DNA of 64,000 nucleotides from NCBI RefSeq assembly GCF_014931715.1, contig NZ_CP063164.1, forward strand, positions 1,860,001 to 1,924,000, given 5' to 3'. This document shows positions 1 through 64,000 of the stretch, piece after piece (the stretch's first letter is position 1; every line of letters begins with the position of its first letter). Position numbers and translations under genes: made by a program. The DNA comes from Sulfurovum indicum. Its GTDB lineage: Bacteria > Campylobacterota > Campylobacteria > Campylobacterales > Sulfurovaceae. The notes under the pieces are model-generated. The model made no database searches and was not told where the DNA came from. It saw only the letters and a program-made list of their open reading frames with translations.

Positions 1-149
1 TATTCTATACTTCTACACCCCGAATTTAAATCTGGAACTGCTAAAGAATTAGCTGTATGAATGAGGTGAAATTGAACTTATGCTTTGTATAGGCAAGACT
101 GAGAGAAAAAGTATGAGAAGCATAGCTTTTTTGGTTCAAAGAAGAACGG

Positions 150-677
150 TTAACTAGCCTCCAGTATGTCTTTGGCATCTTTGGTATAAACTATTTTTTC
201 TTCTGTATCTGTTTTGATGATATAACGGTCTATATAGGGAAGTAAAAAGTTTTTAGTCAATCCGGCTTCAACCAGAACATCATCTGTCTTTATAGAGAGG
301 TAGTCTGTATCTGCCATACGCTGGATATCTTCTATAATACCCAATACTTCATCATCCTGTTTAACTGTACAGCCAATAACTTCAAACCAGAAATGTTCAC
401 CTTCATTCAAGTTGCAATTCTCTTTGGTCTGCTCTTTGGTGGCGTAAAGTTTGGTATTTGTAAGTTTTTTTGCTGAATCGATATCCTCATAACCTGAAAA
501 CCGTACCGTTCCGCGCTTTATATTTACATCGGAAATAGTAAGCTCACCACGTGAACTCTGAAAGGTCGCACCAATTTTGAATTGTTCAGGAAAGTCCGTA
601 TGAAGATGAAATTTAAGATCGCCCCAGAGTCCGACTGTTCGCCCTATCTGAGCAATAAAAAAACGTTCTTGTGGCAT
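150..677 (-). CDS. rimM: Ribosome maturation factor RimM
   Basis: RimM helps mature the 16S rRNA head domain during 30S assembly and binds ribosomal protein S19. The N-terminal barrel starts FFIAQIGRTVGLWGDLKF, a good match to the family opening, and a PRC-barrel-like C-terminal half follows (FWFEVIGCTV...DYLSIK). I start at the Met before PQERFF, giving 175 residues. The longer open frame would add 30 basic residues that run back into the upstream KH-domain gene. It lies 10 bp downstream of that gene in the rpsP operon. In many related genomes trmD follows directly; no trmD start is visible in the remaining 149 bp. Confidence 0.93.
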   Translation of the reverse strand: MPQERFFIAQIGRTVGLWGDLKFHLHTDFPEQFKIGATFQSSRGELTISDVNIKRGTVRFSGYEDIDSAKKLTNTKLYATKEQTKENCNLNEGEHFWFEVIGCTVKQDDEVLGIIEDIQRMADTDYLSIKTDDVLVEAGLTKNFLLPYIDRYIIKTDTEEKIVYTKDAKDILEAS

Positions 678-687
678 TGTCGTTGTC

Positions 688-930
688 TTAATCCGCTGAT
701 TTGACGTTGACACGGTAGTTCTTACCGCCTTTTGCTTTACAGCCTGAGATGACTGTTTTGATTGCATTGATCATTCTTCCTTCTTTTCCAATGAGCTTCC
801 CGATATCTTCTCTGTTTGCAAATATCGTGATCTCATCGAACCCTTCATCTCTCTCTTCGATCTCAATAGAGATATCATCAGGATGGTTAACCAGCAGTGT
901 GGTATAGGTTAGAAGGAAATCTCTGACCAT
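688..930 (-). CDS. khpA: KH-domain RNA-binding protein KhpA
   Basis: This 80-residue single KH-domain protein has the GxxG loop (LIGKEGRMINAIKTV) that contacts single-stranded RNA. KhpA proteins are commonly encoded between rpsP and rimM, exactly as here, and act as small RNA chaperones, often with KhpB. The stop lies 10 bp before the rimM start and the start is 5 bp after rpsP, so all three are probably cotranscribed from the promoter near position 1300. Family assignment is firm; the RNA targets are unknown. Confidence 0.92.
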   Translation of the reverse strand: MVRDFLLTYTTLLVNHPDDISIEIEERDEGFDEITIFANREDIGKLIGKEGRMINAIKTVISGCKAKGGKNYRVNVKSAD

Positions 931-935
931 TAAGA

Positions 936-1166
936 CTATTTTTTACCTGCTAGTCTTTTTACGGTGTCACTCATTTGGGCACCAACGCTCAACCAGTAGT
1001 TGAGTCTCTCTTCGTCGATCGTAAGATCTTTGTTCGCAGATACAGGATTGTAGTGGCCAATAGACTCGATCCAGCCACCATCTCTTCTTTTTCTGCTGTC
1101 TGTTACTACGATTCTGTAAAACGGCTTCTTTTTTCTACCCATTCTTGTCATTCTGATCACTGTCAT
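936..1166 (-). CDS. rpsP: 30S ribosomal protein S16
   Basis: S16 is a primary binder of 16S rRNA in the 30S body. The opening [20 protein letters not shown] and the segment [12 protein letters not shown] are family hallmarks. At 76 residues it is near the normal bacterial length. It is the first gene of rpsP-khpA-rimM. An unusually clear promoter is shared almost word for word with the rpsB operon, and the leader between it and this gene is about 120 nt. Confidence 0.97.
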
Positions 1167-1286
1167 TGTATATCCTTTAGTATGTTTCTTAATTTTGCTT
1201 TGATACGCGTCTGAGGAAAACGCTGTATCTTCATCACAAGTCCTGACAACTGCTTTTTAATGACTAAAGCACTCATCAAGACTTTT

Positions 1287-1328
1287 GGAACGCAATTATA
1301 CCCAAATATTTTTTAAGCTTTTATAAAA
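1287..1328 (-). promoter_or_regulatory. Strong promoter of the rpsP operon
   Basis: On the minus strand the region reads TTATAAAAGCTTAAAAAA, then ATTTGGG, then the perfect -10 TATAAT (positions 1300 to 1295), then TGCGTTCC. The same string with only a few changes stands before rpsB (32713-32754). The A tract upstream of -10 and the lack of a classic -35 fit Campylobacterota sigma70 promoters. Confidence 0.75.
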
Positions 1329-1343
1329 GTATGGGAGAACTTG

Positions 1344-1718
1344 CTACGGAAAGTAGCTGCAGACATCCTCTTTTCCCAATTGGCATGCTTTTTGGATATA
1401 CGCTTTTCCTCTGGCCCTGTCCCGCTCTATTTTTGCCCACTCGTCTCCGTAATAGAGTGTCATTCCCGAAAAAAAGCAGCCATCTTCATCATTCAGTTCA
1501 CACGCCTTTTGGGCATAAAAAAGCGCCTTCCTCAGGTCGAGTGTGATCCCTGGTACAAATGTATGCCTGGTAGGAACATAATAGTAGTACATTCGTGCAC
1601 ACGCCGCGCCGTTCCCCGCTTCACATTTGGCTTTGGCCGCGTTGAACTGTTCAATTGTATCGACCCCAAAAAGAGGAGAGAGAGAAAAGAGGAAGAAAAA
1701 CAGTTTCGGGAAAGACAT
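1344..1718 (-). CDS. Exported Sel1-repeat, cysteine-rich protein (Hcp-like)
   Basis: This 124-residue protein starts with a signal peptide (MSFPKLFFFLFSLSPLFGVD). Three helical Sel1-like units follow, each with a C-x7-C pair (KCEAGNGAAC, ACELNDEDGC, ACQLGKEDVC). That spacing is typical of the disulfide-locked Hcp proteins of Helicobacter and its relatives, so it is likely periplasmic or secreted and involved in protein binding. It starts 3 bp after the ffh stop, so it is probably cotranscribed with ffh. No specific function can be read from the sequence. Confidence 0.75.
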   Translation of the reverse strand: MSFPKLFFFLFSLSPLFGVDTIEQFNAAKAKCEAGNGAACARMYYYYVPTRHTFVPGITLDLRKALFYAQKACELNDEDGCFFSGMTLYYGDEWAKIERDRARGKAYIQKACQLGKEDVCSYFP

Positions 1719-1721
1719 CGT

Positions 1722-3080
1722 CTATCTTGGCATACCGGGGAAGCCACCGCCGCCCTGCATCTGCTTCATCATATCCTGCATCTGCTTCATGCCGCCTTTG
1801 CCTGAGAGTTTCTTGGCCATTTTCGCTGCACTTTTGAACTGCTTAAGCACACGATTGACCTGTACCTGGTCAAGTCCCGCACCTGCTGCAATACGACGCT
1901 TTCTCATATTAGTAAGGAGATCAGGATTTTCCCGCTCCTTCGGTGTCATTGAGGCAACCATTGCTTTGATCATTTTGATCTCTTTGGAGTTCTCAAGATC
2001 CATATCACCAAGCTGTTTTGCCATATTTCCCATACCGGGGATCATGCCCATGATGGACTTCATGGAGCCCAGCTTTTTCATCTGCTCCATCTGATCAAGA
2101 AAGTCGTTAAAGTTGAACTGCCCCTTCTTGATCTTCTGTGTCATTCTTTTGGCTTCTTTAGGGTCTATCGCTGCTGCCGCTTTCTCTGCCAGAGACTCAA
2201 CATCCCCCGCACCCATCAAACGGCTTACAATCCTGTCCGCAATGAACTGCTCAAGGTCAGGCATCTTCTCTCCCGCCCCAATGAAACGAAGCGGTACTCC
2301 TACCTGCTGTGTAAGTCCAAGGGCTACACCCCCTTTGCTGTCACCATCAAATTTTGTCAGGATCACACCCGTAATACCGACTTTCTCTTTGAAGGTCTGG
2401 GCTGTTCTGACGGCATCCTGTCCAGTCATGGCATCTGCAACATAGAAGAGCTCATCCGGCTGTGCCACCTCTTTGACACGTGCAAGTTCATCCATCAGCT
2501 CTTCATCGATCGCAAGACGTCCGGCCGTATCAATGAGTACCACATCATAAAGCTCTTTTTCCGCCTTTTCAATTCCTCGTTTGACGATCTCTTCAGGTTT
2601 GGCGTTCTCATCTGCAACCAAATCTATATCGATCTGTGATGTGATCTGCCTAAGCTGTTCAACTGCTGCCAGTCTCTGAAGGTCCGCAGCAATGACCAGT
2701 ACCTTTTTTTTCTTCTGCTCTTTGAGGAAGTAGGCAAGTTTTCCTGTTGTCGTTGTCTTACCTGACCCCTGAAGACCGATCATGAGTACCACAGTCGGCG
2801 GTTTGGAGGAGAACGTGAATCCTTTAGGTGCTCCCTCGATCGTCAGAATATCCGTCAGTTTCTCCTGGAGTGCTTTAAGAAAGTTGTCTTTTCCTACCCC
2901 GTTCTTCTTCGTTTCGATCTCTACAGAGCTTATAAGATCTTTGACCACTTTATGGTGCACATCTGCCTTGAGCAAAGACTTTTTAAGCTCAGTTGTTGCC
3001 TTCTTCAGTGCCTTCTCATCATCGTGAAAACGGATCTTTCCAATGGCATTCTTAAAACTGTCGGTTAATGTATCAAACAT
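1722..3080 (-). CDS. ffh: Signal recognition particle GTPase Ffh
   Basis: Ffh binds 4.5S RNA and signal sequences of nascent inner-membrane proteins and delivers ribosomes to FtsY. The 452 residues contain the N domain, the G domain with the P-loop GLQGSGKTTT and downstream DTAGR and TKFDGDSKGG motifs, and a methionine-rich M domain ending QMQGGGGFPGMPR. Length and order are normal. A Sel1-repeat gene follows 3 bp downstream. Confidence 0.97.
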   Translation of the reverse strand: MFDTLTDSFKNAIGKIRFHDDEKALKKATTELKKSLLKADVHHKVVKDLISSVEIETKKNGVGKDNFLKALQEKLTDILTIEGAPKGFTFSSKPPTVVLMIGLQGSGKTTTTGKLAYFLKEQKKKKVLVIAADLQRLAAVEQLRQITSQIDIDLVADENAKPEEIVKRGIEKAEKELYDVVLIDTAGRLAIDEELMDELARVKEVAQPDELFYVADAMTGQDAVRTAQTFKEKVGITGVILTKFDGDSKGGVALGLTQQVGVPLRFIGAGEKMPDLEQFIADRIVSRLMGAGDVESLAEKAAAAIDPKEAKRMTQKIKKGQFNFNDFLDQMEQMKKLGSMKSIMGMIPGMGNMAKQLGDMDLENSKEIKMIKAMVASMTPKERENPDLLTNMRKRRIAAGAGLDQVQVNRVLKQFKSAAKMAKKLSGKGGMKQMQDMMKQMQGGGGFPGMPR

Positions 3081-3146
3081 TTTCTACCCTACCTGCTAAT
3101 CTATATTTTTCTCTAATACTGCCGCGATTTTACCCTATTTTAGCTT

Positions 3147-3884
3147 TTATTTGTAACGAGCGATATCTTTAGGCTCTTTGGCCTCAAACAGATAATCAAA
3201 AAGCTTCATTTTTGCCGAGTGCAGAAGAATACGCTTGGACTGGGTACGGCTTCCATACTGTTCATCTCCAACGATCGGATGTCCCACATGTGCCAGATGT
3301 ACACGTATCTGATGTGTTCTTCCTGTTGTGATCTCAATGTGTACTTTCGACTTCTTCCCCTGTACCTCTTCCGGTTTTACCAGGGTATGTGCCTTCTTTC
3401 CGCGTACAGGGTCAATGAGCGAGAAGGCTTTACCTTTTTTAATGGTAAAGATCGGTTCATCGATCTCAATAGGCTCATAAACAACCCCCTCTACCCATGC
3501 TACATAATATTTTTCTACTCTTCTGTTCTTAAACTCGTTAATCGCTTTTTTGATGAATGCTTCATTGCGACCAAGCAGCAAGACACCGGAAGTATCACGG
3601 TCAAGCCTGTGCAGAAGCTCAGCGCCCTCTATCGCATCCTGAATATCATAACTGTCAACCTGTGCCGGTTTATTCACAGCGATAATGTTCTCATCTTCAT
3701 ACAGTATTTCGATATCTTCGGGGTATTCAATACGGAACTTTGTTTCTGTATTGATCTCCGCTCTGGCGATCTTGACCTTTTTGTCCTCGACATAAACCAA
3801 TCCCCTGTCTATCAGCTCTTTAGCCTTCTTGTTGGAGATACCTTTCTGTTCTGCAAGTACCTTGTATGCTTTATCTTTTGCCAT
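3147..3884 (-). CDS. RluA-family pseudouridine synthase with S4 domain
   Basis: It converts uridine to pseudouridine in rRNA or tRNA. An N-terminal S4 RNA-binding domain (about residues 1-50) precedes the catalytic domain. The catalytic Asp lies in HRLDRDTSGVLLLGRN, and GRTHQIRVHLAHVGHPIVGD is the usual C-terminal motif. I start at MAKDKAYKVL (245 residues); the longer frame only adds 13 residues. Which position it modifies cannot be told, so no gene symbol is given. Confidence 0.9.
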   Translation of the reverse strand: MAKDKAYKVLAEQKGISNKKAKELIDRGLVYVEDKKVKIARAEINTETKFRIEYPEDIEILYEDENIIAVNKPAQVDSYDIQDAIEGAELLHRLDRDTSGVLLLGRNEAFIKKAINEFKNRRVEKYYVAWVEGVVYEPIEIDEPIFTIKKGKAFSLIDPVRGKKAHTLVKPEEVQGKKSKVHIEITTGRTHQIRVHLAHVGHPIVGDEQYGSRTQSKRILLHSAKMKLFDYLFEAKEPKDIARYK

Positions 3885-3947
3885 AATTACCCTCTTTTCA
3901 TCTCTTTGGTGCTGTGGGAACACAGTACCCTGTATTCTTTATTGCTG

Positions 3948-4244
3948 TCAACTATCACTTTTCACTGTTTCAAGCCACGCCTGAAACTGCTCTGTTAAAG
4001 GAAATTCCACGATCTTTATTTTACTGTTTTGTCCTGTTTTAAACACAATATCACTTTTTGGAACTTTGAAACTTTTAGAGAGGAACTTTACCAACTCTTT
4101 GTTTGCCGCACCTTCTACAGCCGGTGCTTTGATGCGTATCTTGATCGCTTCATTTCCATACACTTCACAAAATTCGTTCCTGCTTGCTGCCGGTTGCGCT
4201 TTGATGCGCAGGCTTACTTTACCCTCTTTGATCTCACAGAACAT
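3948..4244 (-). CDS. DUF167 (YggU-like) protein
   Basis: This 98-residue protein of the DUF167/YggU family has the typical segments LRIKAQPAASRNEF and IRIKAPAVEGAANKELVKFL. The molecular function of the family is unknown. Its first 11 bp overlap the end of waaA, which suggests translational coupling. The last codons run into a short degenerate heptamer tract (AACTATC ACTTTTC ACTGTTT). Confidence 0.88.
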   Translation of the reverse strand: MFCEIKEGKVSLRIKAQPAASRNEFCEVYGNEAIKIRIKAPAVEGAANKELVKFLSKSFKVPKSDIVFKTGQNSKIKIVEFPLTEQFQAWLETVKSDS

Positions 4245-5403
4245 TCTTCAGGCTCTCCACAATCGGTAAAATATCTGTTCTCGTATTGATCCTTGCCGGT
4301 TTCAGTACTCCGTATTGCAGCAACCTGCGTGAAAGTGCCGAAGCTTCCACCACGGCTATCCCCTCTACTGCTTCAAAAATATCTTTTTGATTGAAGTAGT
4401 GGGGACCGGAGATGATCCTGCAGCCGAACTGTGCCGCTTCTGCAGCATTGTGCCCTCCGACAGGTTCAAAGGCACCGCCCAATATAACGATATCTGAAAT
4501 AGTATAAATATTGACCAGTTCACCTAAAAGGTCAACAACAACAATATCTTTTTCAAATGATTCGTTTTCAGAATAGATCTGCCAGGAGAGTCGTTTCTCT
4601 TTGGAGAATCTATCTACCAGGTCAGCCACTTTTCCAAAGCGCTCCGGATGACGCGGCACAACGATCAGTCTGGCATCATCACGCTCTTTTTTCAAGGTTT
4701 CAAATGCTTCCAGTATCAGTGCTTCTTCCCCTTCATGGGTACTTGCAGCACAGACAACCAGTCCGGCTGGCTTGCTTAAAGCTTTTGTAGGCGCAGGCAG
4801 GGAGGAGAGTTTGATATTGCCTGTTACTGCTACATTTTTTGCTCCCAGGGATTCCAGGCGCTCCTTGTCTAAAGCAGTCTGGGCATATACCTCATCGATA
4901 TAACTGAATATCTGTCTGTAGAGCCACCCCATCTTCCTGTACTTACCGAAAGAGCGGTCACTCATACGGGCATTGATCAGTATGGTCTTCGCACCGCGTC
5001 CCTTGGCCAAAGCAAAAAGCAGATACCAGAACTCCGCCTCCATCACAACCAATGCCTTTTGCGGTTTCAGCCATCTGAACAGCAACGGTTCAAAAGGCAG
5101 ATACCGGCTCTCTTTGGTATACCCCTCTATCACACTGTAGCCCGTCTGCGTTGTTGTACTCATTCGCAACACCTCATCGGGCAGCGCATCGACCAGGGGT
5201 TTGATCGCTTTGGCTTCTCCGAAACTGCATGAATGAAACCAGATCCCGTTAGATTTCAGAGGCTGATTATGCCATAAAAAGAAACGTGCAGGGATCGATT
5301 TTCGGTATTTTCTTTTAAAGGAGAAGAGAAAAAGAAAAGGGAGAGCTATCAGATAAAGAAAAATGGAAACAATGGAATAAAAGAAGAAAAATAATCTGTC
5401 CAC
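4234..5403 (-). CDS. waaA: Kdo transferase (lipid A)
   Basis: WaaA (KdtA) transfers 3-deoxy-D-manno-octulosonic acid from CMP-Kdo to lipid IVA at the inner membrane. The 389 residues begin with a hydrophobic anchor (FFFFYSIVSIFLYLIALPFL). A GT-B fold follows, with WFHSCSFGEAKA in the N domain and GGAFEPVGGHNAAEAA in the nucleotide-sugar domain. Whether it adds one or two Kdo residues is not visible. It lies in a run of same-strand housekeeping genes. Confidence 0.93.
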   Translation of the reverse strand: MDRLFFFFYSIVSIFLYLIALPFLFLFSFKRKYRKSIPARFFLWHNQPLKSNGIWFHSCSFGEAKAIKPLVDALPDEVLRMSTTTQTGYSVIEGYTKESRYLPFEPLLFRWLKPQKALVVMEAEFWYLLFALAKGRGAKTILINARMSDRSFGKYRKMGWLYRQIFSYIDEVYAQTALDKERLESLGAKNVAVTGNIKLSSLPAPTKALSKPAGLVVCAASTHEGEEALILEAFETLKKERDDARLIVVPRHPERFGKVADLVDRFSKEKRLSWQIYSENESFEKDIVVVDLLGELVNIYTISDIVILGGAFEPVGGHNAAEAAQFGCRIISGPHYFNQKDIFEAVEGIAVVEASALSRRLLQYGVLKPARINTRTDILPIVESLKNVL

Positions 5404-5417
5404 GCTGCCTCCGTATC

Positions 5418-5436
5418 AGGATGCAAACGGCATCCT
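5418..5436. terminator. Small intergenic hairpin
   Basis: AGGATGC-AAACG-GCATCCT is a perfect 7-bp stem between the zinc-ribbon gene and waaA. There is no T run, so it may only slow transcription or protect a 3' end. Confidence 0.3.
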
Positions 5437-5440
5437 TCCC

Positions 5441-5468
5441 AACGTTCAGCGCTCAGCGCCCAACGCTT
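5441..5468. repeat. Degenerate tandem heptamer (4 units)
   Basis: AACGTTC AGCGCTC AGCGCCC AACGCTT lies just downstream of the zinc-ribbon gene. The 7-bp period is the same as in tracts near 8048, 23241, 23481, 33274 and 55303, though the unit sequence differs. Confidence 0.5.
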
Positions 5469-5470
5469 TA

Positions 5471-6190
5471 TTACGCCTCTTCAGTCACACTCTCCATATA
5501 AAGGATTCTGCCACAGTGAGGACAGTTGACGATCTCATCTGCCTTGATCACCTCTGAGTATGTTTTGTCATTAAGTTTCATATAGCATCCGTAACATGCC
5601 TGCTTTTTTACAGGAACAACAGCTGTATTCCCCGCCCAGATACGGATCTTTTCATAAAAAGAGAGAACTTTCTGTTCAATATTTCTGCTAAGCTCTTCTC
5701 TTTGGGTAAAAAGCTCTCCTTTGGCGCTTTCTATCTCTGCCTTTTGTGCTGATACCTCTTCATTCACCGTATTGAATGTCTCCTGCAATGCAGCAAGTTT
5801 TTCTTCAGCTTCTTTGGCAAGTTCTCTTTTTGTCTCATTGATACCCTGAAGTCTTTCGATCTCTTCATTGGCGAAAGTCATCTTCTCTTTGGCAATATCC
5901 TCTTCAAGCGAGAGAGCCTTCATCTCTTTTTCTGTTGAGATCTCTTTGGCTTTTTTTACATTCGCAGCAAGCTGCTCGTTTAGAAGCGTCAACTGCTCTT
6001 CATAGGCCTTGATCTTGTCTTCATTCTCATCTATCTCTTTGTTTAACGCATCAAGTTCTGCCTGCGCAGCATCAATCTTTTTCTGTACTTTCACTACCTT
6101 CTTGTCTGCTGTTTCAAGCTGAGGGTTGTAACTGTCGATCGCTTTGTCAATCTGTGAAAGTTCTATCAGTTCTTTTAAATGTTTGTTCAA
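5471..6190 (-). CDS. Coiled-coil zinc-ribbon protein (CdsZ-like)
   Basis: This 239-residue protein has a long helical coiled coil over about residues 25-180, rich in Glu, Lys and Ala. A C-terminal four-cysteine zinc ribbon follows (CYGCYMKL ... CPHCGRILY). The family (COG1579) is widespread in Campylobacterota next to nif3-like genes; its role is not settled, with nucleic-acid or protein binding likely. A candidate promoter lies inside the end of the upstream Nif3 gene. Confidence 0.85.
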   Translation of the reverse strand: MNKHLKELIELSQIDKAIDSYNPQLETADKKVVKVQKKIDAAQAELDALNKEIDENEDKIKAYEEQLTLLNEQLAANVKKAKEISTEKEMKALSLEEDIAKEKMTFANEEIERLQGINETKRELAKEAEEKLAALQETFNTVNEEVSAQKAEIESAKGELFTQREELSRNIEQKVLSFYEKIRIWAGNTAVVPVKKQACYGCYMKLNDKTYSEVIKADEIVNCPHCGRILYMESVTEEA

Positions 6191-6231
6191 TCTCTATCCT
6201 TTAAGGGTTTTGAGGGATTAAGCCGTCTCGT

Positions 6232-6960
6232 TCAAAGTGTTTCAAAATGAAACGGATTTTTAGAATTCGCAATTATAGCCAAAATAGGTAAAACTTTCAA
6301 TTCAGCCAATAAGATCTCTGCAAAAAATCGTTCACTCTCATAGTGTCCTATCTCTACCATCATCAAGTTTTCACTCATTGCTTTCATCGCATCGTGGTAC
6401 TTGATGTCACCTGTCAAAAAGCAGTCAGCCTCCACTGCATCGGCAAGAGAAGCTCCCGCTCCCGTCGTTAACGCAATGGAGCGGATGGTCTCTTTTTGGC
6501 CAACCACTTTCAGATTCTCAAGTCCCAGTCTCTCTTTGAGGTGGACAAGCAGATCTCTGTAATGCCACTCCCCGGTCGTTTTGCAAATGAAAGGAACTTC
6601 GCTTTCAAGCCTGAAGTTCAGTACCTTTTCAAAGACATAACGGTTCAGGTGGGTCTGGTCAAAGTTGGTATGCATCGCAATGAGCGACTGTTTTTTCAAG
6701 ATCAGTTTCTCTATGAGGTTGGCAGGATATTTGGCAAAATCAAGCTGTGCCAGTTTACCGAAGATCAGTGGATGATGCACCACAAAGAGTGTCCCCTCTT
6801 CAGCTTCTTCTATCATCTCAGCGTCAATATCAAGCGAGACCACCACCTGCGGGACCTCTCTGCGCATATCCCCGACGATCAGACCGGAGTTGTCCCATTT
6901 CTCCTGAAGTTCGAAGGGGCTGACATTATTTAGAAAGTCATATACTTCTTGTAGTTTCAT
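6232..6960 (-). CDS. Nif3-like dinuclear metal-centre protein
   Basis: The NIF3/YbgI (DUF34) family member has 242 residues when started at MKLQEVYDFL. Metal-ligand motifs are visible: VVHHPLIF near the N-terminus, MHTNFDQ in the middle and DIKYHDAM and IGHYESE near the C-terminus. Proteins of this group assemble into toroidal hexamers, and GTP cyclohydrolase-like activities have been discussed; the role here is unknown. The longer frame starting MWVPKIWE runs into an intergenic inverted repeat, so I rejected it. Confidence 0.9.
   Translation of the reverse strand: MKLQEVYDFLNNVSPFELQEKWDNSGLIVGDMRREVPQVVVSLDIDAEMIEEAEEGTLFVVHHPLIFGKLAQLDFAKYPANLIEKLILKKQSLIAMHTNFDQTHLNRYVFEKVLNFRLESEVPFICKTTGEWHYRDLLVHLKERLGLENLKVVGQKETIRSIALTTGAGASLADAVEADCFLTGDIKYHDAMKAMSENLMMVEIGHYESERFFAEILLAELKVLPILAIIANSKNPFHFETL
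6261..6283 (-). promoter_or_regulatory. Candidate promoter inside nif3 3' end
   Basis: The minus strand reads TTTTGGCTATAATTGCGAATTC with a perfect TATAAT (6277 to 6272), closely resembling the -10 context of rpsP and rpsB. It would drive the zinc-ribbon gene about 80 bp downstream. Confidence 0.45.
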
Positions 6961-6978
6961 TATTATTTCCCATATCTT

Positions 6979-7043
6979 GGGTACCCACAAGGGGCACCCC
7001 TACATATTTTTATATCCTGTAGGGGCAACCCTTGTAGTTGCCC
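6979..7043. repeat. Long inverted repeat between glyQ and nif3
   Basis: The left half ends in GGGGCACCCCTACA and the right half starts TGTAGGGGCAACCC. Over 26 bp the arms pair with a handful of mismatches around a 13-nt A+T loop. It resembles dispersed TGTAGGGGC-type repeats; a related inverted repeat starting TGTAGGGGT lies at 17912-17968. It may also work as a processing or termination hairpin. Confidence 0.6.
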
Positions 7044-7047
7044 TTGC

Positions 7048-7941
7048 TCAACCTCTTACTCTTCTGTTCCGCTCTTCTTCCTGCTCTTTGTAAAGCTGTG
7101 CACATCCTATAGCAAGTTCACGCACTTTAAGAATATAGTTCTGTCTCTGTGCCTGAGAGATCGCTTTTCTTGCATCAAGCACGTTGAATGCATGGGATGC
7201 GATCATACACTGATCGTATGCCGGCAGAGGCAGCCCTTTTTCAAGGCAGAGACGGCACTCTTCACTTGCATCATCAAAGTGTTGAAAAAGCTTCTCTACC
7301 GTTGCCACTTCAAAATGATACTTGCTGAACTCATACTCACTCTCTTTATGCACATCGGCATAGGTAGTTACTTCATCACCGTTTTTATTCCAGACAATGT
7401 CAAAAACAGATTCAACACCCTGCAGGTACATCGCAAGACGTTCAGTACCGTAGGTTATCTCTACTGCCACCGGATCACAGGCGATCCCGCCGACCTGCTG
7501 GAAGTAGGTAAACTGTGTTACTTCCATCCCGTCAAGCCATACTTCCCAACCAAGTCCCCAGGCACCAAGGGTAGGAGACTCCCAGTTATCCTCAACAAAG
7601 CGGATATCATGCTCTTTGAGATTCAGTCCAAGATACTCCAGAGACTTCAGGTAAAGCTCCTGAATATTGTCAGGACTCGGCTTGATAAGTACCTGAAACT
7701 GGTAGTATGCTCCGAGTCTGTTCGGGTTCTCTCCGTAACGTCCGTCAGTAGGACGGCGCGAAGGTGCCACATATGCTGTGCTCCACGGCCTGGAGTCAAG
7801 ACTTCTTAAGAGTGTTGCAGGGTGAAATGTTCCTGCTCCTGCAGGCAGATCATAGGGCTGGACAATGTTACACCCCTGCTCAGTCCAGAACTGTTGGAGT
7901 TTGAGTAGTAGTTCACTAAATGTAATTGTGTCTTTGTTCAT
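7048..7941 (-). CDS. glyQ: Glycyl-tRNA synthetase alpha subunit
   Basis: This is the alpha chain of the heterotetrameric (alpha2beta2) bacterial GlyRS, which holds the class II catalytic core and joins glycine to tRNA-Gly. Family segments are [18 protein letters not shown], the [19 protein letters not shown] motif and [20 protein letters not shown]. Start chosen at MNKDTITF (297 residues); 21 extra upstream codons have no family match. glyS is not in the window, so the subunits are encoded apart. Confidence 0.96.
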
Positions 7942-8015
7942 GCTTTCTCTTTCGTTAAATTTATTCGTAAATTCGGTTTTAACCACATAGTGAATAAAAC
8001 CCAATCAACCTTCAT

Positions 8016-8040
8016 AAAAAAAAGCGGTGCCAGGCACCGC
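8016..8040 (-). terminator. Rho-independent terminator after purE
   Basis: Read on the minus strand, an 8-bp perfect stem (GCGGTGCC / GGCACCGC) is followed by eight T residues. It is the clearest intrinsic terminator in the window. It ends purE transcription before glyQ. Confidence 0.85.
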
Positions 8041-8047
8041 ATACGTC

Positions 8048-8082
8048 AACTCTTCACTCTTCGTTCTTATCTCTTCACTTCT
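8048..8082. repeat. Degenerate tandem heptamer (5 units)
   Basis: The units are AACTCTT CACTCTT CGTTCTT ATCTCTT CACTTCT. They stand between the purE stop and its terminator. Confidence 0.55.
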
Positions 8083-8576
8083 TAGAGGATCACTTCAATC
8101 TCGGAAGAGTCAAGCTCCACCTTCTTCGCTTTGGAGATCCTGTCTTCCTGAAGCTTCACTCTCAACTCATCATCCTGCAATGCCATGATCTGAATGGCAA
8201 GATATGCTGCATTGACTGCTCCTGCTTTACCGATAGCCACCGTACCGACAGGCATACCTGCAGGCATCATCACGGTACTGAACAGGGCATCCTCTCCTTT
8301 AAGCGGTCCGCTCTCCATCGGCACACCCAATACAGGCTTGGTCGTTGTTGCTGCCAAAGCACCTGCAAGGTGTGCAGCCATACCTGCTGCAGCGATGAAC
8401 ACCTGTGCACCTTTTGCTTCGGCATCCTTAATATATTTTTTGGTTCTCTCAGGAGACCTGTGTGCCGAAGAGATGATCAGCTCATACGGTACACCGAACT
8501 TCTCCAGTGTCTTTCCACACTCTGCCATAATGCTGTAGTCACTCTTGCTCCCCATAACGATCGATACGAATTTCAT
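8082..8576 (-). CDS. purE: N5-CAIR mutase PurE
   Basis: PurE class I moves the carboxyl group of N5-carboxyaminoimidazole ribonucleotide to give CAIR in purine synthesis. The 164 residues start MKFVSIVMGSKSDYSIM, with the phosphate-binding GSKSD, and contain SAHRSPERT and the GMPVGTVAIGKAGAVNAA loop. Twelve upstream in-frame residues were left out because this start matches the family length. purK is not nearby. Confidence 0.95.
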   Translation of the reverse strand: MKFVSIVMGSKSDYSIMAECGKTLEKFGVPYELIISSAHRSPERTKKYIKDAEAKGAQVFIAAAGMAAHLAGALAATTTKPVLGVPMESGPLKGEDALFSTVMMPAGMPVGTVAIGKAGAVNAAYLAIQIMALQDDELRVKLQEDRISKAKKVELDSSEIEVIL

Positions 8577-8670
8577 ACTGTTTCCTTTTTTAATTTTTGT
8601 CTTGGAATACATACATCAATGCAAAGTCTGCAACTGGACTCATGTATATATTCCCTCTGTTCAAACGGGT

Positions 8671-10014
8671 TTAGCCGTCACATTTAGGCTCCATATTCAT
8701 AGGAGTGGACGCCTCTTTGAGTCCTTTTTTCTCCAGTGCCTCATCTATTCTGCGTCTGAGAATCGTATATCCGGGCAACGCAGCAGGCAGCAGAATATCA
8801 TTGAGATTTCCACTGTGGACACACTCCAGCTCTTTCCCGTCCGCAGTAACAATCTTTTTAAAAGTCAGCCAATACTCTCCGTCGACTTCGTCAATTCTGC
8901 CATATTCATTATCGACCAGTTCCACACTTTCCCCTACTGGCAGTACGATCTCGACAGAGTCACCTGCGCACGTCTTGTCCTTGCAACGCCAGGTTTTTCC
9001 GTCCTCACCGACCAGTCCGGCTACCTGATGGGTCCCGTACTGGATGGAGAACGCATGAGACTCGGTATCGCTCTTCTCAAATGGACGCGATATGAGATAC
9101 GCATCGGTAAAACCACGGTTCTGTGTTGTATTAAGTTCCTTTTGATAGCGGGATGGTTCAAAATCACCAGCATAATAATCATCGATCGCATGACGATACG
9201 CCTTGGTCACGACCCCTGCATAGTACGGAGCCTTGGTACGCCCCTCGATCTTGAGTGAGTCAATTACCCCTGAATCAAGGATTTCATCAATATGGGATGC
9301 CATATTCATATCTTTGGCATTCATGATGTAGGTACCAACCTCCTGCTCTTCATCAAGTCTGAAGGTTGTACCACTCTCAGGGTTATGCGCATATATCTCA
9401 TACGGGAAACGGCAGTCGTTCGCACAGCTTCCGCGGTTGGGGACACGTCCTGTCTGCAAAGCAGAGATGAGACAGCGTCCGCTGTAGGCGAAACACATCG
9501 AACCGTGTACAAAGACCTCCAGCTCAAGATCCGGCAGTGCGGACTTGATCGATTCACAATCCTTCAGAGAGATCTCACGTGCCACGATAATACGCTTGAC
9601 ACCAAGATCATAGTAGACTTCCGCATCCATCGCATTCATCACATTTGCCTGTGTAGAAAGGTGAATAGGAATATCAGGTGCGATTCTTTTGGCAATCTTC
9701 ACCACACCGGGGCTCGAAACGATCAATGCATCCGGCTTGAGTTCTGCCATCTTTGCAATGTGGTTCTCATAAAGCCTTATCTGTGAATTAAAAGGAAACG
9801 AATTCACCGTACAATAGACCTTCTTGCCTCTATCATGGGCATATTCGATCCCCTTAGCGAACGATTCCATATCGAACTCTTTTCCCGAACGGATACGCAG
9901 TGAAAAAGTACTCGTCCCTCCATACACTGCATCGGCACCGTAATTGAGCGCTATCTTCATCTTCTCAAGGTTCCCTGCCGGGGCTAAAAGTTCTACTCTG
10001 TTATTTTCTGTCAT
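8671..10014 (-). CDS. Peptidase U32 family protein (TrhP/YegQ-like)
   Basis: This 447-residue member of the U32 family has the opening ELLAPAGNLEKMKIALNYGADAVYGG, the signature FVHGSMCFAYSGRCLIS and the cysteine motif NRGSCANDCRFPYEI. Its relatives act in prephenate-dependent tRNA wobble hydroxylation (TrhP) or rRNA hydroxylation (RlhA) and probably use an Fe-S centre; older annotation calls them collagenases. The C-terminal barrel (about residues 330-420) fits TrhP better. It is transcribed divergently from the PHP phosphatase gene. Confidence 0.85.
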   Translation of the reverse strand: MTENNRVELLAPAGNLEKMKIALNYGADAVYGGTSTFSLRIRSGKEFDMESFAKGIEYAHDRGKKVYCTVNSFPFNSQIRLYENHIAKMAELKPDALIVSSPGVVKIAKRIAPDIPIHLSTQANVMNAMDAEVYYDLGVKRIIVAREISLKDCESIKSALPDLELEVFVHGSMCFAYSGRCLISALQTGRVPNRGSCANDCRFPYEIYAHNPESGTTFRLDEEQEVGTYIMNAKDMNMASHIDEILDSGVIDSLKIEGRTKAPYYAGVVTKAYRHAIDDYYAGDFEPSRYQKELNTTQNRGFTDAYLISRPFEKSDTESHAFSIQYGTHQVAGLVGEDGKTWRCKDKTCAGDSVEIVLPVGESVELVDNEYGRIDEVDGEYWLTFKKIVTADGKELECVHSGNLNDILLPAALPGYTILRRRIDEALEKKGLKEASTPMNMEPKCDG

Positions 10015-10152
10015 TCTTATCCTAAATACGATCACGAAAAGGGTAGGCAAATCCACCCTATGTCTAAATTAGTTTATGCTGAATACGTTAATAGTGGCCC
10101 TTATTTTACCCTATTAGTAGTAAAGAACAGTTTTTATGCTAAAATCTGCTCT

Positions 10153-10941
10153 ATGAAAAAAAGACGAATAGATCTCCACAACCATACCACACGCTGCAAC
10201 CATGCAGAGGGCAGTGTCGAAGAGTATATAGAACGTGCTGTTGAGCTCGGCATTGATATTTACGGCTTTTCAGAACATGCTCCAATGGATTTTGATGAAG
10301 GATACCGCCTCTCTTTTAAAGAGATGGATGCCTATGAGAAGGATATCCTTGCCGCTAAAGAAAAATACAAATCCCAAATAGAAATCCTGCTGGGATACGA
10401 AGTGGACTGGTTGCCCGGACACATGGATGAGCGGATATTGAATGCCCAGGTTGACTACCTTATCGGTTCAGTCCACTTTATCGACAAATGGAGTTTTGAC
10501 AACCCTGAGTTTATCGGCGGATGGAAGAATCGTGATATTGATGAGATCTGGCAAGCCTATTTTGAAGCGACCGAAGCCATGGCAAAATCCGGAAAGTTTG
10601 ATATTGTCGGACATCTTGACCTGATCAAGGTTTTCAAATATCTGCCTAAAAAGGATGTACGTCTTTTGGCAAAGAACTCCCTTCTTGCCATTAAAAAAAG
10701 CGGTATGGTACTGGAGATCAATACTGCCGGACTCCGTAAACCTGTCGGGGAGCTCTACCCCTCACGTGCACTGCTTGAGGAGGCTTATGCCCTTGATATT
10801 CCCATTACTTTCTCTTCAGATGCCCATACTGTTGAGCAGATCGGGTTCAAATATGATGACGCTGTGCTGACTGCCAAAGAGGTCGGATACAGCGCGGCTG
10901 TTACTTTTAGAGAAAGAGAAAAAGAATTGGTTATTTTTTAA
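10153..10941 (+). CDS. PHP-family histidinol-phosphatase
   Basis: It probably removes phosphate from histidinol phosphate in histidine synthesis. The 262 residues start MKKRRIDLHNHTTRCNHAEG, where DLHNHT and RCNHA supply metal ligands of the PHP active site. FSEHAPM, GYEVDW, GSVHFID and FSSDAHTVEQIG provide further ligands. Thirty-one upstream codons lie in the promoter region and were excluded. glnA follows 75 bp downstream behind its own promoter. Confidence 0.82.
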   Translation: MKKRRIDLHNHTTRCNHAEGSVEEYIERAVELGIDIYGFSEHAPMDFDEGYRLSFKEMDAYEKDILAAKEKYKSQIEILLGYEVDWLPGHMDERILNAQVDYLIGSVHFIDKWSFDNPEFIGGWKNRDIDEIWQAYFEATEAMAKSGKFDIVGHLDLIKVFKYLPKKDVRLLAKNSLLAIKKSGMVLEINTAGLRKPVGELYPSRALLEEAYALDIPITFSSDAHTVEQIGFKYDDAVLTAKEVGYSAAVTFREREKELVIF

Positions 10942-10950
10942 TCATAGGAG

Positions 10951-11008
10951 TTGGAGAAGATTAAAAATATTGTGGCTATAATGTAGGGACAAAATTTTAA
11001 TCAGGAGA
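10951..11008 (+). promoter_or_regulatory. glnA promoter and Shine-Dalgarno
   Basis: A perfect TATAAT stands at 10977-10982 in GGCTATAATG. The Shine-Dalgarno AGGAGAG (11002-11008) lies 8 nt before the glnA ATG. No convincing -35 or -24/-12 sigma54 site was found. Confidence 0.6.
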
Positions 11009-11016
11009 GTTACACA

Positions 11017-12447
11017 ATGGGTAAGTTCGTTAACAATATAGACGAGTTTTTCAAATTTTGCGAGGAGAATGAGGTAGAGTTTGTTGACCTTCGTTTTACA
11101 GATATCAAAGGTGCATGGCATCATCTCACATACAGAATGAGTGCAGTGAATGCAGAAAATCTTGAGAACGGTTTCCCGTTTGACGGATCATCCATCGAAG
11201 CATGGCAGCCGATCAACAAATCGGACATGATCCTCAAGCCGGATGTTCCGACTGCATTCCTTGATCCGTTCACAGCAGATCCTACCATCATTCTATTCTG
11301 TGATGTATACGACATTTACAAAGGTGAACTATATGAGAAGTGTCCAAGATCGATCGCAAAAAAGGCACTTAAGCATGCAGAAGAGCTCGGTATTGCCGAT
11401 GCAGCATATTTTGGTCCTGAGAATGAGTTCTTTATCTTTGACCACGTAGAGTTTACAGACAATATCAATGAAGCCGGATACAAAGTAGACTCCGAAGAGG
11501 GTGAATGGAATGACCCTTCAAGATTTGACGACTATGGGAACATGGGGCACAGACCAAGAACCAAAGGCGGGTACTTCCCTGTTCAGCCTACAGACTCCAT
11601 GGTTGACCTGAGAGCAGAAATGATGCTTCTTCTCGAAGAAGTAGGTCTTGAAGTAGTTCTTGGACACCATGAGGTGGCTCAGGCCCAGGGTGAAATCGGA
11701 GTAGTCTTCTCAGACATCATCGGTGCAGCGGACAATGTACAAAAATACAAATATGTTGTCAAAATGGTAGCACACCTCAACGGTAAATCTGCTACATTCA
11801 TGCCAAAACCACTCTTTGGTGATAACGGTAACGGAATGCATGTACACCAGTCTCTCTGGAAAGAGGGTAGAAACCTCTTCTATAAAGAGGGTGAATACGG
11901 TAACCTCTCAGAAATGGCACTCAACTATGCAGGCGGTATCTTTAAACATGCAGCAGCAGTTGCAGCCTTTACCAACCCAAGTACCAACTCCTACAAAAGA
12001 CTTATCCCTGGGTTTGAGGCACCAAGCATCCTGACTTTCTCAAGTCAGAACAGATCAGCTGCATGTCGTATCCCTTACGGTGCAGGTGAAAAGGCAACCC
12101 GTATCGAGATGCGTTTCCCTGACTCATCTTCATGCCCGTATCTTGCATTCGCAGCAATGATGATGGCAGGGCTTGACGGTATCAAGAACAAGACTGTACC
12201 TGTTGGTCCGATGGATGAAGATCTGTTCGAACTTACCCTTGACGAGATCCGTGAAAAAGGTATTCCTCAGATGCCTCATACACTACGTGAAGCACTCGAA
12301 GGACTCATTTGCGACAATGACTTCCTTCAGCCTGTATTTTCACAGGAGTTCATCGATACCTATCAGCATTATATGTTCGAAAGACAGGTATGGCCTGACG
12401 AATCTCGCCCAACAGCATTCGAGTTCAAAACAACTTACTCCTGCTAA
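11017..12447 (+). CDS. glnA: Glutamine synthetase type I
   Basis: GlnA makes glutamine from glutamate, ammonia and ATP and is the main ammonium assimilation enzyme. The 476 residues include [10 protein letters not shown] and [12 protein letters not shown] (metal and substrate ligands), [12 protein letters not shown], the ATP-binding [10 protein letters not shown] and the [11 protein letters not shown] segment. The C-terminal region lacks a clearly readable adenylylation loop, so regulation is left open. It has its own promoter and converges on the antiporter gene. Confidence 0.97.
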
Positions 12448-12453
12448 TATCTC

Positions 12454-12475
12454 TTCCCGGGCTCCGGCTCGGGAA
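12454..12475 (+). terminator. Hairpin after glnA
   Basis: TTCCCGGGC and GGCTCGGGAA pair just after the glnA stop, allowing G-T wobbles. The following sequence is pyrimidine-rich without a T run, so termination strength is doubtful. The rest of the gap to 12680 shows only a small palindrome (CATACC-AC-GGTATG, 12567-12580). Confidence 0.5.
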
Positions 12476-12680
12476 CTCCTTGTTCCAATCACTCACTTAA
12501 ATCATAAATTTGCCCTCTCGCTCTTCCAGGTTTACACACTGCCAAATATTCTTTCTCATCTCCTTGCATACCACGGTATGTGTAGATACTGCACAAAGAT
12601 ATCGTTTTATGCATATTTAAAAATGCTCAGACTTAACCAATGGAGAGATAGAGGGGGGACAAAGGGGATGTTGTAGGTAA

Positions 12681-13988
12681 TTAATGCGTAAAAAGTTTTG
12701 TCTCTTTCTCTTTTTTAAAAAAGCGAAAGTAGGTCCACAAAGTCGTACCATAAACAAAAATGGAGAGTATGACAACACCTGTCGTAACTGCTTCAAAAAA
12801 TTCTTTATACTCGAAATCTGCGGGGATCATGTGTACCAGAATGATCGAAAGTGCACCTTTCATTCCGGAAAAGGTCAAAATGAACCATCCCTCTGCACCT
12901 ACAGGTTTGATCGAATCGATCGTTTTACCAAAAAAGGCAAACTTAGCCATAGAAATCATACGGATCAGTGTCGTCACTGCAAACATAATAAATATCTCAT
13001 TTCTATATATCCACAGCTTCTCAAGATCGACTATCTCTGCCAACACAAAGAAGATCATAACTGCGGCAATATACCCAAACTCTTTTGCCATCTCATAGAT
13101 GTACTCCAAACGCTCTTTGGTCGTTGCCACAACAGAACCCAAGCGCAAGGTGTGTAAGAAGCCTCTCTCTTTTTTGCCTTCTGCCTCTTCTATGGTTTTC
13201 AGATCCATATCGATCCATGCTTTGGTAGCAATGATTGCTGTTATGAGAGTCAAAATTCCACTGACATGCATCTCTTCGCCGATAACATACGCCAGGTACC
13301 CTTCGATGATAAAAGCAAAAAGTTCACCTCGTTTGTCAGAAAAGAGCTTCATCAGCATATAGAAACCATATCCTATTGCAAGCCCCATCCCCATACTGAC
13401 AGTAAAGACACGTAATGCTTCTGTCACTGCATGCATTGCATCGATCTGACCACTCATCATCCATGGCAGTCCAATGAAGAAGAATGCGATGACTGCAGTG
13501 GCATCGTTACCCAGTGATTCTCCTTCAATGAGCACTTTTATATCATGACCGATCCCTTTGAACTGTGAAAGTACTGACTGTACGCTCACTGCATCAGTAG
13601 CCATGTTGATCGCAAACAAAGAGACATAGGCTCCCAGACTCAGCCCGGTAAATATATCAAAGTGGTAGAGGCTGGCACCTGCAGCAATAGAGAGTGCTAC
13701 TGCAACAACTGCCAGGTAAAAAATACTCCAGGCATGCTTTTTGATATCAGAAAAATGCAGATGCAATGCATCTCCCATGAAAATCAAAGGAATACAAAAA
13801 AGGATGACCGTATCAAAATAATGTGGCAGATCTATGGGAACTGCTGCCTTAAAATAGGTATAGACCACATAAGATCCTGTTAAAAGTACAAATACCGAAG
13901 GGATCTTCATACGTGCAGCAATCGTTTCCGAGAATACCACCAGACTCAGTATAGTGATCAACATGATTTCCGGTGCAAAACTATGCAT
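12681..13988 (-). CDS. CPA1-family Na+/H+ antiporter
   Basis: This 435-residue polytopic protein has about 12 membrane segments. It probably exchanges cytoplasmic Na+ or K+ for protons at the inner membrane. The central motif EGESLGNDATAVIAFF holds the Asp expected in the ion site of CPA1/NhaP exchangers. It overlaps the DsbA-like gene upstream by 8 bp, so the two are likely coupled. Ion specificity cannot be told. Confidence 0.83.
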   Translation of the reverse strand: MHSFAPEIMLITILSLVVFSETIAARMKIPSVFVLLTGSYVVYTYFKAAVPIDLPHYFDTVILFCIPLIFMGDALHLHFSDIKKHAWSIFYLAVVAVALSIAAGASLYHFDIFTGLSLGAYVSLFAINMATDAVSVQSVLSQFKGIGHDIKVLIEGESLGNDATAVIAFFFIGLPWMMSGQIDAMHAVTEALRVFTVSMGMGLAIGYGFYMLMKLFSDKRGELFAFIIEGYLAYVIGEEMHVSGILTLITAIIATKAWIDMDLKTIEEAEGKKERGFLHTLRLGSVVATTKERLEYIYEMAKEFGYIAAVMIFFVLAEIVDLEKLWIYRNEIFIMFAVTTLIRMISMAKFAFFGKTIDSIKPVGAEGWFILTFSGMKGALSIILVHMIPADFEYKEFFEAVTTGVVILSIFVYGTTLWTYFRFFKKEKETKLFTH

Positions 13989-14607
13989 GATACTCTTCCT
14001 GTAACAGCTGTCTCATTTCAAGAAAGCTTCTATAGCCTTTTTGGCACACCATATGCCCCTCTCCGTCTACAAAGACAACAGAAGGGAATACATTGGCACC
14101 CATAGAACGTGCTTTGGCAAAATCATGCTGCATCAGTATTTCAGCACGCTCAGAGGCATAAAAAAAAGCAAACTTGCTGCTGTTTCCGAAAAGCTGCTCA
14201 TAGTAGCCCTGAAGTACTCTTGCTCTGGTAATATCAATACCCTGTGTATAAAAAGCATTTTGGAGCGCATGAAGATAGGCAAATGCAGCATCTGCTCCCA
14301 GAAGTTCACGAACCGTTACAACAGCTTTGCAGGCAGGATAGGTATCATACTCAAAAAGCTCTTTTTCAAACAGTTCGTCATTGAACAGTTGCCCTGTGCT
14401 TTGGGCTACCTGCTGCCAGTGTGCTTTGAGATAGGCTTTGGAGGCTTCATTCCACTGCATCTCACCTTGGGTACGCAGTCCGCCTAACACCAGAGAAAAA
14501 TGACAAGTACCTGAGAATATCTTTCTTGTTTCCTCTATGACAGGAGTAAAACCCCAGCACCAGGAACACATAGGGTCTACAACGAAATAAAGGTGTTTTT
14601 TCAGCAT
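13981..14607 (-). CDS. DsbA-family (FrnE-like) thioredoxin-fold protein
   Basis: This 208-residue protein starts MLKKHLYFVVDPMCSWCWGF, with the CxxC redox motif (CSWC) of the DsbA/FrnE family. A thioredoxin-like C-terminal strand follows, with the cis-Pro region GANVFPSVVFVD. No signal peptide is visible, so it probably acts in the cytoplasm as an oxidoreductase or isomerase. It starts 1 bp after the PBP1A stop and overlaps the antiporter start. Confidence 0.78.
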   Translation of the reverse strand: MLKKHLYFVVDPMCSWCWGFTPVIEETRKIFSGTCHFSLVLGGLRTQGEMQWNEASKAYLKAHWQQVAQSTGQLFNDELFEKELFEYDTYPACKAVVTVRELLGADAAFAYLHALQNAFYTQGIDITRARVLQGYYEQLFGNSSKFAFFYASERAEILMQHDFAKARSMGANVFPSVVFVDGEGHMVCQKGYRSFLEMRQLLQEEYHA

Positions 14608-16767
14608 TTAGAAAAGTGTACCGCTGTCTTCGGAAGCAGGGGTCTCCGGTACGATGCGCGGCGGGTGCAGTGCATCCCCCTCCTCTTTCTTTTCATTCGG
14701 ATCTTCATCAATGTTGACCGTCTCTGCAAATCCCTCATCACTGTCACTCTCTCTGATCGTCATCTCCTCTTCAGGGTTGACGTCTTCTTCCGGTGAGCTG
14801 ATCATATAGCCGTCGTCATCTCTTCTGTACCCGGTATCAAACCCATTCATCTGTTTTTGCATCTTCGGCAGAGGAGAGATTTGGGTATAGAGCTCTTTTT
14901 TCCCCTCATACTCTCCAACAAAAACCCCTTCTGGGATATCAAAAGTACGTTTGGTATCCGGATAGAGTTCCAACAGATGTTTGTAGTAGTAGGCAAATGC
15001 AGGTGCAGCTGTCGCACCGCCCGTCGCACCCCGACCTATAGGCTTGTTATTATCACGGCCGAACCAGACAATTGTCTCAATGGTAGGCGAGTATCCGCAG
15101 AACCATGCATCGATATTCTTGTTGGTCGTTCCTGTTTTCCCAGCCAGTTCTATGCCTTTGACCTGTGCATTGCGCCCTGTACCCCGCTTAACGACATCTT
15201 TGAGAATATCTGTCATCAGGTAAGCCTGTTCGGGGGTTGTAAAGTCTGCGATCTCTTTTGGACGTGTTGCATAGATGACCGCTCCCTCTTTGGAAACAAT
15301 CTTGCTGACCAGTCTTGGTTCGATCATATGTCCCTTGTTGGCAAAAACAGAAAATATCTGTGCCATCTTCAGAGGACTGAGTCCCAGGTTTCCAAGGGCA
15401 ATAGACATATCACGCGGGATATGCGGTACATCCAAAAATGCCAGACGTTTACGGATAGTACTGACACCTATGTCAGACACAAGGTTGATCGTTGCAAGGT
15501 TACGCGAATGCACCAGTGCTTCACGAAGCGGAATGAAGCCTTTGAAATTACGTTCATAGTTCTTTGGTGACCAGATCTTCGGTTTGCCTTTATAATAGTA
15601 TTGGAAGGTGCGGGCCAGATCGGTCAACGGACTTGCCGGACTGTATCCCATATCAAGTGCCGTCTGATAGATAAAAGGTTTGAATGCAGATCCGGGCTGA
15701 CGTTCAGACTGCGTCACTCTGTTAAAAGCAGATCTTTTATAGTCTACTCCTCCTACCATCGTTAAAATATCGCCTGTACTACTCTCTACAGAAACAAAGG
15801 CTGCGTTGATCGTCGATGTTTCGGGATCTTCCTTATATCGTTTCAAGACTCTTTCATAAGCATACTTTACCGCTTCTCTTGCGATCTGCTGCTGTTTCAT
15901 ATCAACTGTAGTATATATTTGATACCCGCCGGTACGTACATCTCCCAGTTTGTCCTTGAAGCGTCTGACCACTTCATCGACAATATAGGGTGCTACATTC
16001 TGCCGAAGAGATGTTTTGTAGACTTTTGGAGACTCTTTGACCGCTTTGAGATAATCTGCTTCAGAAAGCCATCCAAGACTCTTCATACGATAAAGTACAT
16101 TGTTCGCACGGTTGAGCGCCCGTTTATAATGTTTAAGCGGATTGTAGTAGCTTGGTGCATTTGGCAGACCGACCAGAATAGCTGCCTCTTTGAGTGTCAG
16201 TTCATTCAGCTCTTTATGAAAATAGCCGTTAGCTGCCGTCTTGACACCATAATAATTATTCCCGTAAGATATCTCATTAAGATAACGTTCAATAATATCC
16301 TCTTTGCTCAGTACCTGCTCGATCTTTATCGCCAGAATCGCCTCTTTGATCTTACGGGCAAGTTTCTTTTCACTGGTAAGTATCTTGTTCTTGATCAGCT
16401 GCTGCGTAAGGGTACTTCCGCCTTCTACAAATTTCCCTGCCTGAATATCTTTGATGACCGCTCTTATAATTGCATCAGGATTGACTCCGCCATGTTCAAA
16501 GAACTTGGTATCTTCCATAGCGACAAGCCCTTCGACAAGATAGCTTGGAAGCTCATCATAATGTGCATAGAGACGATGTTGTTTTTTAAATACATAGGCA
16601 AGCTTTTCACCATTTCTGTCAAGTACAACAGAGGAGATCTCCGGTTTATAATTGATCAGCTTGTCCGCATCCAGGGAGATCTCTTCATAGGCATAGATAA
16701 ATGCGGCAAAGAGTGCTACCGCAAAGATCATCATTAAAATGATCGACGTTTTGATCAGACTAAACAC
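14608..16767 (-). CDS. mrcA: Class A penicillin-binding protein 1A
   Basis: This bifunctional murein synthase has 719 residues. An N-terminal membrane anchor (SIILMMIFAVALFAAFIYAY) precedes a GT51 transglycosylase domain with EDTKFFEHGG and EGGSTLTQQL. The transpeptidase domain has SAFK in QPGSAFKPFIYQ, the SRN motif and KTGTTNKNIDAW. A hydrophilic acidic tail of about 80 residues rich in Glu and Asp ends in GTLF. The PBP2/FtsI-type protein in this window also ends in LF after a charged tail. Confidence 0.94.
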   Translation of the reverse strand: MFSLIKTSIILMMIFAVALFAAFIYAYEEISLDADKLINYKPEISSVVLDRNGEKLAYVFKKQHRLYAHYDELPSYLVEGLVAMEDTKFFEHGGVNPDAIIRAVIKDIQAGKFVEGGSTLTQQLIKNKILTSEKKLARKIKEAILAIKIEQVLSKEDIIERYLNEISYGNNYYGVKTAANGYFHKELNELTLKEAAILVGLPNAPSYYNPLKHYKRALNRANNVLYRMKSLGWLSEADYLKAVKESPKVYKTSLRQNVAPYIVDEVVRRFKDKLGDVRTGGYQIYTTVDMKQQQIAREAVKYAYERVLKRYKEDPETSTINAAFVSVESSTGDILTMVGGVDYKRSAFNRVTQSERQPGSAFKPFIYQTALDMGYSPASPLTDLARTFQYYYKGKPKIWSPKNYERNFKGFIPLREALVHSRNLATINLVSDIGVSTIRKRLAFLDVPHIPRDMSIALGNLGLSPLKMAQIFSVFANKGHMIEPRLVSKIVSKEGAVIYATRPKEIADFTTPEQAYLMTDILKDVVKRGTGRNAQVKGIELAGKTGTTNKNIDAWFCGYSPTIETIVWFGRDNNKPIGRGATGGATAAPAFAYYYKHLLELYPDTKRTFDIPEGVFVGEYEGKKELYTQISPLPKMQKQMNGFDTGYRRDDDGYMISSPEEDVNPEEEMTIRESDSDEGFAETVNIDEDPNEKKEEGDALHPPRIVPETPASEDSGTLF

Positions 16768-16787
16768 ACTACCCTTTCTTTTTTAGC

Positions 16788-17882
16788 TTATTGTACCAAG
16801 TTAAGCCTAATGAGTGCCAGCAGATGACGCAGTTTGTCTGTCGGGAGTGCTGCATTGAGGATGACACGTAAAATAGGCTTAGATACAGTTGGCTGGCGAA
16901 TGGCACCCACCAGATAGTTCTGTTCCATCAGTCCCTGTTGCATAAAAAGTGCAAATTCATTATCGGGTAAAACAATGGGCAGAATAAGACTTTCACACCT
17001 GATACCCATCTCATTTTCTACTGCTTTTTGATGTGCTTTGATCTTTTCTCTCAACTTTTTGGCATTCTTTCGAATGTATCTCATATTGCTATAGGCAAGA
17101 GCCGTATCGAACACTGAAGGTGCCGTTGCATAGATGATCGGCTTGGCACGGTTCTCCAGAAAACTGATAACGGTTCTGGAAGCAAGAATATACGCACCGT
17201 AAGAGCCGTACGCTTTCCCAAGTGTTCCCATTTTGATATGCTTGTCAGTGATGCTGATACCATAGTACTCAAAAATTCCAAGAAGGTTTTTACCAAGTAC
17301 CCCGGCACTGTGTGCTTCATCGACAATCAAGAGAAGACCGCGTTCATCAGCCAGATCAAAGATCTCTTTTTTACAGAGATCCCCACCCATGGAGTAAACG
17401 CCTTCAACAGCAATGATCTGCCGCTTGCCAGGATAGGCATCAAGCTTCTGCTGAAGGTCTTCCGCATCATTGTGTCTGAACTTCACCACACGCTCACCCA
17501 AAAGCTGTGCTGCCATTACACCGGAAGCATGGTACTCCTCATCCATAAAAAGCATATCACCTTTGCGTACCAGCGACTCAATCAGCGCCAGATTTGCAAG
17601 AAATCCGCTGCCAACGATCATCCCCTCCTCAAAACCGTTCAGCTCTGCCATCTCCAGTTCGAACAGACGGTGAATAGGGTGGTATCCGTTGACCAGTTGG
17701 CTGGCACGCGGGGCAAAAGTATCATACTCTTCTACCATTTTGACTGCTTTTTTGAACGATTTCTTACGTTTGGCAAGCCCTAGATAGTCATTGGAGGCAA
17801 AGTCGTCAAGTTGATCGGAATAGAGCTTCCGCTCTCTGAAACGTCCTGCCTTTTTAAGGGCTTCAAGTTCTTTTTCGTACAT
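16788..17882 (-). CDS. bioF: 8-amino-7-oxononanoate synthase-like (BioF)
   Basis: This PLP enzyme of the alpha-oxoamine synthase family is likely the KAPA synthase of biotin synthesis, condensing pimeloyl-ACP or -CoA with alanine. Motifs are FASNDYLGLAKRKK, DEEYHASG, VDEAHSAGVLG and the PLP-lysine region MGTLGKAYGSYGAY. I start at MYEKELEAL (364 residues). The upstream open frame passes through an inverted repeat. No other bio genes are near, so a related synthase role is not excluded. Confidence 0.85.
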   Translation of the reverse strand: MYEKELEALKKAGRFRERKLYSDQLDDFASNDYLGLAKRKKSFKKAVKMVEEYDTFAPRASQLVNGYHPIHRLFELEMAELNGFEEGMIVGSGFLANLALIESLVRKGDMLFMDEEYHASGVMAAQLLGERVVKFRHNDAEDLQQKLDAYPGKRQIIAVEGVYSMGGDLCKKEIFDLADERGLLLIVDEAHSAGVLGKNLLGIFEYYGISITDKHIKMGTLGKAYGSYGAYILASRTVISFLENRAKPIIYATAPSVFDTALAYSNMRYIRKNAKKLREKIKAHQKAVENEMGIRCESLILPIVLPDNEFALFMQQGLMEQNYLVGAIRQPTVSKPILRVILNAALPTDKLRHLLALIRLNLVQ

Positions 17883-17911
17883 AAAATTACCTTTTGATCT
17901 ATCATGCAGTC

Positions 17912-17968
17912 TGTAGGGGTCGGTCATCTGCCGACCTGATAAAGGCAGGTACAAGACCAACTCCTACA
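17912..17968. repeat. Inverted repeat upstream of bioF
   Basis: TGTAGGGGTCGGTC on the left pairs with GACCAACTCCTACA on the right. Smaller internal complementarity exists (TGCCGACCTG / CAGGTA). The ends resemble the repeat at 6979-7043. Confidence 0.5.
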
Positions 17969-18040
17969 ATAACCAATCATTTAAATACCATCTAACAATA
18001 AAAGCTTTCCAACAGAAAAGCATACCAGCATTATTCATTA

Positions 18041-18595
18041 TTAAAGCCACGGCTTCAACACTTCTACCTGAAGCCCCATTGCCGTGCTCTCATATCCGTT
18101 TACTTCCAAAATATATTTTTTGCAAAACCCTTCAACCATACAGCCGCCTGCTTTGCCCTGCCACTCTCTGCTTTCAAGATAGACTTCAAGATCGGCTTTT
18201 TCAAAGGGTGCAAAACGGTAATGGGTTGCCGAAGTATCCGTAAAGAACAGTTCTTTTGACTTATAATGTACGGAGGTGATAATGGAGATAGTAGAGCCGC
18301 TCTGTATATTCAGGATACGTCTGGCATCATCTACATCTTTGGCTTTACGCAGTATCGTTCCGTCCGCTGCTGCAATAACTGTATCTGCACACAAAAGCGG
18401 CATATCGATGCCGTACAACTTTTCTGCCGCTTCCAGCTTGCCTTTGCTTGCCAAATAGACAAAATCTTTGGCTGCAGCTGTCTGTATTTGTTCTTCATCA
18501 AAATCAGCGGTTTTTTGTATAAAATCCACACCGAAGTTGCTAAGCAAAAGTGCACGAGACTCGGAAGCTGAACACAAACAAATTGTATTTTTCAC
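18041..18595 (-). CDS. maf: Maf-like nucleotide pyrophosphatase
   Basis: Maf proteins hydrolyse non-canonical nucleoside triphosphates such as dTTP, UTP or m7GTP. The 184 residues contain the substrate motif SASESRALLLSNFG near the N-terminus, the central CADTVIAAADG with the catalytic Asp and the C-terminal GKAGGCMVEGF. The opening MKNTICLC is slightly unlike the usual start of the family. It lies downstream of alaS and the CopD-like gene on the same strand. Confidence 0.88.
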   Translation of the reverse strand: MKNTICLCSASESRALLLSNFGVDFIQKTADFDEEQIQTAAAKDFVYLASKGKLEAAEKLYGIDMPLLCADTVIAAADGTILRKAKDVDDARRILNIQSGSTISIITSVHYKSKELFFTDTSATHYRFAPFEKADLEVYLESREWQGKAGGCMVEGFCKKYILEVNGYESTAMGLQVEVLKPWL

Positions 18596-18671
18596 ATGAT
18601 TCCTTTATTCGCAGGCTGAGCTGTGGCCAGCATCGTCAATGGTATATGCCTATATTTGGCTATTGTCAAAC

Positions 18672-19133
18672 CTACAACCCTCTTAAGCTTACACCAAGAT
18701 AAAGTGCCACTACACCCAGAACAATATTTACCGGTAACAGGAGATTTGGGATATGCTTTACTTTTGCTTTGGCTTCAGGAAGTTTTCCCGCTTCAAACAA
18801 CTTCCAGGCACTTCTTCGCTGCACATACATATAGATAAAGTTAAGTACCATCACTGTCCAGATGACCTCTTTGGAGAGAAAGAGTGATTTGAGTATACCA
18901 TGGTGTCCGTTGGAGGCGATCGCCATCATAAGACCGGTTGCAAGCAGGGTAAGGATGAACGGAATGACCAGATGGAACAGCCTTCCCGTAATCTGTAGCG
19001 TCTTTCCGAGTTTGATCTTCGGCTCTTCAATACTTTGCAGTACAGGATGTACCGCTACACGGATCGCGATCATCCCTCCTACCCAGACAAAAGCTGAGAG
19101 TACATGTAAAAAGACGACTATATGGGTATACAT
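18672..19133 (-). CDS. CopD-like integral membrane protein
   Basis: This 153-residue protein has four predicted membrane helices. The first holds HVLSAFVWVGGMIAIRVAV and the third FLSKEVIWTVMVLNFIYMYV. The His and Trp pattern resembles the CopD family, whose members may bind heme or copper. It starts 1 bp after the alaS stop, so it is cotranscribed with alaS. Function is not known. Confidence 0.65.
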   Translation of the reverse strand: MYTHIVVFLHVLSAFVWVGGMIAIRVAVHPVLQSIEEPKIKLGKTLQITGRLFHLVIPFILTLLATGLMMAIASNGHHGILKSLFLSKEVIWTVMVLNFIYMYVQRRSAWKLFEAGKLPEAKAKVKHIPNLLLPVNIVLGVVALYLGVSLRGL

Positions 19134-19134
19134 C

Positions 19135-21708
19135 TTAGTTCCCGCCCTCTAGTACTTCGGCAAGATAGGTCTTTGCCTCTTCGATCGCTTCGGTGATCTT
19201 TTCAGGTTTCTTTCCTCCTGCCTGTGCAAAGTCTGGACGACCACCCCCGCCGCCACCAACGATCGGTGCGATGGATTTGATCCAGTCCCCCGCTTTGACC
19301 GGTGTGTTCTTCGAACCAGCAGCCAGCAGTACCTTTTCACCCTTCTTCTGGAAGAGCATGATAGCGACATTGTCATACTTGTTCTTGGCCTCATCGATCA
19401 TCTCTTTGATGTCACCCGCCTGTACCTCATCGACAATCACATTGATACCATTCACATCTACCGGAGTCAACTCTTTTTTGGAGCTGTTGAGTGCCTCTTT
19501 AAGTTCACTTTTGAGAGACTTGATCTCCTCTTTGAGCTTGCTGATACCCGCGATCGGGTTCTGGTTCTTCACCTCTTCCTTGATCTGCTCGATCTCTGAG
19601 CGAAGCCCTTTAACCTTCTCAACCGCCGCACGACCGCAGATCGCTTCGATACGTCTGACCCCTGCACTCACCCCGCTCTCTTTTGTAACCATGAAAAGCC
19701 CGATGCGGGAAGTGTTGTCCACATGCGTTCCTCCGCACAGCTCCACTGAAGCATCACCCATACTTACCACACGTACTTTCTCACCATACTTCTCGCCAAA
19801 GAGTGCCAAAGCACCGGAGTTCTTCGCCTCTTCGATGCTCATCACTTCCGTCTTTCTCTCAATCGCACGTTGAATCTTGTCATTGACCCAGTCTTCTACC
19901 TTCTGCAGCTCTTGGGCTGTCATTGCTTTGGGATGAGAAAAGTCAAAACGCAAACGCTTGTCATCATTGAGTGACCCCGCCTGCGAAATATGCTCCCCAA
20001 GAATTGCTCTCAGCGCCGCATGCAGCAGATGTGTCGCAGAGTGATGCTTTTCGACCTCCGCGCGGGACTGATCGACCACTGCTTCCACCTCATCACCGAC
20101 AGAGAGTTTCCCTTCCACTTCAGAGAGGTTCATATCAAGAAATTTCTTCGTATCCTTTACTGCTGTCTGCTCACTGCTGCCTGCTACCTTGATCGTTCCA
20201 CGATCACCGACTTGTCCGCCAGACTCTGCATAAAACGGTGTCTTCTCCAGCATTACCCAGCCTTTGCCGTCGATGGCGTCTACCTGCTTGAAATTCTCAT
20301 CTAGCAGTGCAAGGACTTTGGTGGTTGTTTCAGTGGTTTCATAGCCAACAAACTCATTCACTTCAAACTGCTCTTTCAGCTGCTTGAAGTCACCGCTTGT
20401 CGCTGCATCGCCTGTCCCTTTCCAATTGGCTTTGGACTGGGCTTTCTGCGCTTCCATCTTGGCATTGAAGGTATCGATATCAAGTTTGATTCCCTTCTCT
20501 CTAAGCATATCCTCTGTCAGGTCAAGCGGGAAACCGAAGGTGTCGTAAAGTTTGAACGCCACTTCACCATTGAAGGTATCGGTCATCTTTTCAAGCTCCT
20601 GATTAAAGAGTTTGATCCCCGCTTCAATCGTATCGAAGAAGCGCTCTTCTTCAAGTTTCATGGAGGTTTTGATGGCTTCGGATTTAGTCTTGAGGTAGCC
20701 ATAGTGGTCACCCATCACCTCTACCAGTGCGTCGACCAGTTTGTACATAAACGGTTCTCTCAGTCCCAACAGGTACCCGTGACGGATGGCACGGCGCATG
20801 ATACGACGAAGCACATACCCTCGTCCCTCTTTATCGAAATTGACCCCCTGAGCCAGCAGGAAACTCACTGAACGGACATGGTCAGCGATGACACGGTAGC
20901 TTGCAGAGTTGGGGGCATCATAGTCATACGGCTTGCCTACCAGTTTGCCGATGGCATCGAGCAGCGGCATAAAGAGTGAAGAGTGGTAGTTGTTGAACTT
21001 ACCCTCTTTGATGGCAACCACACGCTCCAGTCCCATACCTGTATCGATACTCGGTTTTGGAAGGGGATGGAGTTCACCCTTCTCATCTCTTTCATACTGC
21101 ATGAATACAAGATTCCATATCTCAAGAAAACGGTCACCCTCCCCGCCCATTACATCTTCAGGAGAGTTAAAATGCTCTTCTCCCTGATCGTAGAATATCT
21201 CAGAACACGGTCCGCATGGTCCTGTATCTCCCATCTGCCAGAAATTGTCTTTATCACCAAAACGCATGATGCGCTCTTCGGAGATATGTGTTTTCCAGAG
21301 ATCATATGCTTCATCATCACTGTCATGTACGGTAACCCATATTTTCTCTACAGGCAGTGCAAGATATTCACTGCCTGTTACAAACTCCCATGCATAGGCA
21401 ATCGCTTCTTTTTTGAAGTAGTCCCCAAAAGAGAAGTTCCCCAACATCTCGAAGAAGGTATGATGCCGTGCAGTGTAGCCTACATTATCAAGATCATTAT
21501 GCTTGCCTCCTGCTCTGATGCAGGTTTGCGAAGAGGTAGCTCTTGGTGGGTTTGGAACAGGAGCATCTCCCGTAAAGATGTTCTTGAACTGTACCATTCC
21601 CGCATTGGTAAAAAGAAGTGTCGGGTCATCGGGTACCAGAGGAGAACTCTCTACCAGCTTGTGCCCTTTGCTCTGGAAATACTCTAAAAATGATTTTCTA
21701 ATATCCAT
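19135..21708 (-). CDS. alaS: Alanyl-tRNA synthetase
   Basis: AlaS charges tRNA-Ala and edits Ser and Gly. Its 857 residues show the class II core ([40 protein letters not shown]), the editing domain zinc site ([13 protein letters not shown] and CGGTHVDNT) and a C-terminal C-Ala domain with the glycine-rich [16 protein letters not shown] promoter of the GATAAAAT type lies about 30 bp upstream. Confidence 0.97.
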
Positions 21709-21736
21709 TGAAAAATATCCTACATTGTAAATTGGG

Positions 21737-21752
21737 ATATTTTATCGAATTT
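21737..21752 (-). promoter_or_regulatory. alaS promoter -10 region
   Basis: The 16-mer (minus strand AAATTCGATAAAATAT) contains an extended -10 TAAAAT. The identical 16-mer occurs at 24880-24895 before ftsW. Confidence 0.5.
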
Positions 21753-21788
21753 GTGGTTATTTGGAGGTAAAAGTATGTTTCTCCGCTT

Positions 21789-22223
21789 TTAATAAATATC
21801 AAACAGGGTACATCCGTCATGTATCCTGCTGTCGGTAACAAACCCGCTTGGACCGCTATATCCTGTCTCGGACAAAGCCCCATCAAAGATACATTCATAA
21901 TATATCCCGTCAATCCCGGCATCTGTATCAGGGTCATTGTCATATTCTATATACAGATCAGACTGAATATCGTTGATAACAAAATCAAACTTGCAGTTAT
22001 CACCTTTAATATCGAACATGAAAGCCCCTTCAAAGTTCGTAACACCGCTTGTACCGCTGTCACACTCATAGATGATACCGCTTACACCTTCACCAAACCC
22101 ATCTGTAATAAAAAAAGTTTCAAGTATGGGTTCTTCAATAATGATGACATCATCACTGCCGCCGCAGCCGCTTAATACGATTATCATAACACTGCCTGCC
22201 AATAAGATCAAAAACTTTTTCAT
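21789..22223 (-). CDS. Small acidic lipoprotein, unknown
   Basis: This 144-residue protein has a lipoprotein signal ending in the lipobox LSGC (MKKFLILLAGSVMIIVLSGC). The mature part is very acidic and holds four further Cys residues (YECDSG, DNCKFD, YECIFDG, HDGCTLF) that may form disulfides. It is probably attached to the outer membrane. No family was recognised. It stands alone between alaS and murG on the same strand. Confidence 0.6.
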   Translation of the reverse strand: MKKFLILLAGSVMIIVLSGCGGSDDVIIIEEPILETFFITDGFGEGVSGIIYECDSGTSGVTNFEGAFMFDIKGDNCKFDFVINDIQSDLYIEYDNDPDTDAGIDGIYYECIFDGALSETGYSGPSGFVTDSRIHDGCTLFDIY

Positions 22224-22294
22224 TTCACACTCCTGTGCATAACATTTCTACGGCTAGTGTAAAACAAAATCGTTTTGAAATTGTGAAGTAAACT

Positions 22295-23419
22295 CTATTT
22301 GTCAGTAAATGCTTTTAAAAACAGGGCGATCTCCCGGCTTCCGTCCTTCTCGACAATCTCCATCAAGCCTCTACTTTTTATTTCCAAGTTCTCATCCAGC
22401 AGAGCCAGTACTTTTTCTTTGCCAATCTCGTTCTCCTTCATCAGCCATGCAAGCTCTTTGTCTACAAGAAATTTTGCATTATGATACTGATGATCACCTG
22501 CTGCATAGGGGTATGGAACAAAAAGGGTCGGCAATGCTGCTGCAGAGAGTTCCCAGAGTGTTGATGCACCTGCTCGCGCTATGGCAAAGTCTGCTTCATT
22601 CATATAGTCTGCCAGCTTGGTAGTAAACCCAAAGACCTCTGCTTCGATTCCAAGCTCTTTATAGGTGTTTTCTACTTCTTCAATATGATTACTTCCCGCC
22701 TGATGGATGATCTTAATACCACGTTCTTTAAGCTCCGGAGCTATGGAAAGAGCCAGCTCATTAATTGCCCTGGCACCTTGTGAACCACCCAAAAAAATAA
22801 CAGTGTTGGCCTTTTTTCGGATATGTGCATTTTGAAAAAAAACCTCTTTGACCGGATACGCTTTAATAGGACTCTCCTCCAGATAAGAACTAATAAAGGC
22901 TGCAGAAAAGGGTTTGAGCAGTCTGTTTAACGAACCCTGTGCTGCATTCTGTTCATGGATCACAAGCGGGATCCCCAGAGATTTGGCTGCAAAAGCCGTT
23001 GCCGCAGCAGAAAAGCCCCCTACAGAGAAGACCACTTTTGCATGATGCTTCTTGAGTAGCTTTCGTGCCTCCAAAAAGGCCTTGAACATCATCCAGAGTG
23101 CCTGAAGTTTTCCTATTCCTCTCTGATTGACAACTCCTTTGGTTTTAAGAAAATATTTGGCTTCAAAGTCAACATCATCTTCAAACCACTGTCTGTCCTG
23201 TCCTTTTGTCGAACCGATATATACCAACTTTGTTGGTAGAGAAGAGTGAAGAGTGAAGGGTGAAGAGTTTTGGCTGGTATCGCTTTGCGACACCTCTTTA
23301 TAAGCTCTTAACTCTGCCCCCTGATCCCTTTTGTCAGCATTATTGACAAGCTGCTCTTTTACTGCTCTTACAATAGCAAGATGTCCACCCGTTCCACCAC
23401 CCGTCATAACAATACTCAT
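22295..23419 (-). CDS. murG: MurG N-acetylglucosaminyltransferase with in-frame insertion
   Basis: MurG adds GlcNAc to lipid I to make lipid II at the inner membrane. The start MSIVMTGGGTGGHLAIVRAV and the motifs HEQNAAQGSLNRLL and LGGSQGARAINELAL are typical. GASTLWELSAAALPTLFVPYP completes the set. About residues 28-63 (ADKRDQGAEL to SSLPT) are an extra segment between helix 1 and the strand KLVYIGSTKGQD; most MurG proteins have only a few residues there. The extra DNA contains four GAAGAGT heptamers and a small hairpin. The gene ends 374 residues long. Confidence 0.93.
   Translation of the reverse strand: MSIVMTGGGTGGHLAIVRAVKEQLVNNADKRDQGAELRAYKEVSQSDTSQNSSPFTLHSSLPTKLVYIGSTKGQDRQWFEDDVDFEAKYFLKTKGVVNQRGIGKLQALWMMFKAFLEARKLLKKHHAKVVFSVGGFSAAATAFAAKSLGIPLVIHEQNAAQGSLNRLLKPFSAAFISSYLEESPIKAYPVKEVFFQNAHIRKKANTVIFLGGSQGARAINELALSIAPELKERGIKIIHQAGSNHIEEVENTYKELGIEAEVFGFTTKLADYMNEADFAIARAGASTLWELSAAALPTLFVPYPYAAGDHQYHNAKFLVDKELAWLMKENEIGKEKVLALLDENLEIKSRGLMEIVEKDGSREIALFLKAFTDK
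23223..23268. repeat. Heptamer tract and hairpin inside murG
   Basis: GAAGAGT GAAGAGT GAAGGGT GAAGAGT (23241-23268) adjoins the perfect hairpin ACCAAC-TTT-GTTGGT (23223-23237). Both lie in the coding region of the extra MurG segment. Confidence 0.65.
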
Positions 23420-23480
23420 TGCATATCTCCTCTTCTGCTTACAACATGTATGAAAACGGAGCCACTGCACCGCATACCAC

Positions 23481-23508
23481 AACCCTTCACTCTTTACTCT
23501 TCACTATA
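23481..23508. repeat. Degenerate tandem heptamer (4 units)
   Basis: AACCCTT CACTCTT TACTCTT CACTATA lies between ftsW and murG. It is followed directly by GGGCACCTATAAT, which resembles the end of the element at 56916. Confidence 0.5.
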
Positions 23509-23514
23509 GGGCAC

Positions 23515-24699
23515 CTATAATATATTCCCGTGCATATCACGTGGAACCTTTTTCGATACCATCAGTATCATCCCTATGGCGATACACATTGCCAGAATGT
23601 GTGAACCTCCATAACTCAGGAATGGTACTGCAATCCCTTTGATAGGAGTAATTCCTGATATTCCGTAAGCGTTGAGAATGAACGAATATGCAATAAGCAG
23701 ACCGATCCCTACACTGAAAAGGTAGTACATCGGGTCCTGTACTTTGGACGCGATCTTGAAGATGCGGAAGATTACAAAAAGTACAGTGAATACAACAAGT
23801 GCCAGTCCTGCAAAACCAAGCTCTTCTGTAATCCCCGCCAAGATAAAGTCGGTATGTACCTCAGAGAGGTAACCCAGCTTGAACTGTCCGTTTCCAAGCC
23901 CCTGTCCCCAAAGTCCTCCATTGTGAATGGCATTGAGAGAGTTTGATATCTGCCATGGTTCTTTTACCGTCGCCTCCACCCTTAAATACTGTACTGACTC
24001 AAACGGGAACAGAGAGAGCACTGTATCCTGTACACTTACCCACCAGCTTTTGATACGTGCCATACGGTGGGGAGCAAAAAAAATCAGAGCGATCACACCG
24101 GCAAAAGCTGAAGAGAGCAGCATTAAAAAGAACTTGTAGGAACTGCCTACGAATAAAAACAGTGTCAATAAAGTAGCTCCCAGTACAACCACCTGGCCAA
24201 GATCTTTCTGAAAGATCGCAATAAGTACAACGGCTATGGCAAAAATAATCAAATAGGGTGCAAACAGCCTAAGCTCCTCAAGAAAACCCATCTTCTCCTT
24301 GTCTCCAAGCTTGCGCTTGAAACTCCACGCAAGAAAAAAGACAAATCCCACTTTAAAGAACTCTACAGGTGCGATAGAGAGCGGTCCAAGATGTATCCAG
24401 CGCTTGGCACCGCCTACCGCATTGACCAGAGAGGCGGGCAGAAACTGCATAGCGATCATTAATATAAAAAAAACAATAAAAAGCATTATACCGGTAGGGG
24501 CAAACCACTTATCAGGATCAAGTTTGCTTAAAATGATCATTGCAGTCAATCCTGCAAAGACCGCTGCAGTCTGACGAATAAAAAAATGAAATTCGTTATA
24601 GCCAAAATGCTGTACAGTATAGACAGAGAGAGAGTAATCCATCACCAATGAAAGAGTCAGAAGTGCCATCACTGCGGTAAGAAGCGGTTTGTCTATCAT
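23515..24699 (-). CDS. ftsW: FtsW/RodA/SpoVE-family glycosyltransferase (FtsW)
   Basis: This SEDS-family membrane glycan polymerase has 394 residues and about ten membrane helices. The signature near the C-terminus reads VPFLSYGGSHILAMCIAIGM, and the extracellular loop holds EVHTDFILAGITEELGF. Its position just upstream of murG on the same strand favours FtsW (division) over RodA. A divergent PBP2/FtsI-type gene lies beyond the shared promoter region. Confidence 0.88.
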   Translation of the reverse strand: MIDKPLLTAVMALLTLSLVMDYSLSVYTVQHFGYNEFHFFIRQTAAVFAGLTAMIILSKLDPDKWFAPTGIMLFIVFFILMIAMQFLPASLVNAVGGAKRWIHLGPLSIAPVEFFKVGFVFFLAWSFKRKLGDKEKMGFLEELRLFAPYLIIFAIAVVLIAIFQKDLGQVVVLGATLLTLFLFVGSSYKFFLMLLSSAFAGVIALIFFAPHRMARIKSWWVSVQDTVLSLFPFESVQYLRVEATVKEPWQISNSLNAIHNGGLWGQGLGNGQFKLGYLSEVHTDFILAGITEELGFAGLALVVFTVLFVIFRIFKIASKVQDPMYYLFSVGIGLLIAYSFILNAYGISGITPIKGIAVPFLSYGGSHILAMCIAIGMILMVSKKVPRDMHGNIL

Positions 24700-24879
24700 T
24701 TTTTCACTCTTATGCCATTTTTTTTGAATTGAACTCTCTGAAAAATTCTGTTATTCTCAAGATATCTCCCCGGGTCTTTGAAATCTATAGATCGGTAATG
24801 CCAATACAGTGTGGATCCTCCGGTCAAACCGGAAAATGACGAAGAGTACTGCCAGACTCTTCAGAGGTATCAATTGGGC

Positions 24880-24926
24880 ATATTTTATCGAATTTACCAG
24901 ATAACTTTGATAAAATTCTACACTAA
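24880..24926. promoter_or_regulatory. Divergent ftsW / PBP promoters
   Basis: A minus-strand GATAAAAT lies in the 16-mer 24880-24895 shared with alaS and faces ftsW. A plus-strand TTTGATAAAATTC (about 24908-24920) faces the transpeptidase gene. The rest of the 237-bp gap holds nothing recognisable. Confidence 0.5.
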
Positions 24927-24936
24927 TGGGGAAAAG

Positions 24937-26943
24937 ATGGACAAAGAGATAAAAAATTTGGCAATGCAGCAACGTACCGGCAAGATCTCATGGCTGTTCA
25001 TTCTGCTTGTGATCGCAATGGTACTTTTTCTCTTCTCTATTCTTGGTACTATCTCATCGGACCGCCATATTCCCAGCCAGAATGCAATTATCCATGACCG
25101 TTCTTTCAGAGGAGCGATCATCTCTGCTGACAACTATACTCTCAGTGCCTCCCGTAAAATATACCAGGCCGTCATCCGCGGTGAGAGTATTGATCCTGAC
25201 AAAAAAGAGATGTTCATTACTCTCTTTGGCATCTATAGCGGCATTCCCAAGCAAACAATACGCAAACGCTTCAGTGAAAAAAACGGAAAAGGCAACATCA
25301 TCCTCTCCAAAACACTCAATGCCAAACAGGCGATGCAGCTCAAAGCACTGGCATACAAACTCAGACAACTCAAGGTTTTTCGCTCAATCAAAGTCCGTTC
25401 CGGACTTGAAGTACTTTACGGACTTGATATTATAGAAGTAGGTGAAAGCAGACGTTTTCCACTTTCAGATGTCCTCAGTCCTGTCCTTGGATATGTCCGG
25501 AAAAAAAGTGACGGACACTATACCAGGCCCCAGGGGCAAAAAGGACTGGAGCGAAAATACGAAAAACACATTACCTCCAAAAAAGACGGCTACTTCAAAG
25601 GAAAACGTGATGTGGGCGGAAATATTATTCATGATAAAAACAGTATTGAAAAACAGCGTGTTGACGGGATGGATCTATACCTGAATATCCCTCTTGCTTT
25701 CCAGCGGCGTATTGAAATGATGGTCGATACCATGAAAAAACGCATTGATGCTGATGAGATCCTGGTAGGCGTAATGGAGAGCAATACGGGAAAAGTACTG
25801 GCACTTGCCTCCTCGGAGCGATACAATCCTTCCCATATTACCCAAAGTGACATTGCCGCACTCAACCCGAAATTTGCAGAATACCCTTATGAAGCGGGCT
25901 CTGTGCTCAAACCTATTACTCTGGCACTGGCACTGGACAAAAATCTTGTAACACCGCAAACTGTGTTCAATACATTCAACGGAAGAATGAAGATCGGGAA
26001 ACGCCGTACGATTACCGATGATGAAAAGTTCCCTTCACTCAATGCGACTGATATTATTGTCCACTCTTCCAATGTCGGTATCTCTCAGATCTCCTGGAGA
26101 CTGACAGGGAAAGAGTTCCGTGACGGGCTGCTTGCTTTTGGTTTTGCCAGACCTTCAGGTATAGATCTCAGCCGTGACCTGCCCGGACGTATCAAGTCAG
26201 AAAGACTCCTTAATCATCAGATGCACCGTGCAAACAGCTCTTATGGGTATGGAATGATGGTTACCTTTGCACAGCTCTTCAAAGCATACTCTGCTTTCAA
26301 TAATGACGGTGTTGCCGTTACTCCAAGACTTGCAGACTACCTGGAAGATGCAAAAGGCCGCCACTATGTTCTTCCTCCGACAGTAGGGGATCTGCACCCT
26401 ATCGGGAAAAAGGCAGCCCGGCAGATCCATGAGATCCTTAAAGAGGTTGTTATGAGAGGAACCGGTGTCAAAGCACAATATCCGGGTTTGGAAATAGGAG
26501 GCAAAACAGGGACCGCCCACATTGCCAGACATGGAAGGTATGTACGGGAGTATCACAGTAGTTTCTACGGTTTCGCCAATGATAAAGAGGGTCATAAATA
26601 TACCATAGGTGTACTTGTCATCCGTGCAAAGAAATACCGCCACTATTTTGCTTCCAAATCTGCTGTACCTACTTTCAAGAACACTGTACGGATACTTGTC
26701 GAACAGGGCTATCTCAAACCTGATCCGACAGTGGAAGCCAAGGTTTCAAAAGATATTCCGCTCTATGGTGACAAATCAACAGAAGCGGAAGTCGCAGCAC
26801 CTATCCTGCCCCCATTGCCAAAAGAAAAAACACCACCTCCTGTTACTAGGGAAAAGCCGCAGAAAGTGATCCCTGTGCCACATAAAAAACCTAAAAAAAG
26901 GGTCATTAGTCCAATAATGGATGAGGCAGCTGATCTCTTTTAA
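24937..26943 (+). CDS. Class B penicillin-binding protein (FtsI/PBP2-type)
   Basis: This monofunctional transpeptidase cross-links septal or side-wall murein, probably with the adjacent FtsW. The 668 residues start MDKEIKNLAMQQ after a GGGGAAAAG ribosome site. A membrane anchor follows (ISWLFILLVIAMVLFLFSIL), then a PBP dimerisation domain. The transpeptidase has SVLK in EAGSVLKPI, SSN in VHSSNVGIS and KTGT in IGGKTGTAH. A proline-lysine-rich tail ends EAADLF. Upstream in-frame codons (42) overlap the promoter and were left out. Confidence 0.9.
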   Translation: MDKEIKNLAMQQRTGKISWLFILLVIAMVLFLFSILGTISSDRHIPSQNAIIHDRSFRGAIISADNYTLSASRKIYQAVIRGESIDPDKKEMFITLFGIYSGIPKQTIRKRFSEKNGKGNIILSKTLNAKQAMQLKALAYKLRQLKVFRSIKVRSGLEVLYGLDIIEVGESRRFPLSDVLSPVLGYVRKKSDGHYTRPQGQKGLERKYEKHITSKKDGYFKGKRDVGGNIIHDKNSIEKQRVDGMDLYLNIPLAFQRRIEMMVDTMKKRIDADEILVGVMESNTGKVLALASSERYNPSHITQSDIAALNPKFAEYPYEAGSVLKPITLALALDKNLVTPQTVFNTFNGRMKIGKRRTITDDEKFPSLNATDIIVHSSNVGISQISWRLTGKEFRDGLLAFGFARPSGIDLSRDLPGRIKSERLLNHQMHRANSSYGYGMMVTFAQLFKAYSAFNNDGVAVTPRLADYLEDAKGRHYVLPPTVGDLHPIGKKAARQIHEILKEVVMRGTGVKAQYPGLEIGGKTGTAHIARHGRYVREYHSSFYGFANDKEGHKYTIGVLVIRAKKYRHYFASKSAVPTFKNTVRILVEQGYLKPDPTVEAKVSKDIPLYGDKSTEAEVAAPILPPLPKEKTPPPVTREKPQKVIPVPHKKPKKRVISPIMDEAADLF

Positions 26944-26950
26944 GGCTGTA

Positions 26951-27775
26951 TCATATCCAGATATTGTCTATCAGCCTTGGCTTCCCTACCCATGCGGCAA
27001 CCAAAATGATAGTATTCCCTATCTCCACACGCTTCAACGCTTTGAATTCCCTGTCAACGATAGCAACATATTCCACTCTATCCGTTTCCGAAAGAACTGC
27101 CAGCATCTCTTTTTTAATGGTCTCTACATCCAGTTCACCCGCCATAACCATTTTTGAGGCACGTTTGAGAGAGCGTGAAAGACAAAGAGCACGTTGTTTC
27201 TCCTCCCGGGTAAGATAGACATTGCGTGAACTCAGTGCCAAACCTTTTTCATCTCTAATGATCTCACAGGGGATGATCTGCACCTGCATAAAATAGTTCT
27301 TTACCATTTGGATTATCAATGCCAGCTGTTGTGCATCTTTTTTTCCAAAATAGGCACGTGTTGCCGAAGAAAGATTTAGCAGTTTCATCACTATCTGCAG
27401 CATCCCGTCAAAATGTCCCGGACGCTTCTCTCCCTCCAGGATATACCCGCGGATCGCCGGTGCCCCTATGCAGAGTTCATCCTTCTCATACATCTGATCT
27501 ATCGTAGGCATGAACAGGATATCCACCCCTGCAAGCTCACAGATTCTACTATCAGCTTCTTCCTTCCGAGGATACGCATCAAAGTCCTCCCCTTCAAGAA
27601 ACTGTGTCGGATTCACAAACACAGAAACAATAAGATGATCATTCTCTTTACGCGCTTGCTGAATAAGTGAGAGATGACCCTGGTGCAGGGCTCCCATCGT
27701 CGGTACAAACCCGATACTCCCTCTTAGCTCTTTTTTCGCTTCCTGAAGCTCCCGAATCGTACGTGCTACAATCAT
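26951..27775 (-). CDS. panC: Pantothenate synthetase
   Basis: PanC joins pantoate and beta-alanine with ATP to make pantothenate for CoA. The 274 residues have GFVPTMGALHQGHLSLIQQA with the HxGH nucleotide motif, VSVFVNPTQF and the C-terminal ALSSRNVYL segment. It converges with the PBP gene, leaving a gap of only 7 bp, and diverges from prfB. Confidence 0.96.
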   Translation of the reverse strand: MIVARTIRELQEAKKELRGSIGFVPTMGALHQGHLSLIQQARKENDHLIVSVFVNPTQFLEGEDFDAYPRKEEADSRICELAGVDILFMPTIDQMYEKDELCIGAPAIRGYILEGEKRPGHFDGMLQIVMKLLNLSSATRAYFGKKDAQQLALIIQMVKNYFMQVQIIPCEIIRDEKGLALSSRNVYLTREEKQRALCLSRSLKRASKMVMAGELDVETIKKEMLAVLSETDRVEYVAIVDREFKALKRVEIGNTIILVAAWVGKPRLIDNIWI

Positions 27776-27798
27776 CTCTAACCCTCTGCTTTGCTAGT

Positions 27799-27820
27799 TT
27801 TTGGTAGAATCATACCAAAA
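27799..27820. promoter_or_regulatory. Palindrome in the panC/prfB divergent promoter
   Basis: TTTTGGTA-GAATCA-TACCAAAA is a perfect 8-bp inverted repeat that contains a possible plus-strand -10 (TAGAAT). It looks like an operator. No cognate regulator is apparent nearby. Confidence 0.4.
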
Positions 27821-27868
27821 TTTAATGAGGAATTACACCTCCTCACTTGAAAAAGGAACTTTTTCACT

Positions 27869-28963
27869 ATGGATGCTTATGAATACGGAGAACTCTTAAA
27901 GTCTCTCAATACCAAAATGGAGAATATCACCAATATCGTCAAACCCGTTGACCTCCAAAAACGTCTCGATGAGATCGAACATATGCAGCAGGACCCGAAC
28001 TTCTGGAACGATGCATCCAATGCAGCCAAGATCTCCCAGGAGAAGACCAGGACCGAACGTATTTTGGAAACCTACAACAATGCCAATGATGCCCTTGCCG
28101 ATGCACAGGAGTATTTCGAAATGGCCAAAGCAGAAAAAGATGAAGAGACCCTGGATATGCTTTTTGAAGATGCGGATTCTCTCAAAGAACATATTAATGC
28201 TCTTGAAGTACAAATGATGCTCAGCGGTGAACATGACGGCAACAACGCTATTGTTTCCATCCATCCGGGTGCAGGTGGTACTGAGAGCCAGGACTGGGCA
28301 AGTATGCTCTACCGTATGTATTTGCGTTGGGCTGAGCGCCACGGATTCAAGGTCGAAGTACTTGACTATCAACCGGGAGAAGAAGCCGGCATCAAAGATG
28401 TCTCTTTTATCATTAAAGGGGAGAATGCCTACGGATACCTCAAAGTAGAGAACGGCATCCATAGACTGGTTCGGATCAGTCCGTTCGACTCAAATGCCAA
28501 ACGCCACACTTCTTTTACTTCTGTAATGGTCTCTCCCGAGATCGATGACGATATCGATATCGAGATAGAAGACAAGGATATCCGTATAGACACCTACCGT
28601 GCAAGTGGTGCCGGCGGACAGCACGTCAATAAAACAGAATCAGCCATACGTATCACACATGAGCCTACCGGCATAGTTGTACAGTGTCAAAATGACAGAA
28701 GCCAGCACAAGAACAAAGCCGCTGCTATGAAGATGCTAAAATCACGTCTTTACGAATATGAAATGGCAAAAAAGCAGGCAGAGATCGACGGTATAGAGAA
28801 GTCAGATATCGGCTGGGGGCACCAGATTCGTTCTTATGTCATGCAGCCCTACCAACAGGTCAAAGACACCCGCAGCGGTCAGGCATTTACCAATGTTGAT
28901 GCGATCCTTGACGGAGATATCGACAAGCTCTTGGAAGGGGTACTGATCACTCAGGCGAAATAA
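27869..28963 (+). CDS. prfB: Peptide chain release factor 2
   Basis: RF2 ends translation at UGA and UAA. The 364 residues contain the GGQ motif in [19 protein letters not shown] and, in place of the usual SPF tripeptide, [19 protein letters not shown]. The frame is continuous from the start, so the programmed +1 frameshift known from many prfB genes is absent here. Its own divergent promoter stands upstream. Confidence 0.96.
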
Positions 28964-28978
28964 GCGCTTTAACGTGCG

Positions 28979-29003
28979 TGATTGCGCATCCTATGCGCAA
29001 TCA
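28979..29003. terminator. Perfect 11-bp hairpin after prfB
   Basis: TGATTGCGCAT-CCT-ATGCGCAATCA lies 15 bp after the prfB stop, with T-rich sequence further downstream on the plus strand. The loop holds the first base of the minus-strand small-gene stop, so it probably ends both transcripts. Part of it recurs at 55280 (GCGTGATTATGCATCCT). Confidence 0.6.
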
Positions 29004-29128
29004 TCTTCATTATTTTTCTTTCGTTTTTCAACATACCTGGAAATGGTCTTCGTCAGCACAATCGCTGCAACAAAAGCGAGTATAACCATTGATACGGTAT
29101 AGGCTACATTGATTAGATCGATCTTCAT
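28991..29128 (-). CDS. 45-residue single-pass membrane protein coupled to ABC ATPase
   Basis: The reading frame translates as MKIDLINVAYTVSMVILAFV, then AAIVLTKTISRYVEKRKKNN, then EDDCA. One helix of about 22 residues is followed by a basic, then acidic, cytoplasmic tail. Its ATG overlaps the TGA of the ABC ATPase gene (ATGA, 29125-29128), a classic sign of translational coupling, and the frame ends exactly in the hairpin after prfB. It may be a small partner or anchor of the ATPase. No family was recognised. Confidence 0.6.
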   Translation of the reverse strand: MKIDLINVAYTVSMVILAFVAAIVLTKTISRYVEKRKKNNEDDCA

Positions 29129-29775
29129 ACCTGCTCCTTCAACATCTTCTCATCGAGTCTATATACTGTGTCACACCGGTTTGCCATACTTTCATCATGT
29201 GTAACAAGCAGCAGTGCTGCATCATTTGATCGTATATAATCCATCAGAACATCCATCACCAGTACTGCTGTCTCATTGTCAAGATTCCCGGTCGGTTCGT
29301 CTGCAAAGATAATGCGCGGCTTCTTGCTCAAAACTCTCGCAATAGAGACACGCTGCTGCTGTCCGCCTGAGAGATCACCTATCTTATGCTCCATAACTTC
29401 ATCTATCCCCAGTTTCCTCAAAAGCCCCTCATCTATTGTCTCTCCCGAAAGCATCGTTGCCACTTCTATGTTCTCCAACGCACTCATCCCCTTGAAAAGG
29501 TAATGAAACTGAAAAATAATACCGATATCGTAACGTCTAAGAGCTTCTATGGCTTTCTCGGGCTGTGCATATATCTCTTCTCCAAACAAAAAGACTTCTC
29601 CGCCATTTGGCTTGATAAAAGTAGAGAATATATGTAGCAGAGTAGATTTCCCTGAGCCGCTTCGTCCGACAATTGCGGCACTTTGTGTTGAAGCAAGAGA
29701 AAAATCGATATTTTCAAAGAGTTGTGTATCAAAACCGTGTGAGATCTGCTCCGCTTTCAAAAGAGGTTGAGACAT
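29125..29775 (-). CDS. ABC transporter ATPase, LolD-like
   Basis: This 216-residue ATPase has Walker A GRSGSGKST, signature LSGGQQQRVSIAR and Walker B IIFADEPTGNLDNET. These are typical of the LolD/MacB/FtsE group, which drives lipoprotein release or mechanotransmission. No permease gene (LolC/E or MacB-like) lies beside it; instead a 45-residue membrane protein is coupled to its 3' end. The substrate cannot be stated. Confidence 0.85.
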   Translation of the reverse strand: MSQPLLKAEQISHGFDTQLFENIDFSLASTQSAAIVGRSGSGKSTLLHIFSTFIKPNGGEVFLFGEEIYAQPEKAIEALRRYDIGIIFQFHYLFKGMSALENIEVATMLSGETIDEGLLRKLGIDEVMEHKIGDLSGGQQQRVSIARVLSKKPRIIFADEPTGNLDNETAVLVMDVLMDYIRSNDAALLLVTHDESMANRCDTVYRLDEKMLKEQV

Positions 29776-29813
29776 AGCAAACCTTTTTTATTTTTAAATG
29801 TATTTTAACATAA

Positions 29814-29832
29814 GGGTACCTCTAATCACCCA
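29814..29832. repeat. Solo copy of element-end motif
   Basis: GGGTACCTCTAATCACCCA closely matches GGGCACCTCTAATAACCCC in the arms of the element at 56916-57188. It may be a leftover terminal repeat. Confidence 0.35.
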
Positions 29833-29971
29833 ATATAGACAAAAAAAATATAGCTTCACACTGACAGCAGATTTAAACAGTCAATAATTTTTTTGGATAT
29901 AAAAATAATATTTGGTACAATATGTAAAGTTAATTAACTGCAATGTTGTTTTTATCTACCATAGATTATAC

Positions 29972-29998
29972 TTGACAGAGTAGTATATATACTATAGT
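29972..29998 (+). promoter_or_regulatory. Candidate promoter/operator before cytochrome c'
   Basis: TTGACA (29972-29977) and TATAGT (29993-29998) are 15 bp apart. The 14-bp palindrome TAGTATATATACTA (29981-29994) lies between and over them and could be an operator. Confidence 0.4.
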
Positions 29999-30051
29999 TC
30001 AGATCATATACCGTTCAGCAGCAGCATAAATATAAAAAAGGGGATAAGTTC

Positions 30052-30426
30052 ATGAGAAAGATCATCTTATTGACAACCGTGGTTTCCAATATGGTTTTTG
30101 CCGGAAGTGCAGAGGAGAATGCCCGTATTCAGACTATGCAGAACCTGGAAACTGCATTGGGTATTGTCCAACAGGGATTTATGTACAACAACAGAAGCAT
30201 GATCGCCAACGGGATCAAAAAACTAAAATACAATGCGTCGGATATTCAGTCCTTTAAAATTCCTGGCAAGACGGATTATGCCCAAAGCGAAGCAAAGGCC
30301 ATTGTGTCACTCGCAGATACGATTCTAAAAGATTTTGATGCAAGGGATAAAGATAAAGTTTTGGATAGCTATAAAGAGATTCAGAACAAGTGTATTACCT
30401 GCCACATAATTGTAAGAAAATGGTGA
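30052..30426 (+). CDS. Cytochrome c'-like monoheme protein
   Basis: This exported protein of 124 residues has a signal peptide (MRKIILLTTVVSNMVFAG), a largely helical body and a single heme site CITCH (Cys114, Cys117, His118) close to the C-terminus. That placement is typical of cytochrome c' four-helix bundles, which bind NO and serve in NO tolerance. This fits the denitrification gene island 10 kb away. Its promoter region includes a palindrome. Identity as true cytochrome c' is inferred from layout. Confidence 0.7.
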   Translation: MRKIILLTTVVSNMVFAGSAEENARIQTMQNLETALGIVQQGFMYNNRSMIANGIKKLKYNASDIQSFKIPGKTDYAQSEAKAIVSLADTILKDFDARDKDKVLDSYKEIQNKCITCHIIVRKW

Positions 30427-30445
30427 AATCTTAAATGGGGGAAGA

Positions 30446-30466
30446 GGCAAGGAGAACCTCCTTGCC
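30446..30466. terminator. Bidirectional hairpin between convergent genes
   Basis: GGCAAGGAG-AAC-CTCCTTGCC is a perfect 9-bp stem between the cytochrome c' and tsf stops. There is no strong T run on either side. Confidence 0.6.
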
Positions 30467-30482
30467 AAAAGAGCAATAGGTG

Positions 30483-31538
30483 TTATGCACCCATTTGTTT
30501 TGCAACTTCCGCGGCAAAATCTTCTTCTTCAACTTCGATCCCTTCACCCACTTCAAGACGAGTGAATGTTGTGATCTTCGCTTTACCGTTTGATTTCTCT
30601 TCGAAATACTCAGCAACAGTTTTAGAATCATCCATAACGAATTTCTGATCAAGAAGACACTGCTCTTGGTCCAGTGTCGTGTTGTCAGAGATAAATCTGT
30701 CAAGTTTACCAGGAAGGATCTTGTCCCAGATCTTCTCAGGCTTACCTTCAGCTTTAAGCTCCTCTTTGATCGCCTCTTCAGCCGCTGCGAGCACTTCATC
30801 CGTCAGCTGAGCTCTGGAGATATACTGAGGAATATTCTTCAACGGTTTACCAAGTCTCTCAAGCTCTTCATTCTCTTTTTTAATCGCTTCGATACGCCCT
30901 TTTGTCTCTTCTTCTACGTAAGAAGCATCGAAATCTTTATAAGAGAGTGTCTTTGGTGCCATCGCCGCTGCATGCATTGCGATCTCTCTGAGTACCGGAG
31001 TCATCTTTTCACACGTTTCTACATCATCACACTCAGCCGCGATGATAACACCGTTCTGCCCGTTGGAGTGAACATAACCGCTTACCGCAGTCTTCTCGTC
31101 ACCTTTGATCAATGCGGATCTTCTTACCACAAGGTTCTCCCCTATCGTTGCGATCTGAAGAGAAAGGTACTCAGAGAATGACTGACCATTGATTTCTGAT
31201 GCATTAATAGCTTCAGCATCAGCCAATTCATTGCTGAATGCATGTTCTACCACTTCATTCATCAATGCTTTAAACTTGTCGTTCTGTGCCACAAAGTCCG
31301 TTTGGGAATTGATCTCCACAATAACCGCTTTTGGTCCTTCGACTTTCACACCGATAGCACCTTCAGCAGCCGTTTTGCTTGCTTTTTTCGCAGCAGCACC
31401 GATCCCCTGATCTCTAAGCCACTCAACAGCTTTATCCATATCACCGTCTGCAGCAGCAAGGGCTTTTTTACAGTCCATCATTCCCGCATCTGTCATCTCT
31501 CTGAGTTTTTTGATATCTTTTGGTCCAAAATTCGCCAT
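30483..31538 (-). CDS. tsf: Elongation factor Ts
   Basis: EF-Ts recycles EF-Tu-GDP to EF-Tu-GTP. The 351 residues start MANFGPKDIKKLREMTDAGM and contain MMDCKKAL and the core NSQTDFVAQND. It is longer than the E. coli protein (about 283), as is common in Campylobacterota. It lies 2 bp after rpsB, the usual rpsB-tsf operon. Confidence 0.97.
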   Translation of the reverse strand: MANFGPKDIKKLREMTDAGMMDCKKALAAADGDMDKAVEWLRDQGIGAAAKKASKTAAEGAIGVKVEGPKAVIVEINSQTDFVAQNDKFKALMNEVVEHAFSNELADAEAINASEINGQSFSEYLSLQIATIGENLVVRRSALIKGDEKTAVSGYVHSNGQNGVIIAAECDDVETCEKMTPVLREIAMHAAAMAPKTLSYKDFDASYVEEETKGRIEAIKKENEELERLGKPLKNIPQYISRAQLTDEVLAAAEEAIKEELKAEGKPEKIWDKILPGKLDRFISDNTTLDQEQCLLDQKFVMDDSKTVAEYFEEKSNGKAKITTFTRLEVGEGIEVEEEDFAAEVAKQMGA

Positions 31539-31540
31539 GA

Positions 31541-32530
31541 TTACGCCTCCGCTAGTTCTTTTGCATGTGCTACAGTCTCTTTAAAATCACCTTTAAAGCC
31601 GTACTTCTCTTCCATTACTGAAATTTGCTCATCTGTCATCGCTGCAACATCAGCAAATGAGTGAAAACCTTCACTATTGAGTTTCTCAGCGTATACTTTG
31701 CCTACACCTTTAAGCTTTGTAAGATCATCACCTGCTTTCTCCTCAGCTGCTGTTTCAGGAGCTGCTGCCGCTTCCTCTTTTGCCTCTGTTACCATCTCTT
31801 CTACTTCAGCAGAAGTTGGTGCTTCCTCTACCTCTTCACCCTGTGCTTCAGCATATGCTGCCTTACCTTCGATAATTGCATCAGCCATCTCTTTACAGAA
31901 AAGATTGATAGAACGGATCGCATCATCATTACCCGGGATTGGGAAATCAACCATATCAGGGTCACAGTTCGTATCAAGCGGAGCAACGACTTTCATCCCG
32001 AGTCTTCTAGCTTCTTTTACTGCAATATGCTCTTTAACTGTATCGATAACGAACATCATATCCGGAAGTTTTTTCATATGTCTGAAACCTTCAAGATAAG
32101 AGTTAAGCTTCTCTTTCTTTCTCAAAAGCATCAGTGCTTCTTTTTTGGTAAGAAGCTCAAGCTGGCCATTCTCTTCCATCTGCTCGATGATCTCAAGTTT
32201 TCTGATAGATTTTTTCATAGTCGGATAGTTAGTCAACATACCGCCGAGCCATCTTGTAGCAACGTAAGGCATACCTGCTCTTTCAGCATGTTCTTTAATC
32301 GCCTGTCTTGCCTGTTTTTTTGTTCCTACGAAAAGTACTGTTTGCCCTTCAGCTGCGGCATCTCTTACAACATTATATGTATATTTGAAATATCTAAGTG
32401 TTTTTTGAAGGTCGATAATATAGATGTTCTTTCTTGCTCCGAAAATGAATTTCTTCATTTTTGGATTCCATCTTCTTGTCTGGTGCCCGAAGTGTACTCC
32501 ACACTCGAGTAGGTCTTTCATTGTTACCAT
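31541..32530 (-). CDS. rpsB: 30S ribosomal protein S2 with C-terminal helix-hairpin-helix extension
   Basis: S2 sits on the 30S back and is needed for S1 binding. Residues 1-229 are normal S2 ([54 protein letters not shown]). Residues 230-267 are a Glu/Ala-rich linker. Residues 268-329 form an added domain, [20 protein letters not shown] onwards, that looks like a helix-hairpin-helix module of the kind seen at the ends of some L21 and NADH dehydrogenase chains. Typical S2 is about 240 residues. It is cotranscribed with tsf. Confidence 0.95.
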
Positions 32531-32637
32531 AATTTTCTCCTTGGTATATAATCATAATAGAACTTTTTCTCTGTAAAAGCTCAGTTAAAAGCATATGCTT
32601 CATCACTAGGTTTAATCCGCTGTAGCCCTCAATGTTC

Positions 32638-32655
32638 ATTCTGAATCATCAGAAT
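32638..32655 (-). promoter_or_regulatory. Hairpin in the rpsB leader
   Basis: ATTCTGA-ATCA-TCAGAAT is a perfect 7-bp stem within a leader of about 180 nt between the promoter and rpsB. AAGCATATGCTT lies further down the leader. Leader autoregulation by S2 is known in other bacteria and is only a possibility here. Confidence 0.35.
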
Positions 32656-32712
32656 TACACAACCGTGCAAGGAATAACTACATGTGTATTTTCCAATCCA
32701 AAATAGAATTAG

Positions 32713-32754
32713 GAACGCGATTATACCGAAATGTTTTTTAAGATTTTATAAAAT
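32713..32754 (-). promoter_or_regulatory. Strong promoter of rpsB-tsf
   Basis: The minus strand has TTTATAAAATCTTAAAAAA, then CATTTCGG, then TATAAT (32726 to 32721), then CGCGTTCC. It differs from the rpsP promoter at only a few positions over about 40 bp. Confidence 0.75.
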
Positions 32755-32761
32755 GATGCAG

Positions 32762-32781
32762 GGTGCGTTTTTCAACGCACC
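32762..32781. terminator. Hairpin downstream of peroxiredoxin gene
   Basis: GGTGCGTT-TTTC-AACGCACC is a perfect 8-bp stem. It separates the bcp 3' end from the rpsB promoter. Confidence 0.55.
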
Positions 32782-32799
32782 ATTAAAGCAGTCTGGCGG

Positions 32800-33270
32800 C
32801 TATCTGTTCTGAAGCTCCTCAAGCTTCGCTTTTACCTCATCAACATGCCCTTTAACCTTCACTTTCTCCCATTTGGCAGCAATCTTCCCGTCAGGGTCGA
32901 TAATAAATGTCGAACGCACGACACCCATGTATTCACGTCCATAGTTCTTTTTAAGCTGCCAGACACCGAATATTTGACACAACTCTTTCTCCTCGTCACT
33001 CAGCAGCGTGATCTTAAGATCTTTCTTCTCTATGAAGTTACGGTGCTTTTTCGGAGAATCCGGACTGACCCCGAGTACAACAGCATTCAGCCCTTCAAAA
33101 TCCGGAAGTGCTGCAGTAAAATCACATGCTTCGGTCGTACATCCCGGGGTATTGTCCTTTGGGTAGAAATAGAGCACGATCCACTTTCCTTTGATATCTC
33201 GAAGACAAATCTCCTCTTCATCCTGATTTGGCAAACAAAAGTCTGGTACAGTGTCACCTACATTCAACAT
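32800..33270 (-). CDS. bcp: Peroxiredoxin Bcp/PrxQ
   Basis: This thiol peroxidase reduces hydrogen peroxide and organic peroxides. The 156 residues contain LYFYPKDNTPGCTTEACDF, with the peroxidatic Cys and a second Cys five residues later, the PrxQ arrangement. SPDSPKKHRNF and a downstream GVVRSTFIIDPDG complete the fold. It is a single-gene unit with its own hairpin. Confidence 0.94.
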   Translation of the reverse strand: MLNVGDTVPDFCLPNQDEEEICLRDIKGKWIVLYFYPKDNTPGCTTEACDFTAALPDFEGLNAVVLGVSPDSPKKHRNFIEKKDLKITLLSDEEKELCQIFGVWQLKKNYGREYMGVVRSTFIIDPDGKIAAKWEKVKVKGHVDEVKAKLEELQNR

Positions 33271-33273
33271 ATT

Positions 33274-33315
33274 AACTCCTCAATTTTCAATTTTTAACTT
33301 TTAATTTTTAATTCT
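33274..33315. repeat. Degenerate tandem heptamer (6 units)
   Basis: AACTCCT CAATTTT CAATTTT TAACTTT TAATTTT TAATTCT lies in the divergent gap between bcp and the 71-residue gene. It is an A+T-rich version of the same 7-bp pattern. Confidence 0.55.
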
Positions 33316-33332
33316 TTCGGTAGTATAGCAAA

Positions 33333-33548
33333 ATGAATACCAAAAAAGAATTATCCAAAAATGAACTGCTCAAAGAGATAGACGAACTGATCGCTTACGG
33401 GAAAGAAGAGCCTACCATTAATCCCGACCTGCTTGCCTTCCTCTCTCAGGATGACCTCATCTCCATCAAGGCAAAACTGCTTGAACGTATCAATATACTC
33501 TCAGATGAAGATAAAGCATGGCTGGAGCAGTTCAAGAAATATGAATAG
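33333..33548 (+). CDS. 71-residue charged helical protein, unknown
   Basis: The product is all-helical and highly charged (MNTKKELSKNELLKEIDELI ... DEDKAWLEQFKKYE) and has no signal peptide or Cys. Its 3' end overlaps the convergent sulfite/nitrite reductase gene by 17 bp. The length, composition and codon pattern look like a real gene, but no family was recognised. Confidence 0.55.
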   Translation: MNTKKELSKNELLKEIDELIAYGKEEPTINPDLLAFLSQDDLISIKAKLLERINILSDEDKAWLEQFKKYE

Positions 33549-35184
33549 CTTTTGTGTCATCCCAAAGTGCATGCATCATCACTTTAATACTCTTTAAGTA
33601 GTTCTCATTGTTCTCAAAGCAGGGAAAACCATTACAACTTTGCAATTTTTTATAAAGTGCTTTTTCAGAAACTCTTTCCAGAGAAGGCGGATCCTGAAGG
33701 TAGAGTCGGGAAAGGAACCAGAGCATCACAAAAAAGGTACTGTATGGGTTCAGATATACTTCACAGAATGCTTCAAAGTCCTCCTTGTCACTCTCTTCAT
33801 ACGCCTCAACGATCACCTCTAAAAGCTGGGAGAGATGCTGTAGAGGTACGGAAGGGAAAATAAGCCGTGCTACAGACTTTCCTCTACTGTATTCAGCTCC
33901 AAGAAAGACCCTTGCCGCTTTCTGTGTCTTGCCGAAAAGGTTAGTGCGCAATCCTACCAGACCAATATCAGCATGATGATGCCGTCCACATCCTTTCAGA
34001 CAACCGCTAAAACCCACCTGTAACTGGTGTTTCTCTATTTTTTCCAAAGGGAGGAAGCTGGTTTCAGATTTGATATCCCAGAGAGAAAGAGCACAATAGT
34101 GACTACCCGCACATGCTGTGATATGTGCTGCGCCTTTGGTTGTTTGAAAAGGTAGGGTATCTGTTTTCAATCCCAAAAGATAGAAATTTTGATCTACCCC
34201 TAAACGTATCTGCAGACCATTGATCCTTGCATACTTCAAAACCTCCTGCAGTTTTGGGAGCTCTACCTTTCCGAATTCGGTCTGCAAGCAGTACCCAAGT
34301 GTACCGTCTTTAAGTGGTTCGAACAGATTAAAAACGCCTTTTTCCATAGATAATAGACCGCCCTCTCTCAGTGTACCATGATAGAAACTTCTGATCTTCT
34401 CAACAAAATCTTCCATACCTGTCTCTGAGATAAGATGAAAAAGTCTCGTTCTAGCCCTGCTTTCGCGAAGCCCATAAGTGACATAGGCTTTGGCAACAGC
34501 TTCGAACATAGCAGGTACCTCCTGGGGCAGCACAAAAATATCTGCCGGCTGTGCCGCTTCAGAGTTCTTCCCGCCCAAGTAGAGGTTAAATCCCCACTCT
34601 TTCTCTTTTTGCGCCAATGCAAAATAGAGATCATTCCCAAAAAAGTGGGTATGTGTTCTTGCTGTACCGCAGATAGCCACATTAAATTTTCTGGGCAGCA
34701 TACCCATCCACTCTGCTTTATCTATAAAAATTTTCTGCATTTTTCGGATCAACGGATAGACTTCCACACGGTTTGCTGTTGAAAAGCCGTCATACGGGTC
34801 GGTAACAATATTTCTAAAATTGTCTGTCAATGTTTGCAGTGTAGTAATCTTCTCTTCCCGGAGCCGCTGCCATACCTGCAGAATATTGGAAGCTGTTAGC
34901 CCATGTAACTCTATCTGTGCTCTGGCTGTCAGCAGCAATTGGAGATGGTGCTCTTTGGCTATCCGGACAATGGTTTCAAGACTCTTCTGTGTTATCCTGC
35001 CGCCGGACACACGTATACGCAGCATAAACTTTTCAGGCATCATCTTGATATTGTATATACCATAGTTCTTCAGGTAGAATCTCTCTTCATCCGTAATCTC
35101 TGTCAAATCCAAAGAAAAGAGTCTCTCTCTGAAGTCATACGGTTTGCACTCCTCTTTGAGACGTTCGATTCTGTTGAGCTTCAT
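33532..35184 (-). CDS. Siroheme [4Fe-4S] sulfite/nitrite reductase
   Basis: This assimilatory-type hemoprotein makes a six-electron reduction of sulfite or nitrite. The 550 residues hold two ferredoxin-like half-domains. The cluster and siroheme ligands are C-x5-C (CAGSHYC) and C-x3-C (CLKGC), separated by about 40 residues. The overall plan resembles ferredoxin-dependent NirA/Sir. Siroheme could come from the NirE and CysG-B proteins also encoded here. Sulfite versus nitrite preference cannot be decided from motifs alone. The protease gene ends 2 bp upstream. Confidence 0.85.
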   Translation of the reverse strand: MKLNRIERLKEECKPYDFRERLFSLDLTEITDEERFYLKNYGIYNIKMMPEKFMLRIRVSGGRITQKSLETIVRIAKEHHLQLLLTARAQIELHGLTASNILQVWQRLREEKITTLQTLTDNFRNIVTDPYDGFSTANRVEVYPLIRKMQKIFIDKAEWMGMLPRKFNVAICGTARTHTHFFGNDLYFALAQKEKEWGFNLYLGGKNSEAAQPADIFVLPQEVPAMFEAVAKAYVTYGLRESRARTRLFHLISETGMEDFVEKIRSFYHGTLREGGLLSMEKGVFNLFEPLKDGTLGYCLQTEFGKVELPKLQEVLKYARINGLQIRLGVDQNFYLLGLKTDTLPFQTTKGAAHITACAGSHYCALSLWDIKSETSFLPLEKIEKHQLQVGFSGCLKGCGRHHHADIGLVGLRTNLFGKTQKAARVFLGAEYSRGKSVARLIFPSVPLQHLSQLLEVIVEAYEESDKEDFEAFCEVYLNPYSTFFVMLWFLSRLYLQDPPSLERVSEKALYKKLQSCNGFPCFENNENYLKSIKVMMHALWDDTKAIHIS

Positions 35185-35186
35185 GA

Positions 35187-36641
35187 CTATTTGGAGGATT
35201 CTCTTCTCAGGTCTTCTGATCTGTCATATTCAATATTATACTTTTTAAGTATCTCATTCTGTTTCTCTGCCGCCTCTTTACGATCGATGATCACCTTGAT
35301 ACCATCATTATCCTCCAGAGAAAAGTAAGGTTCCTGCATATTTTCCATAAGTCTAAAGAACTCTTTGAAATTTTTAAAAGGCTTACCGTTTACCTTATCA
35401 ATCGGCCACATTCCAAAACTATTGTCTCCTCTGCTGATATCAGAAGCAAGTACCTTGAGCAGAACTACGACTTCATCTTTCTCTTTTTCCTGCCATTTCC
35501 CGGCAAGGCAACTGAGTTTCAGGCGGTTACGGCTGCTGGAACGGATGAGATTCCTCGTTAACGGAGAGAATACATATCCACCGTAAATGACATAGGTTGG
35601 CATCACATCATAACGCGTACTCTTGACCAGATACATATCATCTCCCGTCATTGTCAGGGGTACTTCCACCTGCATCGGTTTTTTATCACGGATAATATCA
35701 AACTTTACCTTCTCCCCTATCTGATGCTGATCTAAAAAATAGTAAAAGTCCGTATACTCATGCTGTCTGAATTCTACTGTTCCGTCATTTTCAATATTGT
35801 GTCCGTCAATGGCTGTGATAATATCACCCTCTTTCAGAATACCCACTGCCGGAGAGTCGTAAACAATCTTGGCTATGAGCTTCCCTGTAGTATTGTCATC
35901 CAGCCCGTAGTATCGCCGCATTGCAGGATTCTCCAGTTTCTGGGTACCAAGCCCCAGATCTGCAAAACCGTCATAGTGTCCGTCTTTCATATCATCAATA
36001 AAATGCTTGACCATATTTACAGGCACAAGATAACCGATGTTCTGCGACTTACTGATCACCTGCATCACTACTCCCACTATCTTGCCGCCGGAGAGTGCAG
36101 GACCTCCTGAGTTTCCCGGATTAACCGCGGCATCTACCTGCACTGCAAGGAATGATTCTCCACTGTGTGCATAGACATGATGCTCTACACGTGAAACTAC
36201 ACCTATGGTAGCGGAGAGTGTATGCCCTCCCATCGGGTAGCCATAGACAACGATCTTCTGTTCCACTTCAGGCAATGAACCCAAAGTCAAGGGGGTTACA
36301 CCCTTGAAAAATGCTTTCTCTTCCACCTTCAAAAGAGCAAGGTCCGCCTGGTGGGATACAGCAAAAACCTTGGCGATATAACGTTTACGCTCTCCATAAC
36401 GCTGTACTTCCAGAAATGCCTGGTTTGCTACAACATGGGCATTGGTAAGGATGTATCCGCCTTTTATGATGGCACCGGATCCGGTAGAGCTGCGCATTGC
36501 CGAATCCCAGGGAGAAAGGTAGTTTGGAATTTTGGAAACCGTATATATCTTGACGATCGCCTGTTTGGTCATCTCCTCTTTCGTACTGCCTGCAAAAAGC
36601 AACAAGCTGCCTAAGAGTAAAGTAAGTATTATTCTCATCAT
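35187..36641 (-). CDS. Periplasmic trypsin-like serine protease with PDZ
   Basis: This 484-residue protein has a signal peptide (MMRIILTLLLGSLLLFAGST). The protease domain has NAHVVANQ (His), QADLALLKVE (Asp) and NPGNSGGPAL (Ser), the DegP/HtrA triad. A PDZ-like segment follows (about 250-340, AVGILKEGDIITAIDG), then about 130 residues with a second weak PDZ-like end (FGMWPIDKVNGKPFKNFKEF). It is more divergent than housekeeping DegP, so it is likely a second envelope protease. Confidence 0.85.
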   Translation of the reverse strand: MMRIILTLLLGSLLLFAGSTKEEMTKQAIVKIYTVSKIPNYLSPWDSAMRSSTGSGAIIKGGYILTNAHVVANQAFLEVQRYGERKRYIAKVFAVSHQADLALLKVEEKAFFKGVTPLTLGSLPEVEQKIVVYGYPMGGHTLSATIGVVSRVEHHVYAHSGESFLAVQVDAAVNPGNSGGPALSGGKIVGVVMQVISKSQNIGYLVPVNMVKHFIDDMKDGHYDGFADLGLGTQKLENPAMRRYYGLDDNTTGKLIAKIVYDSPAVGILKEGDIITAIDGHNIENDGTVEFRQHEYTDFYYFLDQHQIGEKVKFDIIRDKKPMQVEVPLTMTGDDMYLVKSTRYDVMPTYVIYGGYVFSPLTRNLIRSSSRNRLKLSCLAGKWQEKEKDEVVVLLKVLASDISRGDNSFGMWPIDKVNGKPFKNFKEFFRLMENMQEPYFSLEDNDGIKVIIDRKEAAEKQNEILKKYNIEYDRSEDLRRESSK

Positions 36642-36651
36642 TTAAAATCCT

Positions 36652-37095
36652 TCAGGAAACCTCTGTATATACTTCTGCATCAACCGTATCAATACCTCTG
36701 GCTTTCGCCTCTTTGGCCATTAAGCCTGTAGCCTGTGCAGTGAGCAGAACCCCCTGCTCATTATAGCATTTTGCCGAACAGACACCACAGCTGGGACTTC
36801 TGTCCTTACCTATAAAAAGGTCGATATCGGAATAGCTGTCAAAAAAATCAACAGCATAGCTGATCACCGGCTCAGACAAGTCATCCCCGGTCTCATTGGA
36901 GATCGCTCTAATGCCCTTTTGTGTCCGGATAAGGTCCATCGTAGGACGAGGGGTTCCAAAAGCGAAATCTTCCGGACAAAAAGGAATCAGTTCTGCCCCT
37001 TCCAATTTCTTCAAAAGTCTGTCATCTCTATTGTCCGTACCGTCATAACGACAGGCCTTACCCAGCAAACAGGCAGAAATGGCAATTTTTTTCAT
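36652..37095 (-). CDS. DUF523 protein
   Basis: A 147-residue member of DUF523 with the motifs SACLLGKACRYDG, FCPEDFAFGTPRP and KDRSPSCGVCSAKCY. The conserved Cys residues suggest metal or Fe-S binding, but the family role is unknown. Its start overlaps the stop of the DUF420-like gene by 1 bp. Confidence 0.8.
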   Translation of the reverse strand: MKKIAISACLLGKACRYDGTDNRDDRLLKKLEGAELIPFCPEDFAFGTPRPTMDLIRTQKGIRAISNETGDDLSEPVISYAVDFFDSYSDIDLFIGKDRSPSCGVCSAKCYNEQGVLLTAQATGLMAKEAKARGIDTVDAEVYTEVS

Positions 37096-37577
37096 CAGAA
37101 TACGAACAGAAGCAGATAGACCCAGATACCTGTCAGAGAGGTCAATACGATCCCTGCAAAGGTACGCAGGCCTGCTTTTTTATGTGATGCAGAACCCACA
37201 CCGGGAAGCACCCCGCCGCGTTTGCTGCTCTTATACGCTCCAAACAGCGTAGAGGTCCATATGCCCAGTGTCAGTACGGCTATGAAAATATGTATTATCA
37301 AAATGACAAAAAGGTAGTCGTGTGCTACCTTGGTATTCTGTACAAATGCCTCATATCCCCCGCCCAAACGTACACCATACTCAAAATAACCTACAACAAT
37401 CAAAGAGAAAACAAAAATGATACTTTGTGTCCATCCATGCAAAGTATAGTTTGCTTTTTGGGCAAAAGTGATCGCTACCCATACCAGTAGCGGCAGTAAT
37501 GCAACAATAAGTGTCACAAAATCCATAAAAAATGGGGCTCTTGTACCTAAAAAACCTGGCTGAAACATATAATCCAT
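37095..37577 (-). CDS. DUF420-like membrane protein
   Basis: This 160-residue protein has four membrane helices and the opening FLGTRAPFFMDFVTLIVALL. Conserved His residues lie in NYTLHGWTQS and KVAHDYLFVILIIHIFIAVL. The pattern resembles DUF420 proteins found near cytochrome oxidase assembly genes. It is linked to the DUF523 gene by a 1-bp overlap. Confidence 0.65.
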   Translation of the reverse strand: MDYMFQPGFLGTRAPFFMDFVTLIVALLPLLVWVAITFAQKANYTLHGWTQSIIFVFSLIVVGYFEYGVRLGGGYEAFVQNTKVAHDYLFVILIIHIFIAVLTLGIWTSTLFGAYKSSKRGGVLPGVGSASHKKAGLRTFAGIVLTSLTGIWVYLLLFVF

Positions 37578-37625
37578 TCTGACTCCTTAAAAAAACCACA
37601 TACTACACAAAAACAGTTAACAAGA

Positions 37626-39074
37626 TCAGCAGATCACGACAGATTTGATCTCTGTAAACTCTTCAAGTGCCCATCTTGGGCCTTCTCTCCCCACTCCGGA
37701 GAGTTTCGAACCACCGTAAGGCTGCACATCAAAACGGAGTGTCGGAATATCATTAATGACCACTCCTCCACACGCTGCATCATCAATGAAACACTGTGTC
37801 ATTTTCAGATCATTGGTAAAGATAGAGAACTGAAGTCCGTACGGAGAATCATTCATCTTCTTCACTGCTGTTTCATAATCCGGTACTGCAACCAGACTCA
37901 CAATAGGAGCGAAGACCTCTTCACAGATGATCTTCATCTCGTCAGTCACATCTGCCATCACAGTCGGAGGGAAGATACCCTCTACCTCCTCTCCCCCGGC
38001 AACCACTTTTGCCCCTTCATTCTTGGCTGAAGCCACCCAGCTTTTGGCTCTATGCCTCGATTCCTCATCTATCAGCGGTCCCATGAAGGTATCCTCTTCA
38101 TACGGAGAACCGACTTTGAGTTTTTTTGTCTCTTTTGCGAGCAATTCTGCAAATACCTCATAAACTTCCTCATGAACATAGATACGCTGCAGTGAGATAC
38201 ATACCTGTCCGGAATTGTAAAAGGCACCATATGCACAACGTGCTGCTGCAAGTTCCAGGTCTGCACTCTTATCGATATAGGTTGCTGCATTTCCTCCAAG
38301 CTCCAGGCTCACTTTTTTAATCCCTGCCTGCGACATAATGATCTTTCCTACAGGTACAGAGCCGGTAAAGCTGATAACCCTTGGTATTGGACTTTTGACC
38401 AGTGTCGAGCCGACTTCTGCATCACCGTAAACCACAGAGAGCGCATCTTTGACTGCATATTCGGAATCAACAAAAAGTTTTGCCAGCATATACGCTGTCA
38501 TCGGTGCTTCAGGAGTTGGTTTTAACACAACGGTATTTCCCGCACCCAAAGCCGGAGCGATCTTGTGCGCCACAAGATTGAGCGGAAAATTGAATGGCGT
38601 AATACAGGCTACTACTCCCACAGGCTCCCGTTTAAAATAGGCCATTGTCTTCTTCCCGCTGGGCATTATATCTGTAGGAATGGTCTCGCCATGAAGATTT
38701 GCCAACTCCAGTGCCGTCAGCTTGATAGTCTCAGCACAACGCTCCACTTCAATACGTGAGAAGGTGATCGGTTTGGCTACTTCTTTTGAGAGCATCATTG
38801 CAAAATTCTCTTTCTCTTCTGTCAGACGCCTGACCACATCCTCCAGCCATAAAATACGCTGGGAGAGAGGAGATGCCGCGGCTGTTTTACTCGCATCTTT
38901 GGCAATATGCAGTGCTTTTGTCGTATCATCCGCATCACATAGAGGCGCAGTGGATACAATAGTGCCGTCATAAGGACTTTTGCGTTCTGTTCTAAGTGTT
39001 TTGGTCGCTTCAGTCGATCCGAAAAAGATCTTTGCCTCTGCCACATTGCTTTTTGAGTCAAATATTCCAAACAT
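37626..39074 (-). CDS. NAD(P)-dependent aldehyde dehydrogenase
   Basis: The 482 residues, from MFGIFDSKSN, form an ALDH with SLELGGNAA (Glu) and YNSGQVCISLQ (catalytic Cys). The C-terminal PYGGSKLSGVGREGPRWALE is typical. It resembles lactaldehyde / non-phosphorylating glyceraldehyde-3-phosphate dehydrogenases more than betaine aldehyde enzymes. The longer frame adds 44 residues of promoter-like A+T-rich sequence and was rejected. The substrate is unknown. Confidence 0.87.
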   Translation of the reverse strand: MFGIFDSKSNVAEAKIFFGSTEATKTLRTERKSPYDGTIVSTAPLCDADDTTKALHIAKDASKTAAASPLSQRILWLEDVVRRLTEEKENFAMMLSKEVAKPITFSRIEVERCAETIKLTALELANLHGETIPTDIMPSGKKTMAYFKREPVGVVACITPFNFPLNLVAHKIAPALGAGNTVVLKPTPEAPMTAYMLAKLFVDSEYAVKDALSVVYGDAEVGSTLVKSPIPRVISFTGSVPVGKIIMSQAGIKKVSLELGGNAATYIDKSADLELAAARCAYGAFYNSGQVCISLQRIYVHEEVYEVFAELLAKETKKLKVGSPYEEDTFMGPLIDEESRHRAKSWVASAKNEGAKVVAGGEEVEGIFPPTVMADVTDEMKIICEEVFAPIVSLVAVPDYETAVKKMNDSPYGLQFSIFTNDLKMTQCFIDDAACGGVVINDIPTLRFDVQPYGGSKLSGVGREGPRWALEEFTEIKSVVIC

Positions 39075-39314
39075 TATAATACCTTTTATCCTTATAGTAA
39101 AATTGAATTGATTATAGCAAATTAGAAATAACTCAGGGTAACAAAAAGTTGTTTTTTTGATTTTCTCTGTTTCAATGTGTAGTGTTGCACTAGCTTTCTT
39201 TGCCAACCATTAAAAAAGGTAGCGTAAACACCTCTGTATACGTATAGTGTTGCCAGCATCCGCGTTAGAAGCATTCTCTTTCATATCCTGCATACTTCAC
39301 CGTCCCAAAGAGGA

Positions 39315-40175
39315 TCATTTCATTTGTGACCTTTTGGACAAAAAACTGTAAATTCCCAAAGAGACAATGATCAGTGCAATCCCGATAATCAGATAGAGTG
39401 CATATATCATTTGCGAATAATCATGCAAAGTAATCTTAAATACGACTATGAGTGCCTCGATAGAGAGAGCAATAATAATTGCAATAGAGAATTTAGTCAG
39501 TATGGTTGCATCCACATCTTCTTTGCTGTAGTTCTTAAAAAAAACCTCCCGTTCCAGAATCGTTTTGGCCAGATCAAAAATAGCCAACCCCAACGTAAGG
39601 GAGACAATAGGCTTAAAGAGCGTGTCCAGAGAAAAACTGCCATCTATGAAAATACCTTTGGCATATCCAAAAAGTGCATAGAGTACAGCAAAAAATGCAA
39701 AAGCCATCAGCGAAAAACCGACTGATTTGTAAAAAAATTTTGTAAAGGCGTTAAAGTCAGGATTCAACTCAACCAATCCAAGTCTTCCCAGAAGCGCAGA
39801 GAGTCTGAAATCAAGAAAAATATTCTTCTTACCTTCCTGTTTCATAACAGTGATACAGGTATGTCCGGTTGCTGAACTGATATAGGGTGCACTGATAGAA
39901 AACCTTTCATCTTTTTGGATCATTTTGCTGTTTACATAAGCACGATTCTTGCCCTTGGCAGAAAGCTCCTTTTTCTTTCTAAAAATATTTGCTTCAAGCT
40001 GTTTGAAATCAAGGTCAGTCACATAAACAAGTTCCAACGAAGGGAAGTTGTCAAAAAGCTTTTTATAATCAGAAGACTCCATAGATATGATAGAACCGTA
40101 ATTTTTCAAAGTTGTAATGATAAACTTTTCAATATCTGCTTTATTCTCTTCGTAAACACTGATAAACTCTTTCAT
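39315..40175 (-). CDS. PDC-sensor-like membrane protein
   Basis: Residues 1-135 of 286 look like a PDC/Cache-type sensor fold (FIITTLKNYGSIISMESSD, ISAPYISSATGHTCITVM, FLDFRLSALLGRLG). At least four membrane helices follow. There is no N-terminal anchor before the sensor part and no signalling output domain after the helices. A role in sensing is inferred; the output is unknown. The upstream region has a perfect 7-bp inverted repeat. Confidence 0.6.
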   Translation of the reverse strand: MKEFISVYEENKADIEKFIITTLKNYGSIISMESSDYKKLFDNFPSLELVYVTDLDFKQLEANIFRKKKELSAKGKNRAYVNSKMIQKDERFSISAPYISSATGHTCITVMKQEGKKNIFLDFRLSALLGRLGLVELNPDFNAFTKFFYKSVGFSLMAFAFFAVLYALFGYAKGIFIDGSFSLDTLFKPIVSLTLGLAIFDLAKTILEREVFFKNYSKEDVDATILTKFSIAIIIALSIEALIVVFKITLHDYSQMIYALYLIIGIALIIVSLGIYSFLSKRSQMK

Positions 40176-40543
40176 TCCTACTCCTATTCAAACCACCTGT
40201 CGGCAGGTATCTATTCATCCCTTATTGGAAAAGACCATATAGTAAAAAAATATTACAGTCCTACACATTTTTTTCTATAAACAAGCTATCCTTTGTCATA
40301 TATTCCTATGACATTAGTATAGACAATAAATATTATAATTTGTACAAATTTATGATCAATATTTAATCAATCTTTAACGTCTTGCATTACTGTGCATCAC
40401 ATAAGGTATAACGTTACAGAAAAAAAAGATGCTAAATTGAAAATAAAATTATTATATAGTCTGTCTGTACGATAAAAATAAAAAAGTTTTGGGGAATTTT
40501 GTGAATTTTTGCAGAAGTCATCAGAAAAATTTCCTGAAAAAAA
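40176..40543. other. 368-bp intergenic region after the nap operon
   Basis: Very A+T-rich and without a convincing gene. Its left part carries the promoter and operator-like palindrome of the PDC gene. The right part would contain the end of the long nap transcript; no clear terminator was found. Confidence 0.5.
40294..40321 (-). promoter_or_regulatory. Operator-like palindrome with -10, PDC gene
   Basis: TGTCATA-TATTCC-TATGACA (40294-40313) is a perfect inverted repeat placed just after a minus-strand TATACT (40321 to 40316). A repressor bound there would cover the start point. Confidence 0.4.
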
Positions 40544-40783
40544 TCAATCGCTGCGCTTGTCCTTCCTGGAACCTTGTTCACAATATTGTTTTTTAAGAAA
40601 AAACTTATAAACAATATCTTTGACCATTAAAAGAAGACAGTAAGCCCACAATACGTCAATGATAATGTTGTCTTGATAATCCAGTCCGTAACGCAGCAGC
40701 GGCCATCCGAAGAGGATGATGTACTTCATGTAGTAGAAGAAGAGGATACCTACACCATAGATCTCCCGAAGTAGTTTACGCAT
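40544..40783 (-). CDS. 79-residue membrane protein at end of nap operon
   Basis: The product has two hydrophobic stretches (GVGILFFYYMKYIILFGWPL and IIIDVLWAYCLLLMV) and a basic tail (KKQYCEQGSRKDKRSD). It starts 2 bp after the preceding small gene, so it is read as the last gene of the nap operon. No family was recognised. Confidence 0.55.
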   Translation of the reverse strand: MRKLLREIYGVGILFFYYMKYIILFGWPLLRYGLDYQDNIIIDVLWAYCLLLMVKDIVYKFFLKKQYCEQGSRKDKRSD

Positions 40784-40785
40784 CC

Positions 40786-41094
40786 TTAAGCCTGAAAGTT
40801 CGGTGTCCCATCCGCTGTATGGGTATCTCCATTTGCAATAGCTTCCTGCTCCGCTTCATATGCATTCATCTGCATGCGTACTTCATTGATCTGTTCAGGA
40901 GTAACATCTTCATCACTTGACCAAAGTACCTCAACCATGCCGTCATACTCTTTGCCAATCTCTTCGATTTTGTCTGCATACTCATAGACATCCATACAGA
41001 TAACAGGTTCTTCATCCTTCATTGTATCTGTAAGCTCAATATACCAGCGCCCCAAAGGACTTGTTTTGATCACTGACTCTATCATTCCTGCCAT
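40786..41094 (-). CDS. 102-residue acidic protein in nap operon
   Basis: A soluble, acidic protein without signal peptide (GRWYIELTDTMKDEEPVICM, then DEDVTPEQINEVRMQMNAYE). It lies 9 bp after napD. Cotranscription suggests a role in Nap assembly or cytosolic support; no family was recognised and nothing catalytic is visible. Confidence 0.6.
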   Translation of the reverse strand: MAGMIESVIKTSPLGRWYIELTDTMKDEEPVICMDVYEYADKIEEIGKEYDGMVEVLWSSDEDVTPEQINEVRMQMNAYEAEQEAIANGDTHTADGTPNFQA

Positions 41095-41103
41095 CTATTT
41101 CTC

Positions 41104-41463
41104 CTAAAACCCAAAATCTTTTTTCTTCAAATCACCATTATACACAATATCTTTTGCATCGATGGTATCATCATTGAGCATCGCAGGAACAGGATCCTGT
41201 TCATTGAGTTTTTTTATCTCTTCATCAAGCTGATCTTCCTGATAGGTCATCATCATATCTGCAGCCATGACATTTGGTGTTTTCTGGATCATGATCAGTT
41301 TTTCGATCTCCTCTTCTACACCTTCACCTTCTACTGTCAGAATAATTTTTCCTTTTTCTTTATCATGTAAATGATATTCACAGAAATCTGCATTTTTGAA
41401 GGTTTCGACCAGATCATCAATATACTGGGACATCGCTTGCACTACAATACTTGATACATTCAT
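41104..41463 (-). CDS. napD: NapD, NapA maturation chaperone
   Basis: NapD binds the twin-arginine signal of NapA and delays export until the molybdenum cofactor is in. The first 80 of 119 residues form the ferredoxin-like NapD fold (MNVSSIVVQAMSQYIDDLVE, KIILTVEGEGVEEEI, TPNVMAADMMMTYQ). The last 40 residues are a polar extension. Confidence 0.88.
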   Translation of the reverse strand: MNVSSIVVQAMSQYIDDLVETFKNADFCEYHLHDKEKGKIILTVEGEGVEEEIEKLIMIQKTPNVMAADMMMTYQEDQLDEEIKKLNEQDPVPAMLNDDTIDAKDIVYNGDLKKKDFGF

Positions 41464-41479
41464 TTTATTCTCCTATATT

Positions 41480-42439
41480 TTACTGTTTATTCAATTTCCA
41501 TACCATGACTGTATTGTCATCACTCGCCGAAAAAAGCTCATTTTCATTTTTGAAAATGATCACATTAAGTGTACTCTTTTGCCCTTTAAGTAACGCTATT
41601 TTTGACTTGCTGGATGTGTCATAAATAGAGATATTATTCCTTTCATCCATGGCAAATGCTACTTTTGAAGCAGATGGACTGAGCCCTGTAGCATAAATAA
41701 GAAAATTCCCTTTAATATAAGAACCTTTCCCTGTCTTCACATCATAGAGCGATCCTCTCTGATCCTGCCCGGCTCCCGAGACCATCCCGTTTTTAAAATC
41801 TACCTTATAGACATTGTCAACATTTTGTCCTTCAAGCGTTTTAATAATCTTGCCTGTTTTGATATCTACAACACTCAGGACCCCACTTTCGCAAGAGAAT
41901 ACCACCTGACTTTTGTCCTCATTCATTGCAAAGTCAGAGAATTTTGATTCACTTAATTGTTTCCTGTAAAGCTCTTTTCTTGTTTTAAGATCATAGAGTG
42001 CCACTTCATTGCTCAGATAACCAAATAGCATATGATCTTGATCTACAAACCGTGCCTTGATCAAAGGTTTTTTATTTTCAGGGCTGATCACCTGTATAGT
42101 CTCATTGTTCTCATGAATGAAAAGATTTGCATATCCTCCTATCCCGCTATCACTAAGCAGAAGATACTTTTCACCTATCACGTCGGTACTCATGATCCTT
42201 GCTGGCATCATATCTCCCATGAAATCTTTAACATTCGGAATGGAAATCTCTTTTATCTTCTTTATCTCCGGTACGGTATAAACCTCAATATGTCCCATAT
42301 CTGTAGCAACTACAAGGCGCCCGTTATCATAGACCATATCTTTAGCTGTACCATTAAGGTCGATCATTGCTGCAGGATCATAACTCTCCACAGCAAAAAG
42401 ATCTATACTCATATAAAGTAACAATAACAGCTTTTTCAC
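41480..42439 (-). CDS. napL: NapL, periplasmic beta-propeller of Nap system
   Basis: A 319-residue secreted protein with a short signal peptide (MKKLLLLLYMSIDLFAVES). WD40-like blades run through the body, ending KSTLNVIIFKNENELFSASD and DNTVMVWKLNKQ. napL is typical of Campylobacterota nap operons; its role is unsettled but not required in every species. The start codon overlaps the stop of the acidic upstream gene (ATGA). Confidence 0.82.
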   Translation of the reverse strand: MKKLLLLLYMSIDLFAVESYDPAAMIDLNGTAKDMVYDNGRLVVATDMGHIEVYTVPEIKKIKEISIPNVKDFMGDMMPARIMSTDVIGEKYLLLSDSGIGGYANLFIHENNETIQVISPENKKPLIKARFVDQDHMLFGYLSNEVALYDLKTRKELYRKQLSESKFSDFAMNEDKSQVVFSCESGVLSVVDIKTGKIIKTLEGQNVDNVYKVDFKNGMVSGAGQDQRGSLYDVKTGKGSYIKGNFLIYATGLSPSASKVAFAMDERNNISIYDTSSKSKIALLKGQKSTLNVIIFKNENELFSASDDNTVMVWKLNKQ

Positions 42440-42777
42440 ACAAGCTCCTCTACTGTCTCCAGTATAAATGCAGCGATCTTCTCCTCGTCATGCTGACTTC
42501 TTATACCATAAAGATCGATCTCCGAAGCAAAGAAGTTATCAAACATTTCTTTATTGTCACCCAACCTCTGTATCAGTTCATGCATCTTCTCTTCATTTAA
42601 AAGTTTCTGGATAGGTTCTGCTATATAAATAACAAAATTAAACTCATCTGCATCAAATTCAAACTCTTCAGAGTCATAGTCCTCTTCATTCTCATCCACG
42701 TTCAGGAGATGTCTTAATTCCAACTCTTTATCTTCGAGTTTTTCAAAAATCTTCGGATACTTTTCACTCAAATTCAT
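42436..42777 (-). CDS. 113-residue acidic helical protein between napF and napL
   Basis: A very acidic soluble protein (NVDENEEDYDSEEFEFDADE) that has no signal peptide and no Cys. It overlaps napF by 14 bp and napL by 4 bp (ATGA), so its translation is probably coupled on both sides. Its N-terminal LSEKYPKIFEKLEDKELEL region could be a coiled helix. No family was recognised. Confidence 0.62.
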   Translation of the reverse strand: MNLSEKYPKIFEKLEDKELELRHLLNVDENEEDYDSEEFEFDADEFNFVIYIAEPIQKLLNEEKMHELIQRLGDNKEMFDNFFASEIDLYGIRSQHDEEKIAAFILETVEELV

Positions 42778-43312
42778 TACTTACCTCTTCTTCTGTTTTA
42801 GTTTCGACTTCATAGGTCAGATAACTGATTGCCTGTGTTGGACAACGGGCCATACAGAATCCGCATCCGGTACATCGTTCATCATCTATCACGGGATTAA
42901 ACAATCCGTTAAAAAGAATAGCATCATCGATACAAGGTTCTTTGCATGCACTGCAAATTACACCATGATGTGCGACACATGCTTCCAAAGAGATACGGAA
43001 TACGGCATTCAACTGCTCTGCATTGTGCCGATTCTCCAAAGAGAGAACACCCTCTGGACAGATATTGGCACATTCGTCACAGAACGTACACCCGTTTTGA
43101 TTAAAAGCAAGTGCTGGTGTACCATCCTCTCCAATAAAAATAATCTTCTCATCACAAGAAGTGACACAGGCTTTATTTTCACACTCTGGACACTTGTTCT
43201 GAAAAGCAGATTCGCTTTCACCATAGGGTGGTCTCACCAAAAGAGGAGACTCCTCCCTGGTTTGACTCAGTGGTTTTGCAAAAGATCTGAAAAAATCTCT
43301 TCGGTTTGCCAC
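42764..43312 (-). CDS. napF: NapF, cytoplasmic polyferredoxin
   Basis: NapF supports NapA cofactor insertion or redox in the cytoplasm. The 182 residues have four Cys-rich cluster segments: CPECENKACVTSC, CTFCDECANIC, the atypical CVAHHGVICSACKEPC and CTGCGFCMARC. The N-terminal MANRRDFFRSFAK contains an RR but no hydrophobic export region follows. Its start overlaps the NapB stop by 1 bp. Confidence 0.9.
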   Translation of the reverse strand: MANRRDFFRSFAKPLSQTREESPLLVRPPYGESESAFQNKCPECENKACVTSCDEKIIFIGEDGTPALAFNQNGCTFCDECANICPEGVLSLENRHNAEQLNAVFRISLEACVAHHGVICSACKEPCIDDAILFNGLFNPVIDDERCTGCGFCMARCPTQAISYLTYEVETKTEEEVSNEFE

Positions 43313-44280
43313 TATTGAACACCCTCGTTCATTGCATCTGCAAGTGATGAATGTGATTTAAACTTCTCTGTCAGGCCATCAGGCTGGAATGTATTTCCTA
43401 CAACAGGATCAACTTTCGCCTGCGGTGCGTGACATTGTGAACAGTTAAATCTACCTTGGTAGAGTGTATCCATTCTCTTCGCTTTTGCGATCTTGATATC
43501 ACCCACGTTTCCAAGCTCACCTTTCAGTCCGACTACTTTACCCTCTTTGACCAATTCACCATTCTTCAGTACTGTTTCCGGTCTGTAGTTTGTAAAGTGA
43601 GATACAGGGATCGCAGTAGCTCCTACAGCTTTGGCACTTTCAGGCATATGACACCCAAGACACTGGTTATTGTCTTTTTTGATCGGCAATAATCCTTCTA
43701 CAGAGTGAGGGATCATCGGCGGTGCATTTACATATGCTCTTTCAAACTTTGTGGATGATCCAGGTGCAGGACGGCTATAGTCTGTTACCTCAGGCTTCAC
43801 TGTGTCTTCAGAATAGAGGTCTACTTTTCTAAGTCCTAATGCTTCTTCACTTACCACTTTTTTATTTCCAAGATCTTCTTTACTGATTCTTTTTGGATCA
43901 CAGGCAGACTCATTGATATTGATTACAGATGCTTTTGCAACTGCAGCTGCGGCTGCATGCTCTGTCGCAACATTTGTCGGTATTCCTGCTCCACCTTTGA
44001 TTGCTGCTGCCATTGCTTTCATATCTGCATCTGAAAGTGAAGCGACCTGACCTTTCATCAATCCTTTCATTGCACCACCGTAAGTGCCATTCTTATACCC
44101 TTTAAGTGCAATAAGGATATCAGCCTCACTCATATCTTTCACGATCTTGGATTTACCCATTGCCTTTTTTTCAAAATGCTGTCCGTGGCATCCGGCACAG
44201 GCAGCCAAACTAGCCCCATAAAGTGCAGAGGCACCAAGCAGTGACCCCAGAGCCAATAGTTTCATTGTTCTTTTCATCAT
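43312..44280 (-). CDS. napB: Cytochrome c553-NapB fusion (triheme)
   Basis: Residues 1-98 (signal peptide, then CAGCH at Cys28/Cys31/His32 and a short class I cytochrome) are about 60 percent identical by eye to the free cytochrome next door. An Ala-rich linker (109-116) follows. Residues about 120-322 are diheme NapB, with CLGCH (207-211) and CSQCH (280-284), the HSVEGLLPIKKDNNQCLGCH region and conserved His229 (VSHF). NapB carries electrons from NapGH to NapA; the extra heme may extend the relay. Typical NapB has two hemes and no such domain. Confidence 0.9.
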   Translation of the reverse strand: MMKRTMKLLALGSLLGASALYGASLAACAGCHGQHFEKKAMGKSKIVKDMSEADILIALKGYKNGTYGGAMKGLMKGQVASLSDADMKAMAAAIKGGAGIPTNVATEHAAAAAVAKASVININESACDPKRISKEDLGNKKVVSEEALGLRKVDLYSEDTVKPEVTDYSRPAPGSSTKFERAYVNAPPMIPHSVEGLLPIKKDNNQCLGCHMPESAKAVGATAIPVSHFTNYRPETVLKNGELVKEGKVVGLKGELGNVGDIKIAKAKRMDTLYQGRFNCSQCHAPQAKVDPVVGNTFQPDGLTEKFKSHSSLADAMNEGVQ

Positions 44281-44292
44281 CTTCCTCTCCTC

Positions 44293-44580
44293 TTATTTTT
44301 TGATCTCGGCTGCTATAGCCTCGATCGCAGCATCGTCAAGGCCTTTTACCTGACCTGCCATCATTCCTTTCATTGGACCGCCATAAGTACCGTCTTGGTA
44401 TCCTTTTAACGCTGCAATGATATCTTCTTTTGACATCTCTTTGACAATCTTGGATTTACCCAGAGCAGCTTTTTCAAAGCCTGTGCCGTGACATCCTGTA
44501 CATTTTGCTACCACATTGGCATACAATGCTGAAGATGCCAACAACGAACCTACTGCAATTACTTTTATCATTTTATTCAT
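44293..44580 (-). CDS. Small c553-type cytochrome in nap operon
   Basis: A 95-residue periplasmic monoheme cytochrome with signal peptide (MIKVIAVGSLLASSALYAN) and CTGCH. Its body (GKSKIVKEMSKEDIIAALKG) is very similar to the N-terminal domain of the NapB fusion. It lies between napH and napB, an unusual place, and suggests a tandem duplication followed by fusion of one copy. Confidence 0.88.
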   Translation of the reverse strand: MNKMIKVIAVGSLLASSALYANVVAKCTGCHGTGFEKAALGKSKIVKEMSKEDIIAALKGYQDGTYGGPMKGMMAGQVKGLDDAAIEAIAAEIKK

Positions 44581-44674
44581 TCTTCACTCCTTTTATTATT
44601 TTTTATTTGAGAAAAGGAACCAGGTCCCTTTTCAACTTCTCTCACCCAAGTTTCATCCTTGATTCAGGAACAAA

Positions 44675-45478
44675 TTACTTTTTTCCGAATGACCGGATAC
44701 TGAATTCAAGTGCATCATCTCCGCACACATCGATACAGCGGCCGCAATTGGTACACTCTCCGTCAGTGACCGATACACTCTCTTTATTTACCATCCATAA
44801 AACCTGATTTTCGGGACAGACTATTTTACATTCCATACAGTTCGTACATGCCTCATGATCGTGCTTGACACGAACAAGACTTGTTTTCCCTATAAGTGAA
44901 TAAGCTGCTCCCAAAGGGCATACATGCCCGCACCATCCGTTCTTGACCCCAAAAAGATCGAACAGAAAGATAGCAACAATCACCGCAATACCGGCACCAA
45001 ATCCAAAGACGATCCCTCTTTGCATGATGGTGATCGGGCTTAAAACTTCAAATGCTGCTACTCCGACAATGGCTGAAACAATCAGCCCCAATACCATTAG
45101 CCAATAGCGTGCACTGCGTTTCAAGAAGCGATAATTAACCTCTTCTTTATCCAGATTCAGTTTGCGTCTGAGCCAGTTGGCAAGATCTGTCACCATATTG
45201 ATGGGACATACCCAGCTGCAAAAAGCCCTTCCTCCAACCACCATATAAAAAAGTGTAATGATCGCCGCACCCAGCAGCACATCCGCTCCCAATACGAATC
45301 CCGTGGCCAAAACCTGCAGGGTTGTATAAGGGTCTGCCAATGGAATAACACCGAACAGTACAGAAGAACCGAAAGTTCCTTCCAGAATATGCCAGCCATA
45401 AGCATTGGCACCAAAATAAAGGACCATCAGCAACACTTGCGTCACCCGTCTTAGAAGCAGGTATTTGAGATTTTTCAT
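44675..45478 (-). CDS. napH: NapH, membrane quinol dehydrogenase subunit
   Basis: NapH oxidises menaquinol with NapG. The 267 residues have four or more membrane helices, the cytoplasmic CxxxCP motifs CSWVCPIN and CGHVCPLG, and two C-terminal [4Fe-4S] motifs CTNCMECKIVCP and CTNCGRCIDVC. Its start overlaps the napG stop by 1 bp. NapC is absent from the window, as expected when NapGH supply the electrons. Confidence 0.93.
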   Translation of the reverse strand: MKNLKYLLLRRVTQVLLMVLYFGANAYGWHILEGTFGSSVLFGVIPLADPYTTLQVLATGFVLGADVLLGAAIITLFYMVVGGRAFCSWVCPINMVTDLANWLRRKLNLDKEEVNYRFLKRSARYWLMVLGLIVSAIVGVAAFEVLSPITIMQRGIVFGFGAGIAVIVAIFLFDLFGVKNGWCGHVCPLGAAYSLIGKTSLVRVKHDHEACTNCMECKIVCPENQVLWMVNKESVSVTDGECTNCGRCIDVCGDDALEFSIRSFGKK

Positions 45479-46302
45479 CAGTACTCTACCTCCATATTCA
45501 GATAATCGGCTGCCTCTTTTTCACTGCGTTCAGTCTGAGTATGGATCTCTTTGGCATCTTTAATACGCTCTTGATCTTTTTTATCCCATCCTTTAACATA
45601 GTGACTGCCCGCTTTACCGGTCGAATACTCTATCGGGAGGACAAAGATCGCAGGCTCTTCAGTCACACAAGCCTTTTCACACAAGCCACACCCGGTACAG
45701 ACATCTGAATGTACTACAGGAAGCAGAAATGCATGTTTGCCTGTCCGTTCGTTCTTTGCATATTCCAGCGTGATCGCTTCATCCAGCAGAGGACAGGCTC
45801 TGTAGCACGCATCACACTGAATTCCCCAGAATGCGATACAGCTCTCTTTGTGTACCACAGCCAGACCCATACGTGCTTTGTTGATATCCAGTTCCTCTGT
45901 TTCATTCAGAAGACTCGGCATATCCAACGCTCCGGATGGGCAGACAGGTACACATGGAATATCATCACACATATAGCAGGGTACTTCTACCGGCTTGAAG
46001 AACGGTGTTCCGATCATCACATGATCACCGCCCTTTGCCATCTGCAGTGTACCGGGTCTTTTACTTCCATCTCTGTTCTTGTTACTTTCACGGTTAACAC
46101 ATGCTTCTGCACAAAGCCCACACTTGATGCACGCCTTGAGGAAGTCTTCTTCAGGAAGTGCACCCGGTGGTCTGAGCACCAACGGTGCAGCTTTGACCTC
46201 GTCACTGTATCCACTCCACAACAATCCACCAAGAGCCGTTAAGCCAACGCTTTGAAGGGTCGTTGCCATGAACTTTCGTCTGTTGTTGTCGGAGTTTGCC
46301 AT
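45478..46302 (-). CDS. napG: NapG, periplasmic Fe-S quinol dehydrogenase subunit
   Basis: NapG passes electrons from NapH to NapB. The 274 residues begin with a twin-arginine signal (NNRRKFMATTLQSVGLTALG). Four cluster motifs follow: CIKCGLCAEAC, CYMCDDIPCVPVC, CIAFWGIQCDACYRAC and CTGCGLCEKAC. It lies 4 bp after the napA stop. Confidence 0.94.
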   Translation of the reverse strand: MANSDNNRRKFMATTLQSVGLTALGGLLWSGYSDEVKAAPLVLRPPGALPEEDFLKACIKCGLCAEACVNRESNKNRDGSKRPGTLQMAKGGDHVMIGTPFFKPVEVPCYMCDDIPCVPVCPSGALDMPSLLNETEELDINKARMGLAVVHKESCIAFWGIQCDACYRACPLLDEAITLEYAKNERTGKHAFLLPVVHSDVCTGCGLCEKACVTEEPAIFVLPIEYSTGKAGSHYVKGWDKKDQERIKDAKEIHTQTERSEKEAADYLNMEVEY

Positions 46303-46306
46303 TTAC

Positions 46307-49120
46307 CTATGCCTTTGTAATTTTAACTGCACATTTCTTATAATCTGTCTGTTTGGACATCGGACATGTCGCATCCAGACATACTTTATTGATAAACACT
46401 TTCTCGTCAAACCAAGGTACGAACACTAATCCTTGTGGCGGTCTGTTACGTCCTCTGGTCTCTATTCTTGCTTTAACCTTGCCGCGGCGTGATTCCACCC
46501 ATGCAAGTTCACCACGTTTAAGACCTTTGGCTTTTGCATCAGCCGGGTGCATATAACAGAGTGCTTCAGGAACTGCACGGAAGAGTTCAGGGACTCTCAT
46601 TGTCATTGTTCCAGAGTGCCAGTGTTCAAGCACACGACCTGTACATAACCACGTATCATACTCTTTGTTCGGCATTTCTGGTGGATCCATATAAGGTCTT
46701 GCAAAGATCTTCGCTTTATTCTTCAGTGACGTTTTCTTCTTGTCGGTCACACCTTTGAGGTTACCATGAGGCAACTTCTTCGCCAATGGTCCGTAGAATG
46801 CATGTGTGGAATTACTTCCTGCTGCTTTTGCTGCTTTTGCTGCATAAGGATCATACTTGACGTTAAATCGCCACTGTGTCTCTTTACCGTCAACTACTGG
46901 CCATTTAAGCCCTCTTACTTTGTGATAGACTTCAAACGGTGCAAGATCGTGTCCATGTCCTCTACCAAAGCTTGCATACTCTTCAAAGAGATACTCATGG
47001 ATCATGAATCCATATCCTTTAAAGACTTTTCCGTCACTTCCTTTGACATTTCTGCTGTCACCAAGACACTCAGAGTTGTCATACCCTTTTTGAGGGAACT
47101 TGGTTGTATCTATCTTATATTTTTTCGCTCTGTCATTTGCAAAGAGGATCTCATACATTGTTGTATCATCATTGTATCCCAGTTTCTTGGCATCTTTACG
47201 AACATCCGGAAGTTTTTTACCGTTTCTAAGTGTATATGGTCCCCACAGATCTTTTACTGTAAACCTTTTGGAGAACTCTACCCACTGCCATGTATCAGAC
47301 ATCGCATCACCTACAGGAAGTACCTGCTGTCTCCAGTGCTGTGTACGTCTTTCGGCATTTCCGTACGCTCCCCACTTCTCGTAGATCATTGCTGAAGGAA
47401 GAACCAGGTCAGAAACTTTTGCAGAAATACCCGGATATCCGTCAGAGGTAACGATGAAATTATCCATTTCTCTTGCTGCTTTAATCCAGTGAGATGCAGA
47501 TGCAGAATCCTGATATGCATTACATACGTTAACCCATGCAAATTTGACTATACCATCTTCAATATCTCTGTGGATCTTCATGATATGCTGATTACCTACC
47601 GGATTCAGTGTACCTGCAGGAATTTTCCATGTATGTTCAGCATGAGCTCTGTGCTTAGGATTTTTCACCATCATATCTGCGGGAAGTCTGTGACAGAATG
47701 TTCCAACCTCTCTTGCTGTACCACATGCCGAAGGCTGTCCGGTAAGAGAGAATGCACCGCTTCCCGGAAGTGCCTGCTTGTTAAGGAGGAAGTGCACATT
47801 GTACGAAAGTGTATTGACCCACGTACCTCTGGTATGCTGGTTCATACCCATTGTCCAGAATGAAACTACTTTTCTACCCTTCTCAATGTAGAGATCAGCA
47901 AGGGCTTTCAGTTTTTTCTTGAACTCTTCAAGGTCTTCATTTGGATCACCTTTCGCAATTTTCGCAACATAATCCAATGTAAATGGTGCAAGAGATTTTT
48001 TATACTCTTCAAAAGTGATCTGCCAGTGCTTAAGCGTACCTGGTGTATGCTTCATTTTATCACCTTCTTTGTAACCGTAAGGTTCAAGTGCCGGTGCTTC
48101 TTTTGCAGAAACGGTAGTCTCCATCTCTTTCTTGATCGTTTCCATCTCTTTGGCTGTATATTTGCCATCTTTAAGAGACTTCTCACCTGCCCTTCTCATA
48201 CCGTAACCAATATTTACCGGACCTGCGGTAAAGACAATGTTCTGCTTGACAAAATCCCAGTCAATCGCTTCAGGATGATTATAAACAATCTCATGTGCAA
48301 CATAGTTCCAGATCGCAAGGTCTGTATTTGGAGAGAAGATAATGTTAATATCTCCGATATCACAGGTTCTGTGTGTATAGGTCTGGATGTTAACAATTTT
48401 TACCTTATCCGGGTTGGAAAGTTTTCTGTCAGAAACACGCGACCAGAGAATAGGGTGCATCTCTGCCATATTTGAACCCCATGTCACGATAGTATCTGTA
48501 ATTTCAATATCATCGTAACAACCAGATGGTTCATCCACACCAAATGTCTGATAGAAACCTACAACTGCTGATGCCATACAGTGACGCGCATTTGGATCGA
48601 TCGCATTGGATCTGAATCCTGCTTTCATCATCTTTTGTGCTGCATATCCCTCCATAACCGTATATTGTCCGGAAGCAAAGACTGCAACACCCTCAGGTCC
48701 ACTTGCTTTCAAAGCTTTTCTTGCATGTTTTTCCATCTCATCAAATGCACGTTTCCATGAAACAGGTCTGAATTTACCTTTTTTGTCAAATTCACCTTTG
48801 TCATTCATTCTGAGAAGCGGTGTTTTAAGTCTATCCGCACCATACATGATCTTCGCATTGAAATATCCTTTGATACAGTTAAGCCCTCTGTTCACCGGTG
48901 CTGCAGGGTCTCCTTTGACCGCTACAATCTTCCCGCCCTTGGTTGCAAGCATGATCCCACACCCCGTACCACAGAAACGACACGCTGCTTTATCCCATCT
49001 CCAATCTTTCTGTGCATCTGATGCTGCAGCTTCAAGGTTGGATGGAACAGCAATTCCTACTGCGCTTGCTGCAGATGCTGCTGCTGCGCTTTTGAGAAAT
49101 TCTCTTCTATTCAAAGCCAT
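46307..49120 (-). CDS. napA: NapA, periplasmic nitrate reductase catalytic subunit
   Basis: NapA reduces nitrate to nitrite at a Mo-bis-MGD site in the periplasm. The 937 residues start with a Tat signal ([19 protein letters not shown]). The [4Fe-4S] ligands are Cys47, Cys50, Cys54 and Cys82 ([19 protein letters not shown]), and the Mo ligand is Cys181 in [13 protein letters not shown]. The length is normal for the Campylobacterota type, which is about 100 residues longer than E. coli NapA. The leader holds an FNR-like box and a separate palindrome. Confidence 0.97.
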
Positions 49121-49149
49121 ATTACTTCCTCCGTAAATTGATTTTTTTA

Positions 49150-49166
49150 GTTATAGAGACTATAAC
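49150..49166. promoter_or_regulatory. Second palindrome in napA leader
   Basis: GTTATAG-AGA-CTATAAC is a perfect 7-bp inverted repeat 30 bp upstream of the napA ATG. It lies downstream of the predicted transcription start and could be an operator or an mRNA hairpin. Confidence 0.45.
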
Positions 49167-49204
49167 AACGTCTATAGTTTAGCATAAGAGTAGTTTTTTT
49201 ATAC

Positions 49205-49218
49205 ATGATTTATATCAA
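49205..49218 (-). promoter_or_regulatory. FNR-like box before napA
   Basis: TTGAT-ATAA-ATCAT on the minus strand differs from TTGAT-N4-ATCAA at one position. A -10-like TAAACT (49181 to 49176) lies near the class II distance. The rest of the 284-bp gap to 49404 shows nothing recognisable. Confidence 0.65.
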
Positions 49219-49404
49219 GTTTCGTAATTTATTGCATAAATTCAGTGAATAGTAATCATTTTAATTTGGAGTGTTTTTATCTTAGATAAATGGAAGGGAA
49301 AGAAGTATAAAATAGTTGTAAAAAATGTTGATGAAATTAGGAGTTCTACACTCTTATTTAGCTTTGTGCTCTGAACTTTGACTGTATCAACGAAGGGGAA
49401 GTGG

Positions 49405-49713
49405 TTACAAACCACCTAATGTTTTCTTGACATTCTCATCTGCCATTGAGATGTTCCATGCCGGCTCCCAGACTACTTCAACCTCAACTTCCCCAACATC
49501 TTCGATACGTTCTACCGCCTCTTTGACCCACTGAGTGATCATCTGATGCAAAGGACACCCCTGTGTAGAAAGTGTCATCACCACATGCACATTACACTCC
49601 TCATCGATAATCGCATCATAAATAAGCCCCATCTCGACAAGATTAAATCCTACTTCAGGGTCAATCACCGTACTGATCGCATCAAAAACTGCCTCTTTTG
49701 TAATATTGCACAT
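49405..49713 (-). CDS. DUF59/MIP18-family Fe-S assembly factor
   Basis: A 102-residue protein of the PaaD/SufT-like family (VIDPEVGFNLVEMGLIYDAI and TLSTQGCPLHQMI with a conserved Cys). These help deliver Fe-S clusters. I start at MCNITKEAV, 6 nt after GAGGAG; the longer frame adds seven residues. Its position beside nap genes suggests supply of clusters to the Fe-S-rich Nap and Nir proteins. Confidence 0.82.
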   Translation of the reverse strand: MCNITKEAVFDAISTVIDPEVGFNLVEMGLIYDAIIDEECNVHVVMTLSTQGCPLHQMITQWVKEAVERIEDVGEVEVEVVWEPAWNISMADENVKKTLGGL

Positions 49714-49849
49714 ATCATACTCCTCATTTATCATTCATAATTCTATCGGATACCTGTAACCGTAAAAGCGGGATTCCAGTCCAGCCTAAAACAAAAGCTT
49801 TTCAGATTAAAAAGCATACAACAACTCCTCACTCCTGCTTTTACCTTCA

Positions 49850-51088
49850 TCACTTCCCATATGAGAGCATCTTTTGCATCGTAGCAAACAGAAAAACCGC
49901 TCCTATAAAGAGAAAACTTGCCCCCGCTTTAAAAAGAAGATTACTCTCGGTCATCAAACCAAACCCACCGAGTGTAACGCCTGACACAGTGAACCAGAAC
50001 ATCATACCTGCACCCTCCTTGGAATACATCTCATGCAGCATAGGCACCTTTTCTTTACCTACAAGCGGAGCAAAGCGCTCAAACCAGACAAGAAAGGGAA
50101 CGATCTTATACAGATGTCCGCTGATCATGGAAGCCACAAAGCCCAAAAGAAGGAACCACACACTCGCATGCAAAAAAGGAGTGTATCCTGTTAAGATATA
50201 AATAAGCCATAGGATAATTGAAAAGCCAAGAGTGCCAAAAGCAAAGACCATCGACTTTGCCCAGATATCCCACTCTTTTCTAACTGTCAATTTGGCAATG
50301 ATATAGATCTGCATCATATAAAAGAGGACACCTATCAGATTTACCAGATAGCCAAGCCACATCAGCCACTCCCATCCGGTAAGTGCTCCGGCAAATACCA
50401 AAGCAACACCAATAATCACACATTTAAATGCACGATTGATATGATCCTCTTTAAACCCGTGAGCCAGAGAGAACATCGGAATAAGGATCAGTGAGAACCC
50501 CATAATCGTCAAGAGAACATATCCACCAAGTACGGCATAGACATGCGCTTTAAGCATCATCTCCACATCGATACTCAACTCTCCGGTCAGTCCCAATGCG
50601 ATGGCAAATCCGGTAATAATACCCAAAAGCAGATAACCGTTGCTCCATGCTACAGTTTTGACCGTAAGTGTACGAAGCTCGCTCCTTCTCAGTGTTGCCA
50701 TGCTCTCCAATGCAAAGATCACCATAGCAACCAGCACCAACAGCCCACCGTAAGGAAGCAGAGAGGGTATCATCCAAAACCCAAAGACCATCACCGATGC
50801 ACCAATACCCAAAAGAGGCAGAATAATATAGTAAACATCGACTACGACATGTCCTGTCTCAAGTACGACAGGAATCAGCTGCGCCATCGCACCAAAGATG
50901 ATCATCATGACAAAACCAAGTAAAAAGAGGTGTACCCATCCTGCTACATTCATCTGCACATAGCTGAATGTCGGCTCAAAAAAGAGCAAAGCTGCCATAG
51001 AGAGCAGATAGAAGACCACACCATACTTGAAAAATGGTGCAATGAGCTTCAACGGAGGTGCGAAATCACTCGAGACTGCTTTCATCAA
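49850..51088 (-). CDS. Polytopic membrane protein, heme-copper oxidase subunit I/NnrS-like
   Basis: A 412-residue protein of about 12 membrane helices with His residues in GWVHLFLLGFVMMIIFGAMA, MLKAHVYAVLGGY, LHASVWFLLLGF and SGHLYKIVPFL. This recalls NnrS and subunit-I-like proteins of the NO-response group, but full metal ligands are not certain. It starts 3 bp after the DUF2249 gene and shares its FNR-controlled promoter. It is probably linked to NO or nitrite handling. Confidence 0.6.
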   Translation of the reverse strand: MMKAVSSDFAPPLKLIAPFFKYGVVFYLLSMAALLFFEPTFSYVQMNVAGWVHLFLLGFVMMIIFGAMAQLIPVVLETGHVVVDVYYIILPLLGIGASVMVFGFWMIPSLLPYGGLLVLVAMVIFALESMATLRRSELRTLTVKTVAWSNGYLLLGIITGFAIALGLTGELSIDVEMMLKAHVYAVLGGYVLLTIMGFSLILIPMFSLAHGFKEDHINRAFKCVIIGVALVFAGALTGWEWLMWLGYLVNLIGVLFYMMQIYIIAKLTVRKEWDIWAKSMVFAFGTLGFSIILWLIYILTGYTPFLHASVWFLLLGFVASMISGHLYKIVPFLVWFERFAPLVGKEKVPMLHEMYSKEGAGMMFWFTVSGVTLGGFGLMTESNLLFKAGASFLFIGAVFLFATMQKMLSYGK

Positions 51089-51091
51089 TAC

Positions 51092-51433
51092 TTATCCATG
51101 GCACGTGTTTTGAGAAAGGTCGGCCTTTTCGCTCTCCCCTGCTCTGTAAGAGAAAATAAGTTTAACACGTCCGTCATCCATTTTCTCTGTCTCGATATCA
51201 TAGTTCTCACCAATCTTATCAAGCAGGCCCATAGGTTTTTTATGATTGATCATAACAACTTTCTTGTTGGGACTGTCGACCATTTTTAAACCTGCCATCG
51301 CATTAACCATTGGTTCAGGCGGCCCGCATTTAGAGGTATCGAACTCATAGTATTGGGTTTCCCCCATTGTATAGGTAAAGAAAGGAACGGTTGCCCCCGG
51401 AACTTCTACAGCTTGCTTGTTAAATTCAGACAT
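51092..51433 (-). CDS. DUF2249-like protein
   Basis: A 113-residue soluble protein. The core YYEFDTSKCGPPEPMVNAMA, then KKVVMINHKKPMGLLDKIGE, resembles DUF2249, a TusA-like fold often found near denitrification genes. Here a Cys precedes the GPPEP motif, in the place of the TusA thiol. A second Cys is near the C-terminus (NTCHG). It is the first gene after the best FNR-like box in the window. Confidence 0.68.
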   Translation of the reverse strand: MSEFNKQAVEVPGATVPFFTYTMGETQYYEFDTSKCGPPEPMVNAMAGLKMVDSPNKKVVMINHKKPMGLLDKIGENYDIETEKMDDGRVKLIFSYRAGESEKADLSQNTCHG

Positions 51434-51487
51434 AATTACTCCTATTTATGATTTTTTACATTGTATGGCATTATAATTAAAATAAAA

Positions 51488-51501
51488 TTGATTTATATCA
51501 A
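51488..51501 (-). promoter_or_regulatory. Perfect FNR-like box before DUF2249 gene
   Basis: TTGAT-TTAT-ATCAA matches the FNR consensus completely. A TACAAT -10 (51465 to 51460) puts the start point about 41.5 bp from the box centre, the class II arrangement. Confidence 0.8.
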
Positions 51502-51523
51502 TATTTTGTCAAATGTTGTCAAA

Positions 51524-52090
51524 TCATTTAAAATTTTTCCTGAAATACTCTTCTACCAGTGTATCAAAATACTTCATCCTCTCTTTTCCTTTTGGTATAG
51601 TGGAACGCAAACCTTTCATCTTCTGAAGAAAATCTCCAACAGAATCAGGAATGATCTTCTCAAAATGACGACGTATCTGCTTGGCAAATGCCGGAGAAGC
51701 TCCACCTGTGGAAAAAGCAATGGTCAGATCACCTTTTTGTACATAGGAAGGAAAGATAAAATCGCAGTAGTCCGTGTTATCCACCGAGTTGACCAAAATA
51801 CGCTCTGATCGTGATTCCTCATAGATCGCTTTATGCAGCTCTACAGTATCGGTAGCAACAATAACGATATCAAAACCATTGATATCCCCGGTTTGATACA
51901 TACGCTGATGGAGTGTCAGAGAGTATTTTTTGATAAGCTGGTCCGCTCCCTCGCTGATCTCTTTTGTGATCACTGTAATCTCTTTGGTAAAGTCAACCAG
52001 CTTTTCAAGTTTTTCTGTGGCAATGACACCGCCGCCGACCACCAGCACTTTAAGCCCGCTCATATCCATGAAAAGAGGGAAATACGACAT
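51524..52090 (-). CDS. Precorrin-2 dehydrogenase / sirohydrochlorin ferrochelatase (CysG-B, Met8-like)
   Basis: It oxidises precorrin-2 and may insert iron to make siroheme, the precursor of heme d1. The 188 residues start MSYFPLFMDMSGLKVLVVGG with the NAD-binding GGGVIATEKLEKL and contain the SVDNTDYCDFIFPSYVQKGD and ISTGGASPAFAKQIR-type segment (here AFSTGGASPAFAKQIR). Uroporphyrinogen methylation is supplied by the separate NirE gene. It is divergent from the NirDL-GH gene. Confidence 0.88.
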   Translation of the reverse strand: MSYFPLFMDMSGLKVLVVGGGVIATEKLEKLVDFTKEITVITKEISEGADQLIKKYSLTLHQRMYQTGDINGFDIVIVATDTVELHKAIYEESRSERILVNSVDNTDYCDFIFPSYVQKGDLTIAFSTGGASPAFAKQIRRHFEKIIPDSVGDFLQKMKGLRSTIPKGKERMKYFDTLVEEYFRKNFK

Positions 52091-52143
52091 ATCTATCCTT
52101 TATTGTAACATTCATACTCTATCAAAAGTCTATCATAATTGCT

Positions 52144-52157
52144 TTGACAGATATCAA
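52144..52157. promoter_or_regulatory. Shared FNR-like box between cysG-B and nirDL-GH
   Basis: TTGAC-AGAT-ATCAA has one mismatch. On the plus strand a perfect TATAAT (52180-52185) and on the minus strand TAGAGT (52121 to 52116) both stand at the class II distance. One box may activate both genes. Confidence 0.7.
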
Positions 52158-52242
52158 TAAATCTTCATACAAATGAGACTATAATCTTTAAAGCCGGAAT
52201 ATACAATAGAGATTACACATCTTTCACAAATCATTAGCCCAC

Positions 52243-52304
52243 GGGAATTCACAAAGAATCATCGATTAACCTTCGGGTTAACCTCAAATTCTTTGTAAAT
52301 CTCC
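52243..52304. other. Arm-like stem-loop in the nirDL-GH leader
   Basis: A 17-bp stem with about three mismatches (GGGAATTCACAAAGAAT with ATTCTTTGTAAATCTCC) is capped by CGATTAACC-TTCG-GGTTAACC. The cap resembles the tips of the elements at 53473 and 56916. It lies in the predicted 190-nt leader of nirDL-GH. Confidence 0.55.
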
Positions 52305-52382
52305 ATGAAGTAAGCCTTTGCGAAACCTGAAGTAATTCTATTGCATCATCCGGGTTAAAACTACAGCAAAATGAGGATAATG

Positions 52383-53384
52383 ATGCAAGATGAACTACTC
52401 TACCAAATGCAAAATGCTTTCCCGATGGAACAAAGACCCTTTCAGCAAATTGCTGAAGCCTTGGGAAGCAGTGAAGAAGAAGTAATTAAGACCGTCCAGC
52501 GATTGAAAGAAGAGAAGATCATTCGTCAAACCTCGGCAATTTTTGATACAAAACGGCTGGGCTACAAATCATCACTTGTTGCTTTCAAGGTACCTGAAGA
52601 GAAAACCGACAAGGCAGCATCCATTATCAACCAGCACCCGGGTGTCAGCCATAATTACCTCAGAAACCATGATTACAATATCTGGTTCACGATGGCAGTC
52701 GCACCAGACAGCAAACTGGGGTTGGAAAAGACTATAGAAATACTTAAAGAGCAGACCGGTGCAGATGATGCGATCACCCTTCCAACACTCAAGATGTTCA
52801 AGATCTCTGTAAAAATGGATACCACCGGGAAACGTGCCAAAAAAGAAAAAGTCAAAAAAACTGTTCATAAAGAGATAGAGCTTACCCCTGAGCATATTGC
52901 CGTTATCAAGGCTTTGCAAAAAGATATCAAAGTTGTCTCTGAACCCTTCAAAAGGATTACAGAAGAACTAGGAATGAGCTATGAAAAACTTTTTGGGATT
53001 GCAAATGAACTTAAAGAGAGTGGCGTGATGCGACGATTCGCTACCATCCTAAACCATAGACAGGCAGGTTTTGGAGCCAATGCCATGTCCGTTTGGGCAG
53101 TCCCCGGAGAGAAAGGGGAGGAGATAGGCAGACAACTTGCAGAATTTTCTGCTGTCAGCCACTGCTATCTGCGTCCAAGCTATCCTAACTGGCCTTACAA
53201 CCTCTTTGCTATGGTACATGCCAAAACACAGGAGGAGTGCGACAGTCTCATTGAGGAGATGGCAAAAGAGACCGGACTTACAGAGTATGGAAAGCTCTAT
53301 TCTACAGTAGAGTTCAAAAAGCAGAGACTCGTCTATTTTGATGATGCATTTGAAAAATGGGAAACGGAAGTAGGAGGTAGTTAG
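52383..53384 (+). CDS. Fused siroheme decarboxylase (NirDL-NirGH/AhbAB type)
   Basis: It decarboxylates siroheme to 12,18-didecarboxysiroheme for heme d1 (or heme) synthesis. Two Lrp/AsnC-like halves, each with a helix-turn-helix and an RAM-like sensor, are joined in one 333-residue chain. Half 1 has PGVSHNYLRNHDYNIWFTM; half 2 has SAVSHCYLRPSYPNWPYNLF. These VSH.YLR motifs are typical of the family. Start chosen at MQDELLYQM, 5 nt after an AGGA; up to four residues more are possible. Separate NirD/L and NirG/H chains are common in pseudomonads. Confidence 0.87.
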   Translation: MQDELLYQMQNAFPMEQRPFQQIAEALGSSEEEVIKTVQRLKEEKIIRQTSAIFDTKRLGYKSSLVAFKVPEEKTDKAASIINQHPGVSHNYLRNHDYNIWFTMAVAPDSKLGLEKTIEILKEQTGADDAITLPTLKMFKISVKMDTTGKRAKKEKVKKTVHKEIELTPEHIAVIKALQKDIKVVSEPFKRITEELGMSYEKLFGIANELKESGVMRRFATILNHRQAGFGANAMSVWAVPGEKGEEIGRQLAEFSAVSHCYLRPSYPNWPYNLFAMVHAKTQEECDSLIEEMAKETGLTEYGKLYSTVEFKKQRLVYFDDAFEKWETEVGGS

Positions 53385-53740
53385 GTAATATTGGCACAGA
53401 TCATCTTTACCAAAACTTGACAAGTAAGCATACCTTACTTGCTCTTTTCTCCTTATCCTTTACTCTTTATTCCCGCACCAACTAAATACCTCAAACTTTG
53501 AGAGAGCGAGACGAGGCAAGATGTGCGTGAAAAAATCTGAAGGACTACCCGTAGGTAATTCAAAGATTTTTTTGCGTGCAGGTTGTCTCGTATCGTTCTC
53601 CCCGAAGGGTGCTGCACTTTCGCCCACATACGGCGTTAGATTTTCTTGAATTAGCCTCCGGCTAGTCCTGCGAAAATCTGCCTTGTCTGTAAACGAAATT
53701 GCAGCATCAAAGATTGAGGTATTTAATTGGTACGGTAATA
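53385..53740. other. 356-bp gap holding structured element 1
   Basis: Between the convergent NirDL-GH and CRP/FNR genes. Positions 53440-53470 are a pyrimidine-rich stretch. The rest is the element at 53473-53735, which ends 5 bp before the regulator stop codon. No open frame is convincing. Confidence 0.7.
53473..53735. repeat. Structured element 1 (three-way junction)
   Basis: Terminal repeats (53473-53501 with 53707-53735) match over 29 bp with 3 mismatches. Arm 1 (53502-53600) is a long imperfect stem with tip GGACTACCCGTAGGTAATTC. Arm 2 (53608-53708) starts GGTGCTGCACTTTCG and ends CGAAATTGCAGCATC, with tip GAATTAGCCTCCGGCTAGTC. The tip of arm 1 is the inverted form of that of arm 2. CGGCGTTA lies inside arm 2. 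Element 2 has the same plan. Confidence 0.75.
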
Positions 53741-54445
53741 TTATTCATCCTGATATCCGAGTTTCGCCTTAAATTCCGCTATACAGTTCGTACAATTCTT
53801 GATTGCATTGTTCTCTATAATGGCAAAAAGGGCATCCTGATTCAAGATCACAAGCTTGTGGTTTTCGATCTTCACAATCCCCTCTTTCTTCATCTTTGTT
53901 AAAATACGCGAAAATGTTTCAGGTGTCAGATTGAGTATAGAGGCGATCTCATTATTCTTAAGACGGTTAAAGATCGTTACCTTCTTCAGCATCAGGTCTG
54001 CTACCTTCGCTTCCGAAGAGAGTATAGTCTCTTTATGTACCAATGCCGAAAGAAGACTCACTTTCCCTGTAAGCGACTTGATGAGTTCCAGTGAAAACTC
54101 GGGTTGATTAAGATACTCATAAAGTTTATCGTAGTGGAGAAGACCGATGGCACCATCAGTAACGAATTCACAGGTTGCAGGAAAAGGTTCTTTTTCAAAA
54201 ACAGCAAACTCGGCAATAAGTCCTGGAGCGGAGAAACGGTTAATCTGTATCTGTGTCCCTTTGGGAGAGGTTTTATAGAGTTTTACACTCCCTTCCATCA
54301 TGATATGAAGGTATTCACTCTGATCACCTTCATAGAAAACAATACTCTCTTTAGTATAACGTTTAATATGTATCTGGTCTTGAAGTTCTCTTAGGTAATT
54401 CTCTCCCAAGGCTGAAAACATTGGGATATCTTCAAGTTTATACAT
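53741..54445 (-). CDS. CRP/FNR-family transcription regulator
   Basis: Probable activator of the nap/nir genes. The 234 residues comprise a cyclic-nucleotide-type sensor barrel (about 20-120), a dimer helix and a winged helix. The recognition helix reads LTPETFSRILTKM, with Glu176, Ser179 and Arg180 in the FNR pattern that reads TTGAT half sites. There is no N-terminal Cys cluster of the FNR type. A C-terminal CTNC pair (Cys218, Cys221) is unusual. It could sense NO, nitrite or redox state. Confidence 0.87.
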   Translation of the reverse strand: MYKLEDIPMFSALGENYLRELQDQIHIKRYTKESIVFYEGDQSEYLHIMMEGSVKLYKTSPKGTQIQINRFSAPGLIAEFAVFEKEPFPATCEFVTDGAIGLLHYDKLYEYLNQPEFSLELIKSLTGKVSLLSALVHKETILSSEAKVADLMLKKVTIFNRLKNNEIASILNLTPETFSRILTKMKKEGIVKIENHKLVILNQDALFAIIENNAIKNCTNCIAEFKAKLGYQDE

Positions 54446-54527
54446 CTGTGATACCTCTTATCAATAAAGTAATCACAACTATACACTATAAAAGATAAAA
54501 TCTCTCCCTTTTTTAGGAATTATGTAT

Positions 54528-55262
54528 CTATTTCTCAAACCAACTGAGCTGATCACGCAGTTTAACCACCTCTCCTACTACAATCAGTGCAGGGGTGGGC
54601 AGTTCTTTGGCTTTTTCATAGATATCGTCAAGTGTACCGACCACTGTTTTCTCATCAGGGGTCGTCCCGCGACTAATCACAGCAATAGGATGGTCTTTGG
54701 GTTTACCAATCTCAATAAGTTTCTGCGTAATCTTTTTCAATCGGTGCAGCCCCATCAAAAAGACAATAGTATCATCTGTTTTGTAATTTTCCCACGGAAT
54801 CTGAGAGTGCTCTTTGTTTTTCGATTCATGTCCGGTCACAACCCTGAAAGAAACAGTCACACCACGGTGTGTTACAGGAATACCCGCATATTCAGGAACT
54901 GCGATCGCAGAAGTGATACCTGGAATGAACTCAAACTCTATGCCACGTTCTCTCAGATATATCCCCTCTTCTCCACCGCGTCCAAAGACCAGAGGATCTC
55001 CTCCTTTAAGCCGTACCACCTTTTCATATTTGAGCGCAGACTGATAGATCACTTCATTGATCTCTTCTTGCGGAAGAGTATGATGTGAGTCTTCTTTCCC
55101 CACATAAATGAATTCACACCCGTCTTTTGCCTCTTGGAGAATATCAGGGTTGGCCAACCTGTCATAAATGATCACATCCGCCTGCTGCACCACCCGCAAT
55201 GCCTTGACCGTTAACAGATCAATATCTCCCGGTCCCGCTCCGGTTAAATAAACTTTACCCAT
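54528..55262 (-). CDS. nirE: Uroporphyrinogen-III C-methyltransferase (NirE/CobA)
   Basis: It methylates uroporphyrinogen III at C2 and C7 to precorrin-2, the entry step to siroheme and heme d1. The 244 residues have the SAM motif VYLTGAGPGDIDLLTVKALR and the signature RLKGGDPLVFGRGGEEG. Its neighbours (nirJ upstream, CysG-B, NirDL-GH) favour the heme d1 role, though siroheme for the sulfite/nitrite reductase needs it too. Confidence 0.92.
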   Translation of the reverse strand: MGKVYLTGAGPGDIDLLTVKALRVVQQADVIIYDRLANPDILQEAKDGCEFIYVGKEDSHHTLPQEEINEVIYQSALKYEKVVRLKGGDPLVFGRGGEEGIYLRERGIEFEFIPGITSAIAVPEYAGIPVTHRGVTVSFRVVTGHESKNKEHSQIPWENYKTDDTIVFLMGLHRLKKITQKLIEIGKPKDHPIAVISRGTTPDEKTVVGTLDDIYEKAKELPTPALIVVGEVVKLRDQLSWFEK

Positions 55263-55302
55263 TACTTTATCCTTTTTGATGCGTGATTATGCATCCTGCA
55301 AA

Positions 55303-55328
55303 TTCACTCTTCACTCTTCACTCCTCAC
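55303..55328. repeat. Tandem heptamer at the nirJ stop
   Basis: TTCACTC repeated three times, then CTCAC, spans the end of nirJ and the gap to nirE. Just downstream on the nirJ transcript is GCGTGATTATGCATCCT (read on the plus strand, 55281-55297), similar to the prfB hairpin. Confidence 0.55.
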
Positions 55329-56448
55329 GTGCTATCTGAGCCTTACTCAGATAGCACGACGGATCTTCTGCCCACATATCCCCATAGATTGCATAGGCGC
55401 GGCTTCTTGATCCGCCGTTACAAATGTCAATATAACGACAGTCACTGCACCTTCCGCCAAGTTTACGCGGATGTACACGTAGTTTCTGCAGCATCTCTAT
55501 TGGTTCATTCGTCCAGATATCAGAGAAATCCTCATGCAGGATATTGCCTATTTTTACAGGGAAGAACGGATCAGGCTTGACAAAGCCTTCCGAATCTATA
55601 TTAAGTAGTTTGCACCCGGCAGAATTGCCTCCCCACGCGACCAGTCTTGCCATCATCTCTTCGGCATGTTCAGAGTATTTTTGAATAAACCTGTCATAGA
55701 ACAGGACCGCATCCATCTCCATATTCCCTGTTACAATCTCTATATCACATCCGTTTTCATGGTACTCAAACGCTTTATCCAGAATATAGTTTACCGCTGT
55801 AATACGCTGTTCTTTGGTCAGGTCCATCTCCAGATTTTCCAGTCCGCGTCCACTGTAAACCAGGTGAGAGATGTAGATCTTTGGAATATTATGTTTCTCA
55901 GCCAACTCAAAAATAAATTGCAGATCATCATAAGTGTCTTTTGTGATAGTAAAACGGATACCTACTTTGGTCTTTCCGTAACTGTTAAGCAGATCAACTG
56001 CTTTCATTGATTCTACGAATGAACCTTTCAACCCCCTGAAGGTATCATGTACTTCAGGACTTCCGTCAATACTGATACCGATATAGTCAAAGGTGTCAAG
56101 TATCTTCTCGGCATTGCCTTTTTTGACATAAAGTCCGTTGGTGGAAAGATAAGTCACTATACCCAGCTCTTTACAGCGTGCCGCAATATCGAAAAGATCT
56201 TTTCGTGTCAGGGGCTCACCGCCTGAAAAAATGAGAAACTTCACTCCGTTTGCTTTAAGCTTTGGCAGTGTTCTCATCACATCTTCTGTAGTCAGCGTAT
56301 CGACCGCATCGAGATCTGCTTTAGAGTAACAGTGCAGGCAGGAAAGATTACAGCGGTTGGTAAAGTTCCAGATGGCAATACTGCCGTCAAGAACCCTTGC
56401 AGGCCTCCCTTCCGTCACTGACTTTAAAAGATTGGAAAGTCTGAACAT
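55318..56448 (-). CDS. nirJ: NirJ, radical SAM heme d1 synthesis protein
   Basis: It removes propionate groups from didecarboxysiroheme in heme d1 synthesis. The 376 residues contain the radical SAM motif CNLSCLHC (C-x3-C-x2-C), the GGEP motif (FSGGEPLTRKD) and a C-terminal SPASM-like region with CSDCRYIDIC and DPSC. The start overlaps the stop of the NirC-like cytochrome gene by 1 bp. The overall plan matches NirJ; other SPASM proteins such as AhbC are close relatives. Confidence 0.87.
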   Translation of the reverse strand: MFRLSNLLKSVTEGRPARVLDGSIAIWNFTNRCNLSCLHCYSKADLDAVDTLTTEDVMRTLPKLKANGVKFLIFSGGEPLTRKDLFDIAARCKELGIVTYLSTNGLYVKKGNAEKILDTFDYIGISIDGSPEVHDTFRGLKGSFVESMKAVDLLNSYGKTKVGIRFTITKDTYDDLQFIFELAEKHNIPKIYISHLVYSGRGLENLEMDLTKEQRITAVNYILDKAFEYHENGCDIEIVTGNMEMDAVLFYDRFIQKYSEHAEEMMARLVAWGGNSAGCKLLNIDSEGFVKPDPFFPVKIGNILHEDFSDIWTNEPIEMLQKLRVHPRKLGGRCSDCRYIDICNGGSRSRAYAIYGDMWAEDPSCYLSKAQIAREE

Positions 56449-56786
56449 TACTGTTTCTCCTCGGAAAATACTTTGGGTTTATAGGAGAGAATATACTGTG
56501 TGATTGCTTCGAGTTCCTCTTTTGTAAGCTTGAATGCCGGCATAGCATTACGTCTATACCCAAAAACACTGGAAACGGCAGCGGGGTCAGTGATCATTCC
56601 CTGTATCTCTTCTGCACTGCGTTTGGAAGCTATCTCTGTAAATGACGGTCCAAAAGCTACAGCAGTCTGGTGGTGACATCCCCAGCAATAGGTCTCAAAG
56701 ACCTTTTTACCGTTCTCCGCCTGCAAAGAACTACTCATACCGATAAAAACAGACAGGATAATCATCATTCTTTTATTTCGTATCAT
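56448..56786 (-). CDS. NirC-like small cytochrome c
   Basis: A 112-residue monoheme cytochrome with signal peptide (MMIILSVFIGMSSSLQAENG) and CWGCHHQTAVAFGP; Met in NAMPAF is the probable sixth ligand. It is similar to the cytochrome at 62051 (FGY..NAMP...L pattern). Such proteins donate electrons to cytochrome cd1 or help NirS maturation. The start may be Met7 or Met8, because the predicted promoter would put the start point right at Met1. Confidence 0.82.
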   Translation of the reverse strand: MIRNKRMMIILSVFIGMSSSLQAENGKKVFETYCWGCHHQTAVAFGPSFTEIASKRSAEEIQGMITDPAAVSSVFGYRRNAMPAFKLTKEELEAITQYILSYKPKVFSEEKQ

Positions 56787-56793
56787 AAATAGG

Positions 56794-56835
56794 ATAATAA
56801 CAATTTTTAAAACAGAGAAAGTTGATACGGAACAA
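56794..56835 (-). promoter_or_regulatory. FNR-like box and -10 before nirC-like/nirJ
   Basis: TTGAT-ACGG-AACAA (56822-56835, plus-strand reading) has one mismatch. TATTAT (56799 to 56794) lies at the class II distance. Confidence 0.5.
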
Positions 56836-56915
56836 GAAAGGATAGATTTTTGATCAAAAACAGATTGTATGCCCAGACTTGACCAAAAACCCGATCCAAA
56901 GAGAAGTTTTCTACT

Positions 56916-57188
56916 ATATGGGCACCTCTAATAACCCCATACGCCCATAATGGGTTTTGCAGATGTGAGATTTTGCAAGAGGCTTTCAAGTCCTAGCCAA
57001 AGCTAAGACGATGGAAGCATCTTGTGAAAGATCGCGTCTGCAAAGCCCACCCTTTGGGCAATGCCGGCTTTGCCCTATGCGGCGTTACACTTTTTCGACT
57101 TAGCTACGGCTAGGTCTGTAAAGTGTGCCTTGCCTAGAACAAAGCCGGCAATGTTATGAGCATATGGGGTTATTAGAAGTGCCCATAT
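56916..57188. repeat. Structured element 2 (three-way junction)
   Basis: Terminal repeats of 35 bp (56916-56950 with 57154-57188, 4 mismatches) start ATATGGGCACCTCTAATAAC. Arm 1 (56951-57049) pairs TGGGTTTTGCAGATGTG with the matching far side and ends in a TCCTAGCCAAAGCTAAGACG tip. Arm 2 (57059-57153) pairs CAATGCCGGCTTTG with CAAAGCCGGCAATG; tip GACTTAGCTACGGCTAGGTC. CGGCGTTA again lies in arm 2. Most stem bases differ from element 1. Confidence 0.78.
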
Positions 57189-57328
57189 GTTAATAATCAA
57201 GGCACTCTCATTTATAAATCCAAAGCAAGTTTAACAGAAAAAAATTTTAGATACAATGCAACAACAGAATAGATGCACATAAGGCATTTAGGATTATAAT
57301 AGCAAGACGGTAATACCAGGAGGGGATT

Positions 57329-58570
57329 GTGACAACACTTGATGTAATATCACTGCAGAAGGCATGTGAAACGGCCATAGAATATGCACAAAAAAAGAGT
57401 GGAAGTGAGATCATTTCCATTACCAATGCACTGGGACGTATACTTGCAAAAGAGATCATAGCCAAAAAGAACCTTCCCTCCTTTGACAACTCTGCCATGG
57501 ACGGCTTTGCCTTCAGGGCAATAGATGCCGGGAAACGGCTACAGGTAGTAAAAACTATCTTTGCGGGGGAGGTACCTCATGCTAGCTGTAAAGAGGGGGA
57601 GTGCTACCGTATCATGACCGGAGCACAAATTCCATCCGATGTTGATACTGTTGTTCCTATTGAAGATTGCAGTGATGTTACGGATGATGCTGTAACGATC
57701 CCCGCTAACATTAAAGCAGGAAGCAACTTTAGAAAAAAAGGTGAAGAGCTTGCTGTCGGAAACAATATTTTTGAAACAGGACATATTTTAAGAGCCTCTG
57801 ACATTGCCCTGCTCTCCGCACAGGGGATTATGGCCGTAGAGGTTCTTATGCAGCCGCGCATTGCAGTGGTCTCTACAGGAGATGAGATCAAGGAGCCCTG
57901 GGAAGAAGCGAATGAAGATGAGATCTATAATGCCAATGCTTTTGGTATCTCTGCACTTTTAAAGTCATTTGGCTTTATCTCTACCTATGTCGGTTCTATC
58001 CCGGACAACCTGGAAGCGAGTATCAACTTCATCTCTACACTGAAGAGTTATGATGTTGTCATTACTACCGGCGGTATCAGTATGGGAGATGCCGATTTCC
58101 TTTATGATGCTTTCATAGCAAACGGTCTTAAACCACTCTTTCATGGTATCAACCTCAAACCTGGACGACCGACTATGATGGGAACGATGGGCAATACCTT
58201 TGTAATGGGGATGCCGGGCAACCCTTTAACCACTATGCTCACCGTACATGCTATCAGTCTACCCGTCCTCTTCAAGATTGCCGGAGCGAACAATATCTAC
58301 CACACTTTCTCCTATGCTGAGTTTTCCCATGACCTGTTACTTAAACCCGGGCGCACCAACATAGTCATCGGTAAACTGGAGAATGGTATCTTCATTCCTA
58401 CCCGTAACAACAAGATCGGCTCAGGGATGCTCACACCTCTTTCGGAAAGCAATGCAGTAGCCTATTTTGGAGAAGATGTTTCGAAAGTAGAAGGCGAAGA
58501 CCTTATCAAGGTCATTCTCTTTAACGACCGAACACGTGCAAAAGAGAACAGAAGCATCAATTATCACTAG
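57329..58570 (+). CDS. moeA: Molybdopterin molybdenumtransferase MoeA
   Basis: MoeA inserts molybdate into adenylylated molybdopterin, a step needed for NapA. The 413 residues show FDNSAMDGFAFRAIDAG, MTGAQIPSDVDTVVPIED, TTGGISMGDADF and GMPGNPLTTML. It starts at GTG after a strong AGGAGGGG site, since no ATG fits the N-terminus. MogA is not in the window. Confidence 0.93.
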   Translation: MTTLDVISLQKACETAIEYAQKKSGSEIISITNALGRILAKEIIAKKNLPSFDNSAMDGFAFRAIDAGKRLQVVKTIFAGEVPHASCKEGECYRIMTGAQIPSDVDTVVPIEDCSDVTDDAVTIPANIKAGSNFRKKGEELAVGNNIFETGHILRASDIALLSAQGIMAVEVLMQPRIAVVSTGDEIKEPWEEANEDEIYNANAFGISALLKSFGFISTYVGSIPDNLEASINFISTLKSYDVVITTGGISMGDADFLYDAFIANGLKPLFHGINLKPGRPTMMGTMGNTFVMGMPGNPLTTMLTVHAISLPVLFKIAGANNIYHTFSYAEFSHDLLLKPGRTNIVIGKLENGIFIPTRNNKIGSGMLTPLSESNAVAYFGEDVSKVEGEDLIKVILFNDRTRAKENRSINYH

Positions 58571-58593
58571 AAAACATTTCCATTTTTTCGCCA

Positions 58594-58607
58594 TTGATAC
58601 AGGTCAA
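58594..58607 (+). promoter_or_regulatory. FNR-like box before pentaheme cytochrome
   Basis: TTGAT-ACAG-GTCAA has one mismatch. A TACAAT (58630-58635) stands at the exact class II distance. Confidence 0.65.
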
Positions 58608-58661
58608 TACCTGCAGCCTTCACTTTGAATACAATACGAAAACTCTTTTTCGGAGACGACC

Positions 58662-59804
58662 ATGTTTACCCATTTTTATCGTTTGGCTCTACTGTTACTC
58701 TCTGTCACTTCTGTAGAGGCGGCACTGGAGAATGCCACCTGCAAAAAATGTCATCCTGTCATTTTTCAGGAATATCAAAACTCCATGCATGCCAAAGCTT
58801 CGATCTTCAAAGACCCTGTCCATAAAGCCGTATGGGACAAACACCCTGCAAAAAAGAAAAATAATTACAAGTGTGCCAAATGCCATACTCCTTCTGATCA
58901 TCAACTGCTTTCAGGGAAAAACAAACTCAAGGCCAATGCCATACAGTTAAATGAACCTATCTCCTGCCAAGCTTGTCATACCATACAGAGGGTAGAAGAG
59001 CATACCAAGGCTAACAAGAATATCCATACTTCCAAAGAAAAATACTTTTTTTCAGCCAATAAAACAAAAAAAGGGAAAAAGGTCGTTTTTAAAGAGGAAA
59101 AAAGTCTCTTTGGACTGATTACCAAAACATCAGGCTCTCCCTACCATGATATCGACTACAGCAATGAAAATTTCTATAACGGGAAGATATGCCTTGGATG
59201 CCATGACCATAAACAGAATGCAAAAGACTTTTCCGTATGCGATATGCAAATCAAACAGGGAGATTCAAAAGAGACCTGTATCAGTTGTCATATGCCTCAA
59301 ACCAAGGGTTCCCTTGCAAATCAGAAGCAAAGTACCACACATGCTTTCCATGGTGTGAACATTCACCGGAAACCTGTTAACCTGTCCCGCTATGTCAAAC
59401 TCTTTTTGGCCAAAACTGACAATGGATTTGTTATCACTATCGAAAATGAAGCTACTCACACCCTCTTCCCTCAACCGCTCCGACTCTCCCAGCTGCATGT
59501 TAGCATTGAGAGAGCCGGAAAAATGATCAGACTTGCTCCTGTGAGCTTCAGACGCATTATCGGAACAGAAAACAAACCATCTGTGCCATGGCTGGCAACT
59601 GAAGTCATCACAGATAATACGATCAAAGCTTTGGAAAAAAGAAAAATACGCTACTCTACAGCCTTACACAAAGGAGATGAAGTGGTAGTTGCCTTTGGCT
59701 ACTATATCGCCAATCCCAAAACAGCCAAAAAACTTGGTATTGACGATCATGGATCATCAAAATTTATTACACTGACACAAAAACGTTTTACCATCGGACA
59801 ATAA
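58662..59804 (+). CDS. Periplasmic pentaheme cytochrome c
   Basis: A 380-residue secreted protein (signal YRLALLLLSVTSVEAA) with five CxxCH sites: Cys27 (CKKCH), Cys71 (CAKCH), Cys102 (CQACH), Cys177 (CLGCH) and Cys206 (CISCH). The C-terminal 150 residues have no heme and look beta-rich. The heme part resembles cytochrome c554-like proteins. Its FNR-like box and place in the island suggest a role in nitrogen-oxide electron transfer; the redox partner is unknown. Confidence 0.82.
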   Translation: MFTHFYRLALLLLSVTSVEAALENATCKKCHPVIFQEYQNSMHAKASIFKDPVHKAVWDKHPAKKKNNYKCAKCHTPSDHQLLSGKNKLKANAIQLNEPISCQACHTIQRVEEHTKANKNIHTSKEKYFFSANKTKKGKKVVFKEEKSLFGLITKTSGSPYHDIDYSNENFYNGKICLGCHDHKQNAKDFSVCDMQIKQGDSKETCISCHMPQTKGSLANQKQSTTHAFHGVNIHRKPVNLSRYVKLFLAKTDNGFVITIENEATHTLFPQPLRLSQLHVSIERAGKMIRLAPVSFRRIIGTENKPSVPWLATEVITDNTIKALEKRKIRYSTALHKGDEVVVAFGYYIANPKTAKKLGIDDHGSSKFITLTQKRFTIGQ

Positions 59805-59814
59805 TATACTATGC

Positions 59815-59834
59815 ATGGTCAGCAAGCTGACCAT
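59815..59834. terminator. Hairpin between convergent genes
   Basis: ATGGTCAGC-AA-GCTGACCAT is a perfect 9-bp stem between the pentaheme and PAP2 stops. Confidence 0.55.
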
Positions 59835-59860
59835 CTCATCATTTCAGTTGAACGGATATA

Positions 59861-60481
59861 TTACGGTACCCTTTTCCAAACCAGCCTTAACAACGTGATC
59901 CAAAAGAGTCCCAGGCTAAAACCACCCAAAACATCACTGAACCAATGTACTCCCAGATAAATACGGGTTGTAGCAATCAATACCGTCCATCCAAATGCTG
60001 CCCAGAACAATATTGTATGCAGCAGTTTCGAATCTGTTTTCCCCTTAAGTATAAAGTAACATGCAAATGCCATCGCTGTAGCCATTGTTGTATGTCCTGA
60101 GGGGAAAGAGTATCCTCCTATTTCCAGGATAGCTGTATCAGGACGTGCCCTTTCTACCAGGAACTTAACACCGGAAAAGAGCCCTGCAGATCCAAGTGTT
60201 GCCATTACGAACAACCCGATATCACTATACCACTCTTTCCGCCAAAACAGTAGTATAGTGATGAAAGAAAAGATAGCTACTCCTACAAAACCATTCATAT
60301 CTGTTACAGCTTTGACCCAGGGAGTAAGCCAATCCATACGGAGACTGGACATATGAAGGCTGATCCAACTGTCAATACGAGTCAAAAACGAGTGACTTCT
60401 CACACTTACAAGTATAGCAACAAAGAAAACCAGAGAGAAAAGATTGACAAGAGTAAGCAACTTTCTATTTTCAAACATCAT
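59861..60481 (-). CDS. PAP2-family phosphatase
   Basis: A 206-residue membrane phosphatase with about six helices. The three PAP2 motifs are KFLVERARP, PSGHTTMATAMAF (SGHT) and TRIYLGVHWFSDVLGG. Likely substrates are undecaprenyl pyrophosphate or phosphatidic/phosphatidylglycerol phosphates. It is not linked in an obvious way to the nitrogen genes. Confidence 0.85.
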   Translation of the reverse strand: MMFENRKLLTLVNLFSLVFFVAILVSVRSHSFLTRIDSWISLHMSSLRMDWLTPWVKAVTDMNGFVGVAIFSFITILLFWRKEWYSDIGLFVMATLGSAGLFSGVKFLVERARPDTAILEIGGYSFPSGHTTMATAMAFACYFILKGKTDSKLLHTILFWAAFGWTVLIATTRIYLGVHWFSDVLGGFSLGLFWITLLRLVWKRVP

Positions 60482-60774
60482 CCAAAATCCTATATATTAT
60501 CGTTGCAATATGGTATTAAAATTATCAAAAGTACGTTCATCTACTGACATTATACAAGAAGAAGTGGTTTACAGGGAAAGGAAATATGGAAAGTCCACTT
60601 CTTCTTTGGGGAAGCGATGGTCAGAGGACAAACAAGGAAGTTTACAGTTTTGGACAAGGAGTAAAACAAAAACCCCGAACCATCGTCCGAAAGAGTTTCT
60701 CTCTTTCTTATACACAGTATACACTCCTTCCACTAACCATTGTAAAATAGAGTGTTAACCAATGACTAACTGAG
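60482..60774. other. 293-bp gap between PAP2 and peroxidase genes
   Basis: An open frame across this stretch on the plus strand shows no family features and is likely spurious. A perfect 12-bp inverted repeat AAGAAGAAGTGG / CCACTTCTTCTT (60556-60567 with 60595-60606) is the only clear structure, along with a looser CGATGGT / ACCATCG pair. Confidence 0.5.
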
Positions 60775-61848
60775 TCACTTTTCTACTATTTTTCCTTCAA
60801 GTGTCTTCAGGAATGCTACAACATCACCTATCTGCTCTTTCGTAAACTCATCTCCTACCTGATACTTGCTCATAATGCGTACAGCCTCTTCAAGAGTATC
60901 AACCGACCCATTATGAAAATAGGGAGCAGTTTTGGTAATGTTGCGCAAGATCGGTACACGGAACATCAATCTATTGTCCTTACCGAGAAATCCCCCTTTA
61001 TTCACAAAAGGAAAAGGGCTCTCTTTCAACCGAATATCAGGTTCGAACCATAAACCCATATAATCAGAAAGGTAACGTCTTAAAGGAAACCGCTGTATAC
61101 TTTGTCCCCCTACACTCATACCGGTATGACATCCGCTGCACCCTTTGGTAATGAAAAGAGCCATCCCCCGTTTTGCTTTATCTGAAATAGCTGTATCTTT
61201 TCCTTCCAGAAATCTATCGTAGGCACCACGCGTCAATAGTGTCCGCTCATATGCCCCGATAACTTTACGTACATTCTTGAAAGTGATATCTTCTGTACCA
61301 AACACCATTCTGAATTTCTCTTTTAAAGCAGTGTCAGCATTAAGTCGTTCTTCTACTTCTTTGGGAGTCATATTCATCTCAAAAGGAGCCTGTATAGGAC
61401 CGCCTGCCTGTGCTTCAACATCTTTGGCACGTCCATCCCAAAATTGTGCTTTGGCAAGCGCTGCATTAAGCACAGTAGGAGAGTTTAAATGGAAAGGGTT
61501 GGCTCTCCCGTGAAATCCAATTGCTGTAGGGACATTATCATCTCCTCCCTCCTGTAACATGTGACAGCTCGCACAGCTAATGGTTTTATCTTTAGAAAGA
61601 CGAATATCGGAGAAAAGCTTTTCTCCTAATGCAATCTTCTCGTTACTGAGCGGATTTTCAGGGTTGTCTGTCACTTTAAATACTCCTGCATAGGTTTTTG
61701 GTACAGGTATAAGGTTATGTTTCAGGGCTGCTTCCCTTAACTCTTTCTCTGTAAAAGCGACTGTACTTTTCGAACGCAGAAACTGCAATGATATAATGAT
61801 TATGACAACCAGAAGTGTTATTATCAGAGGGTGGATCAACTTTTTCAT
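60775..61848 (-). CDS. Diheme cytochrome c peroxidase (CCP/MauG family)
   Basis: It reduces hydrogen peroxide in the periplasm with electrons from small cytochromes. The 357 residues start MKKLIHPLIITLLVVIIIIS, a membrane anchor. Heme 1 is CASCH (Cys92, Cys95, His96) and heme 2 is CSGCH (Cys237, Cys240, His241). FHLNSPTVLNAA and YFHNGSVDTLEEAVRIM are family segments. The chain start ten residues upstream is possible but less likely. Confidence 0.9.
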   Translation of the reverse strand: MKKLIHPLIITLLVVIIIISLQFLRSKSTVAFTEKELREAALKHNLIPVPKTYAGVFKVTDNPENPLSNEKIALGEKLFSDIRLSKDKTISCASCHMLQEGGDDNVPTAIGFHGRANPFHLNSPTVLNAALAKAQFWDGRAKDVEAQAGGPIQAPFEMNMTPKEVEERLNADTALKEKFRMVFGTEDITFKNVRKVIGAYERTLLTRGAYDRFLEGKDTAISDKAKRGMALFITKGCSGCHTGMSVGGQSIQRFPLRRYLSDYMGLWFEPDIRLKESPFPFVNKGGFLGKDNRLMFRVPILRNITKTAPYFHNGSVDTLEEAVRIMSKYQVGDEFTKEQIGDVVAFLKTLEGKIVEK

Positions 61849-61949
61849 AAGCCTTTCCTTGTCTTTTGTGTTACCCAAGTATATATAAATATAACAAGAT
61901 AAGCAATACCCTCTCTTTTAGTCTAAATAGGAGTAAATTTGTCCTATTA

Positions 61950-61963
61950 TTGATCTGTATCAA
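61950..61963 (+). promoter_or_regulatory. Perfect FNR-like box before NirC-like gene 2
   Basis: TTGAT-CTGT-ATCAA fits the consensus fully. TATATT (61986-61991) stands at the class II distance toward the plus-strand cytochrome. In the other direction, toward the peroxidase, the -10 is poor. Confidence 0.75.
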
Positions 61964-62050
61964 GAATTCCCCATGCATATTCCGATATATTTCGTCAAAG
62001 ACTAATTAAGAGTAATTTAGTCTGAATTAAACACTTTAAAGGAATTTGCC

Positions 62051-62389
62051 ATGAAACAAATCACGATCCTGCTATCCCTCTTGTTGGGAACAGAACTTCT
62101 TGCCGATATAGAAAAAGGGAAAGCTGCATATACTGCGAACTGTGCTATTTGCCATACAGTCAATGGAGGAAGAGCAATGGGACCTGACTTCAATATTGTC
62201 TCTTATACAAGAACAAAAGAAGAGATACAACAGTATGCAGAGAACCCCTCCTCTTTATACAGAAAATTCGGATACAGTGCCAATGCTATGCCTACACTTC
62301 CCCTTAACGAAGATGATCTCAGTGATATAGCTGAGTATATCAGTTCACTGCAGCCTTTTAAAAAATGGATGGTAAAGAAAAAAATATAG
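62051..62389 (+). CDS. NirC-like small cytochrome c, second copy
   Basis: A 112-residue monoheme cytochrome with signal peptide (MKQITILLSLLLGTELLADI), CAICHTVNGGRAMGP and NAMPTLPL. It is a clear relative of the cytochrome at 56448, with the same length and FGY..NAMP region. It has its own FNR-like box. It is a likely electron donor in the nitrite branch or to the adjacent peroxidase. Confidence 0.83.
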   Translation: MKQITILLSLLLGTELLADIEKGKAAYTANCAICHTVNGGRAMGPDFNIVSYTRTKEEIQQYAENPSSLYRKFGYSANAMPTLPLNEDDLSDIAEYISSLQPFKKWMVKKKI

Positions 62390-62420
62390 ACAGATGAAGC
62401 TGTATCCGGTTCATCTCTGA

Positions 62421-63098
62421 TTATCTCCTCCAAACCACTTTCAGGTCAGAAGAGAGCAGTGATTGGTCAAAAGAGCTTTGTTCCGGCTTGACCTTTCCTA
62501 TTGTATGCTCTGAAAAAACAAACGGTTGCAGATAATAGGTACCGGTATAGCCTCGTTTTACAAGATCTCTGATAATACGGTTGATCTCTTCCACGCCTAA
62601 GAGATCATTATGCACCGTTGTTCTTACCTCAAAAGGGAATGCCTGACTGATAAGGAAGTTCAATGTTTTTGAGAAACGGTCAAAATGTTTATCTTTTGTA
62701 ACAGTGTAATATCTCTCTTTGGGTGCTTTGTAATCAAGAGCGATATAGTCAACCAGATTCTCTTCAACCAGTCTGCGGATCATTTCCGGGTTCAGACCGT
62801 TGGTATCCAGTTTAATCTTGAATTTTAACTGCCTGATCTTTTTACAGAATGCCGGCAGATCCTCATAGAGTGTGGCTTCTCCTCCGGAAAGAACAACCGC
62901 TTCAAGAAGGCCTGTTCTGCTCTCTAAGAATGCTATTGCTTCCTCCTCGCTTCTCTCTCCTTCTCCAAAGACAATATCCCGGTTGTAGCAATAGACACAG
63001 CGCATATTGCACCGGGCAAACCAGAAAATGGCTGCCAGATGGTCAGGATAATCCAGAAGCGTGAAGGGAGTAATATCATACAGAGGCTTATGCTGCAT
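62421..63098 (-). CDS. nrdG: Anaerobic ribonucleotide reductase activating protein
   Basis: NrdG makes the glycyl radical on NrdD with SAM and a [4Fe-4S] cluster. The 225 residues start MQHKPLYDITPFTLLDYPDH and have the radical SAM motif CNMRCVYC (C-x3-C-x2-C) and LSGGEATLYEDL. The upstream 25 codons overlap the small NrdD-like gene and were left out. The main nrdD gene is not in the window. Confidence 0.9.
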   Translation of the reverse strand: MQHKPLYDITPFTLLDYPDHLAAIFWFARCNMRCVYCYNRDIVFGEGERSEEEAIAFLESRTGLLEAVVLSGGEATLYEDLPAFCKKIRQLKFKIKLDTNGLNPEMIRRLVEENLVDYIALDYKAPKERYYTVTKDKHFDRFSKTLNFLISQAFPFEVRTTVHNDLLGVEEINRIIRDLVKRGYTGTYYLQPFVFSEHTIGKVKPEQSSFDQSLLSSDLKVVWRR

Positions 63099-63261
63099 TG
63101 GTCTGTGATGCCTTTTCAAGAAAGAACTTTCTCTCCCTGTGCTCACCTTTTTTACCTGTATTGAAACTCTCAACCGGTCTGTGGTAACCCATTACTCTTG
63201 TATACACTATACATTTTGTTCGCTCTGCTTTATATTTTTCAAGCACTTTATTTTGATTCAT
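63088..63261 (-). CDS. 57-residue stand-alone NrdD C-terminal-like protein
   Basis: The product MNQNKVLEKYKAERTKCIVY continues TRVMGYHRPVESFNTGKKGE and HRERKFF. The segment resembles the RVTGY...FN.GKK.E..DR tail of anaerobic ribonucleotide reductase, but the catalytic core is absent. Only one Cys remains, so the usual zinc ribbon is not complete. It starts at Met after GGAGAAAAG, and its 3' end overlaps nrdG by 11 bp. It may assist NrdG or be a relic. Confidence 0.72.
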   Translation of the reverse strand: MNQNKVLEKYKAERTKCIVYTRVMGYHRPVESFNTGKKGEHRERKFFLEKASQTNAA

Positions 63262-63421
63262 CTTTTCTCCTTTTTTATGAAATATGTCTCTGTGAAGAGA
63301 AGCAAAGCATCTCTTCAACTACCTGCAGAAAATGCCTTTTCTGCCTCCTGACTATAAGGCTTATACATGCAAATCTCTAAATGATTTCCCGTAAAAGCTC
63401 CCTCTTTGATTCAGTTTTGCA

Positions 63422-63904
63422 TTATCCGCAAGATTGCTCTGAATACCGTAAGCTTGTCTCAATCATTTTCAGGACGAACTCTTCACCCATACCCTTTTGT
63501 CTGTTCCGGTAATTTTCATAGGCAGCCAAAAAAGCTACAAGAATCATTGCCGTACACTCTTCACAATTGTCTTTTGCTGCCATTTCCTCCAACGATGCCT
63601 GTGTCATCAGAAAAGCTTCCTCCAACAAAATCCCTTTGATCTCTTCTGTAAATATTGAAGCGGAAAATGCAATCGTGGGACAACCGTTGAACTCATACCC
63701 GACGTTATCTATCTCTTCACTCTCATTTACCAGAACATACATGTCCACCTGCCCGTAATTGTCCGGATTCCTGCCTATTCCTCTGGCATTGTACTCTTTC
63801 AGTGCCCAGCGGTTCTTTGGGTCATGATAATGCTCATTCAGCACTTTTGTCTGTTCGCTGTTTACATTGTAGCCATGTGCTTTAAGATCTTCTTCAGTTA
63901 TCAT
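63422..63904 (-). CDS. NifU/IscU-like Fe-S scaffold
   Basis: A 160-residue protein with the IscU-type core PDNYGQVDMYVLVNESEEID and NVGYEFNGCPTIAFSASIFT, then DNCEECTAMIL. The GCPT Cys and the later Cys pair fit cluster ligands, but the first canonical ligand (GCGD in IscU) is replaced by NYGQ. It is therefore a divergent scaffold. Its start overlaps the end of the truncated upstream gene by 11 bp. Confidence 0.75.
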   Translation of the reverse strand: MITEEDLKAHGYNVNSEQTKVLNEHYHDPKNRWALKEYNARGIGRNPDNYGQVDMYVLVNESEEIDNVGYEFNGCPTIAFSASIFTEEIKGILLEEAFLMTQASLEEMAAKDNCEECTAMILVAFLAAYENYRNRQKGMGEEFVLKMIETSLRYSEQSCG

Positions 63905-64000
63905 TATTCTCCTTTAAAAAAATATTGACACACATTTGTGCATTATCTACCAACACATCTATCTCTTCTTTACTGGCATTGTCTATATGAATACCGCAAA
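63894..64000 (-). CDS. 3' end of an unknown gene, cut by the window edge
   Basis: The only visible part is the C-terminus: CGIHIDNASKEEIDVLVDNA, then QMCVNIFLKENNDN, ending in TGA. It overlaps the scaffold gene by 11 bp, so the two are probably cotranscribed. The product is not recognisable. Confidence 0.5.
   Translation of the reverse strand, partial: CGIHIDNASKEEIDVLVDNAQMCVNIFLKENNDN

Follow-up and report, generated by a model that had tools for sequence, protein, structure and literature searches.

A composite heptamer and hairpin repeat in the MurG loop of Sulfurovum indicum, from a dispersed family with frequent inverted copies of flanking DNA

Introduction

The murG gene of Sulfurovum indicum raises the question of how tandem heptamers of a type found between genes came to lie in the reading frame of a conserved cell-wall enzyme, and to what kind of repeat they belong. 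The locus is part of a 64,000-nucleotide stretch of contig NZ_CP063164.1 (positions 1,860,001 to 1,924,000 of the forward strand, assembly GCF_014931715.1), which we call the window and whose coordinates are used throughout; the genome of the window is a single contig of 2.21 Mb and is designated G000 among the 78 Sulfurovum genomes searched. An original prediction, made from the letters of the window, held that an intergenic-type repeat had entered murG in frame and had been tolerated there, as palindromic elements are in Rickettsia proteins.

The background to such repeats includes the STRR heptamers of cyanobacteria, which form arrays between genes, and very small mobile repeats. According to the account in PMC4679880, several bacterial groups carry dispersed heptamer repeats; the TAACTGA heptamers of the Beggiatoaceae are dispersed and mostly intergenic, with examples in coding sequence, one of them at the end of a Beggiatoa MurG, and in that account no mechanism of spread is evident for the TAACTGA type. 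The pertinent sections of PMC3733652 cover intragenic REPs, including Rickettsia palindromic elements, and report different REPs at about the same recB site in two Xanthomonas species, as well as the presence of both GTAG and CGTC repeats in Sulfurovum NBC37-1. Among the matches listed in the open-access literature, we recognised no description of the composite element reported here, and the words Sulfurovum, heptamer, and tandem are all absent from a survey of REPs (PMC12306157).

The insert in MurG

The product of the gene scores 248.1 bits against TIGR01133, just under the cut-off of 250.25, matches both Pfam Glyco_transf_28 and Pfam Glyco_tran_28_C, and, as a predicted fold, has solved MurG structures as its six best matches. 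Relatives of this MurG are encoded at 15 named loci, 14 in Sulfurovum assemblies and one in an Epsilonproteobacteria assembly. The reading frame is unbroken through the insert (23419 to 22295 on the minus strand), in which 40 residues replace 4, for a net gain of 36 over the usual 23-residue loop. The features of the locus are as follows.

22295..23419, minus strand: murG, 374 aa, open frame with its ATG at 23417-23419
23228..23347, minus strand: inserted segment of MurG, residues 25-64, from the alignment with relatives
23222..23228, plus strand: stem A, native murG arm (TACCAAC on the plus strand, GTTGGTA on the minus strand)
23232..23238, plus strand: stem A, inverted-copy arm GTTGGTA within the insert (loop of 3 nt, 23229-23231)
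23241..23268, plus strand: heptamer array GAAGAGT GAAGAGT GAAGGGT GAAGAGT
23276..23294, plus strand: hairpin B, GGTATCGC-ttt-GCGACACC, with one mismatch
23331..23349, plus strand: inverted repeat TTGTCA-gcattat-TGACAA at the other end of the insert

The original prediction had placed four GAAGAGT units within 36 extra residues; the net length and the number of units stand, but three of the units are exact and one reads GAAGGGT (period 7, 4.0 copies, 90% matches). The insert comprises more than heptamers, as it also contains a hairpin and a short inverted repeat at either end. The native arm of stem A spans the third base of K64 and then codons L65 and V66, and the inverted repeat at the other end has a perfect counterpart in genome G035 (CTTGTCA-gcagtac-TGACAAG). 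Because control windows reach a 7-bp stem in 2.9% (under stricter placement) or 4.5% of cases, the 7-bp stem of murG is weak by itself.

In an AlphaFold2 model of MurG (12 rows; mean pLDDT of 76.0), insert residues 29-61 fall below 50 and sit between helix 1 (residues 11-26) and strand 2 (residues 64-70). The insert is accordingly modelled as a disordered segment of an external loop, on the side that, in this kind of fold, points away from the active cleft, and the intact frame and the loop position suggest that MurG tolerates it.

A composite element dispersed through the genome

The window contains 32 occurrences of GAAGAGT, where shuffled sequence averages 11.2 and none of 100 shuffles attains 32; across the whole genome, the two-unit sequence GAAGAGTGAAGAGT is found 62 times when up to one mismatch is allowed, and its reversed control 6 times. 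Other GAAGAGT arrays of the genome have a downstream part in common, consisting of TTGGTATG, a hairpin, and CTTTTATT. The typical order of the element is stem A (where there is one), a GAAGAGT-like array, the TTGGTATG linker, the 7-bp hairpin B, and CTTTTATT, with TTTTATT following hairpin B. It is not a plain simple repeat of tandem 7-bp units alone, because the linker and hairpin B follow the array, and the MurG insert is a whole composite element of this kind, which goes beyond the original prediction.

The hairpin varies from copy to copy and retains its pairing. In an alignment of 16 copies, chosen after the hairpins had been seen (15 from this genome and one from murG of G076), each of the seven pairs has changes in both of its partners, and pairing is kept in 91.9% of cells versus 69.9% in shuffles, with none of 500 shuffles as high on any of five measures. 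When 26 arrays were chosen by the array alone, 12 had a perfect stem of at least 7 bp within the next 40 nt (0.5 expected).

Thirteen copies, all from this genome and that in murG among them, served to build a covariance model (R1). It has 81 matches in this genome at an E value of ≤1, of which 13 are the training copies, and matches in 55 of the 78 genus genomes at an E value of ≤0.1; at most 78 candidates were scored per genome, so high per-genome counts are lower bounds. We examined 74 of the 81 matches with their flanks, and two of these elements sit within a frame that stays open for 40 codons to either side, one in MurG and the other in a 137-residue frame that is taken to be spurious. 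The R1 matches and related features of the window are listed here; a search of the window against Rfam gave 0 matches above the gathering score.

23256..23303, plus strand: R1 match within the murG insert (48.5 bits, E value of 1.1e-7; this copy is among the 13 training sequences)
23446..23494, minus strand: second element, R1 match between ftsW and murG (29.3 bits, E value of 0.0026)
23505..23519, minus strand: stem A of this second (ftsW) element, TATAGG-tgc-CCTATA, whose native arm holds the ftsW stop codon
8014..8061, minus strand: R1 element (57.5 bits; a training sequence)
17994..18042, minus strand: R1 element (39.9 bits)
49787..49836, minus strand: R1 element (39.2 bits)
55303..55328, minus strand: heptamer array adjoining a 13-bp perfect inverted repeat, CGTGCTATCTGAG-taagg-CTCAGATAGCACG, outside the R1 matches

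Five tracts between genes had been assigned to the same GAAGAGT/CACTCTT type as the murG repeat, an assignment that we confirm at 8048, 23481, and 55303, whereas the tracts at 5441 and 33274 consist of TCAGCGC-type and AATTTTT-type heptamers, respectively.

Of the neighbouring R1 matches separated by less than 200 bp, 12 of 13 cases in this genome (drawn from 80 of the 81 matches) and 23 of 24 in other genomes (one of the 23 being counted twice) are oriented head to head. Many units are single, with 24 of 80 matches here belonging to head-to-head pairs, and the outer ends of head-to-head units are site specific, differing from one site to the next. The last two heptamer units are 79% identical within an element versus 64% between elements across all 74, and 86% versus 68% in the 48 longer arrays, the first of these latter figures being inflated by the array-ending rule. 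Recounts free of picking or rule bias uphold the results for hairpin B, stem A (see below), and unit identity, all three with smaller effects.

Two further loci are recorded as observations in their own right. At G000:C1:229395-229429 (locus L012), a gene that looks to us like ubiA may start within a heptamer array, with the open frame running on from GTGAAGAGT. In the window at 24811-24862, a frame upstream of the likely true start of a penicillin-binding-protein-like open reading frame reads MDPPVKPENDE, which we take to resemble the translation of a widespread palindromic repeat, and GAAGAGT occurs on both strands nearby.

Turnover of repeats in the MurG loop

A MurG match was obtained in 72 of the 78 genomes, and the length of the loop, taken as the stretch from GGTGGH to Y(I/V/M)GS, was measurable in 67; among the unmeasured loci, one lacks the motif and two are cut by contig ends. 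The loop is short (23 residues) and without insert in 45 of the 67 and longer (26 to 59 residues) in the other 22; the loop of G095, which has the YMGS motif, measures 31 residues. By eye, 12 of the 22 longer loops carry one of five repeat types, which leaves ten unassigned.

G000: GAAGAGT
G035: CTCAACG
G002, G009, G031, G066, G076, G077, G091: GGGAGC-type heptamers
G068, G098: CTTCGACA-GCTCAG palindrome
G083: GTCGGG palindrome

The repeat found in a MurG loop is frequently abundant in its own genome. In counts that include the MurG copy itself and cover all types except the GTCGGG palindrome, G035 ranks 1st of the 78 genomes for CTCAACG, G009 1st for GGGAGCA, G098 and G068 2nd and 4th for CTTCGACAAGCTCAG, and G000 5th for GAAGAGT; G031 and G077 are merely moderate for GGGAGCA, with 4 each.

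On a tree of 65 MurG sequences from which the loop had been excised, loops of more than 26 residues require at least 6 changes. The long-looped G068 and G083 are nested among short-looped relatives, and their long loops would most simply be later gains. All ten rows of the clade containing G000 are long-looped with differing contents, and therefore loop content turns over. The same MurG loop is a site that has been filled several times by different repeat families, a result that extends the original prediction. In one further genome, the MurG match (G033:C12:71162-72088, locus L055) has one TAG within the aligned stretch.

These comparisons bear out the proposed in-frame entry of an intergenic-type repeat into murG and its tolerance there: the frame is open, the insert is missing from most MurGs of sister species, and the loop is predicted to be disordered. 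Rather than conserving the segment at the amino-acid level, other species hold unrelated repeats in the same loop. The likeness drawn to Rickettsia palindromic elements also holds, in that an in-frame insert in a conserved protein is missing from relatives, as in other intragenic palindromic elements. The original account is largely right, being correct in outline.

Inverted copies of flanking DNA

The array is frequently preceded by stem A, a perfect inverted repeat whose sequence changes between sites; by eye, one arm of the stem is frequently the end or the start of the neighbouring gene and the other is an inverted copy. That the element family frequently shows such copies of flanking DNA is likewise new with respect to the original prediction. 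With windows from the same flanks as controls, stems of at least 7 bp occur in 27 of the 74 elements here (3.3 expected) and in 39 of 80 elements in other genomes (7.2 expected), and stems of at least 10 bp in 9 of 74 (0.8 expected) and 22 of 80 (1.2 expected), respectively; most of the 80 come from sites fetched for their strong stems in G000, and some are orthologous. Among the 31 elements from other genomes taken by R1 score alone, 13 have a stem of at least 7 bp (2.3 expected) and 6 have one of at least 10 bp (0.4 expected). Stricter placement of the stem leaves 21 of 74 elements here with at least 7 bp, versus 2.9% of controls. The commonest loop among the 27 stems is 3 nt long (10 of 27), and about half of the elements have no perfect stem of at least 6 bp (38 of 74 in this genome and 33 of 80 in others).

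Occupied and empty sites

Such stems would also arise if an ordinary mobile miniature element favoured existing hairpins, such as terminators or ribosome-site stems, in which case stem A would be the target and not a copy. We compared ten gene boundaries (ends or starts), with as many as ten relatives for each, at sites picked because most had strong stems in G000. Two empty sites speak against a pre-existing target: ispG and dnaB in G023, G071, and G076 are nearly back to back, without element and without palindrome, and nusB in G095 and G071 has neither element nor inverted copy. The copy arm also tracks species-specific changes of the gene arm, matching each species' own gene at nusB (G000 and G035) and at dnaB (G002 and G095). 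Upstream of dnaB, G000 and G035 read TTAAAACTCC-(3 nt)-GGAGTTTTAA; in G002, G009, and G014 a 13-bp stem covers the dnaB start codon; and the copy arm of G095 matches the ATGGAC of that genome, at a place where ATGGAA is found in the others. In G000, the nusB site has GCTATTGGAAAA together with its copy TTTTCCAATAGC, and in G035 it has GCAATAGGGAAA together with TTTCCCTATTGC.

When the sites were scored mechanically, stems of at least 8 bp were present at 15 of 25 occupied versus 4 of 43 empty sites (Fisher p of 1.3e-5) and, with G000 left out, at 9 of 16 versus 4 of 43 (p of 3.7e-4), p values that serve as a guide only because orthologous sites are not independent; of the 109 sites scored, the 41 unclear ones were left out of this comparison. 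Two empty sites with a stem are special cases, truB in G076 being really an element with one unit and nusB in G023 holding another repeat. Insertion beside pre-existing palindromes is nevertheless what two other sites suit, the palindrome at rpe being native coding sequence that is present in G095 and G023, both without the element, and purH in G023 having a 14-bp palindrome without an R1 element; some stems, moreover, look like terminators. On balance, we consider it unlikely that stem A is a target.

Tracking of gene arms by copy arms would equally be seen if stem A were a functional RNA hairpin, a ribosome-site lid or a terminator, that was selected after a simpler repeat had inserted, and several stems do cover a ribosome site or start codon (dnaB and truB). 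Stems are present at gene ends as well as at starts, however, and also inside the murG coding sequence, and selection for such a hairpin seems to us a rather improbable origin of the stems.

The array unit is not fixed at a given site. At luxS, the arrays are, by eye, CACTCTT-like in G000, G023, G076, and G095, CACTATT-like in G002, G009, G079, and G084, TTTTAAT-like in G035, and of yet another unit in G014, and these arrays of differing unit adjoin a largely common flank; at dnaB, the stem is common to G000 and G035, but the heptamer unit is not. At several of the same gene boundaries, G009, G014, G023, G079, G084, and G095 have other palindromic repeats (TAGGGTGCG...CGCACC and TAGGGTCGGTTTACCGACC types) and no heptamer element there.

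Discussion

We favour the view, at a probability of roughly 0.6, that the murG insert is a copy of a non-autonomous dispersed repeat whose insertion involved fold-back copying at DNA ends and which an external loop of MurG has tolerated; fold-back insertion is the mechanism that we infer and prefer. Where DNA is broken or a fork has stalled, a 3' end would fold back on itself and copy 6 to 14 nt of flank, after which the element sequence would be added, and two ends extended in this way would be joined near the AT-rich centre. The heptamer array could later expand, contract, or change its unit through slippage and exchange with other copies. In most genes, an insert of this sort would be harmful and lost, and the MurG loop would accept an insert that leaves the reading frame intact. 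The inverted arms, the short loops, and the head-to-head arrangement of units are all accounted for by such copying of a 3' end, and ends that often match the neighbouring gene in inverted form, together with covarying hairpins, make for a concrete, testable insertion mechanism. Counting against this view, besides the rpe and purH palindromes and the many elements without a perfect stem, is the difference in heptamer unit among elements of one genome, for which a single template gives no explanation.

A related but improbable account, to which we give about the same weight as to the functional RNA hairpin, is that the elements are scars at broken ends left by a dedicated end-extension activity, by which each 3' end would fold back, copy its own flank, and gain purine-rich heptamers and a hairpin cap in a telomere-like manner before two such ends were joined head to head, with the unit then drifting or being replaced at fixed sites.

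Hairpin units in head-to-head pairs are also reminiscent of REP/REPIN elements mobilised by Y1 (RAYT) transposases, and Y1_Tnp matches are present in 58 of the 78 genomes, with 4 in G000. Two element-rich genomes, G019 (100% complete) and G076 (91%), lack any Y1_Tnp match at an E value of ≤0.001 and yet have 36 and 57 R1 matches, respectively, which weakens the case for a RAYT/Y1 transposase as the mover; the foot of hairpin B in the consensus, moreover, is TTGGTATG, without a GTAG (or CGTC) tag, and we think a REP/REPIN origin very unlikely. Least credible of all is that local replication slippage in murG made the heptamers with no dispersed element involved, although work cited by PMC4679880 proposes that slippage can give rise to heptamer arrays. 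The murG insert shares its linker and hairpin with a dispersed element that matches this genome about 80 times, and a hairpin follows such arrays far above chance (the 12 of 26 given above); we reject slippage alone on these grounds.

The murG copy has partial counterparts in several described systems. As with the intragenic REPs and Rickettsia palindromic elements treated in PMC3733652, a short palindromic dispersed repeat lies inside an open reading frame; unlike the intragenic REPs as presented there, the Sulfurovum element has heptamer arrays, hairpin arms that vary from copy to copy, and ends that often bear inverted copies of the target. The TAACTGA repeats (PMC4679880) resemble it as dispersed heptamer arrays that are mostly between genes and sometimes in coding sequence, but they have one fixed unit, and no linker, hairpin module, or target copy is described in the sections of that source on which we draw. 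The BrickBuilt MITE of Porphyromonas gingivalis (PMC4596501) similarly has a tandem repeat within a small element with inverted ends; its unit is 23 nt, however, and it is reported as always intergenic, with no target-derived stem in the description available. The tandem repeats of Borgs (PMC9879509) evolve fast and give disordered protein segments, as is predicted for the murG insert, whereas their in-frame units, as summarised in that source, are multiples of three and their arrays arise independently, not as a dispersed composite element. What sets the Sulfurovum repeat apart is its modular build, with heptamers as just one module, ends that often carry local gene sequence in inverted copy, and hairpins that vary yet keep pairing, and MurG offers a repeat-tolerant site in a conserved cell-wall enzyme that has been repeatedly filled by unrelated repeat families.

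Beyond the genus genomes, one exact 18-base pattern had no match in viral contigs, and a 59-nt element query had none in a plasmid collection at an E value of ≤1e-3. With a 63-nt query and an E value of ≤1, the plasmid collection yielded 5 records. Segatella and Phocaeicola plasmids (L293, L294, and L297) and a Rhizobium plasmid (L296) have short GAAGAGT-like stretches without the linker, and the stretch in L297 sits inside an annotated hypothetical protein. Among the five, the linker is present only in Sulfurovum mangrovi, whose MurG has the short loop; its plasmid NZ_CP087125.1 (L295:382-444) has an element of the same build, consisting of TTCAATGC-gct-GCATTGAA, an array, and then TTGCGGTATGC.
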